A DNA stretch of 64,000 bases, from the NCBI GenBank assembly GCA_015063125.1, contig SUTB01000002.1, positions 28,720 through 92,719 on the forward strand, written 5' to 3'. Both the position numbers and the translations under genes were made by a program. Shown in pieces: positions 1 to 64,000 of this stretch. Numbering within the stretch: position 1 is the stretch's first letter; each line of letters starts with the position of its first letter. This DNA comes from Thermoplasmata archaeon (GTDB lineage Archaea; Thermoplasmatota; Thermoplasmata; Methanomassiliicoccales; Methanomethylophilaceae). The notes beneath the pieces were generated by a model. The model was not told the DNA's origin. It saw only the letters and a program-made list of their open reading frames with translations, and searched no databases.

Positions 1-20
1 GGGGGGGGGGGGGGGGGGGG
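1..20. other. Poly-G run at sequence edge
   Basis: Twenty consecutive G bases open the window. The reading frame of the neighbouring DUF3800 gene runs straight into them without a stop codon. This is best explained as assembly or sequencing padding at a contig end and not as biology. Confidence 0.7.
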
Positions 21-835
21 ATCACTTCTCCCACCATCCTTGTTATTTGACGACTTCGATCGCGTCGTTCTAACTCATTAAAAATCTTTTTAAAACCTAC
101 ACCTTCAATCTTTCCATTTTTGTCGCAATGCAATACAGGATACAGGTATTTTTTGAATGCTTCACTTTTTTCCCTGTCGGCATCGATATAAATTCCATCT
201 GCCACATAATTCAATGCATAATTGGAAATTAAATCTGCAATCTGTAATTCTGCCCAATCGTGTGACAAGCCACCTAAAATATGTGGTACAATGGTGCAGT
301 TGAGCTTCTTATGATCATGCGGATTCGTATATGATCCCGTTATAGCACTAAAATCAGCTAATTCATTATTATCAGAAAGATCCCAGACCAGCAAGTTAAG
401 CATGTCTTTAGTTCTTTTATAATTTAGAGAAATCGATATGCGTTCTAATAGCAACTCCCTGGCAATATCCTTAGCTTGCAATCCATTTTTAACATTGGAA
501 GCTGTAAACTTTTTTTCTAATCTCTTTATCGCAGGTGACATATTAGAAGCGGTCACAAAAACAATCATATTGTACCTTAATATCAGATCGGAAATATCTT
601 TAGCAACAGACATCTTGTCAACTCCAGGATTTAAATGATTCCTAGAAATGTCCGTCCCTTTCAGTTCTCTATTATAGAGTCTCATATTTTTCTTTGTTAT
701 AGCGTGTAATTCTTCCGTTATTTTCTAATGATTGTCCAAACTTGATAATACTCCAACAGTCACCCAATAATTGACCTTTCCTTTACTCTTTGAACCACTG
801 CCGGATTCATCCATGAAAACGATGTTACACTCCAT
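21..835 (-). CDS. DUF3800 protein, 3' end missing, in-frame TAG
   Basis: Read on the minus strand from ATG at 835, the protein begins MECNIVFMDESGSGSKSKGK. The early acidic D-E-S-G motif and the later lysine-rich L-K-G-T motif are typical of DUF3800 proteins, a predicted metal-dependent nuclease-like family often found with mobile elements. A TAG codon at 727-725, about 36 codons in, interrupts a frame that otherwise stays open and family-like for some 230 codons. In an organism that uses pyrrolysine this TAG could be read through; otherwise the gene is broken. The end is lost in the poly-G edge. Codon use is A+T-rich, unlike the ATP synthase genes nearby. The family call is fairly firm; whether the gene is functional is open. 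Confidence 0.7.
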
Positions 836-1055
836 TTTGTCAATCTTCTAAATCTTGATTAGAAACATCACAAATATATATCGTGTGATGGAATGACTAT
901 ATGGAGGAGGGAGAACGGGTTTCACCTGTTAGGCCCTGCTCCGTATTATTCTGTTTCTACTGTTAAATTCGATAAGAATAGACTCTGTTCGTGACATATA
1001 CAATTATCAGGATCAGATTCTTGAAGCCATATCAAGATGGGTCGAGTAAACATAT

Positions 1056-1086
1056 TTCCCCCGTAAAAACGGGGGAATACTTTTTT
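1056..1086 (+). terminator. Intrinsic terminator-like hairpin
   Basis: A perfect 9-bp stem, ttcccccgt paired with acgggggaa, has an AAAA loop (1056-1077) and is followed within four bases by a run of six T (1081-1086). The T run makes it a plus-strand terminator. No plus-strand protein gene lies upstream in 836-1055. That stretch has an AT-rich box near 871-882 but no recognisable RNA family, so the terminated transcript is unknown. Confidence 0.5.
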
Positions 1087-1178
1087 CAATACAACTATGA
1101 AATGTTTTCCAGAGATTCAAAGTGATTTTTCCCATTGTTTTACTGTAGTAGAATAGGATCCTTTGAATAGCAAGGGGT

Positions 1179-1197
1179 GCCGGCCCTTCGGGCCGGC
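1179..1197 (-). terminator. GC-rich hairpin after ATP synthase operon
   Basis: A perfect inverted repeat, gccggccc and gggccggc, with a 3-base loop lies 24 bases beyond the last gene of the minus-strand ATP synthase operon. There is no T run, so it may act as a weak terminator or as a 3' mRNA stabiliser. Confidence 0.4.
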
Positions 1198-1220
1198 TGG
1201 AAGATGATTGATAAAGGTGT

Positions 1221-1367
1221 TTACTGGCCCGTGTACAGTACCCAGATGATGAGGAAGACTCCGATCATGAGCATGCTGTAAGCGACTATCCAGACGATAT
1301 TGAAGGCCTTCTTGAACTTCTTCGGGTCCTCCGTTATCTCCTCGTAGCGCTCCTCCAGCGATTTCAT
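1221..1367 (-). CDS. 48-residue single-span membrane protein, last gene of the ATP synthase operon
   Basis: The reading frame gives a charged, lysine- and glutamate-rich N-terminus (MKSLEERYEEITEDPKKFKK), one hydrophobic span of about 22 residues and a short tail ending YTGQ. It starts 13 bases after the stop of atpD and has a GAGG element upstream, so it is very likely co-transcribed. In Methanosarcina the homologous operon ends with a small gene, ahaG, directly after ahaD. The position and small size match, but sequence homology could not be tested. It may be an ATP synthase accessory peptide. Confidence 0.6.
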   Translation of the reverse strand: MKSLEERYEEITEDPKKFKKAFNIVWIVAYSMLMIGVFLIIWVLYTGQ

Positions 1368-1380
1368 GATCTTCGCCTCA

Positions 1381-2010
1381 TCATGCCTTCTTCAGGTGCT
1401 TGAGCCTTGTGGTGTTCTCTCTTTCCATCTCTTCGAGACTGAATTTGATGAACCTTTCGGACTCCTGGAGCTCGGGAATGATCTTGAACTCGAGTGCGTT
1501 GACTCTCCTCTTGGTCTTCTCGATCTCATCCAGCAGTTTCTTCATGGTGGTCTCGACCTCTGCGGCGCGGACGATCGTCTCGAGCAGTTTCTCGAATGCG
1601 ATCGAAGCGGCCTCGATGTAGGCCGAGGTGGAGATGACTCCGTATCCCTTCTCAGTCATGAGGACGTGGATGTGGTCCGCCTCCACCTTGGGAACGACCA
1701 TTCCCATGATGCTCTTGCTGGTTACATTGACCTGCGGGTCTGCCTTGAGGGCATATGCCGCGGATTTCACGGCGACCTCTCCCTCTACCGCACGGGCTAT
1801 GGTGATGGTGCGCATGGCGTACTCGTAATCCGAGCTGACGCCGGCACGCATCTGCCTGGCCTTCTCCAGGATGTCGAAGAACTCGATGATGAGACCGTCT
1901 CTCTTCATCTTCAGGACCTTGTGACCGCCTTGGGTCAGTTTGATCCTGCTCTTCAGCTGGAGCAGTACCGAACGGTTGGGGGTGACATCGTGTGCTCCCA
2001 CGGATATCAA
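1381..2010 (-). CDS. atpD: A-type ATP synthase subunit D (central stalk)
   Basis: This is the long coiled-coil rotor subunit of the A1 domain, which couples ring rotation to the catalytic heads. The protein has the family N-terminal pattern D-V-T-P-N-R-S-V-L followed by long heptad-rich helices at both ends and a short central region. Its length of about 209 residues is normal. The gene follows atpB with a small overlap. The first codon at 2010 is TTG overlapping the atpB stop; a GTG at 2001 is an alternative start. It belongs to the H-I-K-E-C-F-A-B-D operon. Confidence 0.93.
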
Positions 2011-3518
2011 GCCTTCTTGGGCAGGTACTTGTCGATGTACTTACGGCTGATCCTTGTGATCTGGTCCAGATCGAGGGCGGTGAATAGCTCCCAACCGAGG
2101 TCGAGGGTCTGCTCGATGGAACGGTCCTCCTCGGCTCCCTGCCTGACGAAGCGGTCCTCGAACAGGTCAGCGAACTCCAGGAGCTTCCTGTCCTTTGCGG
2201 ACAGCGAGTCCTTTCCGACGATGGCGACCAGTCCACGGAGGTCCTTACCCTCTGCGTATGCCGCATAGAGCTGATCGGAGACTCCCTTGTGGTCCTCACG
2301 GGTCCTTCCCTCTCCGGTTCCTCCTCCCATCAGACGGCTGAGTGAGGATGAAACGTTGACTGGCGGGTAGATACCGTTCCTGTGGAGGTCCATGGACAGA
2401 ACGATCTGTCCCTCGGTGATGTATCCGGACAGGTCAGGGATCGGGTGGGTGATGTCTCCACCGGGCATCGAAAGGATGGGGATCTGAGTGATCGATCCCT
2501 TCTTGCCCTTGATCCTTCCTGCACGCTCGTACAGCTGTGCGAGGTCGGTGTACATGTAACCGGGGTATCCACGCCTTCCGGGCACCTCTTCACGGGCTGC
2601 TCCGATCTGACGGAGAGCCTCACAGTAGTTGGTGATATCGGTCATGATGACCAGCACCTGCATACCGAGGTCGAAAGCCATGTACTCGGCTGTGGTCAGA
2701 CCGAGACGGGGTGTCAGGGTACGCTCCACAGCGGGGTCGTCTGCGAGGTTCAGGAAGACCACTGCGTTCTTCAGTGCACCGGTCCTCTCGAACTCCTTCA
2801 TGAACATCTGCTTCTCTTCGTTGGTGATTCCCATCGCGATGAACACGACAGCGAACTCCTCGTTCTCTCCGCGGACCTTTGCCTGACGAGCGATCTGAAG
2901 AGCGATCTCGTTGTGGGGAAGTCCGGATGCGGAGAAGATAGGAAGCTTCTGTCCCCTGACCAGGGTGTTCATTCCGTCGATGGTTGAGATTCCTGTCTGG
3001 ATGAAATCCGACGGGGAGTCCCTTGCCCACGGGTTGATAGCGGCTCCGTTGATCTCCAGCTCCTTCTCGGGCACGATGGGTGCTCCTCCGTCCAGAGGCT
3101 GTCCGGATCCAGAGAGAATCCTTCCGAGCATGTCCTTGGACACGGGCATCTTCATGGTGTCGCCGAGGAACCTGACGGATGCGTCCCTGTCGATTCCGGA
3201 TGTTCCCTCGAACACCTGGACGACGACGACCTCATCCGAGGAGTCCAGAACCTGTCCCCTCCTTGTCGTTCCATCGGAGAGCCTGATGTTGACCATCTCT
3301 TTGTATCCGACGGGCTCTGTCTTCTTGACGTAGATCAGAGGTCCGGCGATCTGGGAGACTGTCTTGTACTCTTTGCTGATCTTTGCCTCGACCTTCTTGG
3401 CTACAGGCTTGGTCGCCTTTGCTGCAGTCTTCGTTACCTTCTTGGCTGCTGCGGGTTTCGCTGCCTTCTTGGCTGCGGGTTTCGCTGCGGCCGTCTTTGC
3501 TTTTGCTGCTGCCATCAT
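2007..3518 (-). CDS. atpB: A-type ATP synthase subunit B with Ala/Lys-rich N-terminal tail
   Basis: This is the non-catalytic nucleotide-binding subunit of the A1 hexamer. The body is typical from about residue 50 ([13 protein letters not shown]) to the end, including the region around ITNYCEALR and the [10 protein letters not shown] segment. Ahead of it lies an unusual tail of about 48 residues built almost only of Ala, Lys, Pro, Thr and Val, with repeated AAKP/AAKK units, resembling histone H1-like or basic linker peptides. Archaeal B subunits usually have about 460 residues; this one has about 503. The frame could open with GTG at 3524, but ATG at 3518 or 3515 has the better-spaced GGAG. 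No internal start after the tail is obvious, so the tail is probably translated. Confidence 0.93.
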
Positions 3519-3520
3519 AA

Positions 3521-5248
3521 TCACGCTCCAAGCTCCGCGAACTGCTTGTCCATGTCTGCGTCTACAGCCTCGAGCTCCTCGTCAACGTTGGGCTCGTACT
3601 TGGACTGGTTGAATCTCGTCCTCACGGGGAGGTATGCGATCTTGTCGACGGCTGCGCCTGCCTGCAGAGCCTTCTCCGACATGTCGGAGTACTTCTTGAT
3701 CAGGGTCAGCATCTTGTACTGCCTGTTGAGGGGGCAGTAACAGTCGACGGGGTCGTATGCGTTCTGCTGGAGGAAGATCTCACGAATCATCTTTGCGACC
3801 TCGAGTGTGATCTTCTGCTCGTCGGGCAGAGAGTCGGAACCGACCATCTGGACGACGTCCTGCAGCTCGGCCTCCTTCTGGAGGGTCTTCATGGCCCATG
3901 CCTTCAGCGCGGGGTAGTCCTCTGCGACGTTGGCCTTGAACCAGTCGAGCAGCTGCCTGTCGTACATGGTGTACGATGTCAGCCAGTTGATTGTGGGGAA
4001 GTGCCTCCTCTCACGGAGCTTGGTGTCCAGTGCCCAGAAGACACGTACGATACGCAGTGTGTTCTGAGTGACGGGCTCCGAAAGGTCTCCTCCGGGAGGT
4101 GAAACCGCTCCGATAACGGAAACGGATCCGTCTCCTCCGCTGAGCACCTTGGCCCTTGCGGCACGCTCGTAGAACTCGGAGAGACGTCCTGCAAGGTATG
4201 CGGGGTATCCCTCTTCTCCGGGCATCTCTTCCAGCCTGGAGGAGATCTCACGCATTGCCTCTGCCCACCTGGAGGTGGAGTCGGCCATGAGTGCGACGTT
4301 GTAGCCCATGTCCCTGAAGTACTCGGCGATGGTCATTCCAGTGTAAACGGAAGCCTCACGAGCTGCCACAGGCATGTTGGAGGTGTTCGCGATGAGAACG
4401 GTCCTCTTCATGAGCTTCATTCCTGTCCTGGGGTCCTCGAGTTCGGGGAACTCTGTCAGAACCTCGGTCATCTCGTTTCCACGCTCACCGCATCCGATGT
4501 AGACCACGATCTCGGCATCGGAGTACTTTGCGAGGGACTGCTGTGTGACAGTCTTTCCGGTTCCGAATGCTCCGGGGATTGCGGCTGCTCCTCCCTTTGC
4601 GAGGGGGAACATCGTGTCCAGGACACGGAGTCCAGTGACCAGGGGGATGTCGGGCTGGTACTTCTCGGCGACGGGCCTGGGGTTACGGACGGGCCAGTAC
4701 TGCATCATGCAGACGTCCTTTCCGGCGATCTTGGCAACTGTTTCGTCGATGGTGAACTTTCCGGTAGAGATCGAGTCGACCTTTCCGTTGAGTCCGATGG
4801 GGACCATGATCTTGTGGAGGATAGGTCCCTCCTGGACGGTACCGATGACCATTCCCTCGGAGACCTCGTCTCCCTTCTTCACTGTGGGGTTGAACTCCCA
4901 TTTCTTCTTGTGATCCAATCCAGGTGCGGCGACTCCACGGAAAATGAAGTCTCCCATCTTCTCCCTCAGAACGGGGAGAGGCCTCTGGATTCCGTCGTAA
5001 ACGGATTCCAAGAGTCCGGGACCGAGCTCAACGGACAGGGGCTTTCCTGTGTTTGTGACAGGCTCTCCCGGTTTGACGTTGTCTGTGTCCTCATAGACCT
5101 GGATGATGGAGTACTCGCCGACGATTTTGATGACCTCTCCCATCAGTTGCTCCTTTCCAACGTGTACGACATCGTACATCTTGGGTGAGATTCCTGTGGC
5201 GGTCACGACAGGTCCGGCGACCCTGTAAATTACACCTTCAGTGCTCAT
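3521..5248 (-). CDS. atpA: A-type ATP synthase catalytic subunit A
   Basis: This subunit catalyses ATP synthesis or hydrolysis in the A1 head. The start ([19 protein letters not shown]) and the P-loop ([14 protein letters not shown], about residues 224-237) are diagnostic, as are the long A-type insertion before the nucleotide-binding domain and the motif [20 protein letters not shown]. Its length of 575 residues is normal and no intein is present. It starts immediately after the atpF stop and is followed closely by atpB, so translation is probably coupled. Confidence 0.97.
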
Positions 5249-5554
5249 TCAATCATCCTCATTTTTGTATAAATCTACGCCAATCGCCCTCTTGACCTTC
5301 TCGCGGAGATCGTCATCCGATCCTCCGACGGCCACCACGACGGGCTGGATGGACTCCAGGACCCTGTGCCTCATGTTGAAGGGGAGATTGTCGAGGTCCT
5401 TCGCATCTACTGCGAGGATACCGATTGTAGGCTGGGACAATGCGTCCAGCATCTTTTCTTGATAGTTTTCTTGGTCGGCTACGAATACGCGCCTGATTCC
5501 GGCAAGCCTGAATCCGAGTGTGAACTCCTCACTGCCTATAACTGCGATTTCCAT
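5249..5554 (-). CDS. atpF: A-type ATP synthase subunit F
   Basis: This is a small central-stalk subunit of about 101 residues with a Rossmann-like fold. The start MEIAVIGSEEFTLGFRLAGI is characteristic, with the conserved GF-RLAG pattern. Its ATG overlaps the atpC stop by one base (TGATG) and its stop abuts the atpA start, as expected for this operon. Confidence 0.93.
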   Translation of the reverse strand: MEIAVIGSEEFTLGFRLAGIRRVFVADQENYQEKMLDALSQPTIGILAVDAKDLDNLPFNMRHRVLESIQPVVVAVGGSDDDLREKVKRAIGVDLYKNEDD

Positions 5555-6609
5555 CAGATCACCAGCAATCCTTTGATCGTTTCCTTGTCGAGTCCGCTCT
5601 CGATTCCCCTCGCGATCGTCCTGATGTTCCTTACCTCGTTCTCGATGCCGATCATGTAATCGACGGCGGGTAGGATGGACAGAGGGTATTCCTTCGCGAA
5701 CTTCTTGGATTCCTCGATCTCGTATTTCTTCATCTTCAGGATAAGGTCGCGGACGGTCATGTCCCCGGCCTCTACCAGTTCCTTGAAGTAATCGTAGAAG
5801 TCGAGCTGTGCGAGGTCGGAGTAAGTGTCCTTGACGGTCTCCGCGTCTGCCAGCTGTTTGGCGAACTTCATATCGATCTGCTTTCCTCCGGGGATGACGT
5901 AATCCATGACCTTGTCACCGGTTACGCCCTCGACCTTCAGCTTGAGGATGGTCTCCAGGTTCTTCATGTCGACGACCCTCCTGATGTAATCCGAGAACAT
6001 ACGTGTCGGAAGGGAGGTTGTCGGGATGACCCTGATGAGCCTCTCGTACTGGACCTTGTCGAGGTAATCCTCGATCCTGCCGAGGGTTCCGGTCTGCTTG
6101 TAATCCGCCAGAAGATCGGCGGGAAGCGGGATGGCCTCGGCCTTGCAGTAAGCAGTCAATATCTCTTCGCTCGACTCGAGCGATATGAGTCTCTCTAATT
6201 CTTCGGCGCCCATATTGCCAGCGGGGACCAGATCTGCTCTGATGTTGTCCACTGACAGACCATATGACTTTCCACGCAGGATGACCTTCACGTTCCAGTT
6301 GTCCCACTTCTGCAGGTATGACGCGAGGAGGGTGTAAAGCTCTCCCTGTGCTCCCTGGAGAAGGGACTTGCAGGTGTCCGCAAGGTACATGTAGGTCGCA
6401 CGCTCGACGAGGTCGACTCCCTCGGTCTTATCAGCGAGCTCCGTGACTTCCTTGGCGTATCCTGCCTCGGAGGTGAAACGGGCCAGTTCGCTGACACCGA
6501 GCTGCAACATCTTGTTGTAGTCATCCTCCTTGATCAGGAGCGCCTTCATCGCTTTCGCTCTGGTGGCGGTGTATGCGTAGTTGCCTTTGTTCTTACCGCG
6601 CCCGAACAT
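5554..6609 (-). CDS. atpC: A-type ATP synthase subunit C
   Basis: This is the subunit that links the central rotor shaft to the membrane c-ring (the d/C family), about 351 residues and largely alpha-helical. The frame is open further upstream to 6660, but the ATG at 6609 (MFGRGKNKGNYAYTATRAKAM) is preceded by GGGTGA at proper spacing, which overlaps the atpE stop, and the NYAYTATRAKAM segment is the usual beginning of the family. Its position between atpE and atpF confirms the call. Confidence 0.92.
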   Translation of the reverse strand: MFGRGKNKGNYAYTATRAKAMKALLIKEDDYNKMLQLGVSELARFTSEAGYAKEVTELADKTEGVDLVERATYMYLADTCKSLLQGAQGELYTLLASYLQKWDNWNVKVILRGKSYGLSVDNIRADLVPAGNMGAEELERLISLESSEEILTAYCKAEAIPLPADLLADYKQTGTLGRIEDYLDKVQYERLIRVIPTTSLPTRMFSDYIRRVVDMKNLETILKLKVEGVTGDKVMDYVIPGGKQIDMKFAKQLADAETVKDTYSDLAQLDFYDYFKELVEAGDMTVRDLILKMKKYEIEESKKFAKEYPLSILPAVDYMIGIENEVRNIRTIARGIESGLDKETIKGLLVI

Positions 6610-6614
6610 TTGCT

Positions 6615-7172
6615 TCACCCGAAGAGAATGTCGGACACGTTCTTGATGCCGCGGTCCCAAACCGTGCGGAGAAGAGCGGAGTACTGCATGTCGATCTCGA
6701 TCTGGCCGTCCTCACTCTGGAGGATGAGACCTGCCTTGATCCTGCTGTCCTTCTCGACCTTCTTGACACCGAGGTCCTTCGCCGTGAACTTGTCGTTCTC
6801 GGAGATGATGGCCTTGGGTTCGGGGATGATGGTCTTGGCGGCATTCACCATGTTCTTGTAGTGCTTCAGCTTCTGTTCGGCTGATGCACCCTCGAGCTCG
6901 GCGAGTGTCTCGTCGAAGACCTCGGAGAGGACCTCCTTCTTCTTGGCAAGGACGATCTTCTTGCTCTCCAGCTCTGCGCTGGAGACTTCCTGACGGTCCA
7001 TGCGGTCGATGGTGTCCGCGAGCCTCTTGTCTTCGCTTTCTTTCAACTCGGCGATCTTGGTCTCTGTCTCCGACTGGATGCGGGCGATCTCTGCGGCAGT
7101 CTCTGCCTGGATCTTCGCCACGGCCTCGTCGGAGATCGCCATGATCTCCGCAGTCACTTTGTCTAATGCCAT
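6615..7172 (-). CDS. atpE: A-type ATP synthase subunit E (peripheral stalk)
   Basis: This protein of about 185 residues has a long N-terminal coiled coil rich in Glu, Lys, Ala and Ile (DEAVAKIQAETAAEIARIQ) and a globular C-terminal half. With subunit H it forms the peripheral stalk. The ATG at 7172 has a GAGGT eight bases upstream and is preferred over the longer open frame that begins at 7196. Confidence 0.92.
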   Translation of the reverse strand: MALDKVTAEIMAISDEAVAKIQAETAAEIARIQSETETKIAELKESEDKRLADTIDRMDRQEVSSAELESKKIVLAKKKEVLSEVFDETLAELEGASAEQKLKHYKNMVNAAKTIIPEPKAIISENDKFTAKDLGVKKVEKDSRIKAGLILQSEDGQIEIDMQYSALLRTVWDRGIKNVSDILFG

Positions 7173-7192
7173 GAGATAACCTCGAGGCGTAA

Positions 7193-7432
7193 TCACAACT
7201 GACCGGGTAATACGAAGAGAGCGAGGATAGCAATGACCAGTCCGAAGATAACGACGGTCTCAGGAAGCACCATGAACATCAGTGCCTTTCCCATCATCTT
7301 GGGGTCCTCGGTGATTGCACCGACGGCTGCTGCTCCGATGTCTTTCTGGGCCATTCCTGTTCCCAGTCCAGCGAGTCCGACTGCAAGTCCTGCTCCAACT
7401 GCCATAAGTCCTAATCCAATTCCTTCTGCCAT
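7193..7432 (-). CDS. atpK: A-type ATP synthase subunit K (c-ring proteolipid)
   Basis: This is the membrane rotor subunit: 79 residues forming a single two-helix hairpin. The polar loop holds MAQKDIGAAAVGAITEDPK and the ion-binding carboxylate is Glu58 in the second helix (LPETVVIFGL). One carboxylate per hairpin suggests the ordinary 8-kDa form and not a duplicated proteolipid. I cannot tell from sequence alone whether H+ or Na+ is used. ATG 7432 with an AGAGG upstream is the likely start. Confidence 0.93.
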   Translation of the reverse strand: MAEGIGLGLMAVGAGLAVGLAGLGTGMAQKDIGAAAVGAITEDPKMMGKALMFMVLPETVVIFGLVIAILALFVLPGQL

Positions 7433-7434
7433 TT

Positions 7435-9459
7435 TCAAGCCTCTTTTACATTTTTATTTGATGAAACTGTTTTGTTGCGTTTGATTTTGAGGGGTGTGAA
7501 CTCCGTTCCGTCTCCCTCGTAGAACCTGACCATGAACTCGACGAGCTGCAACCTTAATGCGTGCAGTCCCGCGGACATAATTCCGAGAGTCCAAATCATG
7601 AGCTGGAAGAACACGAATGCGACGAATCCTACGATAAGTCCGAGGATACCGTCGAGTCCTCCTGCGATCATTCCGATCGAGATGTAGTTGAATGCCAATG
7701 CCATACCGGCCTTTGACATTCCGATCGCGACCAGACGAGTGTATGAAAGTATGTTTCCGACCGTGTCAGGAAGCTCGATGACGACCTTCATGACACCTTC
7801 TGCCTTCGCGTTGATGACGATACCGATCAACAATATCACCGCACCCACGCCGATGAATCCCATGTAGAGATCGTTCGGGAGGGGGCTGGAGGTGACGAGG
7901 TTGGTAGCGACTGCGTAACAGATGAAGACCAGTCCGACGAAGGTGAGGAACGCTCCTCCCTTCTCCATGAACCCGTGCTTGAATCCGAACTGCTTCGATT
8001 TGTTGTAAATCGCCAGTATGTATCCGAGGCTCAGGTGGACGATTCCGATGTAGACGGACAGCTTGAGCAGCATGCCCACGTACTCGGCTGAGATCTTGTG
8101 CACACCGTGTCCGCCGATCAACCATGTGAACGCCTTATCGAGGTTCTCAAGGCCGAGCAGGCTCTGCCACGTGTACTCCACGCCTTCTGCTTCACCAACG
8201 AAGTGCATTCCTAGGGCTTCTCCGAAGAAGAAGAAACCGAACACTGCGGCCCACAGGCCTCCGAAGAACAGGACAGTCGCGATAGCGCGCCAGTCCGGGT
8301 TCTTAGCGAACTTCAGACCGTATGCTCCCAGGATGATGAAGGGGATAGCGTATCCGATATCTCCTACCATGAATCCGAAGAACAGCGGGAGGAAGATCGC
8401 GATGAGCGTTGTGGGGTCCACCTCGTTGTACTTTGGTACCGACATCATCTTTGTCGGATATTCGAAATGCTTGCTAACTCTGCCGTGCTTCATCTTGGTG
8501 GGCACGACCTTGAAGCGGTCCTCGAACTTCTCCGATTCTTTCTCCTTCCTTCCACGGTTCTCTTCAACCTCGACGTATGTTGCGGGTATCTGCGACTCGA
8601 TGGTGAGCTTCACCATCTCCGCTCTGCTTGTAGGTACCCATGCGTCGACCAAGAACGTGTACTCTGAGGTGGCTATCCTGACGGGCAAAGTACCCTTGTC
8701 AGCCTCCGCAGCGAGTTCTTCATCGGATGCTCTGAGGAAATGTTTGTGCTTCTCAAAAAGAACCTCTGTTTCCTTCTGGACTACCTCTTGCTCCTTTGTC
8801 AAGCTGGCCAACTCTGTGTCGACCTTCTTGAGGGCAATAGAGACCGGTACCGGTTCCTCTGGAACGGGTATCTCGGAGAAACCGCACTCGGACAGGATGT
8901 TCTGGGCCTTGGCCCTGTCCTCGTTCCTGACGAAGACAGCTGCGACGCCGCCCTTCTTCTTGTCCATAGAGGTGAAGACCTCAGCGAAGTCCTTGAGGGA
9001 CTGTGTGGGGTCCTTCTCCACGGTTCCGACCATGGACACGATGCTCCTGTAACCGGAGTACATGTCGAGGTCTATCGGTAGTCTGGCAAGGAGATCAAGA
9101 TTCTTCTTCTTTGCGTTTAATTCGGTGATTCTCTGATTGAGATCATTCCTTCTGTCCAGAACGGCTTTGACCTCGCTCTCGACAGATTCGACGCTGTCAG
9201 ATGATATCTGGCTCCTGATTTCACTCTCTGAAATCGGTTGGGTCTTGGTATGCTTATTGATACCGAGATCCTTCTCCATCGCACGCACCTTCAGAAGCCT
9301 CTCGGCTGTCTTGGGTGAGTAGGGACGGGGCGTTCCGAGGGTGAAACCCTCATCCGCGTCGACGGTATGATCGATCAGGTGGATGTTCTCAAGCTCGTAC
9401 AGGAGATCAATCGTCTCGTCGAGACATGAGTTTGCACCCACAATCACGATTCTACTCAT
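7435..9459 (-). CDS. atpI: A-type ATP synthase subunit I (a subunit)
   Basis: This is the membrane stator subunit that forms the ion path against the c-ring. It has a soluble N-terminal half of about 350 residues with coiled coils, then a block of about seven or eight membrane helices (for example the segments LIAIFLPLFFGFMVGDIGYA and ILGLIVGFVAFVFFQLMIWT). The conserved motif around LSYTRLVAIGMSKAGMALAF carries the functional arginine of the a subunit. The frame opens at 9477, but the ATG at 9459 (MSRIVIVGANSC) fits the family start. The gene overlaps atpK by a few bases in its tail. Confidence 0.94.
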   Translation of the reverse strand: MSRIVIVGANSCLDETIDLLYELENIHLIDHTVDADEGFTLGTPRPYSPKTAERLLKVRAMEKDLGINKHTKTQPISESEIRSQISSDSVESVESEVKAVLDRRNDLNQRITELNAKKKNLDLLARLPIDLDMYSGYRSIVSMVGTVEKDPTQSLKDFAEVFTSMDKKKGGVAAVFVRNEDRAKAQNILSECGFSEIPVPEEPVPVSIALKKVDTELASLTKEQEVVQKETEVLFEKHKHFLRASDEELAAEADKGTLPVRIATSEYTFLVDAWVPTSRAEMVKLTIESQIPATYVEVEENRGRKEKESEKFEDRFKVVPTKMKHGRVSKHFEYPTKMMSVPKYNEVDPTTLIAIFLPLFFGFMVGDIGYAIPFIILGAYGLKFAKNPDWRAIATVLFFGGLWAAVFGFFFFGEALGMHFVGEAEGVEYTWQSLLGLENLDKAFTWLIGGHGVHKISAEYVGMLLKLSVYIGIVHLSLGYILAIYNKSKQFGFKHGFMEKGGAFLTFVGLVFICYAVATNLVTSSPLPNDLYMGFIGVGAVILLIGIVINAKAEGVMKVVIELPDTVGNILSYTRLVAIGMSKAGMALAFNYISIGMIAGGLDGILGLIVGFVAFVFFQLMIWTLGIMSAGLHALRLQLVEFMVRFYEGDGTEFTPLKIKRNKTVSSNKNVKEA

Positions 9460-9463
9460 CGAC

Positions 9464-9796
9464 TCAGGAAGAAACATTCAAAATCCTCTCAACTTCTTTT
9501 TTAAGGAATTTCTTTGCTTCCTCTTTCTTCGCCTTGGAACCGTAGTCGATCTTATCGGCTTCGGCCTTACCGCCAGCAAGCTTAGAATCATGCTGCTCGG
9601 CAAGCTTGTCCTTTTCCGCGGCTACTGCGGACTCGTAAGAGCTGCGCATCTGAGCTTCAGCGTCCTGAATTTTCTTCACAGAATCTCTGCGAGCTTCTGC
9701 GAGAGCTGCTTTCTGTTCGTCCTCGGCCTTTTTGACCTTGGCGTCAGCTTCCGCTTCCGCTTGTTTTATCTCCGTAAGTATTTCAGTCCGGCTCAA
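9464..9796 (-). CDS. atpH: A-type ATP synthase subunit H (peripheral stalk), TTG start
   Basis: This 110-residue protein is almost entirely coiled coil, with Ala/Glu/Lys heptads (EIKQAEAEADAKVKKAEDEQ) and a short C-terminal helix ending RILNVSS. It pairs with subunit E. It is the first gene of the operon and begins with TTG at 9796, preceded by GGGAGTG at good spacing; no ATG fits. The order H-I-K-E-C-F-A-B-D matches the archaeal aha operon. Confidence 0.88.
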   Translation of the reverse strand: MSRTEILTEIKQAEAEADAKVKKAEDEQKAALAEARRDSVKKIQDAEAQMRSSYESAVAAEKDKLAEQHDSKLAGGKAEADKIDYGSKAKKEEAKKFLKKEVERILNVSS

Positions 9797-9831
9797 ATTT
9801 ACACTCCCCGACTTGAGCCTTGTATCCCCTA

Positions 9832-9845
9832 ATTATTATAAAAGA
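9832..9845 (-). promoter_or_regulatory. TATA box of the ATP synthase operon
   Basis: Read on the minus strand the sequence is cttttataataatt, an archaeal TATA element about 38 bases upstream of the atpH start. Transcription would begin near 9810, leaving a short leader that contains the GGGAGTG ribosome-binding site. Confidence 0.5.
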
Positions 9846-9902
9846 ACCGCCCCTAATAATAATAGAGTGGGGTTAGTTGGATGGGAGGTTTTCGGGATGA
9901 GA

Positions 9903-10361
9903 TCAGAGGGTTTTCTCGGGCTTGTACTCCCTTATCTTGATGCCCGCCTCTTCCAGCAGTTCCTTGGAGAGGTCGTCGGCATAACCCTCGCTGTAGACGA
10001 TCTCCCTGATGCCCGCGTTGATGAGGATCTTGGCGCACATGGAGCAAGGATAGGTCGTGGTGTAGATGGTGGCGCCGTCCACGCTCACTCCGAAATAGGC
10101 TGCCTGGGTCACTGCGTTCTGCTCGGCGTGAACGCCCCTGCAGAGCTCGTGCCTCGTGCCGGAGGGGACGTTCATCCTCACCCTTATGCAGCCGAGCTCC
10201 TCGCAGTGCTTCGTGCCTTTGGGGGATCCGTTGTATCCGGTGGAGAGCACCCTCTTCTCCTTGACTATGACGGCACCCACACGGCGCCTCAGACAAGTGG
10301 AACGCGAGGAGACGAGTTGCGCCATCTCCATGAAGTACTCATCGTTGCTTGGTCTCTCCAT
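9903..10361 (-). CDS. dCMP/deoxycytidylate deaminase family protein
   Basis: This zinc-dependent deaminase probably converts dCMP to dUMP for thymidylate synthesis. The zinc and catalytic motifs are present: H-A-E in [11 protein letters not shown] and P-C-x-x-C in [11 protein letters not shown]. The N-terminal part carries the family segment [20 protein letters not shown]. Its length of 152 residues is normal. A TATA-like tgttatatcgg near 10404 suggests its own promoter. The exact substrate within the deaminase family is inferred. Confidence 0.88.
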
Positions 10362-10428
10362 CCTTGATCCTCTCCCGGACTTAGAGGATGATAATCCCGT
10401 TCACCGATATAACAGGTATGGAGACCGC

Positions 10429-11562
10429 TCAGATATGATGCAGAGGATTGATGCAGCGATTCGAAGAGTACTTGTACCAGAATAGGTAGAAATTGCCTCC
10501 GGTGGCTATGAGCGAACCGATTAGGAACCCGTACGGACTGTCCGGGAATCCGAAGACCACCAGCGCCCCGATCGCCACGACGGCCACGGACATCGCCACA
10601 TCCTTCAAGCTGTGCGGGAAGTCCTCGCAGTAGTATTTCGATGTGGCATGCAGGGCGAGGTAGAACGCCAGTATCGACATCATCATCAGGCCCGCGGTGA
10701 ACATGTGTTCCGCCTCCTCGCTCTTGAAGTACAGCAGCGCCACCGTCACCAGGTTGATGGCGATGACTATCTGGTAGTGGCTCCAGGTCATCCTGGTCGG
10801 CTTGGCGATCTGATGGTGGTTGCATAGGAAGTGCACCTGGGCCACGTAGGATCCGAACATGAACAGGATTATCATGAGCACCATGGGCGCCGCCGTGCCG
10901 AGCTCGTTAGGAACGAAGAATCCCGTGATACCGACTATCGCCTCACCGAAGGTGACTATGGTGATCAGCTCGAGCCTCTCCACCAGATGCGGCATGCTGA
11001 CGATCCTGAGGTCGTACTTGCCCTTCTTAACGAACGGCAGCATCATACCCAGAATTATGGCGGTGATGATGACCATGATCGACGTCTCGCTGTAACCGGC
11101 CAGGTTGATGACCAGGGCGATCATGTAGATCGTGATTATCAATATGAGGATGTCCAGCGTGTGCCATGCCGCCGTGATGTCCTGCTTCTCCTTGTAGATC
11201 TGAATGATGTAGAGCGCGGCAACGGATCCCAACACCCCAAGCATAGCGATGATGAAACCGGTGCTGTTGTCCAAATTGTACGTCAGCGTATTGGCCACCA
11301 CTATGACGGCGCCCATGTTGAACGACACAAGGACATACTCGTACCAACGCCATGAACCGTAGCGGTTCACGTACTCGGTCATGTACAGCCATGCCTGGAT
11401 GATGACCATGGATGCGATGATGTACACCCCGAACATCTCGTGGGTGAGGATTCCGTGATCCGGCTCCTCCACTATGAGGGTCATCTGCGATATCGCATAG
11501 ACGTAGATCAGATCATAGAACAGCTCGATGAGCTCGACCTTCTTCTCCTTCACTTTCGGCAT
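10429..11562 (-). CDS. LtrA-like (low temperature requirement A) membrane protein
   Basis: A 377-residue membrane protein with about ten hydrophobic segments. It begins with the family-typical soluble start and first helix (KVELIELFYDLIYVYAISQM) and carries the VERLELITIVTFGEAIVG motif of LtrA proteins. The family was named from Listeria and its biochemical role is not established. It is transcribed divergently from the signal peptidase gene. Confidence 0.85.
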   Translation of the reverse strand: MPKVKEKKVELIELFYDLIYVYAISQMTLIVEEPDHGILTHEMFGVYIIASMVIIQAWLYMTEYVNRYGSWRWYEYVLVSFNMGAVIVVANTLTYNLDNSTGFIIAMLGVLGSVAALYIIQIYKEKQDITAAWHTLDILILIITIYMIALVINLAGYSETSIMVIITAIILGMMLPFVKKGKYDLRIVSMPHLVERLELITIVTFGEAIVGITGFFVPNELGTAAPMVLMIILFMFGSYVAQVHFLCNHHQIAKPTRMTWSHYQIVIAINLVTVALLYFKSEEAEHMFTAGLMMMSILAFYLALHATSKYYCEDFPHSLKDVAMSVAVVAIGALVVFGFPDSPYGFLIGSLIATGGNFYLFWYKYSSNRCINPLHHI

Positions 11563-11620
11563 GGCAGCTCTTGAAGGCGTGTCAGAACTATTCAGTAGAA
11601 AAATCTGTAGGCCCTGAATC

Positions 11621-11647
11621 TAGATTTTATATCTCGATACCTTACGC
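11621..11647 (+). promoter_or_regulatory. TATA box with leaderless start for signal peptidase
   Basis: The sequence agattttatatctcg lies about 20-26 bases before the ATG at 11648. That spacing puts transcription initiation at or near the start codon, the leaderless pattern common in archaea. No ribosome-binding site is seen. Confidence 0.45.
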
Positions 11648-12478
11648 ATGCACGTGAAAAGGGAGAGCAGGATCCTCATCGCTGTCATCGGCATACTCGC
11701 CATTATACTCGGAGCAGGCTATATCGGCATCTTCACGGTATCCGGACTGGACTCCCCTTTGAGCGTCGTCACTTCGTCGAGCATGCAGCACGACAACGAC
11801 CTTTCTCAGATCGGCGTCATCGACACCGGAGATGTGATGATCGTCCAAGCGCCTTCCAAGGTCGATATACAGAGCTATGTGGAGGGCACGATCTCCGGGT
11901 TGAAGATGTTCGGCGATTACGGACACGTGATCGTCTACAACCGCGGCGACGATGTGAATCCCGTGATCCACCGCGCCATAATATGGCTGGACTACAACTC
12001 TAAGGACGGCACATGGAGCGCGCCTTCGCTGGCCGACTACAAGGGATCCTGGTCCTGCACCGGTTCGACCAGTTATCTGTCCCTGTCCGGAACCCTGACC
12101 TTCCAAGGGATAACCCAATCCAACAAGACGGTCAGCATCAACCTCGGTACCCTCGGGAAGCAGAGCGGATACCTGACCATGGGTGACAACCCTGTCTCCA
12201 ACTCGTATTTCGACCAGGCCGTCGGGATCATATCACACCCCATAGGGAACGACGACATCAGATCCGTGCCGATAATGGAGCTTCCCTGGATGGGCGTGCT
12301 GAAGGTCTACATGACGGAGAACAAGAGGGCATACCTCAGCCATGTTCCCAACTCCAGCATCTGCCTCATAATGCTGTTCGCCACTGTCATCGGACTGATC
12401 TACAGCTACGACATCTTCTACCTCAGGAAGAAGCTCGCAAAGGATCAGAAGGAACTCGACGAGTACCGCTATTATTGA
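11648..12478 (+). CDS. Archaeal-type signal peptidase I (S26B-like)
   Basis: This membrane serine peptidase would remove Sec signal peptides outside the cell membrane. An N-terminal membrane anchor covers residues about 9-30. The catalytic Ser-Met pair is at about residues 45-46 (TSSSMQHDND), followed by the GDVMIV box. The His108 of NPVIHRAI is the presumed archaeal/eukaryotic-type base, and the GYLTMGDNPVSN box holds Asp180. A second membrane span lies near residues 240-262, with a charged cytoplasmic tail. The stop codon lies two bases before the left ORB repeat of the origin region. Confidence 0.85.
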   Translation: MHVKRESRILIAVIGILAIILGAGYIGIFTVSGLDSPLSVVTSSSMQHDNDLSQIGVIDTGDVMIVQAPSKVDIQSYVEGTISGLKMFGDYGHVIVYNRGDDVNPVIHRAIIWLDYNSKDGTWSAPSLADYKGSWSCTGSTSYLSLSGTLTFQGITQSNKTVSINLGTLGKQSGYLTMGDNPVSNSYFDQAVGIISHPIGNDDIRSVPIMELPWMGVLKVYMTENKRAYLSHVPNSSICLIMLFATVIGLIYSYDIFYLRKKLAKDQKELDEYRYY

Positions 12479-12480
12479 CA

Positions 12481-12522
12481 CCCCCACCCCACCGTTTCCA
12501 CTGGAACCGAAAAAGAGGGTAT
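12481..12522 (-). repeat. Origin recognition box (ORB), left copy
   Basis: Read on the minus strand this 42-bp element contains ggttccagtggaaacggtgg followed by a G-rich string. The TTCCAGTGGAAAC core plus G string is the archaeal ORB pattern bound by Orc1/Cdc6. It is the inverted partner of 14131-14172, differing at one position over 42 bases. The two copies enclose orc1/cdc6. Confidence 0.8.
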
Positions 12523-12534
12523 TGGTGATTTTCC

Positions 12535-13773
12535 TCAGATCAGAGTGGTCTGTTTCGGAGGCTTATAATTGACGAGATCCTTGAAGAGCTCATCCTCTTT
12601 CAGGAGGTCGACGATATCCCTTGAAAGATTCAATTCTATCTCCTTGGTGCGTCCGTTGCGGCCGTAAGATTTGACCCTCGCATAGATGAGACCGAGCATG
12701 TCCAGTTCGGAGATCATATCCGCAACCCTTCTTTGTGTCAAAGAGGAATAACCGATGATCTCGCAGATGTCTTTGTAAGAGCTGTACACCTCTCCGGTGA
12801 TCATGGTCTTCTGACCTTTTTCGGTTATCTTGATGATGCTCATGAGGACGATCTTCAACTGATCGTTCAATGCCTTCTTCACGATTTCAGTGACTGCATC
12901 CATCTCGAATTTGTTCTTGGCGGATTTGACATGAGCCTCAGTGATGACGGGATCCCCGTTGCGTTCCGCTATTTCCGCTGAGAGCTTGAGAAGACTGATG
13001 GCCCTTCTAGCGTCTCCTCCGTCCTGAGCGGTGATTGCCGCACAGTAAGGGATGACCCCGACATCGAGGATGCCTTCATCGAAAGCGTTGTTCGCCCTCT
13101 CGAGAAGGATATCGTTAATTTCCTCCACACTGTAGGGAGGGAAGATTATCTTCTCTTCGCAGAGCCTGCTCTTTATCTTGGAACTGAGGAGATCCGTGAA
13201 CTTGGGATTGTTCGATATCCCTATCACCGAGATCTTGGATTCCTTCAGAGAATTGTTGATAGAAGTCAGATAATAGAAGACATCGTCACCGTTCTTGTTT
13301 ATCGATCTATCGATCTCATCCAAGACCACGATGAAGATCTTCTTCTGTTCTTCCATGTAGTTCTTCAGTTCTTCGATGATCTTATCGACCGACCATCCGG
13401 TGTAAGGGACTTTCTTGGAAGAATCAGTTATGATCGTGTTCGCGATGTTGTAGAGGATTCCGTAAGGGGTATCCGTTATCTCGCAGTTGATGTAGATGAG
13501 AGATACATTTTCTTCTGCAGGATCGGCCTTTTTCAGTTCCTTTCCTAAGAAATTCACTGTTACAGTTTTTCCTGTTCCTGTCTGACCTATGATCAGAATG
13601 TTCGAAGGTTTGATCTTGTTCAGTGAAGGGGCTATGATCTCTACCAGTTGATTCAGGAGATCGTCCCTATGAGGAAGGGATTCGGGTATGTAGTCCGTTT
13701 GGAGGTACTTCTTGTATCTGACCAGATCCTTTCTCTTGTTGAGGTATTGATTGAAGATATTTGGTTCAGTCAT
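12535..13773 (-). CDS. Orc1/Cdc6 replication initiator
   Basis: This AAA+ initiator of 412 residues binds ORB elements and loads MCM at archaeal origins. Walker A is GQTGTGKT (residues 63-70), Walker B is VVLDEID around residues 149-155, and the sensor-1 region is SVIGISNN. The C-terminal third (about 310-395) is a winged helix with SSLTQRRVADMISELDMLGL. A TATA-like ttatatc element lies upstream near 13841. The gene sits between two ORB repeats, the classical arrangement for an origin-linked cdc6 gene. Confidence 0.95.
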   Translation of the reverse strand: MTEPNIFNQYLNKRKDLVRYKKYLQTDYIPESLPHRDDLLNQLVEIIAPSLNKIKPSNILIIGQTGTGKTVTVNFLGKELKKADPAEENVSLIYINCEITDTPYGILYNIANTIITDSSKKVPYTGWSVDKIIEELKNYMEEQKKIFIVVLDEIDRSINKNGDDVFYYLTSINNSLKESKISVIGISNNPKFTDLLSSKIKSRLCEEKIIFPPYSVEEINDILLERANNAFDEGILDVGVIPYCAAITAQDGGDARRAISLLKLSAEIAERNGDPVITEAHVKSAKNKFEMDAVTEIVKKALNDQLKIVLMSIIKITEKGQKTMITGEVYSSYKDICEIIGYSSLTQRRVADMISELDMLGLIYARVKSYGRNGRTKEIELNLSRDIVDLLKEDELFKDLVNYKPPKQTTLI

Positions 13774-14029
13774 GTCAGATTCTCCAGTGGCCTATACCAC
13801 TTTCCTGTTTTCTTTCCTCTGTAAGAAGTATCGTAGATATAAGGATTTTCAAAAAGTGCCTTTTCAGACTTAGTTCTCTTTTTCAAGAACAGAGATTCTG
13901 CAACTGAAAACTGCTATAAAATGGATGTTTTACCGATTATCAATCTTAGATTCTTAAACTTACGATATTCATCCAATCACAAGCATTTATATCATCATCA
14001 TCGATAACGAATCTCCAGAGGTAACTCTT
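13774..14029. other. oriC: Candidate replication origin, AT-rich intergenic region
   Basis: About 256 bases between orc1/cdc6 and a tiny plus-strand gene are clearly A+T-rich and hold no protein gene, so they could serve as the unwinding element. A partial ORB-like ctccagtgg lies at about 13785-13793 next to the orc1 start and could mediate autoregulation. Full ORB repeats lie on both outer sides, at 12481-12522 and 14131-14172. Confidence 0.65.
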
Positions 14030-14119
14030 ATGAAAGGTTGGATCACAATCGGACTCTGCGTCGCAGGGATCATCGCATTCATCGGTGTCCTGTACGTTCT
14101 CAACATGATTTTCTCCTGA
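14030..14119 (+). CDS. 29-residue hydrophobic peptide in the origin region
   Basis: The frame ATG 14030 to TGA 14119 encodes one membrane span with a single charged residue near the start (MKGWITIGLCVAGIIAFIGV, then LYVLNMIFS). It has a GAGGT seven bases before the ATG and a TATA-like catttatatcat about 45 bases upstream. It is followed by a small palindrome, gggtatataccc, at 14125-14136. Translation signals argue that it is real; the function is unknown. Confidence 0.5.
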   Translation: MKGWITIGLCVAGIIAFIGVLYVLNMIFS

Positions 14120-14130
14120 AAAAAGGGTAT

Positions 14131-14172
14131 ATACCCTCTTTTCCGGTTCCAGTGGAAACGGTGGGGTGGGGG
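14131..14172 (+). repeat. Origin recognition box (ORB), right copy
   Basis: This 42-bp element contains ggttccagtggaaacggtgg followed by ggtggggg, the archaeal ORB core plus G string, pointing rightward. It is the inverted counterpart of 12481-12522 with one mismatch (ctcttttcc here against ctctttttc there). Confidence 0.8.
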
Positions 14173-14238
14173 TCTACCATAGTTACTGTCGGAGTAACCA
14201 TTTTAACCGAGGTTCTGTAATGATATCGCCGATACTCT

Positions 14239-14535
14239 ATGGATAGGAACATGGTCTTGGGATTATCGGTGATATTGCTGATATCGCTGTTCGCCTACTT
14301 CTCTGACGAGAACAATATAGAATATGATTATTCGGGGATCGTCCATGACATAAGGACCTCTTCCACAGGGTACACCTTCTCCATAGATTGTCCGGAAGGT
14401 GATCTCCGCTGCTATTACAAGGATATGCCGCAGAACATGGGATACTATTCGGTCAGAGGGGATTTCTCCAACGATCATACCATGTTCTTCGTCAAATCAA
14501 TGACGAATAATGATATCTATGAAGATAGGGATTGA
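14239..14535 (+). CDS. Small membrane-anchored protein, unknown function
   Basis: A 98-residue protein with an N-terminal membrane helix (MVLGLSVILLISLFAYF, residues 5-21) and a soluble domain of about 75 residues (YSGIVHDIRTSSTGYTFSID) whose alternating pattern and size suggest a small beta-barrel such as an OB fold. It ends six bases before tiaS and may be co-transcribed with it. The family was not recognised; the fold is a guess. Confidence 0.65.
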   Translation: MDRNMVLGLSVILLISLFAYFSDENNIEYDYSGIVHDIRTSSTGYTFSIDCPEGDLRCYYKDMPQNMGYYSVRGDFSNDHTMFFVKSMTNNDIYEDRD

Positions 14536-14541
14536 GAATCC

Positions 14542-15864
14542 ATGTTCGTAGCTGTGGACGATACCGATTCCATGAAGGGGAATTGCACAACGTTCCTGGC
14601 TACGGAGATCATCAGGGAATTCTCAGATTTGGATCTAATCGGGAATCCTAGATTGGTGAGGCTGAATCCGGCCACTCCTTGGAAGACCAGGGGGAACGGC
14701 TCCCTTGTTATGAGATTCGGGAAGGGCACCGGTAGGAAGCGCTTCATCGGTATGATCGGTAACAGGAAGATCTTCTGCTATGATTCTTGCACCTCATTCG
14801 AACCCGATCCAGAGATGATGAAGGAGAGGATCATCCCGCATATCCTGGAGCATCATGAGGATGATTCGGACCCCGGTTTACTGATCTCGAGGGTGAAACC
14901 TTCCCAGAGCTTCTATTGGAGGGGTGTAAGGACCATCATGGACCGCAAGGTCATCGACAGGGAGATCGAGAGGATCAAGGGAACGACCTACGAGATCGGC
15001 TGCGGAAGGGGATTAATCGGTTGCACGTGCGGAATGGCATGGAGATCGAGAGATACCACTTTCGAATTGCTCTCCTACAGGCCATCGGACAGATGGGGAA
15101 CGGAGAGGATATTCGATCCCTTGACCATAAGGGATGTCGAACACGATTACCCTACTACGTTCAACAGCTGGGAGGACCGTATGCAGAAGGTAGCCATGGT
15201 GCCTTCCACCCCGTGTCCGGTGATGTACGGTCTGAGAGGGGATGTTGAGGAGGATCTCATCGAGGCTTCGAAGAGGATCTCGACGGAGCCTATTGAGAGG
15301 TGGATGGTCTTCCTGACGAATCAGGGGACGGACAACCATCTCATCAGGGACCCTTCCAAGTTGGTCCCGAACCAATCGTATATCCTTAAAGGCACGATCG
15401 TCTCGCAGCCCCGGCACATCTCCGGAGGTCACGTCTTCATAGATATCGAGACGAGGCACGGAGTGCTCACATGCGGAGCATACGAACCGTCGAAGGAGTT
15501 CCGTTTCACGGTGGACTGGCTCATACCCGGTGACGAGGTGGAGGTATTAGGTGAGCTGAGGGAAGAACCCCGCACCCTGAACATTGAGAAGATTCATATC
15601 ATCTCCACTGCGGACGAGTACAGGAAGGTCTCCAATCCCGTGTGCCCGAAATGTGGCAGGACCATGAAATCCAAGGGATCCGGACAGCCGTACAAGTGCA
15701 GGGACTGCCACACGTCCTCCGAAGAGCCCGTTTTGGAGAACGTCCGCAGGCAGGTCGTGCCCGGATGGTACGAGCCCCCGACGGCAGCCAGGAGGCATCT
15801 CTCCAAGCCCCTGAAGAGGATGGGTTTGGAGCAGCCTGTGGAGTTCCTCAACGGCAGGGTCTGA
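14542..15864 (+). CDS. tiaS: tRNA(Ile2) 2-agmatinylcytidine synthetase
   Basis: TiaS modifies C34 of the CAU anticodon of tRNA-Ile with agmatine so that it reads AUA, an essential archaeal step. The N-terminal catalytic part starts VAVDDTDSMKGNCTTFLATE, the family signature. The C-terminal part contains an OB-fold (near YILKGTIVSQPRHISGG) and a zinc ribbon with Cys pairs CPKCG and CRDC. At 440 residues it has normal full length. The start lies seven bases after the stop of the small membrane-protein gene. Confidence 0.94.
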   Translation: MFVAVDDTDSMKGNCTTFLATEIIREFSDLDLIGNPRLVRLNPATPWKTRGNGSLVMRFGKGTGRKRFIGMIGNRKIFCYDSCTSFEPDPEMMKERIIPHILEHHEDDSDPGLLISRVKPSQSFYWRGVRTIMDRKVIDREIERIKGTTYEIGCGRGLIGCTCGMAWRSRDTTFELLSYRPSDRWGTERIFDPLTIRDVEHDYPTTFNSWEDRMQKVAMVPSTPCPVMYGLRGDVEEDLIEASKRISTEPIERWMVFLTNQGTDNHLIRDPSKLVPNQSYILKGTIVSQPRHISGGHVFIDIETRHGVLTCGAYEPSKEFRFTVDWLIPGDEVEVLGELREEPRTLNIEKIHIISTADEYRKVSNPVCPKCGRTMKSKGSGQPYKCRDCHTSSEEPVLENVRRQVVPGWYEPPTAARRHLSKPLKRMGLEQPVEFLNGRV

Positions 15865-15951
15865 GCTTTTTGTATTCGGCGATAGTCGAACTTCGACAAC
15901 GTCACTCTTTAATACTGAACCCATATCTTCACGATTAAAGGAATGATAACC

Positions 15952-17130
15952 ATGGACGAAGTCGTAATCTTAAGCGCAGTAAGGACGCCCATCGGAAAAT
16001 ACGGAAAGACACTCACAGGCATCAAGGCCACCGACCTCGGTGCGATGGTCGTGAAGGAGGCTGTCAGCAGGGCAGGCCTCCAGCCCACGGACATCGAGGA
16101 ATGCATCATGGGTAACGTCATCAGCGCCGGACTCGGCCAGAACCCCGCAAGGCAGGCCGCCATAGGCGCCGGGCTCCCCGAGGAGATCGGCTCCTTCACC
16201 GTGAACGCCGTCTGCGGATCCGGGATGAAGGCAGCCATGCTCGCAGCCGATGCGATCAAGGCCGGCGAGTACAACGTCCTCGCTGTCGGAGGAATGGAGA
16301 ACATGTCCTCCGCGCCCTACATCATGAACGGCGCCAGGTGGGGATACAGGATGAACGACCAGACGGTCGTCGACGCCATGGTCCACGACGGACTTTGGGA
16401 CATCTTCAACAACCAGCACATGGGATTCACCGGGGAGATCGTCGCAGAGAGGTTCAACGTCTCCAGGGAGGATGCCGACCAGCTGTCCGTGGAATCCCAC
16501 CTGAAGGCCGCCAAGGCGACCAAGGAGGGCAAGTTCAAAAAGGAGATCCTTCCCATCACCATCCCCAACAAGAAGGGGGACATCATCTTCGATGCGGACG
16601 AGGGTATCAGGGAGGACTCCTCCATGGAGGCCCTCGGTAAGCTGAAGCCCGTCTTCAAGAAGGACGGAATTGTCACTGCCGGCAACTCCTCGCAGCTGAG
16701 CGACGGAGCCGCATCCCTGGTAGTCGCTTCCAGGAAGTGGGCGGAGGAGCACGGACTCAAGCCCCTGGCGACCATAGAGGCCTACGGCGAGAGGGGAGTC
16801 AAGCCCGAGTACATCATGGAGGCCCCCATACCCACCACCAGACACGTTCTGAAGAAGGCCGGCATGACCATCGACGACATCGACCTCTTCGAGCACAACG
16901 AGGCCTTCGCATCCGCATCATGCGCGGTCAAGAAGGAGCTCAACGTCCCCGACGAGATCTTCAACGTCAACGGAGGAGCGGTCGCATTGGGACACCCCAT
17001 CGGATGCTCCGGTGCCCGTGTGCTCACCACCCTGCTCTACGCGCTCCAGGACCGCAACAAGGACGTCGGTCTCGGAACCCTCTGCCTGGGCGGAGGAAAC
17101 GCGGTGACGATGATCATCCGCAGGTGCTGA
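15952..17130 (+). CDS. Acetyl-CoA C-acetyltransferase (thiolase)
   Basis: The enzyme condenses two acetyl-CoA to acetoacetyl-CoA or cleaves it. The nucleophile is Cys88 in NAVCGSGMKAAM; the second catalytic region is GHPIGCSGARV and the C-terminal loop is LGGGNAVTM. At 392 residues it resembles the bacterial biosynthetic type (QNPARQAAIGAGLPEE) more than the archaeal type that sits with HMG-CoA synthase and a DUF35 gene. It stands alone here. It may feed the mevalonate pathway or have been acquired from bacteria. ATG 15952 has better ribosome-binding spacing than ATG 15943. A hairpin terminator follows. Confidence 0.92.
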   Translation: MDEVVILSAVRTPIGKYGKTLTGIKATDLGAMVVKEAVSRAGLQPTDIEECIMGNVISAGLGQNPARQAAIGAGLPEEIGSFTVNAVCGSGMKAAMLAADAIKAGEYNVLAVGGMENMSSAPYIMNGARWGYRMNDQTVVDAMVHDGLWDIFNNQHMGFTGEIVAERFNVSREDADQLSVESHLKAAKATKEGKFKKEILPITIPNKKGDIIFDADEGIREDSSMEALGKLKPVFKKDGIVTAGNSSQLSDGAASLVVASRKWAEEHGLKPLATIEAYGERGVKPEYIMEAPIPTTRHVLKKAGMTIDDIDLFEHNEAFASASCAVKKELNVPDEIFNVNGGAVALGHPIGCSGARVLTTLLYALQDRNKDVGLGTLCLGGGNAVTMIIRRC

Positions 17131-17137
17131 TCAAACC

Positions 17138-17155
17138 AAGGGCCTCACGGCCCTT
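17138..17155 (+). terminator. Hairpin terminator after thiolase
   Basis: A 7-bp perfect stem, aagggcc with ggccctt, has the 4-base loop tcac and is followed by the pyrimidine-rich cttta. It begins eight bases after the thiolase stop. Confidence 0.6.
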
Positions 17156-17197
17156 CTTTATTCACTATTTTATACCGAATCACTTATGGGAGTCACG

Positions 17198-17791
17198 ATG
17201 CCCAGCATAGTCTACCGCTACGGATCGAGATACTACATCAACATGACCAACAGGTGCCCCTGCAGGTGCACCTTCTGCGTCAGGGACGAGACCGACCGTC
17301 TCGGGGATGCGGACTCGCTGTGGCTGGACAGGGAGCCCACGGTGCAGGAGCTTGAGGACAAGCTATCATCGCTGGATCTGGAAGGGGTCCCGGAGATAGT
17401 GTTCTGCGGCTACGGGGAACCCACGGAGAGGTTCGACGATCTCAAGGTGATTGCCGGGTTCATCAAGGATACCCTGCACAAGAGGGTCAGACTGGACACC
17501 AACGGTCTGGGCAACCTCATCAACGGCAGGGACATCGTTCCCGAGATGGTGGGATTGGTGGATTCCGTTTCCATCTCTCTGAACGCATGCAACGCGGAGG
17601 AGTACCTGGAGGTCACCCGCAGCAGGTTCGGGATTGATTCCTACCAAGCGGTTTTGGACTTCATCAAGGAGTGCAGGGAGTCCATCGACGGCGTGACAGT
17701 CTCCATCGTAGGGGGATCCATCAGTCAGGCCTCGGAGGAGGAATGCGGAAGGATCGCCGACAGGATGAGGGTGGCTTTCAGGGTCAGATGA
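17198..17791 (+). CDS. Radical SAM protein, TatD-linked type
   Basis: A short radical SAM enzyme of about 197 residues. The iron-sulfur motif C-x3-C-x2-C is CPCRCTFC in NMTNRCPCRCTFCVRD, followed by the GYGEPTERFDDL box that binds S-adenosylmethionine. Its size and sequence resemble the family often found beside TatD nucleases; no tatD lies here. Substrate unknown. The ATG at 17198 is preceded by GGAG and is preferred over the upstream ATG at 17186. A TATA-like attttatacc lies at about 17166. Confidence 0.8.
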   Translation: MPSIVYRYGSRYYINMTNRCPCRCTFCVRDETDRLGDADSLWLDREPTVQELEDKLSSLDLEGVPEIVFCGYGEPTERFDDLKVIAGFIKDTLHKRVRLDTNGLGNLINGRDIVPEMVGLVDSVSISLNACNAEEYLEVTRSRFGIDSYQAVLDFIKECRESIDGVTVSIVGGSISQASEEECGRIADRMRVAFRVR

Positions 17792-17876
17792 TTAATCCCT
17801 GTTAAGAAGAGTCAGTATCAGGTAACGCAACATTTCGGGCATCGATTTATATTCTCTACCGGATAGTAATCCGTCC

Positions 17877-18770
17877 ATGACCGAAAATGTCATGACAAAC
17901 GGTTCGAAGATAAGCTTTGACAAACACTTCAAGAATATGGTGCACAGCCCCAATCTCCTTGCTTTCACCATTAAGCAGATGATACCCGAATTCAGGGACA
18001 AGGACCTGGAATCGATCAAGGAACATCTGGACATCAACCCGGATTCTCACAGGGTGATCAGCGAGGATACCGAGATACCGCTGTTCAACGGTGAGAAGAT
18101 AATCCTGGATTCCCTGTTCAGGATAAGGACGGATGACAACAGGGAGATAGCTCTGGAGATCAACCTGGAGGGTCAGTTCAAGCGCAACACGGGTTACCCC
18201 ATCGGGGCCAGGGCGATGCATTATGCGTGCACCCTGCTGTCCACGGAGAAGGGCAGGGTGTTCTCGGACAGTCATTTCGACAGGATGGTCAAGGTCTACA
18301 GTATATGGTTCATGATCAAGCCCTATCTGTCGGAGCAGAACACCATCAGGCGTTTCGGCATGAGGGAGCTTTTGTCCGACGGTAAAACGATCCCCGCTCC
18401 GGAATATGATTATCTGGAGATCATCATGGTCTACATGGGGGAGCACTCCCAACTTGCTGACGAGGATCTGATCAATGTGTTCAACCTCGTCTTCAGGGAA
18501 GATCTCGATCCGCAGGAACGTTTGAAACGTTTACAGGAAGATTATAATATCCTTCCAGACAGTTGTTTAATCGATAGTATGGAAGAAACGGTGAAGAGTT
18601 ACGCTGAGGAACTCAGAGAGCAGGCCATCGAGGACGCCCTGATCGAGCAGGCGGCACAGCATATCCTTGCCTTGATGGAGAAAAAAATGAGCTTCGAAGA
18701 AGCTTTCCTCCTTCTGAAGGTGGATCCTAACTTGGAATGCGATGTTCGTTACTTAGTCGACAAAGCTTAG
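17877..18770 (+). CDS. PD-(D/E)XK nuclease family transposase (Rpn-like)
   Basis: A 297-residue protein of the Rpn/PDDEXK_2 group, recombination-promoting nucleases often annotated as transposases. The nuclease core includes ILDSLFRIRTDDNREIALEI, with the acidic D and the E-x-N pair, followed by a helix with Q and R residues (GQFKRNTGYPIGARAMHY). The C-terminal helices (SMEETVKSYAEELREQAIED) are typical of the family. A TATA-like atttatattct upstream suggests a leaderless start. The stop is TAG, rare in this window, with a TGA four codons later. A broken partial copy of the 3' end follows at 18897. Confidence 0.82.
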   Translation: MTENVMTNGSKISFDKHFKNMVHSPNLLAFTIKQMIPEFRDKDLESIKEHLDINPDSHRVISEDTEIPLFNGEKIILDSLFRIRTDDNREIALEINLEGQFKRNTGYPIGARAMHYACTLLSTEKGRVFSDSHFDRMVKVYSIWFMIKPYLSEQNTIRRFGMRELLSDGKTIPAPEYDYLEIIMVYMGEHSQLADEDLINVFNLVFREDLDPQERLKRLQEDYNILPDSCLIDSMEETVKSYAEELREQAIEDALIEQAAQHILALMEKKMSFEEAFLLLKVDPNLECDVRYLVDKA

Positions 18771-18864
18771 AAAACAGCATGATATCTGCCCAGTAGACAT
18801 ATGAGTTCCAGAACAAGATCTGTATAGTAAGTCGATATTTTTCAACACTTTACTCGAATAATAC

Positions 18865-18896
18865 GCCCTTGCCGGAGCGTAAAAAACGGCAAGGGC
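18865..18896. repeat. Hairpin at the edge of a partial duplication
   Basis: A perfect 10-bp inverted repeat, gcccttgccg and cggcaagggc, encloses a 12-base loop. It lies exactly at the upstream boundary of the decayed gene copy that starts at 18897. It could be a terminator for the upstream gene or a relic of the event that made the duplication. Confidence 0.5.
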
Positions 18897-19147
18897 AAGA
18901 TTATAATAATTGGATAGGGCGCTGTTCAATCGATAGTATGGATGAATTGACTAAGAGCTATGCTGAGGAGCTTAGGGAGCAGGAAATCGATGATATTTTG
19001 ATTGAGAACTATGCACATTCAGTAGCTTCGATAGTCAGAATTCGCAAAATGTCCATTGATGAGGCTATCGTCGATCTCGATATCAAAGAGCACCTCGTCA
19101 GGGATGTCCGTTTCCTCATCGAGAAGGAGCTTCAGAAAACGGTCTGA
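18897..19147 (+). pseudogene. Truncated copy of the Rpn-like nuclease 3' end
   Basis: From agattataat onward this stretch is recognisably similar to the last third of the gene at 17877-18770. It encodes SIDSMDELTKSYAEELREQE where the complete gene encodes LIDSMEETVKSYAEELREQA, and both end in a DVRFLIEK/DVRYLVDK segment. No nuclease core is present. The open frame extends upstream to a TTG at 18869 inside the hairpin. It is best read as a remnant of a second family member or of a tandem duplication. Confidence 0.7.
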
Positions 19148-19331
19148 TCAGCGATCTATCGCTTCGCTGATTTCACTTTTCCAGCAGTTTCTTCACACGA
19201 TATCATCGCAACCGTCCGGCTAACCTGCAGAAAAAAGATAACAAACATAACATTGTAGTGTTATTATACTCTCGCAGTCCATATCGATCACGTAAGCCCC
19301 CGGAGGATCTCTGGGAGAAAAAGGTGAGAAT

Positions 19332-20003
19332 ATGGAAAGAATGATCACTATGAGCGGCAAGGCCACCGTGACCGCACCGTCGGACATCACCGTGGTGAGT
19401 TTCGACGTCACCGGAAGGGCGAAGGAGTACAGTAAAGCAGTGCAGGAGATGACCGACTGCACCGTGAAGCTGAAGGATGCCATAGAGAAGTCGGGCATAG
19501 CCCGCGAGGCGCTCAAGACCACCAACCTGTCCGTCTCTCAGGCCTATTCCAAGAGGAAGATCGGTGTGGACGAGGACGGTGATGACGTGTACAAGGAGTA
19601 TCCGGACGGCTTCGTCTATGAGCAGGAGCTGTCCTTCGAGTTCCCCAACGACAACAAGAAGCTGGCGGATGTGCTAGGCAGGATTATGAAGATGGACATC
19701 ACCCCTAGGATCAGGTTCTCTTTCAGGAACAGCGACATGGAGGCCCTGAAGAACAGGGCGCTGCAGGAGGCATGCAGGCATGCGAAGGATGAAGCGGAGA
19801 CCATCGTGCAATCCGTGGGTGCGAAGCTGGGGAAGCTGCTGAGCGTCGACAGGAAATTCAGCTCATACGGAGGGTACGAGGACTATTCCGATTGCAAGAT
19901 GCTCGCATCGCCGATATACGATGGTGGATTCGGCTTGGATATAGATCCGGAAGATACTTCCGTCGAGGAATCGGTGACCATGGTCTGGGAGATCGAGGAT
20001 TGA
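19332..20003 (+). CDS. SIMPL domain (DUF541) protein
   Basis: A 223-residue protein with the SIMPL/DUF541 pattern, including MSGKATVTAPSDITVVSFDV near the start and the long helical segments NRALQEACRHAKDEAETIVQ. Bacterial members are periplasmic, but no signal peptide is present, so this one appears cytoplasmic. The function is not established. The start has a strong AAAGGTGAG ribosome-binding site. Confidence 0.82.
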   Translation: MERMITMSGKATVTAPSDITVVSFDVTGRAKEYSKAVQEMTDCTVKLKDAIEKSGIAREALKTTNLSVSQAYSKRKIGVDEDGDDVYKEYPDGFVYEQELSFEFPNDNKKLADVLGRIMKMDITPRIRFSFRNSDMEALKNRALQEACRHAKDEAETIVQSVGAKLGKLLSVDRKFSSYGGYEDYSDCKMLASPIYDGGFGLDIDPEDTSVEESVTMVWEIED

Positions 20004-20049
20004 TCAACGATGGGGGAGACCCCATCATCTTCCTGTGAGGTGCGGAACG

Positions 20050-20396
20050 ATGCATAGACCAGCGACGAGGGACGATTGGCAGTTCGTAGACATCGGTGAC
20101 CAATTCATCAGGATCATATTGAAGAGGAGATTCAGCTCCGAGGAGCTGGGGATCCTCAGATCCGGTCACAGGCCCGAGGATATGGATGACAGGTGGGGAT
20201 CGTTCATGGAGGGGATACATTGTACCTGTACCGCAGTTGGACCGGTAACTGCATCTATAGGCTGAGGATCGATGATGACGGAGAGAATGAGCTGTCAGTG
20301 AACACCGATCATGAGGTCTACAGGTACGAGGGGGATGAACAGAAAGAGTTGGATAGGGTCAACTCTATTCTGAACATCTGGTTATGTGGTGAATGA
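20050..20396 (+). pseudogene. Hypothetical protein gene broken by a frameshift
   Basis: Two frames fit end to end. The first starts at ATG 20050 behind GAGGTG and encodes MHRPATRDDWQFVDIGDQFI and onward to DRWGSFMEG. The second continues with DTLYLYRSWTGNCIYRLRID to a TGA at 20396. The shift falls at the gagggga stretch near 20211-20217. The joined product would have about 115 residues. The family is not recognised. It could be a sequencing error in a G run or a real mutation. Confidence 0.55.
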
Positions 20397-20404
20397 TGCA
20401 CTTC

Positions 20405-20503
20405 TCATTTAGGTATCACATTTGTCAGAGTAACATCTAATTGCATACCTAGCAGTTTGGTTAGGATATCTAGCATAGATGTCAGCTGCACACTTTTTCT
20501 CAA
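20405..20503 (-). pseudogene. Possible remnant of an HTH antitoxin C-terminus
   Basis: Minus-strand frame encoding VQLTSMLDILTKLLGMQLDV and ending VTLTNVIPK. This resembles the tail of XRE-type antitoxin-like regulators, where a helix precedes a beta-strand. The rest of the domain is missing. Support is weak because it rests on about 30 residues. Confidence 0.25.
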
Positions 20504-20519
20504 TACCTTCCTTATCGAT

Positions 20520-21875
20520 TCAATTCGATCGTTCGTCTGATTTCTGCTCATTATCGTCCTTCAGATCGGCGAATTTCTTCGCCATAGTGGGATTGTTCCT
20601 GGTCAGCTTCTTTATCGACAGGTCCTGGGCCTTGTCGTTCGCCAGCCTCAGGTTCCTCTCCGATCCAAGCAGCCCTTCTTTCACTTTTTGCAGATGGTCT
20701 ATGGTCTTGTCGATCTCCTCGATGGCCTTGGCGAACCTCTCACTCGCCAAACGGTAGTTCCTCTCGAAACCGTCCTTGAAGGCGTTCATGTTCTCCTCGA
20801 AATGGGTGATGTCGAGGTTCTGGTTCCTGATGTCCATGAGCTCCTGCTTGTATTGGAGGGAGTTCCTCGATGCGTTGCGCAGGAGAGTGATCATGGGGAT
20901 GAAGAACTGCGGCCTTATGACGTACATCTTGGGATACCTGTAGGAGACGTCCACTATGCCGGTGTTGTACAGTTCGTTGTCCGGTTCCAGCATGGTGACC
21001 AGGACGGCGTATTCGCATCCCTTCTCGGTGCGGTCCTTATCGAGTTCCCTGAAGAAGTCCTCGTTGCGGTGCTTGGTGGTGGTCTGATCGGTCTCGTTCT
21101 TCATCTCGAACATTATGCTGATGTACTCGACGCCGTCCTCGGAGTCCCTAAAGATGAAATCCCCTTTGGATCCGGAGCCGGACACCTCGTTGTCCTTCTC
21201 GAAGTACGCGTTCTGGAACGCGGTGGGGCGCAGCTTGTTGAACTCGTTCATGCAGAAGATCTCAAGGGATTCCCCGATCATCTTGGTGCTCTGTTTCGCT
21301 TTGAAATCCTTGTAGAACTGCACCTCCTCGTCCTTGGCTTTGAGCTGTGATTCGTATTGGTTCCTGATGTTGTCCTGCTCGAGTCTGTTGGACATTTCGA
21401 CTTGGTCGATCTTCGCTTTGAGTTCTGAGATCTCTTTCTCCTTGGAGTTGAGTTCCTCTATCTTCCTGTTCTCCGCTTCGGAGAGGGCGAGTTTCTTCTC
21501 GCTCTCCCATCCAGATTGTTTGGATTTCAGATCAGAGATCTCCCTCTCTTTGGCATCCTCGGCATCCTTCACGGCGATGGATTTCTCCAGCTCGAACTTC
21601 TCGATCCTGGACCTGAGATCGGCTATCTCCCTGTCCCTGGAGGCTATCTCCCCGTTCAGCTGCTCCTTCGTCTTGTTGAGGAGGTCGGCGTGCCTCTTCT
21701 CCTCTTCAGCTTTGGTGATGGATACGGCATCGGCCTTCTCCTTCTCGTAATGCTGCACGCGGTACTCCATCTCCTTGGAGAATTCCGCGTCGCGGACCTG
21801 GCTGACTATCTTTCCGTAATCGGATTCGTCTATCTGGAAGAACGTTCCGCAGCGGGGGCATCTGATCTCGGACAT
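20520..21875 (-). CDS. DUF2130 protein (coiled coil plus nuclease-like domain)
   Basis: A 451-residue protein with an N-terminal CPRCG zinc-knuckle half, a long coiled coil (about residues 30-195, rich in Glu, Lys and Leu) and a C-terminal DUF2130 domain. That domain contains [20 protein letters not shown] and [11 protein letters not shown], a D then E-x-K arrangement like PD-(D/E)XK nucleases. The family's role is unknown; the nuclease idea is an inference. It is transcribed separately from the helicase gene at 21914. Confidence 0.8.
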
Positions 21876-21913
21876 GGAGAGGGTATGGAAGTGGGAGGAT
21901 AAGAAGGATGCAA

Positions 21914-24748
21914 TTATGACATGCTCTGATCCTTGCCTGCAAGAAGGTATTGGTATAATCTGTCCTCAACAGGAACTCTAAGTTTCATAGGTATGTTGAC
22001 TACACTCTTGTTAGAATCGCGCATAATCATTTCTTTCATATCTTCGATAATGGGGTCGATCTTTCCAAGATAATAGAACGTCCTATCCTCATTGTCACTT
22101 TTCATAACGAAAAGATACCTTTGTAATTCTGGGTTGATTAGTTTTTTGACTTCGTTGCTGTTCAATTTACGACCATTTTTAGTCATCCAACTAATGGTTC
22201 CTCTGTTGAGGAAACGATCCTCATAGTTGATGCTAGAGCTGATGTTGTCGCTTTTATGGTAGGTAACAAAGATGGGGCAAGTTTGGCCCTGAATGATGTA
22301 CCCACCGATGTTCTGTGGGTTGATACTTTTTGGCCAATTGAGCAGTTTACATACATCCTCTCTAGAATATTTCTCATTCAAAACAAATCTGTCTGAATTG
22401 TTGTTAGAATACTTGTCCAGGTAGATGAGCCTGCTGCAGTCAATGAGATCCATAATGTATTTTTTGAATTCCTCATCTTTGAGATTCTCTCTTGCAGATG
22501 TTGTTAATGAAATCGAATCGTCTTTTGATTCTATGATACCGTTTTCTTTTCCATAGAAGAGACCGGAGATGACAGAAACACATGATTCATAATCAGAATC
22601 CGAAATGCTTGGGTAGTATGTTTTTAGATGCGTCTCAAAAGTTTCTTTCGAGACAGTTTTTTCATCATTCAATAATCTCATCATGATGTGTTCATGTGCT
22701 CTTTTCCCTGGAATTAGAATCTTTGAAAGATCGTTCAGCATTAAGGATTGAGTTTCAGATAATTTGTGCTTTGTTAGTTTTAGGACAGTTCTAAAATTAT
22801 AGAGGCTATCGTATTTACTGACGATTATTTCAGGGCCTATCTTCTCATGAGATTTCAAATAACAAAGATCTGGGGGGAAGCCCAACATGTTCGTTAGTGT
22901 GATGTATTGAGACTTTATCAGTTGAGATATGTTCTTAGCTTTGTTAATTGACTCGTAGATCCTATCTTCTGAAATTTTATCGAATTGAACTATCGATGAA
23001 CCTATGATTGGGTCCGTCATAAGACGTTTCCTGAGGTTATCCTTGTTCATAGACGAATCTCCGGACAGAGCCATCATAATCATGTAATTGTTGTCGTAGT
23101 TTCCAATGAAATCTAGGACTGTAAGATATGGCTTTACTTCATTGTCCAGGGTTGTTTTTCTTAGGCCACGCCCTAGTTGTTGGATAAAGATCGTAACTGA
23201 TTGTGTTGGTCTAAGCATGATAATCTGGTTTACAGATCTGATATCTATTCCTTCGTTGAATATGTCGATGGTGATCAGATAATCTAAAGCATCATCGCCA
23301 TCTTGTTCTAATCTGTTAATTGCAATTTCACGTTCTTTCTCTGATGTTTCATCACATATGAATTGAGTTTTCCAACCTTTTTGGTTGAATAATTCAGAAA
23401 GGGCACGTCCTTCATTCTTATTTTTACAGAAAATCAATCCCTTGACCTTATTTCCAGCGAATCCATAGTATTCAGCTTGAGTCATTATATGGTCTACTCT
23501 TTTTTCTGAAGTTAGCAAATTAAAATCTGAATATTCATCAAGTGATTTATTGTCTACAATAATATCTGATATCCCGTAGTAATGGAAAGGACAGAGAAGA
23601 TCCGCACTCAGTGCATCTTGGAGACGAATCTCGTAAGCGATTATGTGATCAAATAATTCGAAGATATCCATCTTGTCCATTCTTTCCGGAGTAGCTGTCA
23701 TCCCTAGCATGAATTTCGGTTTGAAGTACTCAATGATCTTTTTGTAATGCGGAGAGATTGAATGATGTGCTTCGTCACATACTATGTAATCAAAGTGATC
23801 TGGGGGGAAACGACTGAGAGTAGACTCTCTTGTCATTGATTGTGTAGTTGAAAAGATGAAATCAGCTTCGAATTCTTTCTGAGTTCTAGTTATCTTTCCC
23901 ATTTTGAATTCATTTTTGAAAATATTTTTGAAAGTTGCCATTGCAGAATCTAGTATTTGCTCTCTGTGGACCAAAAATAGAACTTTCTTGGCTCCAAATC
24001 TTTTGATATCGAACGCAGAGAGGTATGTTTTCCCGGTTCCTGTTGCGGAAACAATCAACGCTTTGTTCGATCCCGATTGTCTTACATTGCTTAGTTGTTT
24101 TAACGCTTCTTTTTGCATGGCGTTAGGTTCAATTGTCTTGATTATTGAAGATTCGATGGTTTCGATTCTTCTTGGAGTATCAAAATCATATCTCGTTTCG
24201 TAATCTTCGATCCACTTTGCATCGAGTACATCAGAATCAGACCACATTTTTTCGAATTCGTTTTCAGTCTGTTCTATAATTGGATTATTCCCTTCTATAT
24301 TGCTGAGGTTAATATTCCATTCTTTGTTGTAGAATAGAGCAGTATTTGTGATATTGGAACTACCTATTATCAAAGAGGTTCCTTCGTCCGAGTAGAAGAG
24401 ATAGCCTTTGGTATGGAATGCTGCTTTTGTATAGACACGGCATTCTACATTCTCTAATTCAAGTAATTTTTTTAGAGCCTTAGGTTCACTGAATTGTAGA
24501 TAATCTGTTGTGATGACCTTTCCTTTTACATTCGGATGTTCCTTTAGAAAATGGCAAAATGGTGTGATTCCGCTATCGGTTATGAACGCAACAGAGAATT
24601 TGAATGATGAGCATTTCCTTAGTTCATTACTGATAGCAGAATAGACTGATCTGTTGGGGCTTTCATTGTATACTAATTGGGGGCATGGTGTATTCCCATA
24701 TTGAGTAAGGATGTTTGTTTCAACATCCATTGTATATTGTTCAGTCAT
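21914..24748 (-). CDS. PLD-like nuclease / SF2 helicase / DUF3427 protein
   Basis: A protein of about 944 residues with three parts. The N-terminal phospholipase-D-like nuclease part has the H-x-K motif in [20 protein letters not shown] and then GSSNIT. The SF2 helicase core has Walker [10 protein letters not shown], box II DEAHH, box [11 protein letters not shown] and motif [13 protein letters not shown]-terminal DUF3427-like region includes [23 protein letters not shown] 24748 lies in an 8-base overlap with the NUDIX gene, so the two are co-translated. Such pairs occur in bacterial defence or repair neighbourhoods; the function is not shown. Confidence 0.88.
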
Positions 24749-25160
24749 AGTAGTCCTCAATAACTTCTACAACGGCTTTATCCGCTTCAGTCCAATCAAG
24801 AGTTCTCAATTCCTCTACGGTACACCATTTGAATGATTTGTGCTCTGTTAAAGTAAATGAGATGTTATCAGAGAATATCAAGAACGAATGCATCAGGAGA
24901 TGGAAATCGGGATAATCATATTCAGTGTCGCATAGGTGTTGGATTGTTTGTTTGGAGATGTCTGTTTTGAGTTCTTCCGATAGCTCTCTTATGATAGTAT
25001 CCTTCGGAGTTTCATTATTTTCGACCTTTCCTCCCGGAAATTCCCATTTATTTGAGAGGTAGGGATATTTTACATGTCCTTTTTGGACGCAAAGGATCGT
25101 GTTGTTGCAAACGATGACTCCTGCGGATACTTCTACCATTGAGTGATAATGTGCTTTCAT
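24741..25160 (-). CDS. NUDIX hydrolase (MutT-like)
   Basis: A NUDIX protein of about 140 residues. The Nudix box is GGKVENNETPKDTIIRELSEEL (G-x5-E-x7-R-E-x2-E-E), preceded by KWEFP as in MutT-type 8-oxo-dGTP hydrolases. It overlaps the helicase gene by 8 bases. The start is uncertain: a TATA-like tttaaata near 25196 supports a leaderless ATG at 25160; ATG 25139 (MVEVSAGVIV) and TTG 25181 are alternatives. Its partner suggests a joint role in sanitising or sensing nucleotides during defence or repair. Confidence 0.85.
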   Translation of the reverse strand: MKAHYHSMVEVSAGVIVCNNTILCVQKGHVKYPYLSNKWEFPGGKVENNETPKDTIIRELSEELKTDISKQTIQHLCDTEYDYPDFHLLMHSFLIFSDNISFTLTEHKSFKWCTVEELRTLDWTEADKAVVEVIEDYYD

Positions 25161-25280
25161 TGATTTTAGGAATGTGATCAAGGTGAAGTTTACTATTTAA
25201 AGAACAATGAAGACACCGGGTCGTCTTCACATTACCAGAATTGGTGGACACCCCCTGGAGAGCCATGATGGTGAGGACCA

Positions 25281-25894
25281 ATGGGAGGATCCCCTACGAG
25301 TTACATGGAGACGGTCCTCGTCGATGATATGTTCTCGGACGCTCCGAGCTGGGTCCTGGAAGCGATCGTGGTGAACGTGTTCCTCAAGACCGATAAGGAA
25401 GAGAGGATAATAGACGATTATATGTGCGGGACGGAGACGCAAGGAATCATAGGATGTCTTTCATGGACGGATAGGGCATATTCACCGGAACGGAAAGAGG
25501 AAACGTAAGGGACCTGGGCGAATCGAAGAGGCGTTTGATGGACATGGGGCTCGTCACCGAAGAGGACCTGGAGTATTCCAGATTCACATGGTACAAAAGC
25601 GATCCCGATGGCGAAAGGATGCTCCTGGGATGCTGCTATTAGCCGTTCAGGCTGATAGCGATACACCCCTTGTTCGATAGCAGGGATGTGAGCAGAAGGC
25701 TCCTGGATTTCGCGATGTACCATGAGATCCTGCATCTGAGGCAGAATCGGATCAGAAAGAGCACAGGACATGACGAGCTGTTCTATCGTTGGGAGCACGA
25801 ATATCCTTATTGGTGGCAGGTGCACTACGAGTACAACCGTTTAACCGGAAGTAACTTGCTCTCTGACAAGGATGTCGTATTGTGCGGAGATTGA
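25281..25894 (+). pseudogene. Broken SprT-like zinc metallopeptidase gene with in-frame TAG
   Basis: Fragments in two frames align with the SprT-like layout. The first (from 25281) gives SYMETVLVDDMFSDAPSWVL. After a shift near 25460-25490 the second frame runs from about RGNVRDLGESKRRLMDMGLV through RLIAIHPLFDSRDVSRRLLD to the zinc motif H-E-x-x-H in FAMYHEILHLRQNR, then WEHEYPYWWQVHYEY. The second frame holds one TAG at 25640-25642, between GCCY and PFRLIAIH, which pyrrolysine decoding could bridge. The frameshift makes the locus look inactive. A related N-terminal segment lies at 32337-32660. Confidence 0.6.
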
Positions 25895-26039
25895 AAAGAA
25901 GTGAGATGGGGGACGGAGAGATCCTTTGATGGATAGATCCTAAGTGGATTCTGCATAAGCGGATGGTCACGGGTGTGTATTGCCGGTCTTCAGTGTTTAG
26001 ATTTTTATCTCATGAATCTCGGGAGTATAAGGTGGACAT

Positions 26040-26223
26040 CAGTTATCTGGGGAATACAAGTTCGGCCCCAAGTTCACAAGGGCGGATTACCTTCTGGAGA
26101 AGGGGTACATCGAGTACATGGAGGTTAATGGGGTCTACAAAGAGGATGCGGCTCACAGAGAAGGGGGAGAAGGTTGCGGAGTATCATCAGTCGCTAGGGG
26201 AATCATCGAAGAATGAAAAGTAG
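26040..26223 (+). pseudogene. Winged-helix regulator remnant
   Basis: One frame encodes EYKFGPKFTRADYLLEKGYI and then EYMEVNGVY; after a shift near 26135 another frame encodes RMRLTEKGEKVAEYHQSLGE. Joined, these form the second half of a winged-helix DNA-binding domain ending in the usual LTEKG motif. No intact start or first helices are seen. Confidence 0.45.
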
Positions 26224-26821
26224 GTAATTATCATCCTTCAGATAGGTCAACTGAAAATCATTTATCTTAAGTTGAAAAAGTGGTCTTTGTGCTGAATAGT
26301 GCAATTTTCATATTTGAATTCTGACGTAAGGCTATGGCTTTCGCTAGGACATAAGGAAAAACCGATGCTGTATCGGTCGTTTCCGAGGATGATTTTCATC
26401 CGCTGACCATTTTTTCAACTTAGAGGCCAGTTTTTTTTACTAAGAGCTAGAGTAATATACTTTAGTTTGATCCGTAGATTTATTCGTTGGCACCAATACT
26501 AGATTTAAGTGGAATAGTTTCTAATTGAATGGTTAGATCAGATTGTTACTGCTTTTAAATGATTGAGAAATATTGCAGTTCTTAATACTGACCGGAGTTA
26601 GGGAGTTTTGCGATGTATTCAATTGAAGAGACTTGCAAGAATCGTCTTGGGTAAATTAAACAACAAGATAAGGGGTTCGAATACTGGAAAAATATCGGAA
26701 ACATTTGTTAGGATTGTCAGTATATATCAACTTAAGTGGTAATTGTTGAAGTAGTAAATAACAAAAATAGGCGAAATAGAGGTTTTGACAACCCTATTTA
26801 TAGATAATTCAGGTTCCTAAT
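26224..26821. other. AT-rich intergenic stretch, no gene seen
   Basis: About 600 A+T-rich bases with no coding frame of convincing composition and no recognised RNA. The last 30 bases hold a TATA-like ctatttatagat about 25 bases before the ATG at 26822, which would drive a leaderless transcript of the next two genes. Confidence 0.5.
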
Positions 26822-27202
26822 ATGTATTATATAGTAAATACAACAGCTATAACTACAATGTTGCCAGTGGATTATAGTGATACCATGGACAATGGGAGGG
26901 TTATGGCGCTCTTCAACACAAAAGATTCCGTCTATTTCTTACTCGCGCTGTACTATAATACAGGCGCGAGCAAGATCGATATAATGTACATTGATGGGGG
27001 AAAGGGCTCCAAAGCGAAGTTACTGTGCATGCAGGATTTTGTAGTAGAATACGGTCTAGCTACAGAAGATTCCTCTGCTAGGCAGCACAATACCAAATAT
27101 ATCAAATTGATGTCGGCGGGGGCGAGGGTTGTCAAGCATTTCGAGGATATCGTGAAGGAGGGTGAATCGCTACCGAAATCTTTGATTAAGGTGATAGGAT
27201 GA
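26822..27202 (+). CDS. Hypothetical protein, first of a two-gene operon
   Basis: A 126-residue soluble protein beginning MYYIVNTTAITTMLPVDYSD, with alternating strands in its first half (SVYFLLALYYNTGASKIDIM) and a C-terminal helix. No family recognised. It overlaps the next gene by 4 bases (ATGA), so the two products are probably made together. Located just left of an insertion sequence in the accessory region. Confidence 0.6.
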   Translation: MYYIVNTTAITTMLPVDYSDTMDNGRVMALFNTKDSVYFLLALYYNTGASKIDIMYIDGGKGSKAKLLCMQDFVVEYGLATEDSSARQHNTKYIKLMSAGARVVKHFEDIVKEGESLPKSLIKVIG

Positions 27203-27660
27203 CAGAACTTAAAGAAGTGATATGTCCCAGTTGCAACGGGTCTTCGTATTTCCCGTCCGATAAGAATGCAGGCTATTGTATCAACTGCGGAAGGATCGTC
27301 AACTGTGATAGTGGAAACACAAGGCCCGTCAGTATCGGAAAGGCTCATGCTTCTTCGAGGAAGGAGTATACGGTTTCCATAACCTACAATAGGACATCCC
27401 GCGACTACGACCAGGCACTTCGTGTCGAATTGATGGGGGCTGAGAATCGCGTGTTTTATGTAAGTAAGGATCGGGCCGAAACCATCAAACTTCCGGAAGG
27501 ACAATACCAGCTGGCGTTCTTTAGTCATATATCTCAAGGCGTTCTTTCTACAGACGTAGTAAACAGCGTTAACATAGATGTTAATCGTAATAGAACCATT
27601 GTTGTGGAAACAAAGAGGCCGATATTTGCTGGCTGGGAACTTTTAGTATACTGCCGGTAA
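27199..27660 (+). CDS. Zinc-ribbon protein, unknown function
   Basis: A 153-residue protein. The N-terminal zinc ribbon has two Cys pairs, CPSC and CINC, spaced by 16 residues. The C-terminal domain of about 100 residues is predicted all-beta (EYTVSITYNRTSRDYDQALR, then IKLPEGQYQLAFFSH), like small carbohydrate- or lipid-surface beta domains. It ends in TAA eight bases or so before the left end of the insertion sequence. Partner of the upstream gene. Confidence 0.6.
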   Translation: MTELKEVICPSCNGSSYFPSDKNAGYCINCGRIVNCDSGNTRPVSIGKAHASSRKEYTVSITYNRTSRDYDQALRVELMGAENRVFYVSKDRAETIKLPEGQYQLAFFSHISQGVLSTDVVNSVNIDVNRNRTIVVETKRPIFAGWELLVYCR

Positions 27661-27763
27661 AATGACCAGCAACAAAAACGAGCGGCAAGCTCTTCGAGGG
27701 TGAGTGCAAGGACTGAAAAAGTGCGACATTCATTCTCAATCGCTAAACAGGAGCGAATGCCGC

Positions 27764-28789
27764 ATGAGATACATTGGCCTAGATGTACATAAGGATAATA
27801 TCACGGCTTGCGTGCTCACGAGCACTGGCAAGCCGAAGTTCGAGAAGAATTTCATCAAGGATTCAGAATCCTGGAATCTTTCCGAGCTGATGGAATAAGG
27901 CGATAAGGAAGGATTCTGCGTCATGATGGAATCCGGCACCTACGCCTATCAGCCGTTCAGGTTCTTTTCTGATCAAGGCGTGGAGACCCACGTGGTCCAC
28001 GCCCAGGCGTTGAAGGTCATAACGCAATCCGATAAGAAGACGGATAAGAAGGATGCACAGACGATAGCGAGGATGCTGAGGCTGTGGAAGAAGGGGGATA
28101 TCGACCTCCAGATGGCATTCATGCCGACCCGCGAGCAATGTGAGCTGAAGGATATCTGCAGATATCGCGAGGAGATCTCCAGGAAGATCAGCGATGAGAC
28201 CAGGAGGATCAAATCTCACATGTCCAGGAACTGCGAGTACCTTCCCGATGATTTCGACAACTTCCAGACACAGAGGGCGAGGAACTATGTGAGATTCAAC
28301 TTCTCATCCGATATCACGTTGATGAACCGTATGGCAGAGCTGGAAAGATTGTTCAAGGAGAGAGATTCTGTCAAAACCGAAGTGGAATCCAGACTTCCGG
28401 ATTCCAAGGAAGTGGATTTGCTGATGACCGTTCCGGGTATAGCAAGACAGACGGCCGTCCAGATAATGTCCATGATCGTCGACATCGATAGATTCGACGA
28501 TGCAGAGAAGCTCTGTGCATATTTCGGGATGGTCCCGCGCGTAAGGGATTCCGGCGGGAAGGAACACCATGGTCGCATGACCAAATCTGGTGATAAAATG
28601 ATGAGGGCGATAATGGAACGTGTGACGGAATCGCACGTTCGCAACTGTGACTCATCCGTCACCCAGTACTACAAACGTAAGTGCTCGGAGATGGGCACGA
28701 AGAAGGCGCTCATAACGGCATCCAGGAAGATGCTGTCGGTCATATTCGCGATGCTGAAGTCCGGTTCGGACTTCAGGCTCGCAGCTTGA
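27764..28789 (+). pseudogene. IS110-type transposase with internal TAA
   Basis: The frame starts MRYIGLDVHKDNITACVLTS, with the DEDD-type first Asp, and continues through KKTDKKDAQTIARMLRLW to a C-terminal transposase_20 domain (VDLLMTVPGIARQTAVQIMS, then AYFGMVPRVRDSGGKEHHGR). A TAA at 27896-27898, between SELME and GDKEGF, interrupts an otherwise continuous 341-codon frame. TAA is not known to be recoded in these archaea, so this is a nonsense mutation or a sequencing error. The RNase-H-like N-terminal part would be lost from any product started at the next ATG (27923). Confidence 0.82.
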
Positions 28790-28808
28790 ATCGGTCTCCG
28801 ATTCAAGC
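28784..28808 (+). terminator. Perfect 11-bp hairpin over the transposase stop
   Basis: The arms gcttgaatcgg and ccgattcaagc with a 3-base loop overlap the stop codon of the transposase. The structure could end the transposase transcript or form the 5' stem of a downstream structured RNA. Confidence 0.5.
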
Positions 28809-29053
28809 CTAACTCCCGACATCCGATGCCGGTTATGGGATGCGAGGTCCAAGGTATTCTGCCGTCATCCTCTTTTGCGGCTCTGACCGCCTTCGAAAAT
28901 TACGGGGTCGACCGAGGACCAGGCTCGAAAAGTCATCTTACGGCCATCCGGACCGTCTAAAGTAAATTGCGTTGGCATGACATGAACGGTGGGTCGGATG
29001 CGGGGATCTATCAGCGTAAGCTATAAACAACAGGCAAAATTATGCGGTTTTAA
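28809..29053. other. Noncoding right end of the IS, candidate bridge RNA region
   Basis: About 245 bases without a credible protein frame lie between the transposase stop and the right inverted repeat. In IS110-family elements a bridge RNA that guides target choice is made from a noncoding end; in the IS1111 subgroup it is on the downstream side, which matches this layout. The region contains several GC-rich self-complementary patches, but I could not fold it reliably. Confidence 0.3.
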
Positions 29054-29116
29054 CGCTCGTTTTTGTCAAGTAAATAGGGGGACCATTCAGGATAATCAGG
29101 TCAAAATAATGAACGA

Positions 29117-29143
29117 AAAATATATGTTCATTGGATTTTATTA
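29117..29143 (+). promoter_or_regulatory. TATA box for the metallophosphoesterase cassette
   Basis: The sequence aaaaatatatg at about 29117-29127 lies about 24 bases before the ATG at 29144, the archaeal spacing for a leaderless transcript. It sits outside the insertion sequence. Confidence 0.45.
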
Positions 29144-30979
29144 ATGAGTCTCTTCCGGTTAATGAGATTATTGGTAAGTTACTTTATTTCTATGATAAAT
29201 GTCCTTTATGAAGATATGGATGAGGATAATGCTGCTGTTGATGACCAGTATTCTGGTGACGAGTCAACATTCCTTATCAATAATCCGCCTGTTCTTTACG
29301 AGTTTTCTACAGAGTATACAAAGGAAAAAGATACTGTAGACAATAGACTGCAAACTGTTCAAGATAACTCTGACAATTTGATTCGTTTTCATTACATTTC
29401 AGACATCCATCTTGATCACAAGATCAATGCTAAATTTGGTGGGAATGCCACTCAAGAGCAATTGACTGAATATGTAGATGATGTTGTAAAATCTATTCTT
29501 CAGAAGGATATGGATATAATCCTCATTGCTGGAGACCTAGCTTTCAACTACTCATTGAATAACTTGTTCTATAGTCGTTTAAGGGCACACGATAGTTTAG
29601 TCTATGTTTTCGTTGTGCTAGGTAACCATGAGCTTACCGGCATTGGACTTGATATTCCCAAGGATGTCGATAGGAGAACGTTCATAATAGACTCTTATAG
29701 GGAAATGCTATCTAGATATCATGTTACCCTATTGGAGAATGATCTTTATTGCTTCATGCGGAGCAAATCGAGCAAGTTATTGAACAGGGAAGCTGTCATT
29801 TCTTCAAGTGATGATCAGTTGAAATCCCTTTTTACAGAATGTCCTTTTCTCATATACGGTGGTACCGGATACTCTGGTCTCGATCCTTTCAATAATGCGA
29901 CCACTGGACTTTATGCTGAAACTCTTACTGATATTGAAGTTGATCGCTCCCTATCTAGGGAGTTTGAGGCTGTCTATGACAGGCTCCGTCCATTTTCAGG
30001 GGATGTCGACATTATCGTTCTCACTCACATGCCTGAACGCGATTGGTGTTCAGGAACCGTACAGCCGGGATTCAGGCATGTGAACGGACATACACATACC
30101 AATCAGAGAATTGTTACCGACGATCTGATATCATATCACGATAATCAGATAGGTTATGGTGAAAGAAAAATTTCGATGAAGTACTTCTATCTAGAGAGAT
30201 ATGCTGATTACTTCAGATTCTATAACGATGGGTTATACAATATTGATTTGGAGCAGTACAAGAATTTCTATCATTGTCTTGATATCTGGCCTACATGCAA
30301 CCGTACTTTGAATATTATCATGTTGAAGAAAGACGGTTTCTATATGTTTTTGAATAAAGGTCACAAAACGTTGTCCCTCCTCGACGGAGGGTTGCTGTTA
30401 GGCCTCAATCACAAAGATATCGATTATTACTACCAGCATATGACGGAATATGCTACGAAAATCATCTGTGGATTTTCCAAGATACAGGAGACATTGGAAC
30501 AGATATCAAAAGCAGTCAAGAGTTTTGGCGGTGACGGAACGATACATGGTTGTATTGTGGACATCGATTACTACAATCATCTGTACTACAACATATTCGA
30601 TGGTTCTGTCATCCCTTATTATGCTACGGATATCGTTAACAAGATTGTATACAGCGATCTCCCCAGTCTTCTCTATTCTCGCTCTCCTGTTCTCTATAGT
30701 AAGATGAATAAGTTGCAGTCTTCTGATGACAAGTCTCTAATGCAGTTTAAACCAGGTTCGTTAATAGATCCAGGTACAGAATATAGAGGTACGGACATTT
30801 ATCGTGTGTCCAAACGCGCTAAATCGCACCAATATCTCTTGGAGGATCGCATCATTCGTAGTTGGGATGATAAACTCATAACAGGGCCTCACAACAATTC
30901 CATTTCTATTGTACATCAAGAAATCGTTTCCATTGCCAAGTCTAACGAAGCAAGCAAACCCGAAATCATTTTGGATTAG
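29144..30979 (+). CDS. Calcineurin-like metallophosphoesterase, large, accessory
   Basis: A 611-residue protein. All metallophosphoesterase motifs are present: D-x-H in YISDIHLDH (Asp87, His89), GDLAFN (Asp131), GNHE (160-163), His295 in LTHMPER and GHTH (315-318). The first 80 residues, with an amphipathic start, and the last 280 residues match nothing I recognise. It ends in TAG, rare in this window, and the frame stays open past it through ATG 30989, so readthrough would fuse the next frame to it. It heads a three-frame cassette beside an IS element. A role in defence is possible but unproven. Confidence 0.75.
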   Translation: MSLFRLMRLLVSYFISMINVLYEDMDEDNAAVDDQYSGDESTFLINNPPVLYEFSTEYTKEKDTVDNRLQTVQDNSDNLIRFHYISDIHLDHKINAKFGGNATQEQLTEYVDDVVKSILQKDMDIILIAGDLAFNYSLNNLFYSRLRAHDSLVYVFVVLGNHELTGIGLDIPKDVDRRTFIIDSYREMLSRYHVTLLENDLYCFMRSKSSKLLNREAVISSSDDQLKSLFTECPFLIYGGTGYSGLDPFNNATTGLYAETLTDIEVDRSLSREFEAVYDRLRPFSGDVDIIVLTHMPERDWCSGTVQPGFRHVNGHTHTNQRIVTDDLISYHDNQIGYGERKISMKYFYLERYADYFRFYNDGLYNIDLEQYKNFYHCLDIWPTCNRTLNIIMLKKDGFYMFLNKGHKTLSLLDGGLLLGLNHKDIDYYYQHMTEYATKIICGFSKIQETLEQISKAVKSFGGDGTIHGCIVDIDYYNHLYYNIFDGSVIPYYATDIVNKIVYSDLPSLLYSRSPVLYSKMNKLQSSDDKSLMQFKPGSLIDPGTEYRGTDIYRVSKRAKSHQYLLEDRIIRSWDDKLITGPHNNSISIVHQEIVSIAKSNEASKPEIILD

Positions 30980-30988
30980 GCCATAAAC

Positions 30989-31276
30989 ATGACAATCGAT
31001 CTTCTGGATAAGAATCGTGAGCAGTTCGTGGATATGGAAGTTTTCAAGGATCTCAAGATGAGTATGGGTAGAAAGGTGTATATCGAACGTATTAACGGTC
31101 TAATGTCATTTATGTTCAATACCCGTAATATACAGGTCGATCAAGGGACTAAGGTTAAGATGATCTCAGAAAAAATAGATGCCAAATATCCAGGAAAGAG
31201 GCGTTTTCGATGGGTTTCATCAACGATTATAATTATTATTCAAGCAGATGTCCAACAATCAGAGACCATCCTTTAG
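30989..31276 (+). CDS. Small unknown frame in the metallophosphoesterase cassette
   Basis: A 95-codon frame, MTIDLLDKNREQFVDMEVFK onward, starting three codons after the TAG of the metallophosphoesterase gene and in the same frame. It may be a separate gene or the tail of a 710-residue readthrough product. Its own stop is also TAG. The last 22 codons overlap the next gene in another frame and look less natural (a run of Ile). No family recognised. Confidence 0.45.
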   Translation: MTIDLLDKNREQFVDMEVFKDLKMSMGRKVYIERINGLMSFMFNTRNIQVDQGTKVKMISEKIDAKYPGKRRFRWVSSTIIIIIQADVQQSETIL

Positions 31277-31881
31277 GTTATTGGCTTTCTGCCGTCATAT
31301 CCGATCAATATCCTAGGTATAGTCTGATGATATTACTTTATCTTTCAGAACATGGTTCAGAACACGATTCTGAATTGATCCATTTCTATGCTGAACTATT
31401 TACCGAAAAGACGTTTGAACGTTATTCCAACTATGACCGCGAGATGTCTACCGATCTTATCGAGGTCTACACATCATTCTTACAGAGTGAGATTCTAACG
31501 TTCCGTAATGAGGCTGAGAAGAATTACCACACCTTCAATCAGCTCTATAACCGTTATTCCTGGGATAAGGTGTCGGAACGCATGAGGATTCCAGATTCAG
31601 ATCGTTTAGCAGGGTACGCAGAAGTACTCCAACCTTTTGACAATCTCTCAGATAATGTCATAGATCTGGTTATCAGTGAGACATTAGATGCGTTTTCCAA
31701 ATATATCGTCAATCACTGCACTGATCCATCGGAACTGAAGGTGGCTGACCGTATATTTCTTCTCGACTACGTTCGTTTGCATATATGGTTGGGCCACCCT
31801 GCTTTTTATCTCAGAAATAGACATTTTTTCGATGAAATAATTGTTCGCGCCATCGATAAATTGCTGTCTTTTATCGAATGA
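31210..31881 (+). CDS. Unknown alpha-helical protein, last gene of the cassette
   Basis: A 223-residue protein, MGFINDYNYYSSRCPTIRDH onward, rich in aromatic and charged residues and predicted mostly helical. It is preceded by GGAAAGAGG and overlaps the previous frame by 67 bases. It ends in TGA. No domain recognised. Its placement after a metallophosphoesterase suggests a shared task, for example a sensor or regulator of it. Confidence 0.6.
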   Translation: MGFINDYNYYSSRCPTIRDHPLGYWLSAVISDQYPRYSLMILLYLSEHGSEHDSELIHFYAELFTEKTFERYSNYDREMSTDLIEVYTSFLQSEILTFRNEAEKNYHTFNQLYNRYSWDKVSERMRIPDSDRLAGYAEVLQPFDNLSDNVIDLVISETLDAFSKYIVNHCTDPSELKVADRIFLLDYVRLHIWLGHPAFYLRNRHFFDEIIVRAIDKLLSFIE

Positions 31882-32336
31882 TTAATATGATTAGTTGTAA
31901 GAATATCAAAATTCTTCTATCTTATTGCTATACCGATATCGTCATTAAGGACGCCATAGAGAAGTAAGGGATTCTGTGCAGAGTTCTGAATAATTTGTCC
32001 TATCGATATTATAGCTTATTCCAAGAGGAGAAGGACGGTTCGAAGGATCAGTTTGATAATCAGACAAAACGCGGAATGAGCTTGATTGATTTCGGTCCGG
32101 TATCCCCCAGCAACAGGGCCCTACATATGCTCCGTGTTCCACTGCCCCATATGCAAAGGATGTCTTGACAATCTGGTTAACGACTTAGAATATGACATTG
32201 ATGTCCTGAGGGAACAACTAGAATCATCTGACTGATGATTTCATCGATAGGTCAGTGAGATGAACGGCCCATACTTTCAGAACAATGAGGGTTTTCGTTT
32301 CGAAGCTTCGAAGACAATCGCAAGTCATCGGAAACT
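31882..32336. other. Degraded intergenic stretch with coding debris
   Basis: About 455 bases hold broken frames. A plus frame from 31889 reads MISCKNIKILLSYCYTDIVI before a TAA. A plus frame at 32119-32235 reads PYICSVFHCPICKGCLDNLV and then LREQLESSD before TGA, a cysteine-rich, zinc-finger-like scrap without a start. Nothing intact is seen. Confidence 0.45.
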
Positions 32337-32660
32337 CTAAGGAACCTGTCCGTCAATCTCCGGGATCAGGTCGGCATCCACCAGCCCGTAATAAGACTTT
32401 AAGAGCATCTCGGTCTTCTAGGAGTAATCTGTTGGTTCCTCTCCGCGGATCCTTGACATGATCGTCTTCGCGATGCCCTCGACCACCTCGGGCTTCGATC
32501 CCTGCAGGTAGTCGGACACAGAGAAGCTGATGGTCTCCATAGTCCTACACCAGCGTACTTTCAGATCACGGTACGGAGCGAACTCCGCGGTCACTTCGTT
32601 GAAGTGGAAGTCGTTTCCGACCTTCTTGAAGGTCCCGTTCAATTCTTCAGATGTTACCAT
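32337..32660 (-). CDS. Small unknown protein with in-frame TAG, related to the SprT-like fragment
   Basis: The minus-strand frame starts MVTSEELNGTFKKVGNDFHF and runs 80 codons to TAG at 32420-32418. It then stays open for 26 more sense codons (KTEMLLKSYYGLVDADLIPE onward) to a second TAG at 32339-32337, with a TGA four codons further. The segment TMETISFSVSDYLQGSKPEV resembles the first fragment of the SprT-like pseudogene at 25281 (YMETVLVDDMFSDAPSWVLE). It could be a truncated metallopeptidase N-terminus or a short regulator. Whether UAG is read here decides if it has 80 or more than 100 residues. Confidence 0.5.
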
Positions 32661-32885
32661 TTCTAAGCAACTCCTTTTCTCTTAGGGGCTTTTCCGAACC
32701 CCGGAACGGAGTTGGAGCGAGGGGCCTATGCGGATGCGGCGAATGAGAGAATATCAAACAGGAAATGCTAGCCGCAAGACGCAATACGTCCCCGAGCGAT
32801 TAGTGAAGGGCGAGGTTCAAAAAGCCCCGGGAAAAGGAGCCTCCATTTTATTTATATATCCACATTTCTTGAGCTGTATCGGTGG

Positions 32886-33782
32886 TTGATTGTGATTTTT
32901 GTTTCTTTGAAGGATAGGTTGAACCCGCCCCGTCCTGTCAATAAATTTGTCAGAGACAAAACCACACCAGAATTCAAAAACCAGGTTTTGAATATAATCC
33001 ATAACCATTATCACACACGCAGTTATGATCCGATGTCATTCAGCATCGATTCTTATTCGCATGATATTCTTCATACATATGTTACTTTCAAATCGTTAGA
33101 ACCCTTGGATCCTGATAAAGAATACAATGATAATGCCGTCTTTTATGCTCTTAAACAATTTGAAGACTACGAGTTTTTTGAGTTCTTAGATTGCATGATT
33201 TACACTCTTTATTCAGATGTACAAATCAGATTTCTTCCTTCATTTAACGAATTCGTAACCGATCTTAATGAATCCATGAAATTGCATGGTATGGATTATG
33301 TAATAATCGAAGGTCATTTGCATTATCGTATAGAAGAAACGATCTTTGAATCGGCTGTTGCTCCTTGTTTACATATTCTCCAGCAGTACAAATTATATGA
33401 TGCCGATAGATATCTATTAGATTCCTTTCAATCTTTCAAAAAAGGTAATAACAATGAGGCAGTCGAGTATGCTGTCAAATCTTTGGAAAATGTCGTTCAG
33501 CATATCCTGGATGTCAATAAGATTGAATATGACCCCAAAAATATGAAACTGCATTATAGGATACCGTTGATTCTGCAAAAAACCGATTCAAAACTATTGT
33601 CTGATAAGATGTCTGATCAGTATATTCAGATTGAAAAAATATTCCAGGTTGCTATGTCCACAAGGAATGAAGTTGTCCATGGTTCTAAAACTTTTGAAGC
33701 GGGCGACCCTTTAGTTGAACACACTATCAATATTGTGGCATCGGATATTCTTTTTCTTGTAAAGATTTCTTTAAAGGATTGA
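32886..33782 (+). CDS. Abi-like protein with C-terminal HEPN-type motif
   Basis: A 298-residue soluble protein. The C-terminal half has a helical pattern with an R-x4-H motif (STRNEVVHGSK), the hallmark of HEPN ribonuclease domains, and the segment NNEAVEYAVKSLENVVQHIL resembles AbiJ/STM4504-type abortive infection proteins. The start codon is TTG at 32886, with a TATA-like tttatttatatat about 30 bases upstream, so a leaderless transcript is likely; GTG 32892 is an alternative. It lies in the defence-rich region. RNase activity is an inference from one motif. Confidence 0.6.
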   Translation: MIVIFVSLKDRLNPPRPVNKFVRDKTTPEFKNQVLNIIHNHYHTRSYDPMSFSIDSYSHDILHTYVTFKSLEPLDPDKEYNDNAVFYALKQFEDYEFFEFLDCMIYTLYSDVQIRFLPSFNEFVTDLNESMKLHGMDYVIIEGHLHYRIEETIFESAVAPCLHILQQYKLYDADRYLLDSFQSFKKGNNNEAVEYAVKSLENVVQHILDVNKIEYDPKNMKLHYRIPLILQKTDSKLLSDKMSDQYIQIEKIFQVAMSTRNEVVHGSKTFEAGDPLVEHTINIVASDILFLVKISLKD

Positions 33783-34643
33783 TCATTTGCCGATTGCCTT
33801 ATTCTTAAGATAGTCTTGATAAGTAATTGGTTTTCTCACCCTTCCCTTCACCGGGAAGTAATGTTTGTCATCGATAACTAAAAGATCCTTGTCTTCTACG
33901 AACATACGATATTCTTCTTGATAATCCCAATTTGTAGTCTTTCTGCATATCGATATGTATGTTGCAGCTTTCACACGGTTGCACAGTTCTTCAACTTGTT
34001 TTTTCTTAACCTTTCCAACGAAAGTTTCTATCAGAACCTCGAACATATCCTCAATTTCGTCACTGAAATCGTCTTTTTCGTCCCCATATATTGCTTTGTA
34101 ATATGGTAGTCCCTTTACTTTGATTGGTATGCATATCCCTTCTTCATTACCACACCATTCCCACATTTTTTCGATGTATGGGTTTGAACTCATACAGCTT
34201 ATATGCCTTTTCATCAATATAGAATCGACATCACCCATAATTTTTGACGGGTCATATGCGGGTTTACCATCTTCCTCGAGCATCTCATTCATCATGTTCA
34301 AAACATCCTCGTTTTCCTCCGTTATAATGTCCTTGATACTCCATAAGGTGAGTTCTTTTTCATCTTCTTTTTTCCCTTTCCTATAATTTTCAATGGTCCC
34401 ACAATACAGTAATCCATTTTCCAACAAATCATCAGCGTGCTCCTTAGATGTGTATTTGTATAGTACCTTTGGTTTAGTCATAAATCCTTCTTTCTCTGCA
34501 ATTTGTCTAATTCTACAGTTCCTGTCCAATCTCTTGAATACCTTTCTAAGATTGCTCATGTCTACTTCTTCTTTACTACATTTCAAAATAACTTTCTGTA
34601 TTGTGTATAGATTATCAAAGGGATCAACATCTTTTTTGAACAT
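33783..34643 (-). CDS. DUF2971-like protein
   Basis: A protein of about 286 residues. The motif KPKVLYKYTSKEHADDLLEN followed by GLLYCGTIENYRKG, and later HISCMSSNPYIEKMWEWCGN, match the DUF2971 layout, a family of unknown function often found in defence islands and mobile elements. ATG 34643 with GAGGG upstream is preferred to GTG 34649, which overlaps the stop of the winged-helix gene. The two are co-transcribed. Confidence 0.68.
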   Translation of the reverse strand: MFKKDVDPFDNLYTIQKVILKCSKEEVDMSNLRKVFKRLDRNCRIRQIAEKEGFMTKPKVLYKYTSKEHADDLLENGLLYCGTIENYRKGKKEDEKELTLWSIKDIITEENEDVLNMMNEMLEEDGKPAYDPSKIMGDVDSILMKRHISCMSSNPYIEKMWEWCGNEEGICIPIKVKGLPYYKAIYGDEKDDFSDEIEDMFEVLIETFVGKVKKKQVEELCNRVKAATYISICRKTTNWDYQEEYRMFVEDKDLLVIDDKHYFPVKGRVRKPITYQDYLKNKAIGK

Positions 34644-34645
34644 GA

Positions 34646-35320
34646 TCACACATCCCTCTTTACTGTTAATCTGTACATGAATCTCTGATTTTCATTCATG
34701 TAATACTTAGCTGGATGTCCTTCTTCTTTTGATATGTAATCCATCTTTGTCAGTTTGTTGACTGTGCGATGCAGAGTCTTAGTAAAATCGGGCTTCCCCT
34801 CGTATTCGTCACGCTTCACGGTTTTCTTTGCTTTACGTTTGCGGTTGATCCAGATTTCATCGATATCATTTACTGTACAGCGTTGTTCAGACATCAGCTC
34901 CTGCACAACCTCCAATTCAGTATCTTTCAGTACACTATAGTCGATGTAGCGTTGTCCTGTTGATCTAAGTTCTCCGTCCACCATGGCTGTGACTCTGTTA
35001 CCCTCTAAGTATCCGAACGGGGTCAATTCCATGGCATGGTAGGGTGCGGCGAAGGTCACATCGATATGGAGGTCGTATTCCTTGTTCCATCCATCTATGA
35101 GCCCTACTATGCTCGTGGATTCACGGACTTCTTCATACTCCGTGCTCTTTCCGCACTTTCTCCGTACACGCTCTACATCGACTTTCTTATCGTCGATTCT
35201 AGAGTAGGTTAAAATGATAATTTCATTTTCAGAGCACTTTTCAATCAATTCCTCCTCTTTATCGGTCAAAACAAAACCATCTTCGAGGAAAATAATCGAT
35301 TTCTCAGTTTTTTCGCTCAT
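34646..35320 (-). CDS. Winged-helix protein with Rossmann-like sensor domain
   Basis: A protein of about 224 residues. The N-terminal domain (IIFLEDGFVLTDKEEELIEK, then HIDVTFAAPYHAMELTPFGY) has an alternating strand/helix pattern reminiscent of CARF-like or DUF6293 sensor domains. The C-terminal third is a winged helix (FTKTLHRTVNKLTKMDYISK, then EGHPAKYYMNENQ). A TATA-like cataaatag near 35350 supports a leaderless ATG at 35320. It probably controls itself and the DUF2971-like gene. The sensor similarity is by pattern only. Confidence 0.55.
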   Translation of the reverse strand: MSEKTEKSIIFLEDGFVLTDKEEELIEKCSENEIIILTYSRIDDKKVDVERVRRKCGKSTEYEEVRESTSIVGLIDGWNKEYDLHIDVTFAAPYHAMELTPFGYLEGNRVTAMVDGELRSTGQRYIDYSVLKDTELEVVQELMSEQRCTVNDIDEIWINRKRKAKKTVKRDEYEGKPDFTKTLHRTVNKLTKMDYISKEEGHPAKYYMNENQRFMYRLTVKRDV

Positions 35321-35484
35321 CAAATTCTCAAAAACGTGAGACTACTATTTATGAATTAGTAAGGTGTGTCCCATCTTGGGAAGAACCCAAAAGGGACAAA
35401 CACCCTACAAGAAGCAAATGATTCCAACGGATTCAAAGTAGATAAAGTCTGTCCTTCCGGTTCTTTCAAGGATAAGTGAACAAT

Positions 35485-37065
35485 ATGTCATCCAAGAAAA
35501 AGGAAATAGAGAGGACAGATGTAGAGAAAGCAATATGGGACATCGCACACGACCTGCGCGGATCCGTGGACGGATGGGACTTCAAGAACTTCGTGCTCAT
35601 CGCGATGTTCTACAGACAGATCTCGGAAGCCATGGAACGCTACTTCAACGAGCACGAGTGGGAGTCCGGTGACAAGGACTTCGACTACTCCAAGCTCGCT
35701 GACGAGCTCGCGAAGGTTGCCAGAGATGAGGCTATCAAGGCCAAGGGCTATTTCATCGCCCCGAGTCAGCTGTTCTGCAACATCGCAAAGAACGTAATGA
35801 CCCCGGAGGTACAGAAGGACCTCAACAAGACCCTTGAGGACATCTTCAAGAGCATCGTCGAGTCATCGGTAGGCACCAAGAGCGAGGAGAACTTCAGGGG
35901 GCTCTTCGACGACTTCGACGTCAACAGCAACAAGCTCGGACCGACCCTCGAGCAGAGGAACCTCAAGCTCGCCAAGTTGATCAGGGGCATCGCCGACATG
36001 CATCTCGCGGACCACTCCGATGCGATGAACGACTCGTTCGGTGACGCCTACCAGTTCCTGCTGACCATGTATGCATCTGACGCAGGAAAGTCCGGCGGTG
36101 AGTTCTTCACTCCCGCCGACGCCTCTGAACTCGTCGTAAGGCTCGCCACCATGGGTAGGACCTCGGTCAACAAGATCTACGATCCCTGCTGTGGTTCCGG
36201 TTCGCTGCTCCTCAAGGCTGCACAGATCCTCGGACCCGAGAACGTCAAGAAGTTCTTCGGTCAGGAGATCAACTTCACAAACTACAACCTGTGCAGGATC
36301 AACATGTTTGTCCACGATGTCGGATACGAGAGGTTCAGCATCAAGAACGACGACACCCTCAAGCACAACCAGCACGCAGGCAACATGCCCTTTGACGTGA
36401 TAGTGTCCAATCCGCCGTACTCCATCCACTGGGATGGGGAGGACGACCCGATACTGATCAATGACGAGAGGTACGCTCCTGCAGGAGTGCTCGCTCCCAA
36501 GTCCAAGGCCGACATGGCATTCCTGATGCACATGCTCTACTGCTTGGACAACTCAGGAACGGCTGCGGTCGTCTGCTTCCCGGGAATCTTCTACCGCAAA
36601 GGTGCGGAGCAGAAGATCAGGAAGTACATGGTCGACAACAATTTCGTCGATGCGGTCATCCAGCTGCCTCCGAACCTGTTCTTCGGAACAAGCATCGCGA
36701 CCTGCATCCTCATACTCAAGAAGAGCAGGACCGTCTCGGACATCGCGTTCATCGACGCCTCCGAGGAGTTCGTCAAGCAGACCAGCGACAACGTCCTGTC
36801 CAAGGAGAACATCGACAACATCGTCAAGCTCTATGCCGACAAGCAGAATATCGATTACAAGGCGGCAATCGTCCCCAAGCAGAAAGTGGCGGAGAAGGAG
36901 TACAACCTCTCCGTGTCCTCCTACGTCGAGAAGGAGGACACCCGTCCCCCCATCGACATCAAGCAGGTCAACGCAGACATCGCAAGGCTTGTGGCCGAAG
37001 GTAACGAGCTTCGCGTGAAGGTAGACGAGATCGTAGCAGCTATCGAGGCGAAGAGAGATGACTGA
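35485..37065 (+). CDS. hsdM: Type I restriction-modification DNA methyltransferase (M subunit)
   Basis: An N6-adenine methyltransferase of about 526 residues. An N-terminal HsdM helical domain (DVEKAIWDIAHDLRGSVDGW) is followed by GGEFFTPADASELVVRLAT, the SAM-binding motif YDPCCGSGSLLLKAA and the catalytic N-P-P-Y in VSNPPYSIHW. The frame also offers GTG at 35476; the start is uncertain. It overlaps hsdS by 8 bases. Codon use is GC-richer than in the neighbouring unknown genes, which suggests a different source. Confidence 0.95.
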   Translation: MSSKKKEIERTDVEKAIWDIAHDLRGSVDGWDFKNFVLIAMFYRQISEAMERYFNEHEWESGDKDFDYSKLADELAKVARDEAIKAKGYFIAPSQLFCNIAKNVMTPEVQKDLNKTLEDIFKSIVESSVGTKSEENFRGLFDDFDVNSNKLGPTLEQRNLKLAKLIRGIADMHLADHSDAMNDSFGDAYQFLLTMYASDAGKSGGEFFTPADASELVVRLATMGRTSVNKIYDPCCGSGSLLLKAAQILGPENVKKFFGQEINFTNYNLCRINMFVHDVGYERFSIKNDDTLKHNQHAGNMPFDVIVSNPPYSIHWDGEDDPILINDERYAPAGVLAPKSKADMAFLMHMLYCLDNSGTAAVVCFPGIFYRKGAEQKIRKYMVDNNFVDAVIQLPPNLFFGTSIATCILILKKSRTVSDIAFIDASEEFVKQTSDNVLSKENIDNIVKLYADKQNIDYKAAIVPKQKVAEKEYNLSVSSYVEKEDTRPPIDIKQVNADIARLVAEGNELRVKVDEIVAAIEAKRDD

Positions 37066-38332
37066 TTTCAACTCCTTGATTAAGAAGATCCTCGATTCTA
37101 CCGATGTTCAGTATAAGACACTCGGTGAACTTGCTATCGAGCCTATGTTTAAAGGCGCAGGTATCACACGCAAAGAGCTGTCTGATTCAGGCATACCTTG
37201 CGTACGTTACGCTGATATCTATACCACATATGGGGTCTGGTTCGATAAACCTGCAACATTCATGTCGATCGAGTCAGCATCCAGTTCAAAGTATGCGTAC
37301 AAAGGAGACATTCTTTTCGCTATCACAGGTGAAAAGGTAGAAGACATAGCAAAATCGACTGCTTATGTTGGTGAAGAACAGATCGCTGTTGGTGGAGACA
37401 TTGTTGTTCTCAGACATGATCAGGATCCCAAGTATCTATCCTATGTTTTGTCAACAACCATGGCTCAGAAGCAGAAATCATTCGGTAAGGTCAAGAGCAA
37501 GGTCGTCCACAGTTGTATTCCTGATATTTCCAAGATCGTAGTACCAATACCTTCGAAGGACGTACAGCATGCAATAGTCGAGGTACTCGATGCTTTATCA
37601 TCGTATAGCGGGCAGTTATCACTACAGTTGGACGTTCGCAATATCCAACTTAGGTACATGAGGGACACTATGCTTGGGGTGGCGTCCGATGATTCTGGAA
37701 AGACCCATTTCCTCTGTCACCACAGTTCAATGTTGGACAAAACCGATGTTACCTATGTGAAAGTGTCTGAGTTGTTCAATCTGCGTAATGGATATACTCC
37801 TTCCAAATCTGAACCATCATTCTGGACCGATGGTAACATACCCTGGTTCGTGATGGATGATATCCGTCAGTCCGGATCTGTACTCGCAGATTCTTCTCAG
37901 CATATCACAGATGTTGCTGTAAAGGGCGATCTGTTCAAGGCAAACAGTATCATCCTATCTACATCTGCGACAATTGGGTATCATGCACTAATCACTGTAC
38001 CTTTCCTTTGTAACCAGAGATTCACATGTATGACGGTCAAGGATGCGTACAAGGACAAGGTCAACGTCAAGTTCCTCTACCATTACATGTATGTGATCGA
38101 CGAGTGGTGCAAGGCGAACACTTTCCAGTCTAGCTTCCAGGCTGTGGATATGGATAGCTTCAAGGAACTGCTGATTCCCTTGCCTTCCAAAGAGGTGCAG
38201 GATACCATCGCTGATTTGTTCGATTCGGCTACTGCCTTGATCGACAACCTTGCTAATGAGATGTCTGCCCGTGACATCCAGTATCAGTACTACAGGGACC
38301 TTATCCTGTCGTTCGGAGGTGTGGAATCATGA
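37058..38332 (+). CDS. hsdS: Type I restriction-modification specificity subunit
   Basis: A 424-residue protein with two target recognition domains in tandem. The first begins KTLGELAIEPMFKGAGITRK, the second YVKVSELFNLRNGYTPSKSE, each followed by a conserved helix (PSKDVQHAIVEVLDALSSYS; PSKEVQDTIADLFDSATALI). It fixes the bipartite target sequence. It overlaps hsdM by 8 and hsdR by 4 bases. Base composition is lower in G+C than hsdM, as is common for exchanged specificity genes. Confidence 0.94.
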   Translation: MTDFNSLIKKILDSTDVQYKTLGELAIEPMFKGAGITRKELSDSGIPCVRYADIYTTYGVWFDKPATFMSIESASSSKYAYKGDILFAITGEKVEDIAKSTAYVGEEQIAVGGDIVVLRHDQDPKYLSYVLSTTMAQKQKSFGKVKSKVVHSCIPDISKIVVPIPSKDVQHAIVEVLDALSSYSGQLSLQLDVRNIQLRYMRDTMLGVASDDSGKTHFLCHHSSMLDKTDVTYVKVSELFNLRNGYTPSKSEPSFWTDGNIPWFVMDDIRQSGSVLADSSQHITDVAVKGDLFKANSIILSTSATIGYHALITVPFLCNQRFTCMTVKDAYKDKVNVKFLYHYMYVIDEWCKANTFQSSFQAVDMDSFKELLIPLPSKEVQDTIADLFDSATALIDNLANEMSARDIQYQYYRDLILSFGGVES

Positions 38333-41300
38333 CATCATTGTTCAATGGCCCCACTGTGGTGGGGGCATACACCTCCCAGTTCAAGCCCAGCGATAATTAC
38401 GAATCTGAGGCTCAGCTCGAGGAAGAGATGATTAAGACCCTGTGCACCGTCGGATACGAGTTCAGACCGGATATCAACGATTCGAAGAGCATCATGCAGA
38501 ACCTCAGGGAACAGATGGAGGCTCTGAACGGAACTAAGTTCTCCGATCCAGAGTGGAACCAGATCCTTAACAACCATCTGTTGAACGACAATGATTCGCC
38601 AGTGGTCTCCAAGACCGAGAGGTTCCAATACTTCAGCCGTTACCCTCTCAGGCGTGATGATGGGTCGACTTTAAACATTGACATCATCGACAAGCAGGAC
38701 CTTTCCCGCAACAAGATGCAAGTGATCCATCAGTATGTTGCAGAGGACGGACTTCATGTCAACCGTTATGATGTGACCCTTCTCTGCAACGGGTTGCCTG
38801 TGGTCCATGTCGAGCTTAAACGCAGGGGAGTACCTCTCATCGAGGCGTTCAACCAGATTCGCCGTTACGGTAAGGAGAGCTTCTGGTCCGGTAACAGGCT
38901 GTTTGAATACGTTCAGCTGTTCGTCATCTCGAACGGCACGATGACCAAGTACTACTCCAATACTACCAGGTACAACTCCATCGATGTTAGGGAGGGAACT
39001 GTCAGTCCGAAGGTCGTCACCACATGCAACAGTTTCGAGTTCACCTCGTTCTGGACCGATGTAGAGAACAACCACATCGAGGAACTGATGGATTTCTCTG
39101 TCACATTCCTGGCGAAGGATACGATACTGAAGGTGCTGACCAGATACTGCGTGTTCAACACCGAGAAGCAGCTTCTCGTCATGCGCCCGTATCAGATCGC
39201 TGCATCAGAAGCCATCATGTATCGTGTGAACTACGCGATACAGAACGGCATCAACTCATGCCCGGAAGCAGGGGGATACATTTGGCATACGACCGGAAGC
39301 GGGAAAACCCTCACTTCCTTCAAGACCGCTCAGCTGATGAGTTCCACTCCTGAGATCGACAAGGTGATATTCGTCGTCGACAGGAAGGACCTCGACTATC
39401 AGAGCATGAAGGAGTTCGAGAAATTCCAGGAGGGGGCCGTCAATGGATCGTCCAACACCAGAATGCTCAAGAAGGTCCTCGATGACGATTCCAAAAGGAT
39501 AGTGGTCACCACCATCCAGAAGCTCAGCAGGTTCGTTCGCAGTTATGCTTATCATCCTCTGTACAAGAAACGTGTCGTCATCATCTTCGACGAATGTCAC
39601 CGTTCTCAGTTTGGTGTCATGCATAAGGACATCACCGATGCGTTCAGGAACTATCACCTGTTCGGTTTCACCGGTACCCCGATATTCCCTGAGAATGCAC
39701 ACGGCTCAGTATCTATCGACAAGTACTCAGCACCTCAGACCACCGAGCAGCGCTTCGGGCCTCGTCTCCATACATACACCATCGTTGATGCCTTCAGGGA
39801 CAACAACGTCCTTCGCTTCAAGGTTGATTACGTATCGACGATGAGGATGAAGGCGGAAGCCGATGATAAGTTGGTGGAGGACATCGACAGGAATACCCTC
39901 ATGGATCCCAAGAGGATTGGCAACAATGTGGACTACATCCTTGATAACGTGGACGCCAAGACGCATATGCACGAGAGTTACATGCTTGGCGACAGACGTG
40001 TCTGGGGATTCAACTCCATGTTCGCGGTCGGTTCCACCCAGATGGCCATCGCGTACTACAAGATGTTCAAGAAGAAGATCGCTGAGCGCAACAAGGACTT
40101 CAAGGTCGCCGTGATCTACACCTATCAGGCGAACCAGGAGTTCGATGACTGGGAGCCTTCGGGCGACGATGATGACATCATCGGTGTCTTTGATGCCAAG
40201 GAAGAGCTCGCCAACGCCGTCAATGATTACAACCATCTCTTCGGGGAGGTCACCGATTACTCCATCGATGGCGACGGATTCGGTAGGTACTACAAGAACG
40301 TCTCTGAGAGGATGAAGAGGCGCGACCTCGATCTTCTGATTGTAGTTGACATGTTCCTCACTGGATTCGACTCCAAGGCGCTCAACACCCTGTGGGTGGA
40401 CCGTAATTTTAAGTATCATGGTCTGATCCAGGCGTTCTCGCGTACCAATCGTATCATCAACAAGGTGAAGGATCATGGTAACATCGTCTGCTTCAGGAAG
40501 ATGAAGAAGAGGGTCGACGAGGCCATCGCCCTGTTCGGGGATAGCAATGCAGGAGGGGATATCATCATGCTCCCCTTCAGCGACTACTATGACGGTTATC
40601 TCAAGGATAACGGCCAGTATGTTCCCGGTTTCAAGGATCTAGTGCAGGATCTCAACAATAAGTATCCGCCACAGGCCTTCCCCTTGAAGACCGAGGACGA
40701 GCTGTTCGAGTTCGTGACCTTGTTCGGAAAGATCCTCCGTATGTACAACCTCCTGATGTCCTACGACGATTTCACCCCGGACAAGAGGATCTTGACTCCC
40801 GGACAGATACAAAACTACAAGAGCCGCTATCTTGATGCTCATGATCAGGTCAAGAGACTCAGAATGAGGGACAAGGTAGACATCAGGGACGATCTAATTT
40901 TCGAGACCGAGTTGTTGTTCCAGAACACCATCACCGTATCATATATCCTTTCGATGATCGAAGGTCGCGAATGGGGCGGAGAAGGCGACAGGGAGTTCAA
41001 GCTTGACATCGAGCGCAAAATCAAGGGTGATATCAGGCTTCGTAGCAAGCTGTCCCTGATCATGGCCTACATCAACAGGGTCAGCGACACGTCAGAAGCG
41101 AATATCGATTGGAACGAATTCGTCAAGCAGAGGCGCACCAAGGAATTGGATGAAATCGTCAACAAGTTCAGTTTGAACAGGGAGAAGACATTCGCCTTCA
41201 TCGATTCTGCCTTGGAGAACGACTACTACAGTTCAGATGGATCGGACTTCTCTGAGCTCTTGCCCAAGACATCGAGGTTCAGTCAATCGGATGAGCGTAA

Positions 41301-41367
41301 GGCCAGCATTACAGAGATCGATGAAGCACTCCGCGAATACTTCGAACTTTACAAAGAAACCGTTTGA
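38329..41367 (+). CDS. hsdR: Type I restriction endonuclease (R subunit)
   Basis: A 1012-residue subunit. The N-terminal nuclease part carries VVHVELKRRGVPL (E-x-K). The translocase has Walker A HTTGSGKTLTS, box II DECHRSQFG, box III GFTGTPIF and a motif VI region QAFSRTNRII. A C-terminal helical region follows for contacts with HsdM. The length is normal and no frameshift is seen, so the system appears complete and active. Confidence 0.95.
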   Translation: MTSLFNGPTVVGAYTSQFKPSDNYESEAQLEEEMIKTLCTVGYEFRPDINDSKSIMQNLREQMEALNGTKFSDPEWNQILNNHLLNDNDSPVVSKTERFQYFSRYPLRRDDGSTLNIDIIDKQDLSRNKMQVIHQYVAEDGLHVNRYDVTLLCNGLPVVHVELKRRGVPLIEAFNQIRRYGKESFWSGNRLFEYVQLFVISNGTMTKYYSNTTRYNSIDVREGTVSPKVVTTCNSFEFTSFWTDVENNHIEELMDFSVTFLAKDTILKVLTRYCVFNTEKQLLVMRPYQIAASEAIMYRVNYAIQNGINSCPEAGGYIWHTTGSGKTLTSFKTAQLMSSTPEIDKVIFVVDRKDLDYQSMKEFEKFQEGAVNGSSNTRMLKKVLDDDSKRIVVTTIQKLSRFVRSYAYHPLYKKRVVIIFDECHRSQFGVMHKDITDAFRNYHLFGFTGTPIFPENAHGSVSIDKYSAPQTTEQRFGPRLHTYTIVDAFRDNNVLRFKVDYVSTMRMKAEADDKLVEDIDRNTLMDPKRIGNNVDYILDNVDAKTHMHESYMLGDRRVWGFNSMFAVGSTQMAIAYYKMFKKKIAERNKDFKVAVIYTYQANQEFDDWEPSGDDDDIIGVFDAKEELANAVNDYNHLFGEVTDYSIDGDGFGRYYKNVSERMKRRDLDLLIVVDMFLTGFDSKALNTLWVDRNFKYHGLIQAFSRTNRIINKVKDHGNIVCFRKMKKRVDEAIALFGDSNAGGDIIMLPFSDYYDGYLKDNGQYVPGFKDLVQDLNNKYPPQAFPLKTEDELFEFVTLFGKILRMYNLLMSYDDFTPDKRILTPGQIQNYKSRYLDAHDQVKRLRMRDKVDIRDDLIFETELLFQNTITVSYILSMIEGREWGGEGDREFKLDIERKIKGDIRLRSKLSLIMAYINRVSDTSEANIDWNEFVKQRRTKELDEIVNKFSLNREKTFAFIDSALENDYYSSDGSDFSELLPKTSRFSQSDERKASITEIDEALREYFELYKETV

Positions 41368-41437
41368 AACAATGGGGTTTACACCCCATTTTACATTTTC
41401 CATTTCCTTCTTTATATATGAAAGTAGATGACCTATC

Positions 41438-41668
41438 ATGTCCCTAGAACCTATTCCGATGGATAAAGTCAAGAAAGTCGCCAAGCATTTCGGTCTCTGT
41501 CCTATCAGGATCAAGGGGACTACAGCGGTTAATATTTGTAAAAACTTCAACGAAAAGAGGTATGAGATGATCACCTGGGAAGATTTCGAGCAGTCACTCG
41601 ATGCCAAAGGTCTTCAAGTGTACATGGAGCCCAGCAGTGCCTTCTTGAAGATCATGAAGAAGCGTTGA
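41438..41668 (+). CDS. 76-residue unknown protein downstream of hsdR
   Basis: A small basic protein, MSLEPIPMDKVKKVAKHFGL onward. A TATA-like ctttatatatga about 25 bases before the ATG suggests its own leaderless promoter and not readthrough from hsdR. It ends three bases before the convergent stop of the HARE-HTH gene. No family recognised; anti-restriction or regulatory roles are only guesses. Confidence 0.55.
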   Translation: MSLEPIPMDKVKKVAKHFGLCPIRIKGTTAVNICKNFNEKRYEMITWEDFEQSLDAKGLQVYMEPSSAFLKIMKKR

Positions 41669-41671
41669 GCT

Positions 41672-42607
41672 TCACAGATTCTTAGTGGAAATCTTCTTTT
41701 TCTCCACATACTCTTTGAGCTGCTCCTCATCCATTACTTCATCACAGGTCCCGGGTACGATATACCCTAATTTCAGGGAATCGTTGATGAATTTCACGAA
41801 TTTGGAGAAATCCTTGTTTATAGAGCAGAGGTCGTCTATCATCGCGATGTCCAGATCGTTCTCTCTGGAAGGCAGTAATATCTCCGACTGATGCACATCC
41901 TCAAGATTGAGCTTGATCACGCCGATCCCGAACGATCCGTTCAGACGGTTCAGCTGTTCCATCGCATCCTCTGTTATTATGGGCGCTACCAGGTAACCCT
42001 CGTTAGCCCATGAAGAGTTCGATACTGCCTGGAAGTAATACTGTCTAACATTCCCTCCGGTGATCTCCTTCTTTAATTCGAATGAGAACATCATCACAGT
42101 ATTGATGCCCGCATAGTTCGCTAGCGTAATAGTTCCTGGATTCAGATCGTCGAAGGGCATGTGTACCGATACCAGATCCGGATGCATCCATTGTTCTGCG
42201 TTCTTCCCAGCTTTAGTGGAATGTTCCTGATATATCGTCATTGTCTGGGCATGGAAATGTGTATCAGAATTCACATAGGATACCATCAGCGGATGGAGAT
42301 CCCTCTCCATGACCTTGGATGATGTTTTCTGTGCAGGGGTTGCCTTCGGCTCTGTTTGATCGTATGCATATCCTTTTAATCCGAATTTCTGAGGGTGTGT
42401 AGAGACTTTGACGAATACGCTGTCCTCATGCTTCTGGATGTCGGTATAGATCTGAGCACCCAGAGTATTCCAAGGGGTCTTCCCCTTCACACTGGTCTTC
42501 TTATCATATCCCTTGTCGACAGCATATGCCCACATCTCCTCCGGATTCATGGGGATTTTTGTCTCTTCAAGGATTTTCTTCGATAACTGCAGACCAGTCA
42601 ACATCAT
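41672..42607 (-). CDS. HARE-HTH / PD-(D/E)XK protein (COG2958-like)
   Basis: A 311-residue protein. The N-terminal domain (PMNPEEMWAYAVDKGYDKKT, then TPWNTLGAQIYTDIQKHEDS) has the HARE-HTH layout. The C-terminal domain has ERDLHPLMVSYV, WMHPDLVSVHMP and FSFELKKEI, an arrangement like PD-(D/E)XK nucleases, with the acidic residues and E-x-K. Aravind and colleagues linked HARE-HTH to restriction enzymes, and COG2958/HrgA proteins share this architecture. Its place beside a type I system supports a restriction role. The activity is inferred. Confidence 0.7.
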   Translation of the reverse strand: MMLTGLQLSKKILEETKIPMNPEEMWAYAVDKGYDKKTSVKGKTPWNTLGAQIYTDIQKHEDSVFVKVSTHPQKFGLKGYAYDQTEPKATPAQKTSSKVMERDLHPLMVSYVNSDTHFHAQTMTIYQEHSTKAGKNAEQWMHPDLVSVHMPFDDLNPGTITLANYAGINTVMMFSFELKKEITGGNVRQYYFQAVSNSSWANEGYLVAPIITEDAMEQLNRLNGSFGIGVIKLNLEDVHQSEILLPSRENDLDIAMIDDLCSINKDFSKFVKFINDSLKLGYIVPGTCDEVMDEEQLKEYVEKKKISTKNL

Positions 42608-42678
42608 ACTATCGTGCAGTTATCGTAATTGTCAATTTTAGAGGTTTGGAATAGAGGTGGCTTTCGCCACCTCATTTG

Positions 42679-43041
42679 TCAGGAGTTTGCTGTGCTCATT
42701 TCGGCACTCAGTTTCCTTTTGAGCTCTCTGAGGTCTGATTTCTGTCTGGCTATGAGTTCTCTGAGCTCGGGAACCTTGTCTTTCCTCATCGCTCCACCGG
42801 CTACATCTACGATCTTGTCAGTGTCCTCAGGGTTGAGTCCAAGCATCCTCATCCCCTCATCGAACTTTTTAGGATCGTTGTAAGCGTAGAATCTGTTCTT
42901 GTCAAGGTACTCGTTGAGTTCCTTGACCTGCTCCTTCTTGAGTCTTACGACTTCAGGGTGCTTGTTCACAGTCTTGGCGATATCGCCCTTTTTTGAGGTA
43001 AGCTGTTTTTTGTTTTTCTTTTCATTCTTCTTTGTAGACAT
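42679..43041 (-). CDS. Small basic coiled-coil protein, unknown
   Basis: A protein of about 120 residues. The start is very lysine-rich (MSTKKNEKKNKKQLTSKKGD), followed by charged helices (KKEQVKELNEYLDKNRFYAY, then RKDKVPELRELIARQKSDLR). ATG 43041 is preceded by GGAAGG and is preferred over an upstream in-frame start at 43074. No family recognised. It may bind nucleic acid, judging only from charge. Confidence 0.6.
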   Translation of the reverse strand: MSTKKNEKKNKKQLTSKKGDIAKTVNKHPEVVRLKKEQVKELNEYLDKNRFYAYNDPKKFDEGMRMLGLNPEDTDKIVDVAGGAMRKDKVPELRELIARQKSDLRELKRKLSAEMSTANS

Positions 43042-43224
43042 GTTATGCCTTCCGGGGATAACCCCGAACGGCACGGTGGAGGCCCCGCCTTACATTGCTT
43101 TACGATGAAATCGGAAAGGTTGATATGGTGGGGCCGATACAGTGAAGGGGTATACCCGAAGGCCTTAGCGTTTCGGCTAATTAATTAAACCCTACTGTTG
43201 CATGTAACATGACTTCATCTTAAC

Positions 43225-43240
43225 ACCTCTAATCAGAGGT
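43225..43240 (-). terminator. Short hairpin after the frameshifted gene
   Basis: A 6-bp stem, acctct and agaggt, with a 4-base loop directly abuts the TAA at 43241-43243 on the minus strand. A possible terminator. Confidence 0.4.
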
Positions 43241-43947
43241 TTAGTATTCATAATCAAAGGTGCACTCAGTTTCTTTTTTGGTGCTTATCCTTTTCTTCGC
43301 AGGAGTCTTTCTATCCCACATGTAACCGCTGCAGCATGTCTGCCCCGAGTCCTCCCAACAGGAGGATTCCTTTCCTTGTTCTTGGACTTCCTCCTTAGAC
43401 ACGTCTTGCATGATTCCTCCACGGGATACATAGCCAGATTCATCAATGGCGGGACATCGTAACTCAACTGAAGTTGGATCCCTATCCTCTCGGCACACTC
43501 ACATATCTGATCGAATTCCTCATTGCGGACCATCGATCCCGGTATGTTGCCCATGAGGTTGATCCTCTTCGCATCCTCATGCGATATGTTCCTGCTGAAC
43601 GGTCTCAGGCAAGGCGTTCCGTACATGTAGTGCACCCTCCATTTCATCATCTCTCTGGGGAGCTTGTGTTTGTAGCATTCTATCGCGAAATGCTCCAGGT
43701 CGAAGGTCGGGTCGTATGGGTGCAAATCATATCTGTCTATCCCGGAGTCAGGTTCGATATCCGCCAGGTATTCTCCCGAATCGAGTTTCAGATGCAGCGT
43801 GTCCCCATCGATCCATGCTTCTCTCAGAGGCTCGTACTTCCACGGGCGTATCTGCTTGCCGTTCAGGTAATGCCATCTGTAGGGATGCGGGTCTATGCAA
43901 TCCATGACTTCTCCGGTGCTTTTCACCATCTTCTTCACACCCATCAC
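43241..43947 (-). pseudogene. Unknown protein gene with a likely frameshift near the 3' end
   Basis: The main frame from 43947 or 43944 encodes VKSTGEVMDCIDPHPYRWHY onward and reaches EESCKTCLRRKSKNKE. Past that point its own frame gives an arginine-rich, unnatural tail to a TGA near 43285, whereas the neighbouring frame continues naturally with SSCWEDSGQTCCSGYMWDRK to TAA at 43241. The shift falls near 43360-43375, in an A/G-rich aaggaaaggaa stretch. The repaired protein would have about 235 residues with a cysteine-rich C-terminus that could bind zinc. Function unknown. The break could also be a sequencing error. Confidence 0.55.
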
Positions 43948-43949
43948 CT

Positions 43950-44195
43950 TTAGAACCAGCTGCAGGCATCCCAGTCCTTGAACTGGGACTCATAGCTGCG
44001 GGAATGGTCCACCTCCAGGCATCTGAGCCATGACCCTTTCCCCGAGGGCATCTTGTTCAGATCCTCAACGAGAGCCTCTGCATCCATCCTGTATGTAGTC
44101 TTGTGATTACCATCGTAATCCTCAAGCCATGTCGGCCCCTTCGATACAGGCTTGTCCTCGAATGCGAACATCGTCATCTGCGTTACCATCGCCAT
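43950..44195 (-). CDS. 81-residue unknown protein
   Basis: MAMVTQMTMFAFEDKPVSKG onward, ending KDWDACSWF. It is preceded by GGTGAGAAG at good spacing and ends two bases before the next gene, so the two form an operon with 42679. Small acidic-aromatic protein; no family recognised. The set resembles cargo genes of plasmids or integrative elements. Confidence 0.55.
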   Translation of the reverse strand: MAMVTQMTMFAFEDKPVSKGPTWLEDYDGNHKTTYRMDAEALVEDLNKMPSGKGSWLRCLEVDHSRSYESQFKDWDACSWF

Positions 44196-44238
44196 CTTCT
44201 CACCTTTTGGATAGGGGCCTTCCGGCCCCTGTAGGGTT

Positions 44239-44352
44239 TCAATACTCCTCCGGAGTGAGGATGGTGGTCACGGATCTGTCGCATTCGGTTATGATGTAGA
44301 TCTTCCCGAAATCGGTCTCATAGCTGCTGAATAGCCTGTCCGACCATTCGCC
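44239..44352 (-). pseudogene. 3' fragment of an unknown gene
   Basis: A minus-strand frame encodes GEWSDRLFSSYETDFGKIYI and then TECDRSVTTILTPEEY before TGA at 44239. It has natural composition but no start codon: coding character stops at about 44352, exactly where a different plus-strand fragment begins. It seems to be the tail of a gene cut by rearrangement. Confidence 0.45.
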
Positions 44353-44359
44353 GGACTCT

Positions 44360-44590
44360 CCGCTTCCAGCGGACGGGGAGTTCACATTCTATTCGGATGC
44401 AGAGGATGGGACCACGGTGGAGCTGATATTCAAGGCAGGTAGTGTATCGAGGATAGTCTCGGGAACCTTTTCGGACGGCGTGTGCACGGTGACCTACAAG
44501 GGCATGTCCTCTGGGGTATCCTTCGAGCTTTCCGGCAGGACGCCGGAGGCGGACGAAGATATTCTGATGAAGATCTCGGCCGTCCTGTAA
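44360..44590 (+). pseudogene. 3' fragment of a beta-rich protein gene
   Basis: A plus-strand frame encodes PLPADGEFTFYSDAEDGTTV and then ELIFKAGSVSRIVSGTFSDG to a TAA at 44590. The pattern is that of a small beta-sandwich or lipoprotein-like domain. No start codon or ribosome-binding site is present, and an in-frame TAG lies shortly upstream. It abuts the minus-strand fragment ending at 44352, which marks a recombination junction. Confidence 0.45.
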
Positions 44591-44634
44591 GGGACCGGCC
44601 GTTCCTCCACACTCGTCTGCTGAAACCATAAAAC

Positions 44635-44656
44635 GGCCTTCCCATGAGGGAAGGCC
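44635..44656 (+). terminator. Hairpin terminator
   Basis: A perfect 9-bp stem, ggccttccc and gggaaggcc, with the loop atga is followed by the pyrimidine-rich ctcttatctctt. It lies 45 bases after the plus-strand gene fragment and probably ended its transcript. Confidence 0.55.
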
Positions 44657-45095
44657 CTCTTATCTCTTGTTAATGGAATCATTCTTCGTGAAACCAATCT
44701 AACCCGACTAAAACCGCTTACACAATTAATGTTGCTCCATCCAATTATTTCTCTTCCGATTTTCAATAATGACGGAAGTAACTGAAGAAATGGGTATCAG
44801 AATTTCGTTCACAACTTGTCAATTCTGATGATTATTCAAGGATCAAAAATGTCCGATTTAGACGAGCGCTAAAACCATGTCCCCGGATTCGCGAAGTATC
44901 GGAAGAAGGAGTCTGACCGAAGGTACCGCTAACGACTATGCGGATATCAACAGACACGAATCATTTCTTTTTGGATTCTTTCATTGAACCCCCGAACCGA
45001 AGAGTTTGTGAATGATTGCAGTAGGACCTCTTCACAAAAAGTTAGGTATAAGATGCTCTTAAACAGAAACAAAGGTTATTTTCTAGGCCCCATCG
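44657..45095. other. Intergenic stretch, no gene seen
   Basis: About 440 bases with stops in all frames and no recognised RNA or repeat. It separates the broken cargo genes from the two-gene membrane module. Confidence 0.45.
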
Positions 45096-45593
45096 TTATT
45101 TGTTTTCGTAACAAATAACTTGGAATAATCTGTTCATGTTTTTTACGAATAGAAATAGTGAAACTAAAAGCAAATAGGTCATGATGAATATGCCTGCTGT
45201 CGATTCAGCATTATGTTCAGATATGGGAATAAATGGTCCATATAGGAGGATTATTGCTAACAATAGGGTATCGATGTATAGATTAAAGTAAAGACCGCTT
45301 ACAAACATAGGATACATATTTTCTTGATGATCAGGGGTTCCTCTCTTCATAATTAGAAAAACGCCATGGTCCGAGAGAGAGGCTACCAATAATGTCGCTA
45401 TGAATCCCATTATTATTGATGATACAATTGGGACTGAATTTAGCATCATATTCAAAGTTGAGATGGTGCACTCAAGTTGGTATGTAGTTGCCGTAAATAG
45501 TATTGTTAACACCAAAGGTAGTATGAATAAAACAAGCTTATCTGGCCATTTTAGGCGAGATAGGAAATCATGTGAAGCTTTGTGTTGTTTCAT
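45096..45593 (-). CDS. Four-helix membrane protein of a two-gene module
   Basis: A 165-residue protein with four predicted membrane spans: about residues 20-37 (LVLFILPLVLTILFTATT), 53-72 (SVPIVSSIIMGFIATLLVAS), 97-119 and 134-153. A short basic N-terminus and a short tail face the cytoplasm. Its start overlaps the stop of the upstream gene by 4 bases (ATGA), so both products are made together. Small multi-span proteins paired with a soluble partner are a recurring effector design in abortive-infection systems. No family recognised. Confidence 0.6.
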   Translation of the reverse strand: MKQHKASHDFLSRLKWPDKLVLFILPLVLTILFTATTYQLECTISTLNMMLNSVPIVSSIIMGFIATLLVASLSDHGVFLIMKRGTPDHQENMYPMFVSGLYFNLYIDTLLLAIILLYGPFIPISEHNAESTAGIFIMTYLLLVSLFLFVKNMNRLFQVICYENK

Positions 45594-46456
45594 TGAATCG
45601 ATTTAAGGAATGATTTGAGATTGTCTTCTAGTTTTTGTAAAATGTCGTCTGAAACGACCATACCATTTTCGTCAAGATCTACAGATATTTTTTCATTGAT
45701 TGTATTCATGATAGAATCTAAGACTAAATCTTTCTCTTCATCAGAGTGCAGAGATATACGCATTTTCTTACATTTATTCTTGTTTTTCTTGATGGAATCG
45801 AACCAATCTCCTACCTTAGGGATAAGCATATCTTTTCCACTACCAATTCTGATTGAACATAAATGTTCTTCTTCATTTCCGTAAATATTGGCAAACTCAT
45901 CTTGGAATAGATAACGATAATCGCACTGAATATTGATGTTAGATATTCTTTTGGATTTTAGGATGATATTAATAACATCTTTGCCAGCCAGTTCCTTTAC
46001 AGACAATGTATAGTTTTCCCCTAAAGCATTGATATGAAATTCTAAAAAACTAGAAATCATGACGAGTCCAACACCATCTCTATTGCTTTCGATTGATGCG
46101 ACAAGTCTGTGAGGATCATACATCAAACACATATGGGTTATCATCTCTTCTCCTTCATTCAGCCTTTTGTTGCTATCACGAATGTGTCCTTGATTATCCA
46201 TAAGTTTAGTAACATATCCATATTTTGCTGAACTTATTGCAATCCAATAGAATTTATCATGTTTTGAAATTGAACGTATATTAATTGCCTTTTCAACATC
46301 TTCTCTATCCTGATTTCTAGCTTCTTCACTTTTTGTTTGTTTTAATCTATCTAAGGTTTCGTAAACAATATCCATGTTTGAGCAGGGAATTCCATCTTTT
46401 ACTAGCTCAAATTCGCAATATCTGATAGTTCTCTTTTTGGTTTTTCCCTTAGCCAT
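45590..46456 (-). CDS. Soluble partner of the membrane module, unknown
   Basis: A 288-residue protein with no membrane span. It begins AKGKTKKRTIRYCEFELVKD, an N-terminal strand pattern followed by MDIVYETLDRLKQTKSEEAR, and ends in a charged helix that runs to the stop (DDILQKLEDNLKSFLKSIQ). The middle is mixed alpha/beta (KFYWIAISSAKYGYVTKLMD). GAGGT six bases before ATG 46456 is a good ribosome-binding site. The architecture suggests a cytosolic sensor feeding the membrane protein. The layout resembles DUF6731-like proteins to my eye, but that could not be verified. Confidence 0.55.
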   Translation of the reverse strand: MAKGKTKKRTIRYCEFELVKDGIPCSNMDIVYETLDRLKQTKSEEARNQDREDVEKAINIRSISKHDKFYWIAISSAKYGYVTKLMDNQGHIRDSNKRLNEGEEMITHMCLMYDPHRLVASIESNRDGVGLVMISSFLEFHINALGENYTLSVKELAGKDVINIILKSKRISNINIQCDYRYLFQDEFANIYGNEEEHLCSIRIGSGKDMLIPKVGDWFDSIKKNKNKCKKMRISLHSDEEKDLVLDSIMNTINEKISVDLDENGMVVSDDILQKLEDNLKSFLKSIQ

Positions 46457-46997
46457 ATCAAAACCTCTATGGTATTACAATATCATTTATCTAGAGATCT
46501 TTTGTGAATATAAACAGGATGTATATAGGTCGGCCGGCGGCGCTGGTCCATGTCACTTATTGCCATCATTCTACGTTTACTTTGGTCCCTACAGGTGTGC
46601 ACATACTCTTATGTGTTCTTCGAGCGACAAAAAGTGTTTTGCAAATCATCTGTAAGTTGTTTCAAAGAGTTTGTCGGAGTTCCCTAAAATGTGGAGTGTC
46701 AAGTAATCTCTTTTGTAGCGGATAATGGTAGAGCATATGAAATCCATGATAATGATAGACCGAGATCATTCTGAGAATGGCTATCCAGCAGTATGGTGAT
46801 TTGCCACTCAGCTCGCCCGTCTATCATCAACGATCAGCACGAAAAAACGATCATCACCGTGGCATCCCTTGTTACCGTCAGCAACAATAAAAAGCCTGGC
46901 GCTCAGGAACCGTATTCCCTGACCATCTCTTTAATCCTGCGCAGAGCCTCCCGAATCATACTTTATATCCGATGCCATACAGAGACCTGTTGGTACC
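46457..46997. other. Intergenic stretch, no gene seen
   Basis: About 540 bases without a credible gene. It includes a short GC patch, gtcggccggcggcg, near 46528 and a TATA-like actttatatcc at about 46961-46971, 27-37 bases before the ATG at 46998. It marks the change back to GC-richer conserved genes. Confidence 0.45.
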
Positions 46998-47477
46998 ATG
47001 TTCGGAAAGAAGACCGAGAAGAAGCTGCGCATCCTGTTCCTCGACAGGAAGAACGATTACACCTCACAGCTGGCGGAGTACTTCGCCAACCAGTTCTACG
47101 AGAACAAGTACGAGGTCTACAGCGCCGGTTTCGAGCATGACATCATCGACTGCGACATGATCTCCGTGATGTATCAGAACGGGGAGGACATGAGGCGCCA
47201 GGTCGCCAAGGACCTGAAGAACACCGAGCTCCTTCCCAAGGACGATTTCTATGATTTCGTGGTGTACCTGGAGCAGCCGATCTTCGACGAATTCTCAAAG
47301 AAATCCCCCTGGCAGGGCAAGCAGATCCTCGCCCCCATGATGAACAGGGAGGACTTCACCGCCACCGACGACGCTGAACTGTTCGATGACTACGTCAAGG
47401 TCATCGATCAGGTCAGGGAATGGGTGAAGGAGAACCTGGCCGACCCCGATAAGCTGTCTGCGCTGGTCACGGCATGA
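46998..47477 (+). CDS. LMW phosphatase/ArsC-fold protein lacking the catalytic Cys
   Basis: A 159-residue protein whose start aligns with low-molecular-weight phosphatases and arsenate reductases: RILFLDRKNDYTSQLAEYFA stands where the family has VLFVCxGNxCRSQMAEGF, and YEVYSAG follows. The nucleophile Cys corresponds to Asp16 and the loop Arg to Thr22, so phosphatase chemistry is unlikely. It overlaps tsr3 by 4 bases (ATGA). It may act as a binding or scaffold protein. The fold call is from pattern. Confidence 0.65.
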   Translation: MFGKKTEKKLRILFLDRKNDYTSQLAEYFANQFYENKYEVYSAGFEHDIIDCDMISVMYQNGEDMRRQVAKDLKNTELLPKDDFYDFVVYLEQPIFDEFSKKSPWQGKQILAPMMNREDFTATDDAELFDDYVKVIDQVREWVKENLADPDKLSALVTA

Positions 47478-47989
47478 TACCGGTAATCATCTTCGACAAA
47501 TGTCAGTGCGACCCGAAGAAGTGCACCGCGAAGCGGATGATGAAGTTCGGCCTCGGAAAGGAGGCCAAGACCTTGGGGGCCATCCCGAAGGGATCGATAG
47601 TACTGTCCCCCTTTTCAGATAAAGCCATGTCCCCGGCGGACATCCACCACGCCAGGAAGGGACTGGTGGTCATGGACCTCACATGGACCAACATAGACGA
47701 GTTCCCCAGGCTGAAGAACGTGGAGGAGAGGGCATTGCCGTACCTGCTCGCTTCCAATCCCATCAACTGGGGCAGGCCGATGGAGCTGAACAGCGCCGAG
47801 GCCGTCATGGCGGCATTGTACATCCTAGGGGAGAAGGACCAGGCCGCTGAGTTCCTGGGCAGGTTCAACTGGGCCCCGGAGTTCATGAGGCTCAACGGGG
47901 AGATGCTCGAGGATTATTCCAAGGCCAAGGATTCCGCGGAAGTGGTCCGCATCCAGAACGAGTACATCGAAGCGATAACCAAGGGATGA
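47474..47989 (+). CDS. tsr3: rRNA aminocarboxypropyltransferase Tsr3 (DUF367)
   Basis: Transfers the aminocarboxypropyl group of S-adenosylmethionine to a small-subunit rRNA uridine. The 171-residue protein carries the family segments DKCQCDPKKCTAKRMMKFGL near the start, LVVMDLTWTNIDEF in the middle and ALPYLLASNPINWGRPMELN, which are highly diagnostic. Length normal. It lies in a tight cluster with ATGA overlaps on both sides. Confidence 0.92.
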   Translation: MIPVIIFDKCQCDPKKCTAKRMMKFGLGKEAKTLGAIPKGSIVLSPFSDKAMSPADIHHARKGLVVMDLTWTNIDEFPRLKNVEERALPYLLASNPINWGRPMELNSAEAVMAALYILGEKDQAAEFLGRFNWAPEFMRLNGEMLEDYSKAKDSAEVVRIQNEYIEAITKG

Positions 47990-48264
47990 CGGGCATGGAG
48001 CACAACCTGCTGATCAGGGACGTTCTGCTCACATACCTGCCGATAACGATCCTGGTGTCTCTGACCTCGACTGTAGCCACTTTCATCAACACATTCATCG
48101 CCGGAGTGTGGCTGAGCGATGAGGACGTGGTCGTAAGGAAGGATGACGGTCTGAACGTCATCGTGAGGGACGATTCCCAATCGGGCGCGGCCGTCCCGGA
48201 GGGTGTGACGCATTCCAACCTGCTTGGTTTGAACACCTATTACATCAACGTCAAATCAGAATGA
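47986..48264 (+). CDS. Small membrane protein, possibly a truncated MATE N-terminus
   Basis: A 92-residue frame overlapping tsr3 by 4 bases. One hydrophobic span (LLTYLPITILVSLTSTVATF, then INTFIAGVWLSDEDV) resembles the first helix of MATE transporters, but the remaining 45 residues are hydrophilic and unrelated. It could be a genuine small membrane protein or the stump of a transporter gene. No other MATE segments follow. Confidence 0.45.
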   Translation: MTGMEHNLLIRDVLLTYLPITILVSLTSTVATFINTFIAGVWLSDEDVVVRKDDGLNVIVRDDSQSGAAVPEGVTHSNLLGLNTYYINVKSE

Positions 48265-48290
48265 GTTTTACGGGAATTACTACCTCGATT

Positions 48291-48356
48291 CGGTGAAAGT
48301 TCCCAAGTGAAAACGGTGAAAGTTCCCAAGTCATACGGGAAAAAGTTCCCAAGTCA
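48291..48356 (+). promoter_or_regulatory. Three tandem direct repeats upstream of the DUF4143 ATPase
   Basis: Three copies of a motif built on aaagttcccaagt lie at 48291-48310 (cggtgaaagttcccaagtga), 48314-48333 (cggtgaaagttcccaagtca) and 48336-48356. The spacing is 22-23 bases, about two helical turns, so the copies face the same side of the DNA. They end about 55 bases before the ATG of the ATPase gene. This is what an operator for a cooperatively binding regulator looks like. Three copies with such short units and almost no spacers do not suggest CRISPR. Confidence 0.55.
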
Positions 48357-48411
48357 CATGGGATATTTCACTAAATACTTTGAACACATACCTTAACGTC
48401 AGAGGTATCGC

Positions 48412-49719
48412 ATGAAAGTGGACGGATACATCCCGAGGGTAGTAGACAAAGAGATAGAGCAGTTGATCCAGGCCTACGGGGCGGTATCGGTAGAGGGGCC
48501 GAAGTACTGCGGCAAGACCTGGACATCCAGGACTCATTCGGCCAGCATGTTCGCCTTGGACGATACCGATGGCAATTACAGGAACCTAAGGATGGCCTCC
48601 ATGGATCCGAAGGTGGCCCTTGAAGGGGACAAGCCCCATCTGATCGACGAATGGCAGCTCGTCCCGGCGATATGGGATACGGTGAGGAGGGCAGTTGATT
48701 CCGAGAACGGTCCCGGGAAATACATCCTCAGCGGATCATCGACACCTGAGAGGGGGAGAAGCGACGATCCCTTGGAGCAGATCAGGAAGGGGAGTCTTCA
48801 CAGCGGTCTAGGGCGTATCGCAGCCGTGCGCATGCGTACAATGTCGCTTCTGGAGATCGGAGCGTCCGACGGCAAGGTCAGACTGAAGGACCTTTTCGAC
48901 GGCGATGTCCCCACATCCGTATGCAAGGAGCAGAAACTGGACCGCATAGTCGATCTGGTCATGGGCGGCGGATGGCCCGGGAACCTCAGTCTGGACATCG
49001 AACACCGCCTGTTGGCCGTCTCCCGTTATCCAAACGAGATCTGCGAGAAGGACCTTCCCCGTGTGGATGATAGAAAATCGCCTTCCAAGATGAAGATGCT
49101 GATGCGTTCGCTGTCACGCAACGAGAGCACCCTTGCCAATTATTCCACCATATCCCGTGATATGAAGGAGTTCGACGACGAGGTGATGTCCGACGAGACC
49201 GTCAAGAGCTACATGTCCGTCCTTGACAGGATGCACCTGATAGAGGACCAGCCGGCCTTCAATCCCAATCTGAGATCCTCGGTCCGTGTCGGCAAGAGCC
49301 CGAAGAGGCATCTGACGGACCCCGCGCTGTCCATAGCTGCCATGGAACTGAGCAAGGATATGCTGGTGGACGATCTGAACCTGTTCGGATTCATGTTCGA
49401 GGCCATGTGCGAGCGCGACCTGCAGATCTATGCGAATTCCATGAGGGGGCACCTTTACCACTACCGTGATGCGAAGGGCCGCGAGATAGATGCCGTGGTG
49501 GAGCTTCCCGACAGGAGATGGGGGGCGTTCGAGATCAAACTGGGAGCCAACCAAACGGATGCTGCGGCCGAGGAATTGATCAACATCAAAGAGATGATAA
49601 CCAATGACGGCAGCGGACGTCCTCCGGAGTTCCTGTGCGTGTTGAGCGGCATGGAGAGCGCCGTGTACAGGCGCGAGGACGGGGTCTACGTGATACCGAT
49701 TACATCTTTGGGATGCTGA
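48412..49719 (+). CDS. AAA ATPase with DUF4143 / PD-(D/E)XK C-terminus
   Basis: A 435-residue protein. Walker A is VEGPKYCGKTWTSR, followed by Walker B in HLIDEWQLVP and the sensor-like YILSGSSTP. The C-terminal DUF4143 part ends with GREIDAVVELPDRRWGAFEI and K-L-G, a D-then-E-x-K nuclease-like motif. GAGGTATCGC before ATG 48412 is a good ribosome-binding site. The family is common in anaerobic archaea and bacteria; its role is unknown. The repeats upstream suggest tight control. Confidence 0.85.
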   Translation: MKVDGYIPRVVDKEIEQLIQAYGAVSVEGPKYCGKTWTSRTHSASMFALDDTDGNYRNLRMASMDPKVALEGDKPHLIDEWQLVPAIWDTVRRAVDSENGPGKYILSGSSTPERGRSDDPLEQIRKGSLHSGLGRIAAVRMRTMSLLEIGASDGKVRLKDLFDGDVPTSVCKEQKLDRIVDLVMGGGWPGNLSLDIEHRLLAVSRYPNEICEKDLPRVDDRKSPSKMKMLMRSLSRNESTLANYSTISRDMKEFDDEVMSDETVKSYMSVLDRMHLIEDQPAFNPNLRSSVRVGKSPKRHLTDPALSIAAMELSKDMLVDDLNLFGFMFEAMCERDLQIYANSMRGHLYHYRDAKGREIDAVVELPDRRWGAFEIKLGANQTDAAAEELINIKEMITNDGSGRPPEFLCVLSGMESAVYRREDGVYVIPITSLGC

Positions 49720-49797
49720 GTCCCGGACCCCCAATCTTCCATTTCTTCGCAACCCATATTTTACCCCGTAGGTCACGACCAATTTACGGGTCGGACA

Positions 49798-50073
49798 ATG
49801 CCTAATATACCCCATCGTTCCTACGACTTAGAGCACATGAACGACAGTCTGCTTTCCATGATTTGGGAGTCCTTGGGGGACGATAGACTGACCACCAGGG
49901 AGGCCAGCGAGAGGCTTGACCACCTGTTCGGCTACCGCTGTCCGGACGATCTCGCCAAGACCCTGTCCAAGTACCGCAAGGAGGGGACGGTCAAGGGAGA
50001 GATCTCCATGGAGGCCGGCGGATGGGTCTGGTGGGTGGACGAGGACTGCCGTTCAAGAGGGGGAGAGCTATGA
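49798..50073 (+). CDS. Small protein upstream of MCM, winged-helix-like
   Basis: A 91-residue protein; RLTTREASERLDHLFGYRCP and then DLAKTLSKYRKEGTVKGEIS suggest a winged helix with a wing in EAGGWVWWVDED. It overlaps mcm by 4 bases (ATGA), so it is co-translated with the replicative helicase. In several euryarchaea mcm has small neighbours such as gins genes; this is not recognisably Gins. Its role could be regulatory or structural in replication. Confidence 0.6.
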   Translation: MPNIPHRSYDLEHMNDSLLSMIWESLGDDRLTTREASERLDHLFGYRCPDDLAKTLSKYRKEGTVKGEISMEAGGWVWWVDEDCRSRGGEL

Positions 50074-52160
50074 CATACGAGGATAACGAGATCGAGAAGC
50101 TGTGGACCACGCTGCTCAGCACTGACAAGTACCGTGTGATGATAGCGGACATAACAGACAATTATCCTCAGAAGAAGAGCGTCAAGGTCGATTTCGAGGA
50201 CATCACCATGCAGGATGTCGAATTCTCCGCCTATCTCCTCGAGGAGCCGGATAGGTGCCTCGAGATCGCAAGGAAGGCCGTCATGGAGCTGGTCCCCAAC
50301 ATCGACCGTCCGGGACACACCATCAACGTCAGGATCATCAATCTCCCTAGAGACGCGAAAGTTGACATCAGGAACCTCAGGGCCGACCACCTCGGAAGGC
50401 TGGTCGCGGTGGAGGGACTGGTCAGGAAGGTCACCACCGTAAAGCCCCGTATGACATACGCATTGTTCAGGTGTGCCAGATGCGGTTCCGAGATATGGGT
50501 CCCGCAGACCGGTATGATCATGAAGGAGCCCCTGATGTGCAACAATCCCGACGGAAGCTGCAACAAGCAGTCCACACGTTTTATCGAGGACCTGAAGGCA
50601 TCCACATACATCGACACTCAGAAGATCGAGATTCAGGAGAGGCCCGAGGGACTGAGGGGAGGATCCCAGCCCGAGAGGCTGGTGGGTTACGTCGAAGACG
50701 ATATAGCCGGAATCGTGACGGCCGGTAACAGCATCACATTGAACGGTGTGCTCCGCTCGGTCGAGAAGTACGAGAGGGACAAGTCCACGGTCTTCGAGAC
50801 ATATCTGGACATCATCTCGGTGGAGTTCGAGCAGCACGAGTATGATGAGATCACCATCACAGAGGAGGACGAGGAGAAGATCCTAAGGATGTCCAAGGAC
50901 CCCAACCTCTATGATAACATCATCAGATCGATCGCCCCGTCCATCTTCGGGATGGAGGAGCAGAAGAAGGCCATCGCGCTCCAGCTGTTCGGCGGATGCC
51001 ACAAGGAGATGGATGACGGAACGAGCCTGAGAGGAGACATTCACATCCTGTTGGTCGGAGACCCCGGAGTCGCTAAGTCGCAGATCCTCAGGTACATGAG
51101 CAGGCTCGCACCAAGAGGGATCTATGCATCTGGAAAGTCAGCTTCAGCGGCTGGATTGACAGCGGCTGCGGTCAGAGACGACTTCGGAGACGGAAGGTGG
51201 ACTCTGGAGGCAGGGGCGCTGGTCCTGGCCGATAAGGGACTGGCATGCGTCGATGAGTTGGACAAGATGAGCGAACAGGACAGGTCGTCCCTGCACGAGG
51301 CGATGGAAGCCCAGAGGATCTCCGTCGCCAAGGCCGGTATCAACGCCACGTTGCAGTGCAGATGCTCCATGCTGGCAGCTGCCAACCCCATGTACGGAAG
51401 GTTCGAGGAGGAAGAGACCGTCATCAAACAGATCAATCTCCCGCCGCCGTTGGTGTCCCGTTTCGACCTGATCGAGATATTGACCGATAAGCCTGATAAG
51501 AAGCGTGACGAGAAGCTGTCCAGCCACATTCTGAACACGCAGATGCGCGGTGAGGTCAGGATGATTCCCGAGGGAAAGGAGATCAAGGGCGTGGATGTGA
51601 ATAGGATCCTCAACGACACCGGGGAGCTGAAACCGGTCTACGAGATAGAGGAGCTGAGGAAGTACGTCGCGTACTCCAAGAGGATAGTTCCGGTCATGAG
51701 CAATGAGGCATACAAGATCATCCAGGACAGTTTCCTGAGGATAAGGAATCTGGGAGGCAACGGAGTCGTGACCATCACGGCGAGGCAGCTGGAAGGATAT
51801 GTCCGTCTGGCCGAGGCTTCCGCAAGGATGCGCTTATCAGACACCGTGAACGAGATCGACGCTAACAACGCAGCCGAGCTCATAGAGTCGTACCTCTACA
51901 GGATCGCAGGAAGCGACGACGGCAGCCTGGACATCGATAGGATCGCTTCAGAGCACAGCGCCAGGGAGCGCAGCGGTCTGAAGATGATCAAGGACGTCAT
52001 CAGAATGGCCAGCGACACGGGAATATCTCTCGAAGAAGTCATCGCCAGATGTCAGTCAGAAGGTCTGACGGAGGACCAGATCCATGATGCTTTCAAGAAG
52101 ATGAAGGCCAATAACGAGATATACGAACCAAAGCCTGGATTCTTCAAAATGCTGGATTGA
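50070..52160 (+). CDS. mcm: Replicative helicase MCM
   Basis: The archaeal replicative DNA helicase, about 696 residues. The N-terminal domain has a zinc motif with Cys pairs in FRCARCGSEIW and MCNNPDGSC. The AAA+ domain has Walker A GDPGVAKSQIL, Walker B CVDELDKM and arginine finger LVSRFDL. A C-terminal winged helix follows. No intein is present. The frame is open upstream to 50022, but ATG 50070 is preceded by gggggagagct and overlaps the upstream stop. Its linkage with an origin-bearing window is notable, though 36 kb separate them. Confidence 0.96.
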   Translation: MTYEDNEIEKLWTTLLSTDKYRVMIADITDNYPQKKSVKVDFEDITMQDVEFSAYLLEEPDRCLEIARKAVMELVPNIDRPGHTINVRIINLPRDAKVDIRNLRADHLGRLVAVEGLVRKVTTVKPRMTYALFRCARCGSEIWVPQTGMIMKEPLMCNNPDGSCNKQSTRFIEDLKASTYIDTQKIEIQERPEGLRGGSQPERLVGYVEDDIAGIVTAGNSITLNGVLRSVEKYERDKSTVFETYLDIISVEFEQHEYDEITITEEDEEKILRMSKDPNLYDNIIRSIAPSIFGMEEQKKAIALQLFGGCHKEMDDGTSLRGDIHILLVGDPGVAKSQILRYMSRLAPRGIYASGKSASAAGLTAAAVRDDFGDGRWTLEAGALVLADKGLACVDELDKMSEQDRSSLHEAMEAQRISVAKAGINATLQCRCSMLAAANPMYGRFEEEETVIKQINLPPPLVSRFDLIEILTDKPDKKRDEKLSSHILNTQMRGEVRMIPEGKEIKGVDVNRILNDTGELKPVYEIEELRKYVAYSKRIVPVMSNEAYKIIQDSFLRIRNLGGNGVVTITARQLEGYVRLAEASARMRLSDTVNEIDANNAAELIESYLYRIAGSDDGSLDIDRIASEHSARERSGLKMIKDVIRMASDTGISLEEVIARCQSEGLTEDQIHDAFKKMKANNEIYEPKPGFFKMLD

Positions 52161-52164
52161 TAAC

Positions 52165-52455
52165 ATGTTCGTGAAGCTTCACAGGGATGAGCAGGCCGTT
52201 ATTCTGGCTGCATGCGATGAGGATCTGGTCGGACAGACCTTCAGGGACGGCGACAGGAAGCTGGACGTCAACGAGATATTCTACAGGGGCGAAGCCCTCG
52301 ACAGGAACGGTCTTGTCCAGCGCATGAAGTCGGTGGACATCATGAACCTAGTCGGCGATGAAACGGTGACGGTGGCCATCGAGGAAGGATACGCCTCCGA
52401 GGAGGATGTCATCGTCATAGCCGGCGTAAAACATGTTCAGGTCGTGCTATTGTGA
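52165..52455 (+). CDS. DUF424 family protein
   Basis: A 96-residue archaeal protein with the family start MFVKLHRDEQAVILAACDED and the terminal VIVIAGVKHVQVVLL. Function unknown, conserved in euryarchaea, often near translation genes. It follows mcm by four bases and overlaps nmd3 by four. Confidence 0.82.
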   Translation: MFVKLHRDEQAVILAACDEDLVGQTFRDGDRKLDVNEIFYRGEALDRNGLVQRMKSVDIMNLVGDETVTVAIEEGYASEEDVIVIAGVKHVQVVLL

Positions 52456-53483
52456 ACTTCTGCGTGAAGTGCGGCCGTGATTGCGAGGAGTCCCTCCAGG
52501 GTCTGTGCATAGACTGTTGGCTGGACGGCCGCAAGCTGACCGAGCTTCCGCACCATGTCGACCTGAAGGTGTGCACCAACTGCGGCGAGTTCATGTTCGG
52601 CGACAGATGGGTGAAGAAGGAGCTCACCGAGGCCGTCCAGGATGCGGCGGTTGATGCACTGTCGGTAATCCGCGATGCGAAGGTCCTAGGGGTCGCGACC
52701 TCGTACGAATGTCAGGATCCCTACGTCTATGTGGTCAATGTCCACACGGACTGCGATGTGATGGGCTACGAGACTAGCGATGTGGCCTCCACCATCGTCC
52801 GTATCAAGAACAACGTCTGCAAGAGGTGCTCCAGGCAGCTAGGCAGCTATTACGAGGCCATCCTCCAGATCCGCACCGGTGCGAAGGGAGGCCTGACCAA
52901 GGAGCAGAGGGAGGAATCCCTGGCGTTCACTGAGGAGTATGTCGCAAGGGCGGCATCCACCAACAAATCCCTGTTCATCACCAAGATGGAGATCGTCACC
53001 GGAGGTGTAGATGTCTATCTATCATCCATCTCTCTCGGAAAGAACCTGGCCAAGGAGTTCTCCGAGGTCTACTGCGCAGAGACGAAGGAATCCCCCAAGC
53101 TGGTCGGACAGACCACTGACGGCCAGGACATGTACCGCTTGACCTATCTGGTCCGCCTGCCGGAGTACCATGTAGGCGATGTCGTGATCTTCGAGAACAG
53201 GTACTGCAAGCTCACACGCGTCTCAGGCAACGGCGGGCGCGTATTGGACCTGATGAACTTCAGGGAGAAGTCCGTCAGGAAATCCGACATGACGGAGATC
53301 AAGCTCTACGAGAAGGCCGATGACCTGAAGGAGGCCACCGTCATCAACGCCAGCGGTCAGGAGATACAGGTCCTCCATCCAGACAATTTCTCGACCGTGG
53401 ACCTCAGGGTCCCCGAGGGATATGAGGCAGGGGAGACCGTGAAAACGGTCATCATCGACGATGTCCTGTACCTCGTACCGTGA
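52452..53483 (+). CDS. NMD3-like ribosome protein
   Basis: A 343-residue archaeal homologue of the eukaryotic 60S export adaptor NMD3. The N-terminal zinc motifs are CVKCGRDCEESLQGLCIDCW and VCTNCGEF, a third Cys pair is CKRCSRQLG, and the C-terminal part has OB/SH3-like beta strands (YHVGDVVIFENRYCKLTRVS). It starts with GTG at 52452 in a 4-base overlap with the DUF424 stop. Archaeal members probably help large-subunit assembly. Confidence 0.9.
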   Translation: MNFCVKCGRDCEESLQGLCIDCWLDGRKLTELPHHVDLKVCTNCGEFMFGDRWVKKELTEAVQDAAVDALSVIRDAKVLGVATSYECQDPYVYVVNVHTDCDVMGYETSDVASTIVRIKNNVCKRCSRQLGSYYEAILQIRTGAKGGLTKEQREESLAFTEEYVARAASTNKSLFITKMEIVTGGVDVYLSSISLGKNLAKEFSEVYCAETKESPKLVGQTTDGQDMYRLTYLVRLPEYHVGDVVIFENRYCKLTRVSGNGGRVLDLMNFREKSVRKSDMTEIKLYEKADDLKEATVINASGQEIQVLHPDNFSTVDLRVPEGYEAGETVKTVIIDDVLYLVP

Positions 53484-53485
53484 TC

Positions 53486-54028
53486 TCAGTTCTTCTTCAC
53501 GAAGAATACGCCTTTTGCATTGGGATCGTATTCATCGCTGGTCAGGTTGTAGTAGAAGTGCTCCATGGTCGACACGGTCGCCAGGATGCCGAGGATGACG
53601 ATGGTGGCTGGAACGCCTATGAAGGCGATCAACACCGGTGAGAGATAGATCCCCGCGCTTGTGGCCTTGTTTAGGTACGAGTGCAGGAAGGCGGCCTTGC
53701 CGAATCTAATCGATCCGACAGCTATGGCGATTATGCGGAATATCGCCAAGGCCGCTATCCAGATGATCATCCAGTCCTCCAGGACTATGTTCGGTATGAT
53801 GCATATCAGCAGGCTCACCACGAAGAATCCGTCCGCGATGCTGTCGAGCATGCGTCCCTTCTCCGCAGGGAAACCCATCCTCCTGGAGATTATCCCGTCG
53901 AACACATCTGTCAGGGCGGCAACCGCTACCAATAGCAGGAAAAGCGGCGAGAAGACCTCGATGAAAGGCAAAATCATGGATATCCCGATCCTCGAGAACG
54001 ATAGCATTGGGGGGATTTCCTTGATCAC
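53486..54028 (-). CDS. CDP-alcohol phosphatidyltransferase family protein
   Basis: A 180-residue membrane enzyme with about five spans. The catalytic motif is TDVFDGIISRRMGFPAEKGR followed by LDSIADG, matching D-x2-D-G-x2-(A)R-x8-G-x3-D-x3-D. It would transfer a phosphoalcohol to a CDP-activated archaeal lipid; the acceptor is not defined. The first codon is GTG at 54028 and keeps the usual IPPMLSFSRI start; ATG 54007 is possible. It converges with nmd3, three bases apart. Confidence 0.85.
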   Translation of the reverse strand: MIKEIPPMLSFSRIGISMILPFIEVFSPLFLLLVAVAALTDVFDGIISRRMGFPAEKGRMLDSIADGFFVVSLLICIIPNIVLEDWMIIWIAALAIFRIIAIAVGSIRFGKAAFLHSYLNKATSAGIYLSPVLIAFIGVPATIVILGILATVSTMEHFYYNLTSDEYDPNAKGVFFVKKN

Positions 54029-54181
54029 GATGGTGAAATAGTCCTTTACTAGTTAAAACAGATGGCGGAACTGGTACGGAACTCAAATCCTATTTTTCAG
54101 GTCTGTAGAGCGATGATCGTCTTCAACACCATGTACCTTCGATGGTCACAGTCATATATCGGTCACTTCTTCTCCTCCATC

Positions 54182-55051
54182 ATGATAAAACTGCCTGAGC
54201 CCGTGGAGGATGTCGTCTACAACCTCCTGCGTTTGGCCAACACGAAACTTCCCGAGGATATCGGATGGGCCATGGAGGCTGCTTCCGGTTGGGAGCAGAA
54301 CGAGATCGCCTACACGCAGCTAGGGGCCATCATGGACAACGTCAAGAAGGCAGAGCACATAGGCATCCCGATGTGCCAGGATACCGGCATACCGGTGTTC
54401 TATGTCAAGGGGAAGTTCGATTCTTCCATCGGCAAGGCCATAGCGAAGGCAGTCGAGAGGGCGACGAAAGAGATCCCTCTCAGGCCCAACACAGTCGATC
54501 CCATCACAAGGGAGAACTGCGGTATGAACCTCGGGCCCGGAATGCCGATCATCCATTACATCCCCACAGATGATGACTTCACACAGATCACAGTTCTGCC
54601 GAAGGGAGCGGGATCGGAGAATATGACCCGTCTGGGCATGCTGAACCCCGCAGACGGCGTGGAAGGGATCAAGAAATTCATCATAGACTCCGTCCTGGAC
54701 GCCGGAGGGCGTCCCTGCCCGCCGACCATAGTCGGTGTCGGAATCGGAGGGACATCAGACGTCTGCGTCGCGATGGCCAAGGAGGCATTGATGGTCCCGA
54801 TAGATGAGGAGAATCCCGATCCCGTCCTCAGGAAGCTGGAGGAGGACCTCTTCGTCGCACTGAACAACTCAGGCCTGGGCCCCATGGGCCTCGGAGGATC
54901 GACCACTTCCCTCGGAGTGAGGATCAAGAAGTGCGCCTGTCACACGGCCAGCCTTCCAGTTGCTGTCAACATAGGATGCTGGGCAACCCGCCGCGCATCC
55001 GCCAAGATCACAGCCGACGGAGTGGAATACGCCCAGGGGGTGAAGTTCTGA
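54182..55051 (+). CDS. Fumarate hydratase class I, alpha subunit
   Basis: The iron-sulfur catalytic subunit of two-subunit class I fumarase, about 289 residues, converting fumarate and malate. Cluster ligand segments are present: GIPMCQDTGIPVFYV, NCGMNLGPGMPI and CACHTASLPVAVNIGCWATR. The frame is open upstream to 54062, but ATG 54182 follows a TATA-like catatatcgg by about 25 bases and starts at the usual family position. The beta subunit follows with a 4-base overlap. Confidence 0.92.
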   Translation: MIKLPEPVEDVVYNLLRLANTKLPEDIGWAMEAASGWEQNEIAYTQLGAIMDNVKKAEHIGIPMCQDTGIPVFYVKGKFDSSIGKAIAKAVERATKEIPLRPNTVDPITRENCGMNLGPGMPIIHYIPTDDDFTQITVLPKGAGSENMTRLGMLNPADGVEGIKKFIIDSVLDAGGRPCPPTIVGVGIGGTSDVCVAMAKEALMVPIDEENPDPVLRKLEEDLFVALNNSGLGPMGLGGSTTSLGVRIKKCACHTASLPVAVNIGCWATRRASAKITADGVEYAQGVKF

Positions 55052-55614
55052 AGGTCATAACCGCACCTCTGAAGGAGGAGGACGCAAGAGCCCTCAAACT
55101 CGGAGAGACCGTATTCATGTCAGGACCGGTCATCACCGGCCGCGATGAGATGCACATCCGCGCCCTGGAGTACGCCAGGGAAGGAAAGGAGGTCCCCAAG
55201 GACATAGAGGAATCGGTCCTGTTCCATTGCGGACCCATCATGCTCCAGAGGGAGGACGGCTCATGGTCCGTCATCGCAGCCGGACCCACAACATCCGCCA
55301 GGATGAACAAGCTCGAGCCCGAGTTCATCAGGAGGTTCAAGATCCGCGCGATCATCGGAAAGGGAGGCATGTCCGCCGATACCATCGCAGCGATGAAGGA
55401 ATGCGGATGCGTCTACCTGGCCGCGACCGGAGGAGCAGCCGTCAGCCTCGCAGAGGGATTGAGCAAATGCACCGGCTGCGAATGGTTGGACCTGGGCATG
55501 GCGGAGGCCATGTGGAGATTCCAGAGCGACCGCTTCGGACCGTTGGTGGTAGCCATAGACGCTAACGGCAACAGCCTCTACGAAAAGGTGAACAGCAATC
55601 TTGTAAGGCCGTAA
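55048..55614 (+). CDS. Fumarate hydratase class I, beta subunit, apparent CTG start
   Basis: The second fumarase subunit, 188 residues. It contains LKLGETVFMSGPVITGRDEM near the start, HCGPIMLQREDGSWSVIAAG, AIIGKGGMSADTIAAMKECG and the C-terminal WLDLGMAEAMWRFQ, all typical. The conserved part begins KVITAPL directly after a CTG at 55048 that overlaps the alpha stop (CTGA), with GGGGGTG upstream. No ATG, GTG or TTG lies in a suitable place, so either CTG initiates through translational coupling or the annotation needs proteomics. Confidence 0.88.
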   Translation: MKVITAPLKEEDARALKLGETVFMSGPVITGRDEMHIRALEYAREGKEVPKDIEESVLFHCGPIMLQREDGSWSVIAAGPTTSARMNKLEPEFIRRFKIRAIIGKGGMSADTIAAMKECGCVYLAATGGAAVSLAEGLSKCTGCEWLDLGMAEAMWRFQSDRFGPLVVAIDANGNSLYEKVNSNLVRP

Positions 55615-55619
55615 TCGGC

Positions 55620-56486
55620 TCACTTCTTCTTGGCCTTGGTCTCGGGAAGGTCGTTCAGCACATAGATGCCGTTCTCCTTCTCGGGCTTTCTGGCCATGTA
55701 TATTCCGAAGAGCGCGACAAGGACAGATATCAGAAGTCCGAACAGGGCCAGGGTGTGTGCCATATCCATTCCGAGCACACCGATGTGACTCTTCTGTACC
55801 ATCTGGACGTTGGTCGTCATGTTCAGCGAGGGATCCACATTGCTCACGGTCACGTCCTCCAGGCCTCCCTTGGCGACGGTCACGTCGTAGGTGGTTCCCG
55901 TCGGGCAGTCTATATGGTAGTGGCCCGCATTGTTGCTGGTGCCTGTCAGGTTGTACTGTCCGGAGACGATTGTGATCAAAGCACCTTCCACGGGCACAAC
56001 ACGGTTCTCGATCATGGTGGTGACCGTTCCGAATATGGTTCCGTTCGTACGGGCCAGGAGCGCGGTTACCCCGTAGTCGTCGTACAGCTCATGGACGCCT
56101 TCGGTCTCGGTCTCGTCCTTCAGGACGATCTCGTACACGTTGCTGTCTCCCAGACGGACCAGTTCCGAGCAGTAGCTCTGCACGGAATATCCTTCGAGCG
56201 TGAATGTGATGTACCTCAGGCTGGTGTCGTACCTCACGGTGAACGATCCGTTATCGGTGCTCGTAACTTCCTGCAGGGGATCCTGATCGAGGGATGCCCA
56301 TGTCTTCACGCTCACTCCTTCCAGGGCCCTGTGGTTCTCCTGGGGAGGGATCTCGTGCACGTAGCCGTGCAGGGATGCGATGGGGGATTGCGCCCCATCG
56401 TCGGCCGAGGCATCCTCTGCGCTGATGGCTACGCCTGAGAATAGCAGGGCGAAACCGAGCAATGCGAGAAGGAACTGCCTCTTCAT
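55620..56486 (-). CDS. Surface protein with carboxypeptidase-regulatory-like domains
   Basis: A 288-residue exported protein. A signal peptide is clear (MKRQFLLALLGFALLFSGVA, cleavage after ISA). Two beta-sandwich segments resemble CarboxypepD_reg domains: residues about 38-118 (LHGYVHEIPPQENHRALEGV) and about 148-215 (GTIFGTVTTMIENRVVPVEG). A C-terminal membrane span (TLALFGLLISVLVALFGIYM) and a basic tail anchor it in the membrane. Probably a cell-surface structural or binding protein. Confidence 0.8.
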   Translation of the reverse strand: MKRQFLLALLGFALLFSGVAISAEDASADDGAQSPIASLHGYVHEIPPQENHRALEGVSVKTWASLDQDPLQEVTSTDNGSFTVRYDTSLRYITFTLEGYSVQSYCSELVRLGDSNVYEIVLKDETETEGVHELYDDYGVTALLARTNGTIFGTVTTMIENRVVPVEGALITIVSGQYNLTGTSNNAGHYHIDCPTGTTYDVTVAKGGLEDVTVSNVDPSLNMTTNVQMVQKSHIGVLGMDMAHTLALFGLLISVLVALFGIYMARKPEKENGIYVLNDLPETKAKKK

Positions 56487-56531
56487 GATGGATGTGAAGG
56501 TCCTGACAGTTATTTAAGTGGAATGTAAGGA

Positions 56532-57020
56532 TCATCCATACATCGCGTCAGGTATCTTGGAGACCTCTTCAGCGAGCTTCTTCAGGTCGCCGTCGTGCTG
56601 GTCCACGGTCTTGACCATGTGCTTCATCATCGACAGGACGAACTCCTGCGACATCTTGGTCTCAACGAAGATATAGCCGTACTCGAAGGATATCAGTCCC
56701 TCGTCCGGGTCCAGGAAGAACGCTCCGAAAGGCAGCGTCTTGTTGATGCCGTTCAGCTCCCAGGCCACTTTCTCGAAGTTGTTGGGTTCGGCCTTCAGGG
56801 CCAGGGGGCACACGAAATGGATGGCCGCATCCTGCACGACCATGTTCATCATGATAGGCAGGTCATCGCCCTGTATCGGCACTGTGAACATCTTGTAATC
56901 GTCGGAGTATTGGTATTTCATATCGTTGGATTCCAATGCCTTCCTGATCGTCGTGATGACGTCATCGTCACCGGTGAGCCCATACCTCTTCGTCTCGTTC
57001 TTCTTGCCGAAACCGAACAT
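56532..57020 (-). CDS. YbjN-like domain protein
   Basis: A protein of about 162 residues starting MFGFGKKNETKRYGLTGDDD. The pattern of a short helix, then strands (YKMFTVPIQGDDLPIMMNMV; AAIHFVCPLALKA), then the helix-strand pair (LPFGAFFLDPDEGLISFEYG) matches YbjN/type III chaperone-like proteins, of unknown function in archaea. ATG 57020 is preferred over GTG 57026. It is divergent from lhr. Confidence 0.65.
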   Translation of the reverse strand: MFGFGKKNETKRYGLTGDDDVITTIRKALESNDMKYQYSDDYKMFTVPIQGDDLPIMMNMVVQDAAIHFVCPLALKAEPNNFEKVAWELNGINKTLPFGAFFLDPDEGLISFEYGYIFVETKMSQEFVLSMMKHMVKTVDQHDGDLKKLAEEVSKIPDAMYG

Positions 57021-57094
57021 ACACACTGTATCACGGTCTTGGTATTTGAACGGATATCGGCCAGATTATCAGAATCGTAGGTCCTTAAAGCTAC

Positions 57095-57110
57095 AATTCA
57101 CGGGTGAATT
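57095..57110. promoter_or_regulatory. Palindrome in the divergent yjbN-like/lhr promoter region
   Basis: A perfect 7-bp inverted repeat, aattcac and gtgaatt, with a 2-base spacer lies in the region between the divergent YbjN-like gene and lhr. It lies just before an A+T-rich stretch with a TATA-like ttttaatctata near 57132-57143. It has the form of a site for a dimeric regulator. Confidence 0.4.
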
Positions 57111-57169
57111 CACTTACCTTTTTAACAAAAGGTTTTAATCTATAATGTTTCTGTCAGACGGATATTCTC

Positions 57170-60100
57170 ATGGTCGAGAGGGTAGACAGGACATACAGTA
57201 AAGATGAGGTCATGGGCATGATGGAGCCCCTCATCTCAACATGGTTCAATGAGAAATACGACGATCTCACCATCCCTCAGGCGAAAGCTATCCCCGTGAT
57301 CCATCAGAGGCGTAATGTTTTAGTTTCGTCTCCTACCGGATCCGGTAAGACCCTCACGGCCTTCACAAGCATCATCAACGAGCTAACCCGCTACGCCAGG
57401 GAGGGAACCCTCGAGGAGCGCGTCTACTGCATCTACGTATCTCCGCTGAAAGCCCTCGGAAACGATGTCAACCGCAACCTCAACACCCCGCTGGCCGAGA
57501 TGAGGGAGGTTGCGCACAGGCACGGAATGAACATCCCGAACATCACCGTGGCCGTGAGGTCAGGAGACACCCCCCAGGCCGAGAGGCAGAAGATGGTCCG
57601 CCATCCTCCACACATCCTCATCACCACGCCGGAGAGCCTGGCGCTCATCCTGGCGGCACCCAAGTTCAAGGATGCCTTCAACAAGGTCGAATGGGTGATC
57701 CTGGACGAGATCCACGACATCTGCGATTCCAAGAGAGGAGCTTTCCTATCGCTCACGCTGGAGCGTCTCAGGAGGCACTGCGAGAACGACTTCGTCCGCA
57801 TCGGATTATCCGCAACGCTGGCCCCCATAGAGGAGATAGCCGCATACCTTGTGGGATGCGAGCTCGACGGGAAGCCCAGGGACGTGGCGCTGATAGAATC
57901 AGGTTCCAAGAAGACGCTGGACCTTCAGGTGATATGCCCGACAAGGGACCTGACCACACTCTCATCGGACATCGTCAACTCGATGATGTACGACACCCTG
58001 AAGGAACTTATCGATACGCACGACACGACGCTGGTCTTCACCAACACCAGATCCGGAGCCGAGAGCGTCGTCTACAAGCTGAAGGAAAGGGGACTGGAGA
58101 ATATCGAGGTCCACCACAGCTCATTGGGAAGGGACATCAGGCTCGACGTCGAGGAGCGTCTCAAGCACGGAGAGATCAAGTGCGTGGTGTCATCCACCTC
58201 ATTGGAATTGGGTATCGACATAGGTTCGGTCGACCTGGTGTGCCAGATAGGTTCTCCTAAGTCCGTCGCGAAGGGACTGCAGAGGATCGGAAGGAGCGGT
58301 CATAGCTTCGGAAAGGTGGCCAAGGGAAGGCTGCTGGTCTTCGATCCCGATGACTTAGTCGAGTGTGCCGTCATGTGCCGTGCGGCCCACAGGGGAGACA
58401 TCGACCGCGTCGGTATCCCCGAGAACGCACTGGATGTACTCTCTCAGACCGTCGTCGGCATGTCGCTGGACAACAGATGGGATATCGATGATGCATACGA
58501 TCTCGTGAAGGGATCGTACTGTTACCGCAACCTCTCGAAGGAGAGCTTCATGCAGGTCATAAGGTACCTGGGAAGCAAGGACGACTTCGAGGGTGTGTAC
58601 TCCAAGATATGGTACGATGAGGAGGAGAACACCTTCGGAAAGAAGAAGGGTTCCCGCATGATCTACTTCATGAATCTGGGAACGATCCCGGAGGAAGCCA
58701 ACTACCGTGTGATCACGAACCACGGATCGGTGGCTGGAGAATTATCAGAGAAGTTCGTGGAGAGGCTGTCACCCAGGGACGTCTTCGTACTGGGAGGACG
58801 TTCGTTCGAGTTCGTCCGTTCCAAAGGAATGACAGCATATGTTAAGGAGGCCAACGGCAGGAAGCCCACCGTTCCCTCCTGGGCAGGAGAGATGCTGCCC
58901 AGGTCCTTCGATCTGTCGATGGATGTCGCCATCTTCAGGAGGGAGATGTCGCAGAGGATCCTGGAGAACGAGACCGAGGCCATCGCGAAGATCTCCCAGG
59001 AGTTCGACGTGGACGAGGGTTCCGCCCGTTCGATCTATTCATACTTCAAGGAACAGGATGCAGTCGCCGGTTTCATCCCGGACGACAGGAAGCTGGCCGT
59101 CGAGGAGTACATCGACCCCTCCGGCAACCAGAAGCTGGTGTTCCACTTCCCGTTCGGACGCAGGGTCAATGATGCCCTGTCCCGCGCTTACGCCCACAGG
59201 CTCACCAACCTCCTGGGAGCGAACGTATCCGTCACAATATCGGATGACAGCTTCATGCTCGGATGCCCCAGGACATTCGATATCGACCAGCTGCCCGGAC
59301 TCATCAAAGCGAGCGAGCTGGAGACGGTCCTGAGGAAATCGCTGAAGGATTCCGAGATATTCAAGCTCAGGTTCAGGCACACGGCTGCCAGGTCGTTCAT
59401 GATCCTCAGGAACTACATGGGCAGGCCGATAAGCGTCAACAGGCAGCAGGTCAGGTCCACCTACCTCCTGGAAGCATTGGGAGGAATGGAAGGTGTCCCC
59501 GTCATCGAGGAGACCTACAGGGAGGTCATGGAGGATGATATGGACATCAAGAACGCCCAGCACGTCCTCAACCTGCTGGATTCCGGCGAGATGCAGCTCA
59601 GCCTCATCCGCTATTCCGGAACTCCTTCACCCTTCGCCCACTCAGCGATCCTGTCCGGATTCTCGGATATAGTCCTCATGGAGGACCGTTCCGCACTGCT
59701 CAGGGAGCTCCACAGGAAGGTTCTCTACCGTGCGTTGGGAGACTCCGTCAGGGAGTTCGAGTTCGATGAGGACCAGATCGTCCCCTACTACGCTCAGAAG
59801 CCCATCCGCATCACATGCAAGGACGACATCCCCAAGCTCCTCATGGAGACCGGACCGCTCCAGGCGCTTCGCGAGAGGGGAAGGAACATCTATTCGTATT
59901 CGGACGAGGACAGGAAGGTGCTGGATGGCTGGGTCCGCGAGCTGATGCACTCAGGCGAGATAGGCACCGTGTTCCTGGACGAGCCCCACATCATGGTGGC
60001 CGATGAGATCCCCTATTACGCCGCAGCCACGAGGAAGGAGAGGGAACTCAACGAGACCGACCAGGCAGTCTACGACCTGATAGACATGGACGTACCGATG

Positions 60101-62530
60101 AACGAGGTGGCCGAGAAGCTGGAGATCAGCGAGGACATGACCATCAGGTCCATCAGGAAGCTGGAATCGATGTACCTCATCACCAGATCCGACCTCGTGA
60201 ACAACAAATGGGTCTTCGGCAGGGTCGATTATCCGAAGATGGATATCGACGAGGCCACGGACCGCATTGTCATGAGATATCTGGACTGCTTCGCGCCCGC
60301 ATCCGTGCAGGAGGTCGCATTCGCGCTGTCCCTAACGGACGACAAGGCCCGCCAGTCATTGGAATCGCTGGTCGCCAACGAGGAGGTTGTCAAGGGAAGG
60401 TTCCTGGTCTCCGAGAACGACCAGTACATGTTGAAGATCGACCACATGAGGCTTAAGGCCGGAAAGGACAACATCTACAGCTACGAGGCCGTGGAGAGGT
60501 ACAGGCTAACCAAAGGCCAGCATTTCAAGACCATCAAGGAGTTCTTCGACTTCCACGGTTCCGCAGGGAACGAGCTGGACGTGTACAACAGGGTCGAGAA
60601 CTTCGACCTCGACGAGTGGTACAGGCTCCGCGCGGCCGGCGAGATCCAATTGGGACGCTTCGTCAGGGGAAGGGTCAGGTTCGTCATGAAGGACGACGCT
60701 GACAGGTATGCCGCCGTGAGGATGGACGAGACCTCCCCGGAGGACCTGGAGCTTCTGAACCTCATAGACGGAATGGGCATGGCCACCCTCCGCCAGCTCG
60801 TCGCCGAGACGGGCAAGGACAAGGATATCATCCGCGATTCAGTTATGCGTCTGGACAGATCCCTCCACATCATCCGCGCATTCAGCGAGAAGGAGGACTG
60901 GGGAACGGAGAACACCTATGCAGTCTTCAGACCGGGAATCCCCGAAGGGGATCCCGCTAAGGACCTCATCGCCAAAGCAATCAGGGCCTACGGTCCGATT
61001 CCTGCCCAGGGTCTGCGTTACATCGTCGGTGCACCTTTGGACGTCGTCGAATCAACTGCAGCCGATATCGGTGCCAAGGTCATCGCTGTGGGTGACGGCC
61101 AGTCGCCCATGTACATCATGGAGGACGAGATCCCCGCCCTTGACGCTGTCAAGGAGGAGGAATATCCTCTCAGATTACTTTCATTGTTCGATCCCGACCT
61201 GGGATCCAAATGGGCCGAGATCGCCGCTCGTTACGGCGACCGCTGGATTTTCCCCTTGGTTAAAGGGACAATGATCGTCGGTGCGCTGGAGATCTGGGAG
61301 ATGTCGGGTTGCATCGAGATCAGATCCATGGATATGGACGACCCGGAGATGTTCCCGGAGGTGCTGAAGACCATCGACCACATGATGGGATTCTACAACC
61401 AGAAGGGAATCGACATCGTCCGCATCAGGGAGGTCCTCAGCGTGGATGTTGCGGATCTGGACGACGCCAAGGTCAAGGCCCTGGAGGATAGCGGATACGC
61501 CTTCGTCAACGGATTCTACGCCAAGGGACGCTTCGATCCCTGGACCATGACCGAGGAGCAGATGCTCTCGTACATCTTCGCCAACCAGAAGGTCAACAGG
61601 GCGAACATGTACCCCTCGGTTGCCGATTGCGTGGCCAAGCGCGGATACATCCGCGGCGACCAGGAGGTCTTCACCAGGGTGTCCGAGAAGACGCTGATGA
61701 AGAAGCAGATGGAGAAGGGCTACCTGATGAAGATGACCCTCACCCCCATGTATCAGGGATACACCGATTCCGATCACGCCAGTTTGTTCAGGGCACAGAA
61801 GGGATACGTTCCCGACGAGGATGCCAAGACCCTGCTGTCCCTCATCGCCATGAAGCAACCGATATCCAAGAAGAAGATAGTCGAGGAGTCCCCGCTTTCC
61901 TTAGAGAGGACCAACGAGATCCTAGGTGACCTCAACAGGATGTCGGTGCTCTACCAGGACGCCGACGGAGGGTTCAACATCGTCCCGGACAACGGAATGG
62001 ACCAGATGGAGGCCACCAAGGAGGTCGCCAGGATGCACATGCGCGACTTCGGCATCTTCACCGCTGAGGACATGTCCATGTTCATCGGCAGCAGGATGTC
62101 GGTCACACGCAGGGTACTGAGGGAGCTGGAGGACGAGGGAATGGTGAAGAAGGGATTCTTCGTCGCCGACGATCCCACTCTCAGATGGATGCTGGCCAAG
62201 GACGTCGGGAAGACCAGTCGCAGGGCAGGGGAGTCTTTCATCCTGAACTCGCAGGACAACCTTCACGCCTATCTCCGCGACATGATCAAGAGGGAGGTCG
62301 GCTCCACCAAATCCGTGATCTTCGCCAACAACAAGATCATAGGCTCCTTCCAGGGTAAGATATGCGCCTCCGGAGCGAAGGTGGAGGAGTTCGAGGGATC
62401 CGACCGCGCCAACCGCATGATGAAGGAGGCGGCGCAGTCTTTGGGAACCAGGTTGGACACCAAGAGGGACCGTGAGGACGAGGATTGGGACGTCTCCGAG
62501 TTCTACACCAAGGTCAATACGGGTGCATGA
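57170..62530 (+). CDS. lhr: Very long Lhr-type DNA helicase
   Basis: A 1786-residue SF2 helicase. The helicase core is typical of Lhr: Walker A SSPTGSGKTLT (residues 53-61), DEIHD (179-183), SATLAP, and motif VI LQRIGRSGHSFG, followed by the Lhr winged-helix and core domain to about residue 870. Most archaeal Lhr proteins have about 850-950 residues. The extra 900 residues contain repeated winged-helix patterns and a segment (RLLSLFDPDLGSKWAEIAAR, then GTMIVGALEIWEMSG) that recalls the AlkZ/HTH_42 glycosylase-like domain of bacterial long Lhr. Likely a repair helicase. Confidence 0.9.
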   Translation: MVERVDRTYSKDEVMGMMEPLISTWFNEKYDDLTIPQAKAIPVIHQRRNVLVSSPTGSGKTLTAFTSIINELTRYAREGTLEERVYCIYVSPLKALGNDVNRNLNTPLAEMREVAHRHGMNIPNITVAVRSGDTPQAERQKMVRHPPHILITTPESLALILAAPKFKDAFNKVEWVILDEIHDICDSKRGAFLSLTLERLRRHCENDFVRIGLSATLAPIEEIAAYLVGCELDGKPRDVALIESGSKKTLDLQVICPTRDLTTLSSDIVNSMMYDTLKELIDTHDTTLVFTNTRSGAESVVYKLKERGLENIEVHHSSLGRDIRLDVEERLKHGEIKCVVSSTSLELGIDIGSVDLVCQIGSPKSVAKGLQRIGRSGHSFGKVAKGRLLVFDPDDLVECAVMCRAAHRGDIDRVGIPENALDVLSQTVVGMSLDNRWDIDDAYDLVKGSYCYRNLSKESFMQVIRYLGSKDDFEGVYSKIWYDEEENTFGKKKGSRMIYFMNLGTIPEEANYRVITNHGSVAGELSEKFVERLSPRDVFVLGGRSFEFVRSKGMTAYVKEANGRKPTVPSWAGEMLPRSFDLSMDVAIFRREMSQRILENETEAIAKISQEFDVDEGSARSIYSYFKEQDAVAGFIPDDRKLAVEEYIDPSGNQKLVFHFPFGRRVNDALSRAYAHRLTNLLGANVSVTISDDSFMLGCPRTFDIDQLPGLIKASELETVLRKSLKDSEIFKLRFRHTAARSFMILRNYMGRPISVNRQQVRSTYLLEALGGMEGVPVIEETYREVMEDDMDIKNAQHVLNLLDSGEMQLSLIRYSGTPSPFAHSAILSGFSDIVLMEDRSALLRELHRKVLYRALGDSVREFEFDEDQIVPYYAQKPIRITCKDDIPKLLMETGPLQALRERGRNIYSYSDEDRKVLDGWVRELMHSGEIGTVFLDEPHIMVADEIPYYAAATRKERELNETDQAVYDLIDMDVPMNEVAEKLEISEDMTIRSIRKLESMYLITRSDLVNNKWVFGRVDYPKMDIDEATDRIVMRYLDCFAPASVQEVAFALSLTDDKARQSLESLVANEEVVKGRFLVSENDQYMLKIDHMRLKAGKDNIYSYEAVERYRLTKGQHFKTIKEFFDFHGSAGNELDVYNRVENFDLDEWYRLRAAGEIQLGRFVRGRVRFVMKDDADRYAAVRMDETSPEDLELLNLIDGMGMATLRQLVAETGKDKDIIRDSVMRLDRSLHIIRAFSEKEDWGTENTYAVFRPGIPEGDPAKDLIAKAIRAYGPIPAQGLRYIVGAPLDVVESTAADIGAKVIAVGDGQSPMYIMEDEIPALDAVKEEEYPLRLLSLFDPDLGSKWAEIAARYGDRWIFPLVKGTMIVGALEIWEMSGCIEIRSMDMDDPEMFPEVLKTIDHMMGFYNQKGIDIVRIREVLSVDVADLDDAKVKALEDSGYAFVNGFYAKGRFDPWTMTEEQMLSYIFANQKVNRANMYPSVADCVAKRGYIRGDQEVFTRVSEKTLMKKQMEKGYLMKMTLTPMYQGYTDSDHASLFRAQKGYVPDEDAKTLLSLIAMKQPISKKKIVEESPLSLERTNEILGDLNRMSVLYQDADGGFNIVPDNGMDQMEATKEVARMHMRDFGIFTAEDMSMFIGSRMSVTRRVLRELEDEGMVKKGFFVADDPTLRWMLAKDVGKTSRRAGESFILNSQDNLHAYLRDMIKREVGSTKSVIFANNKIIGSFQGKICASGAKVEEFEGSDRANRMMKEAAQSLGTRLDTKRDREDEDWDVSEFYTKVNTGA

Positions 62531-62620
62531 GCTAGCCGGCTCTAGCCAACGGTTCAAGGTCGGTTAATTGTATTTGAAAAATAGTCAAGCATTTTATACT
62601 CAAACAATTTCGAATCCAGC

Positions 62621-63016
62621 ATGAAGATCCCCTGCGAGATAATTGTATGGTATATTCTCCCGATAATCCGCAGGGAGATTGCCAACGAATTGGTCAACGT
62701 ACACCACATGACTCAGGCCGAGGTGGCACGTAGGTTCAACGTCACAGATGCTGCTATCTCCCAGTATCTCAAGAAGAAACGCGGGGACAGCGCCATCATC
62801 GAGGAGAGCGAGGCCTATGCGGAATTCCAGGCATCCATAAGGGAATCTGCCAGGCGCATAGTTGTTGAGGATGCGGACTTCGAACTGGAGCTCTGCAGGC
62901 TCTGCGGAACGGTGCGCAACTCGGGTCTTCTGAACGAGGTGAGCCTCAAGCAGACTGGCGACACTTCTGCCAACTGCAATGACATGGGTTGCGCGATCGC
63001 GCCTGTCAAGAAATGA
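62621..63016 (+). CDS. Archaeal HTH transcriptional regulator (COG2522-like)
   Basis: A 131-residue protein with the archaeal family start MKIPCEIIVWYILPIIRREI, a helix-turn-helix (MTQAEVARRFNVTDAAISQY, residues about 30-50) and a C-terminal part with four cysteines (LCRLCGTVRN; NCNDMGC) that could bind metal or sense redox state. A TATA-like ttttatactc about 27 bases before the ATG suggests a leaderless mRNA. Its 3' end overlaps the convergent ogg gene by 11 bases. Confidence 0.82.
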   Translation: MKIPCEIIVWYILPIIRREIANELVNVHHMTQAEVARRFNVTDAAISQYLKKKRGDSAIIEESEAYAEFQASIRESARRIVVEDADFELELCRLCGTVRNSGLLNEVSLKQTGDTSANCNDMGCAIAPVKK

Positions 63017-63809
63017 AATCGGCGTGATACAGGAACTCTTGAGCATATCCTGCATATTCCCCGAACTTCTCACGTCCGTATGCGGAGACCGCCTTGTAGT
63101 TGCCGGTCACGCCGTAGATGTCCTCCATGACCTTGGATATCCTGGCGTCTATGGGGAAGGCCTCCATGTGCTCGAATGCGAACAGCGCCACGCAGTCAGC
63201 CACCTTCGGCCCGATGCCGTTGATGTCCTGAAGGGCGACAACGCATTCCTCATAATTCATCTCCGAAAAGGATTCCACATCGATGTCCCCGGACTCCACC
63301 CTCTCGGCGAGGGTGACGAACCTCGATTCCCTGAAACCGAGCCTGCATTCCGCTATACATCCGCATCCGTCCAGGATCTGCTTGGGCGTGGGGAAGCCGT
63401 GCCTCCTTCCCAGATCATCCCCGAAGTGGTCGCAGACAGATTCAACCATCTGACCTATCCTCTTGACGTTGGCGTTGGTGGCTAGAAGATATGTGGCCAG
63501 GCACTCCCAATGGTCCTGGCGGAGTATGCGCATGCCTGGACATCTGTCCGCCAGGGATGCTACGTACTCATCCCTCTTGGAGATCTCGGAGATGATGGTC
63601 TCCAGATCATCGTCCCCTCCGAGGTATCTGGTGATCCCCTTGCGGTCATCCGAACCGATGACCTCCACGGATGTGGGGGATATCTGCTTCATGGTAATGA
63701 TCTGGTTCCTCCAGACACCTTCCCAGCTGCCGTCGTCCAGCTTATGCCAGCGGTGGGCCTGTCCGCATCCCAATGTGGGGTCCAGCGATACCTCCAGATC
63801 GATCCTCAT
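63006..63809 (-). CDS. ogg: 8-oxoguanine DNA glycosylase (OGG1-type)
   Basis: A base-excision repair enzyme of about 267 residues. The helix-hairpin-helix plus catalytic region is INGIGPKVADCVALFAFEHM followed by FPIDARI, with the Lys of the hairpin and the Asp of PIDAR as catalytic residues. The N-terminal TBP-like domain contains GCGQAHRWHKLDDGSWEGVW, as in OGG1. ATG 63809 (MRIDLEVSLDPTLG) is preferred over the longer frame to 63839. Confidence 0.88.
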   Translation of the reverse strand: MRIDLEVSLDPTLGCGQAHRWHKLDDGSWEGVWRNQIITMKQISPTSVEVIGSDDRKGITRYLGGDDDLETIISEISKRDEYVASLADRCPGMRILRQDHWECLATYLLATNANVKRIGQMVESVCDHFGDDLGRRHGFPTPKQILDGCGCIAECRLGFRESRFVTLAERVESGDIDVESFSEMNYEECVVALQDINGIGPKVADCVALFAFEHMEAFPIDARISKVMEDIYGVTGNYKAVSAYGREKFGEYAGYAQEFLYHADFIS

Positions 63810-63866
63810 GGTTACCCGATATCGCTTCCAGATAATCATTTATTCGGTCAGGGACATCGCCCCCGC

Positions 63867-64000
63867 ATGATGAGATTCGGTCCCGCAGGATACCCCTCGG
63901 CAGGAAAGACGCCTGAAGGCTCCCTTGAGTACACCAAAGGCTTGGGCCTCAACGCTTTGGAGGTGGAGTTCGTCCGCGGAGCCCGCATCAGTCCCGAGAG
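63867..64000 (+). CDS. Endonuclease IV-like TIM-barrel protein, 3' end outside the window
   Basis: Only the first 44 codons are present: MMRFGPAGYPSAGKTPEGSL, then EYTKGLGLNALEVEFVRGAR. This matches archaeal proteins of the deoxyribonuclease IV (Nfo)/xylose-isomerase-like TIM-barrel group. It is divergent from ogg, with a TATA-like atcatttattcgg before the start, so a pairing in base-excision repair is plausible. The active site cannot be seen. Confidence 0.65.
   Translation, partial: MMRFGPAGYPSAGKTPEGSLEYTKGLGLNALEVEFVRGARISPE

Follow-up and report, generated by a model that had tools for sequence, protein, structure and literature searches.

To judge from its sequence, the locus around orc1/cdc6.1 in the window (the whole stretch of 64,000 nucleotides analysed here) is very probably the site where copying of the chromosome starts in an archaeon that, judged by its similarity to the Methanomassiliicoccales of PMC4153887, would belong to this order. 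It can with considerable confidence be read as an origin of the oriC1 type, in which Orc1/Cdc6.1 on two inverted ORBs would direct MCM, two forks would leave in opposite directions and opening would likely occur in the AT-rich region at 13801-14000. A chromosomal origin had been proposed in the initial annotation, and this proposal is supported by the identity of the ORBs, their uniqueness in the genome, their pairing around cdc6.1 throughout the family and the GC-skew minima; the gene content of the locus and the concerted evolution of the two ORBs can be read from the same sequences. The components are arranged as follows.

11648-12478, + strand: convergent neighbour of cdc6.1, conserved and weakly signal-peptidase-like
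12480-12508, - strand: ORB_D (downstream ORB), directly beyond the cdc6.1 stop codon; canonical ORB with dyad TTCCAGTGGAAA and G-string GGTGGGGTGGGGGT, pointing outward (left)
12509-12522, - strand: inner flank of ORB_D, ATACCCTCTTTTTC, common to both repeat arms save for one base in the ORB_D arm and poorly conserved between species
12535-13773, - strand: orc1/cdc6.1 initiator gene (412 aa), with Walker A (GQTGTGKT), Walker B (LDEID) and a C-terminal winged helix
13801-14000, no strand: AT-rich stretch, candidate site of unwinding and of the divergent promoters
14030-14119, + strand: microprotein gene, divergent from cdc6.1; its 29-residue product, MKGWITIGLCVAGIIAFIGVLYVLNMIFS, is a single-helix membrane protein
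14115-14144, + strand: hairpin resembling a terminator, GAAAAAAGGGTATATACCCTCTTTTC, where the microprotein gene ends; overlaps the inner flank of ORB_U (-11.7 kcal/mol; z -3.5 versus shuffles)
14145-14173, + strand: ORB_U (upstream ORB), GGTTCCAGTGGAAACGGTGGGGTGGGGGT, canonical, with the G-string outward (right)

The inverted ORB pair and the elements it encloses

The ORBs form part of an inverted repeat of 43 nt (12480-12522 and 14131-14173), the arms of which lie in opposite orientation, are separated by 1608 nt and match at 42 of 43 positions (98% complementary, one difference). The runner-up inverted repeat in the 4-kb region reaches only 23 nt at 78%. The two copies of about 42 bp, differing at one base, that had been noticed earlier are therefore real, although they measure 43 bp. 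The ORB pattern recognized in them, a core followed by a G string, is also that of a canonical archaeal ORB. The core, TTCCAGTGGAAACGG-TGGGGT or GTTCCAGTGGAAACGG-TGGGGT, fits both the published archaeal consensus and the Methanomassiliicoccales consensus of Borrel et al. (2014; PMC4153887). Each ORB combines the dyad TTCCAnTGGAAA with a G-string, as in origins of the oriC1 type, and the two are inverted with their G-strings outward, as in haloarchaeal oriC1 (Halolamina loci; PMC3936714).

Across the 8 contigs of the genome (1.65 Mb), the 16-nt core is present in two copies only. Beyond these two copies and their own palindromic read-outs, all matches genome-wide carry at least three mismatches, and those with three are not commoner than with a reversed control. 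The full ORB pattern is found once in forward and once in reverse orientation, with 0 control matches. A search of viral contigs gave no match. Copies of the repeat away from cdc6, which had been named as evidence against an origin, are absent from the genome.

The extent of the element has to be revised, however. The pairing of the repeat stands, but the functional unit would be the ORB of about 29 bp (dyad plus G-string) rather than the 42-bp repeat, and the remaining 14 bp or so of identity are specific to the source species and a few relatives. This additional identity may represent a recently homogenised tract or a shared transcript end; a poly-T stretch in the inner flank of ORB_D possibly marks the end of the cdc6.1 transcript. 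The inner flank was also considered as a conserved enhancer resembling the G-rich repeat of Haloarcula oriC1 and set aside as such: the flank ACCCnTTTTCC recurs in the source genus but carries low information family-wide, so that a transcript end or a homogenised tract seems the better reading.

The intact Orc1/Cdc6 gene reported between the repeats, a linked initiator gene as in other oriC1-type origins, is confirmed by Pfam (AAA, Cdc6_lid and Cdc6_C) and by NCBIfam TIGR02928, the latter above cutoff, and the closest solved structure is that of Sulfolobus Orc1-1 (PDB 2qby_A). A second, divergent orc1/cdc6 is located on another contig and could define another origin. The AT-rich intergenic region likewise holds up: positions 13801-14000 contain 69% AT, which places them in the top 0.6% of 200-bp stretches (window average 50%), and the family average at the equivalent region is similarly AT-rich. 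An AT-rich region between the ORBs is again a feature of oriC1-type origins. While the orc1/cdc6 gene of the initial annotation stands, a conserved small gene inside the bracket formed by the ORBs had been missed. This microprotein ORF comprises 29 codons and is preceded by GAGGT, resembling a ribosome site.

Cumulative G-C skew reaches its minimum in the window at 13,400. The related complete genome G008 (1.52 Mb; 20 samples of 20 kb) displays a clean V. Its low point falls within 20-76 kb, a range that includes the ORB pair (64 kb), and its maximum is near 0.84-0.91 Mb, about half a chromosome away. In G054, a genome of the same species sampled as 60 stretches of 10 kb, the lowest sample of all is the one next to the locus, but this signal is weak and not significant by permutation (best split 0.104, against a mean of 0.081 and a maximum of 0.111 in 30 permutations). 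By contrast, the weak minimum of G012, also obtained from sampled stretches, lies about 0.2 Mb off the locus. The skew inflection that the initial annotation demanded of an origin is hence clear in the window and in G008 and weak in G054, with G012 in disagreement.

Two further features of the window are recorded here. GC content falls to about 36-43% at 22000-26000, 33000-36000 and 45000-47000, against 50-58% over much of the window, suggesting acquired DNA. At 17186-18770, a gene for a radical SAM protein near TIGR04038 (TatD-associated) and TIGR04100 is followed by a 297-aa ORF (17877-18770).

Layout and evolution of the locus in the family

The ORB pattern is matched in 75 of 102 family genomes, in most of them by one forward and one reverse copy; the controls give essentially no matches. 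Among the matches listed, the ORBs adjoin cdc6.1, sit in a matching origin fragment or lie at a contig end; a few are on split contigs, apparently from the same locus. Both ORBs bracket an orthologous orc1/cdc6.1 in 67 genomes, as one inverted pair with the G-strings outward. Most of the family thus retains this unusual layout. In these relatives, ORB_D follows the cdc6.1 stop by 5-429 bp (median 27), the ORB_U dyad precedes the start by 264-487 bp (median 319), and the bracket spans a median of 1,586 bp.

The other families of Methanomassiliicoccales (L201-L220) share the ORB sequence, an orthologous cdc6.1 and the same downstream neighbour, but differ in arrangement: at 16 of 20 loci two ORBs in the same direction, a tandem pair, precede cdc6.1 by about 54-75 and 125-234 bp. 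Same-direction upstream ORBs are also present within the family, at five loci from two genera (g10 and g13). A tree of Cdc6.1, obtained by a quick search on a thinned set, unites the bracket loci in one group (support 100) and shows only one change of state; a few loci at which just one ORB was detected had been assigned manually to the bracket type. The bracket layout thus appears to have arisen once within the family, the order's other families being tandem. The ORBs of M. luminyensis are described as downstream of orc1/cdc6.1 in the consulted part of Borrel et al.; the related families analysed here show otherwise.

The sequences of the paired ORBs suggest that the two copies of one genome evolve in concert. 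Of 67 pairs, 37 agree fully over 24 nt; the average difference is 1.96 of 29 positions, compared with 3.12 of 29 between an ORB and the same ORB of the nearest relative; over 1000 random pairings the difference never fell below 4.4. The 28-nt inner flank showed no general concerted effect in the family comparison. Identity between copies reaches further inward in a few genomes, including the source genome. At L063 (G011) and L088 (G013) it takes in some 20-30 nt of the inner flank, as a recent conversion tract would.

The conservation of ORB_D bears on whether both ORBs are needed. The origin could be real and yet require only the upstream ORB and the AT-rich region, with the downstream ORB as a passenger, and the 20 loci from the order's other families indeed contain no credible ORB downstream of cdc6.1. 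This is unlikely, given that ORB_D is as well conserved as ORB_U and evolves in concert with it, and that Sulfolobus (PMC12141716) and Haloarcula (PMC3936714) need both inverted ORBs.

Homologues of the microprotein are encoded in the same place in about 70 genomes. They have 26-31 residues and follow the pattern MKGWLVIGACxLGIxAFIGxLxxIG, in which Cys10 is kept in 70 of 71. Substitutions at codon positions 3:1:2 number 3608:1463:807, and pN/pS is 0.23 in frame versus 1.15 and 1.45 when the two remaining forward frames are read, values that carry some bias since the ORFs were picked by resemblance to a reference peptide. Across the family the microprotein is, on this substitution pattern, under purifying selection. 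A profile search of 147 genomes confined it to this locus, apart from weak matches (E above 0.005) inside larger ORFs, and gave no convincing match outside the family; no Pfam or NCBIfam family scored above cutoff. The microprotein tracks the bracket lineage and was not found in family genomes with tandem ORBs. Because both may trace to one branch, this association is not independent evidence of a shared function, and the microprotein may be a merely linked gene.

Comparison with known origins

The closest precedent is "Ca. Methanomethylophilus alvus," for which the consulted part of Borrel et al. (2014; PMC4153887) lists ORBs on both sides of orc1/cdc6.1 and notes the extra GGGGGT carried by Methanomassiliicoccales ORBs. 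The source genome has the same ORB sequence with this extra GGGGGT, the same placement on both sides of the gene and a second orc1/cdc6 without ORBs, which parallels all three genomes compared in that paper. For M. alvus four ORBs are given, two per side, whereas the source genome has one per side. The microprotein, the concerted evolution and the switch from tandem to bracket receive no mention in the consulted part of that three-genome comparison.

In Haloarcula hispanica oriC1 (PMC3936714), too, the ORBs are inverted and carry extended G-strings on the outside, the region between them is AT-rich, and the origin is associated with cdc6. The Halolamina loci share the ORB polarity and the signal-peptidase-like neighbour, but their inverted pair lies upstream of cdc6 with a spacing of about 200 bp, while here it is about 1.6 kb apart and encloses cdc6. 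In Sulfolobus oriC1 (PMC12141716), inverted ORBs are again combined with an AT-rich candidate unwinding region and a homologous initiator (2qby_A being the best PDB match). Its ORB3-DUE-ORB2 unit measures 130 bp, has no gene between the ORBs and needs both of them. The close flanking of an unwinding region without an intervening gene, typical of the Sulfolobus and haloarchaeal layout and not obligatory for archaeal origins, is absent here: the ORBs are 1.6 kb apart with cdc6.1 and the microprotein gene inside, a variant that the consulted part of Borrel et al. also lists for M. alvus. The Sulfolobus model, with a short region between two Orc1s as the target of MCM, is consequently hard to reconcile with this spacing.

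The enclosed initiator gene and the position of the ORBs at the 3' ends of both genes could also mean that the main role of the pair is autoregulation or titration: Orc1 bound to both ends would repress or insulate cdc6.1, and replication would begin elsewhere. In Haloarcula hispanica oriC2, a downstream ORB cluster titrates Cdc6E (PMC3936714). Such clusters contain many ORBs, however, and here there is one per side; the pattern finds no further ORB in the genome to serve as the real origin, and the skew minima fall at the bracket locus. Regulation in place of initiation is therefore very improbable, although the two roles could coexist.

The signal-peptidase-like neighbour is found at 71 of 85 family loci, at all 20 loci from the rest of the order and at 4 Halolamina loci, and its retention argues for an inherited oriC1 locus rather than a mobile element. 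Long near-perfect inverted repeats around a gene do resemble the terminal repeats of an element carrying cdc6, but this is ruled out, with hardly any residual doubt, by the single locus per genome, which keeps its position and its neighbours throughout the family. In addition, the core is that of an ORB, target-site duplications are not obvious in the outer flanks inspected, and repeat identity past the ORB is not conserved between species.

Proposed mechanism and significance

In the oriC1-type reading, Orc1/Cdc6.1 made from the gene inside the bracket would bind the two inverted ORBs, with its winged helix on the TTCCAnTGGAAA dyad and its AAA+ domain on the G-string. The bound protein would then direct MCM loading, giving rise to two forks leaving in opposite directions, and strand opening would most likely take place within the AT-rich 13801-14000. 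The ORBs lie at the 3' ends of two divergent genes, those for Cdc6.1 and the 29-residue microprotein, both probably transcribed from the AT-rich region. We infer Orc1 binding, the unwinding site, firing and the promoters from the arrangement of the locus.

The kind of origin is known, and a close precedent is published (M. alvus). As far as open-access papers show, the family-wide bracket variant, its single switch and the microprotein appear to be new; this literature yielded nothing relevant on an origin-linked small protein. A more speculative and rather doubtful proposal is that the family converted its origin a single time: a tandem pair upstream of the initiator gene would have become two half-origins, 1.6 kb from each other, with this gene and that of a new, conserved microprotein between them. 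The microprotein might act in origin control, for example as a membrane tether for the origin or the initiator, and the ORBs might load helicase separately or via a DNA loop.

The Sulfolobus model holds that inverted ORBs about 100 bp apart set two MCM rings face to face. With paired, co-evolving ORBs placed 1.6 kb apart around the initiator gene, in comparison with the 130-bp Sulfolobus unit, bidirectional initiation would have to use looping or two separate loading sites. To our knowledge, no function has been described for the microprotein, a small conserved gene product of an essential region without a curated family. The single change from tandem to bracket provides a natural experiment on origin geometry.
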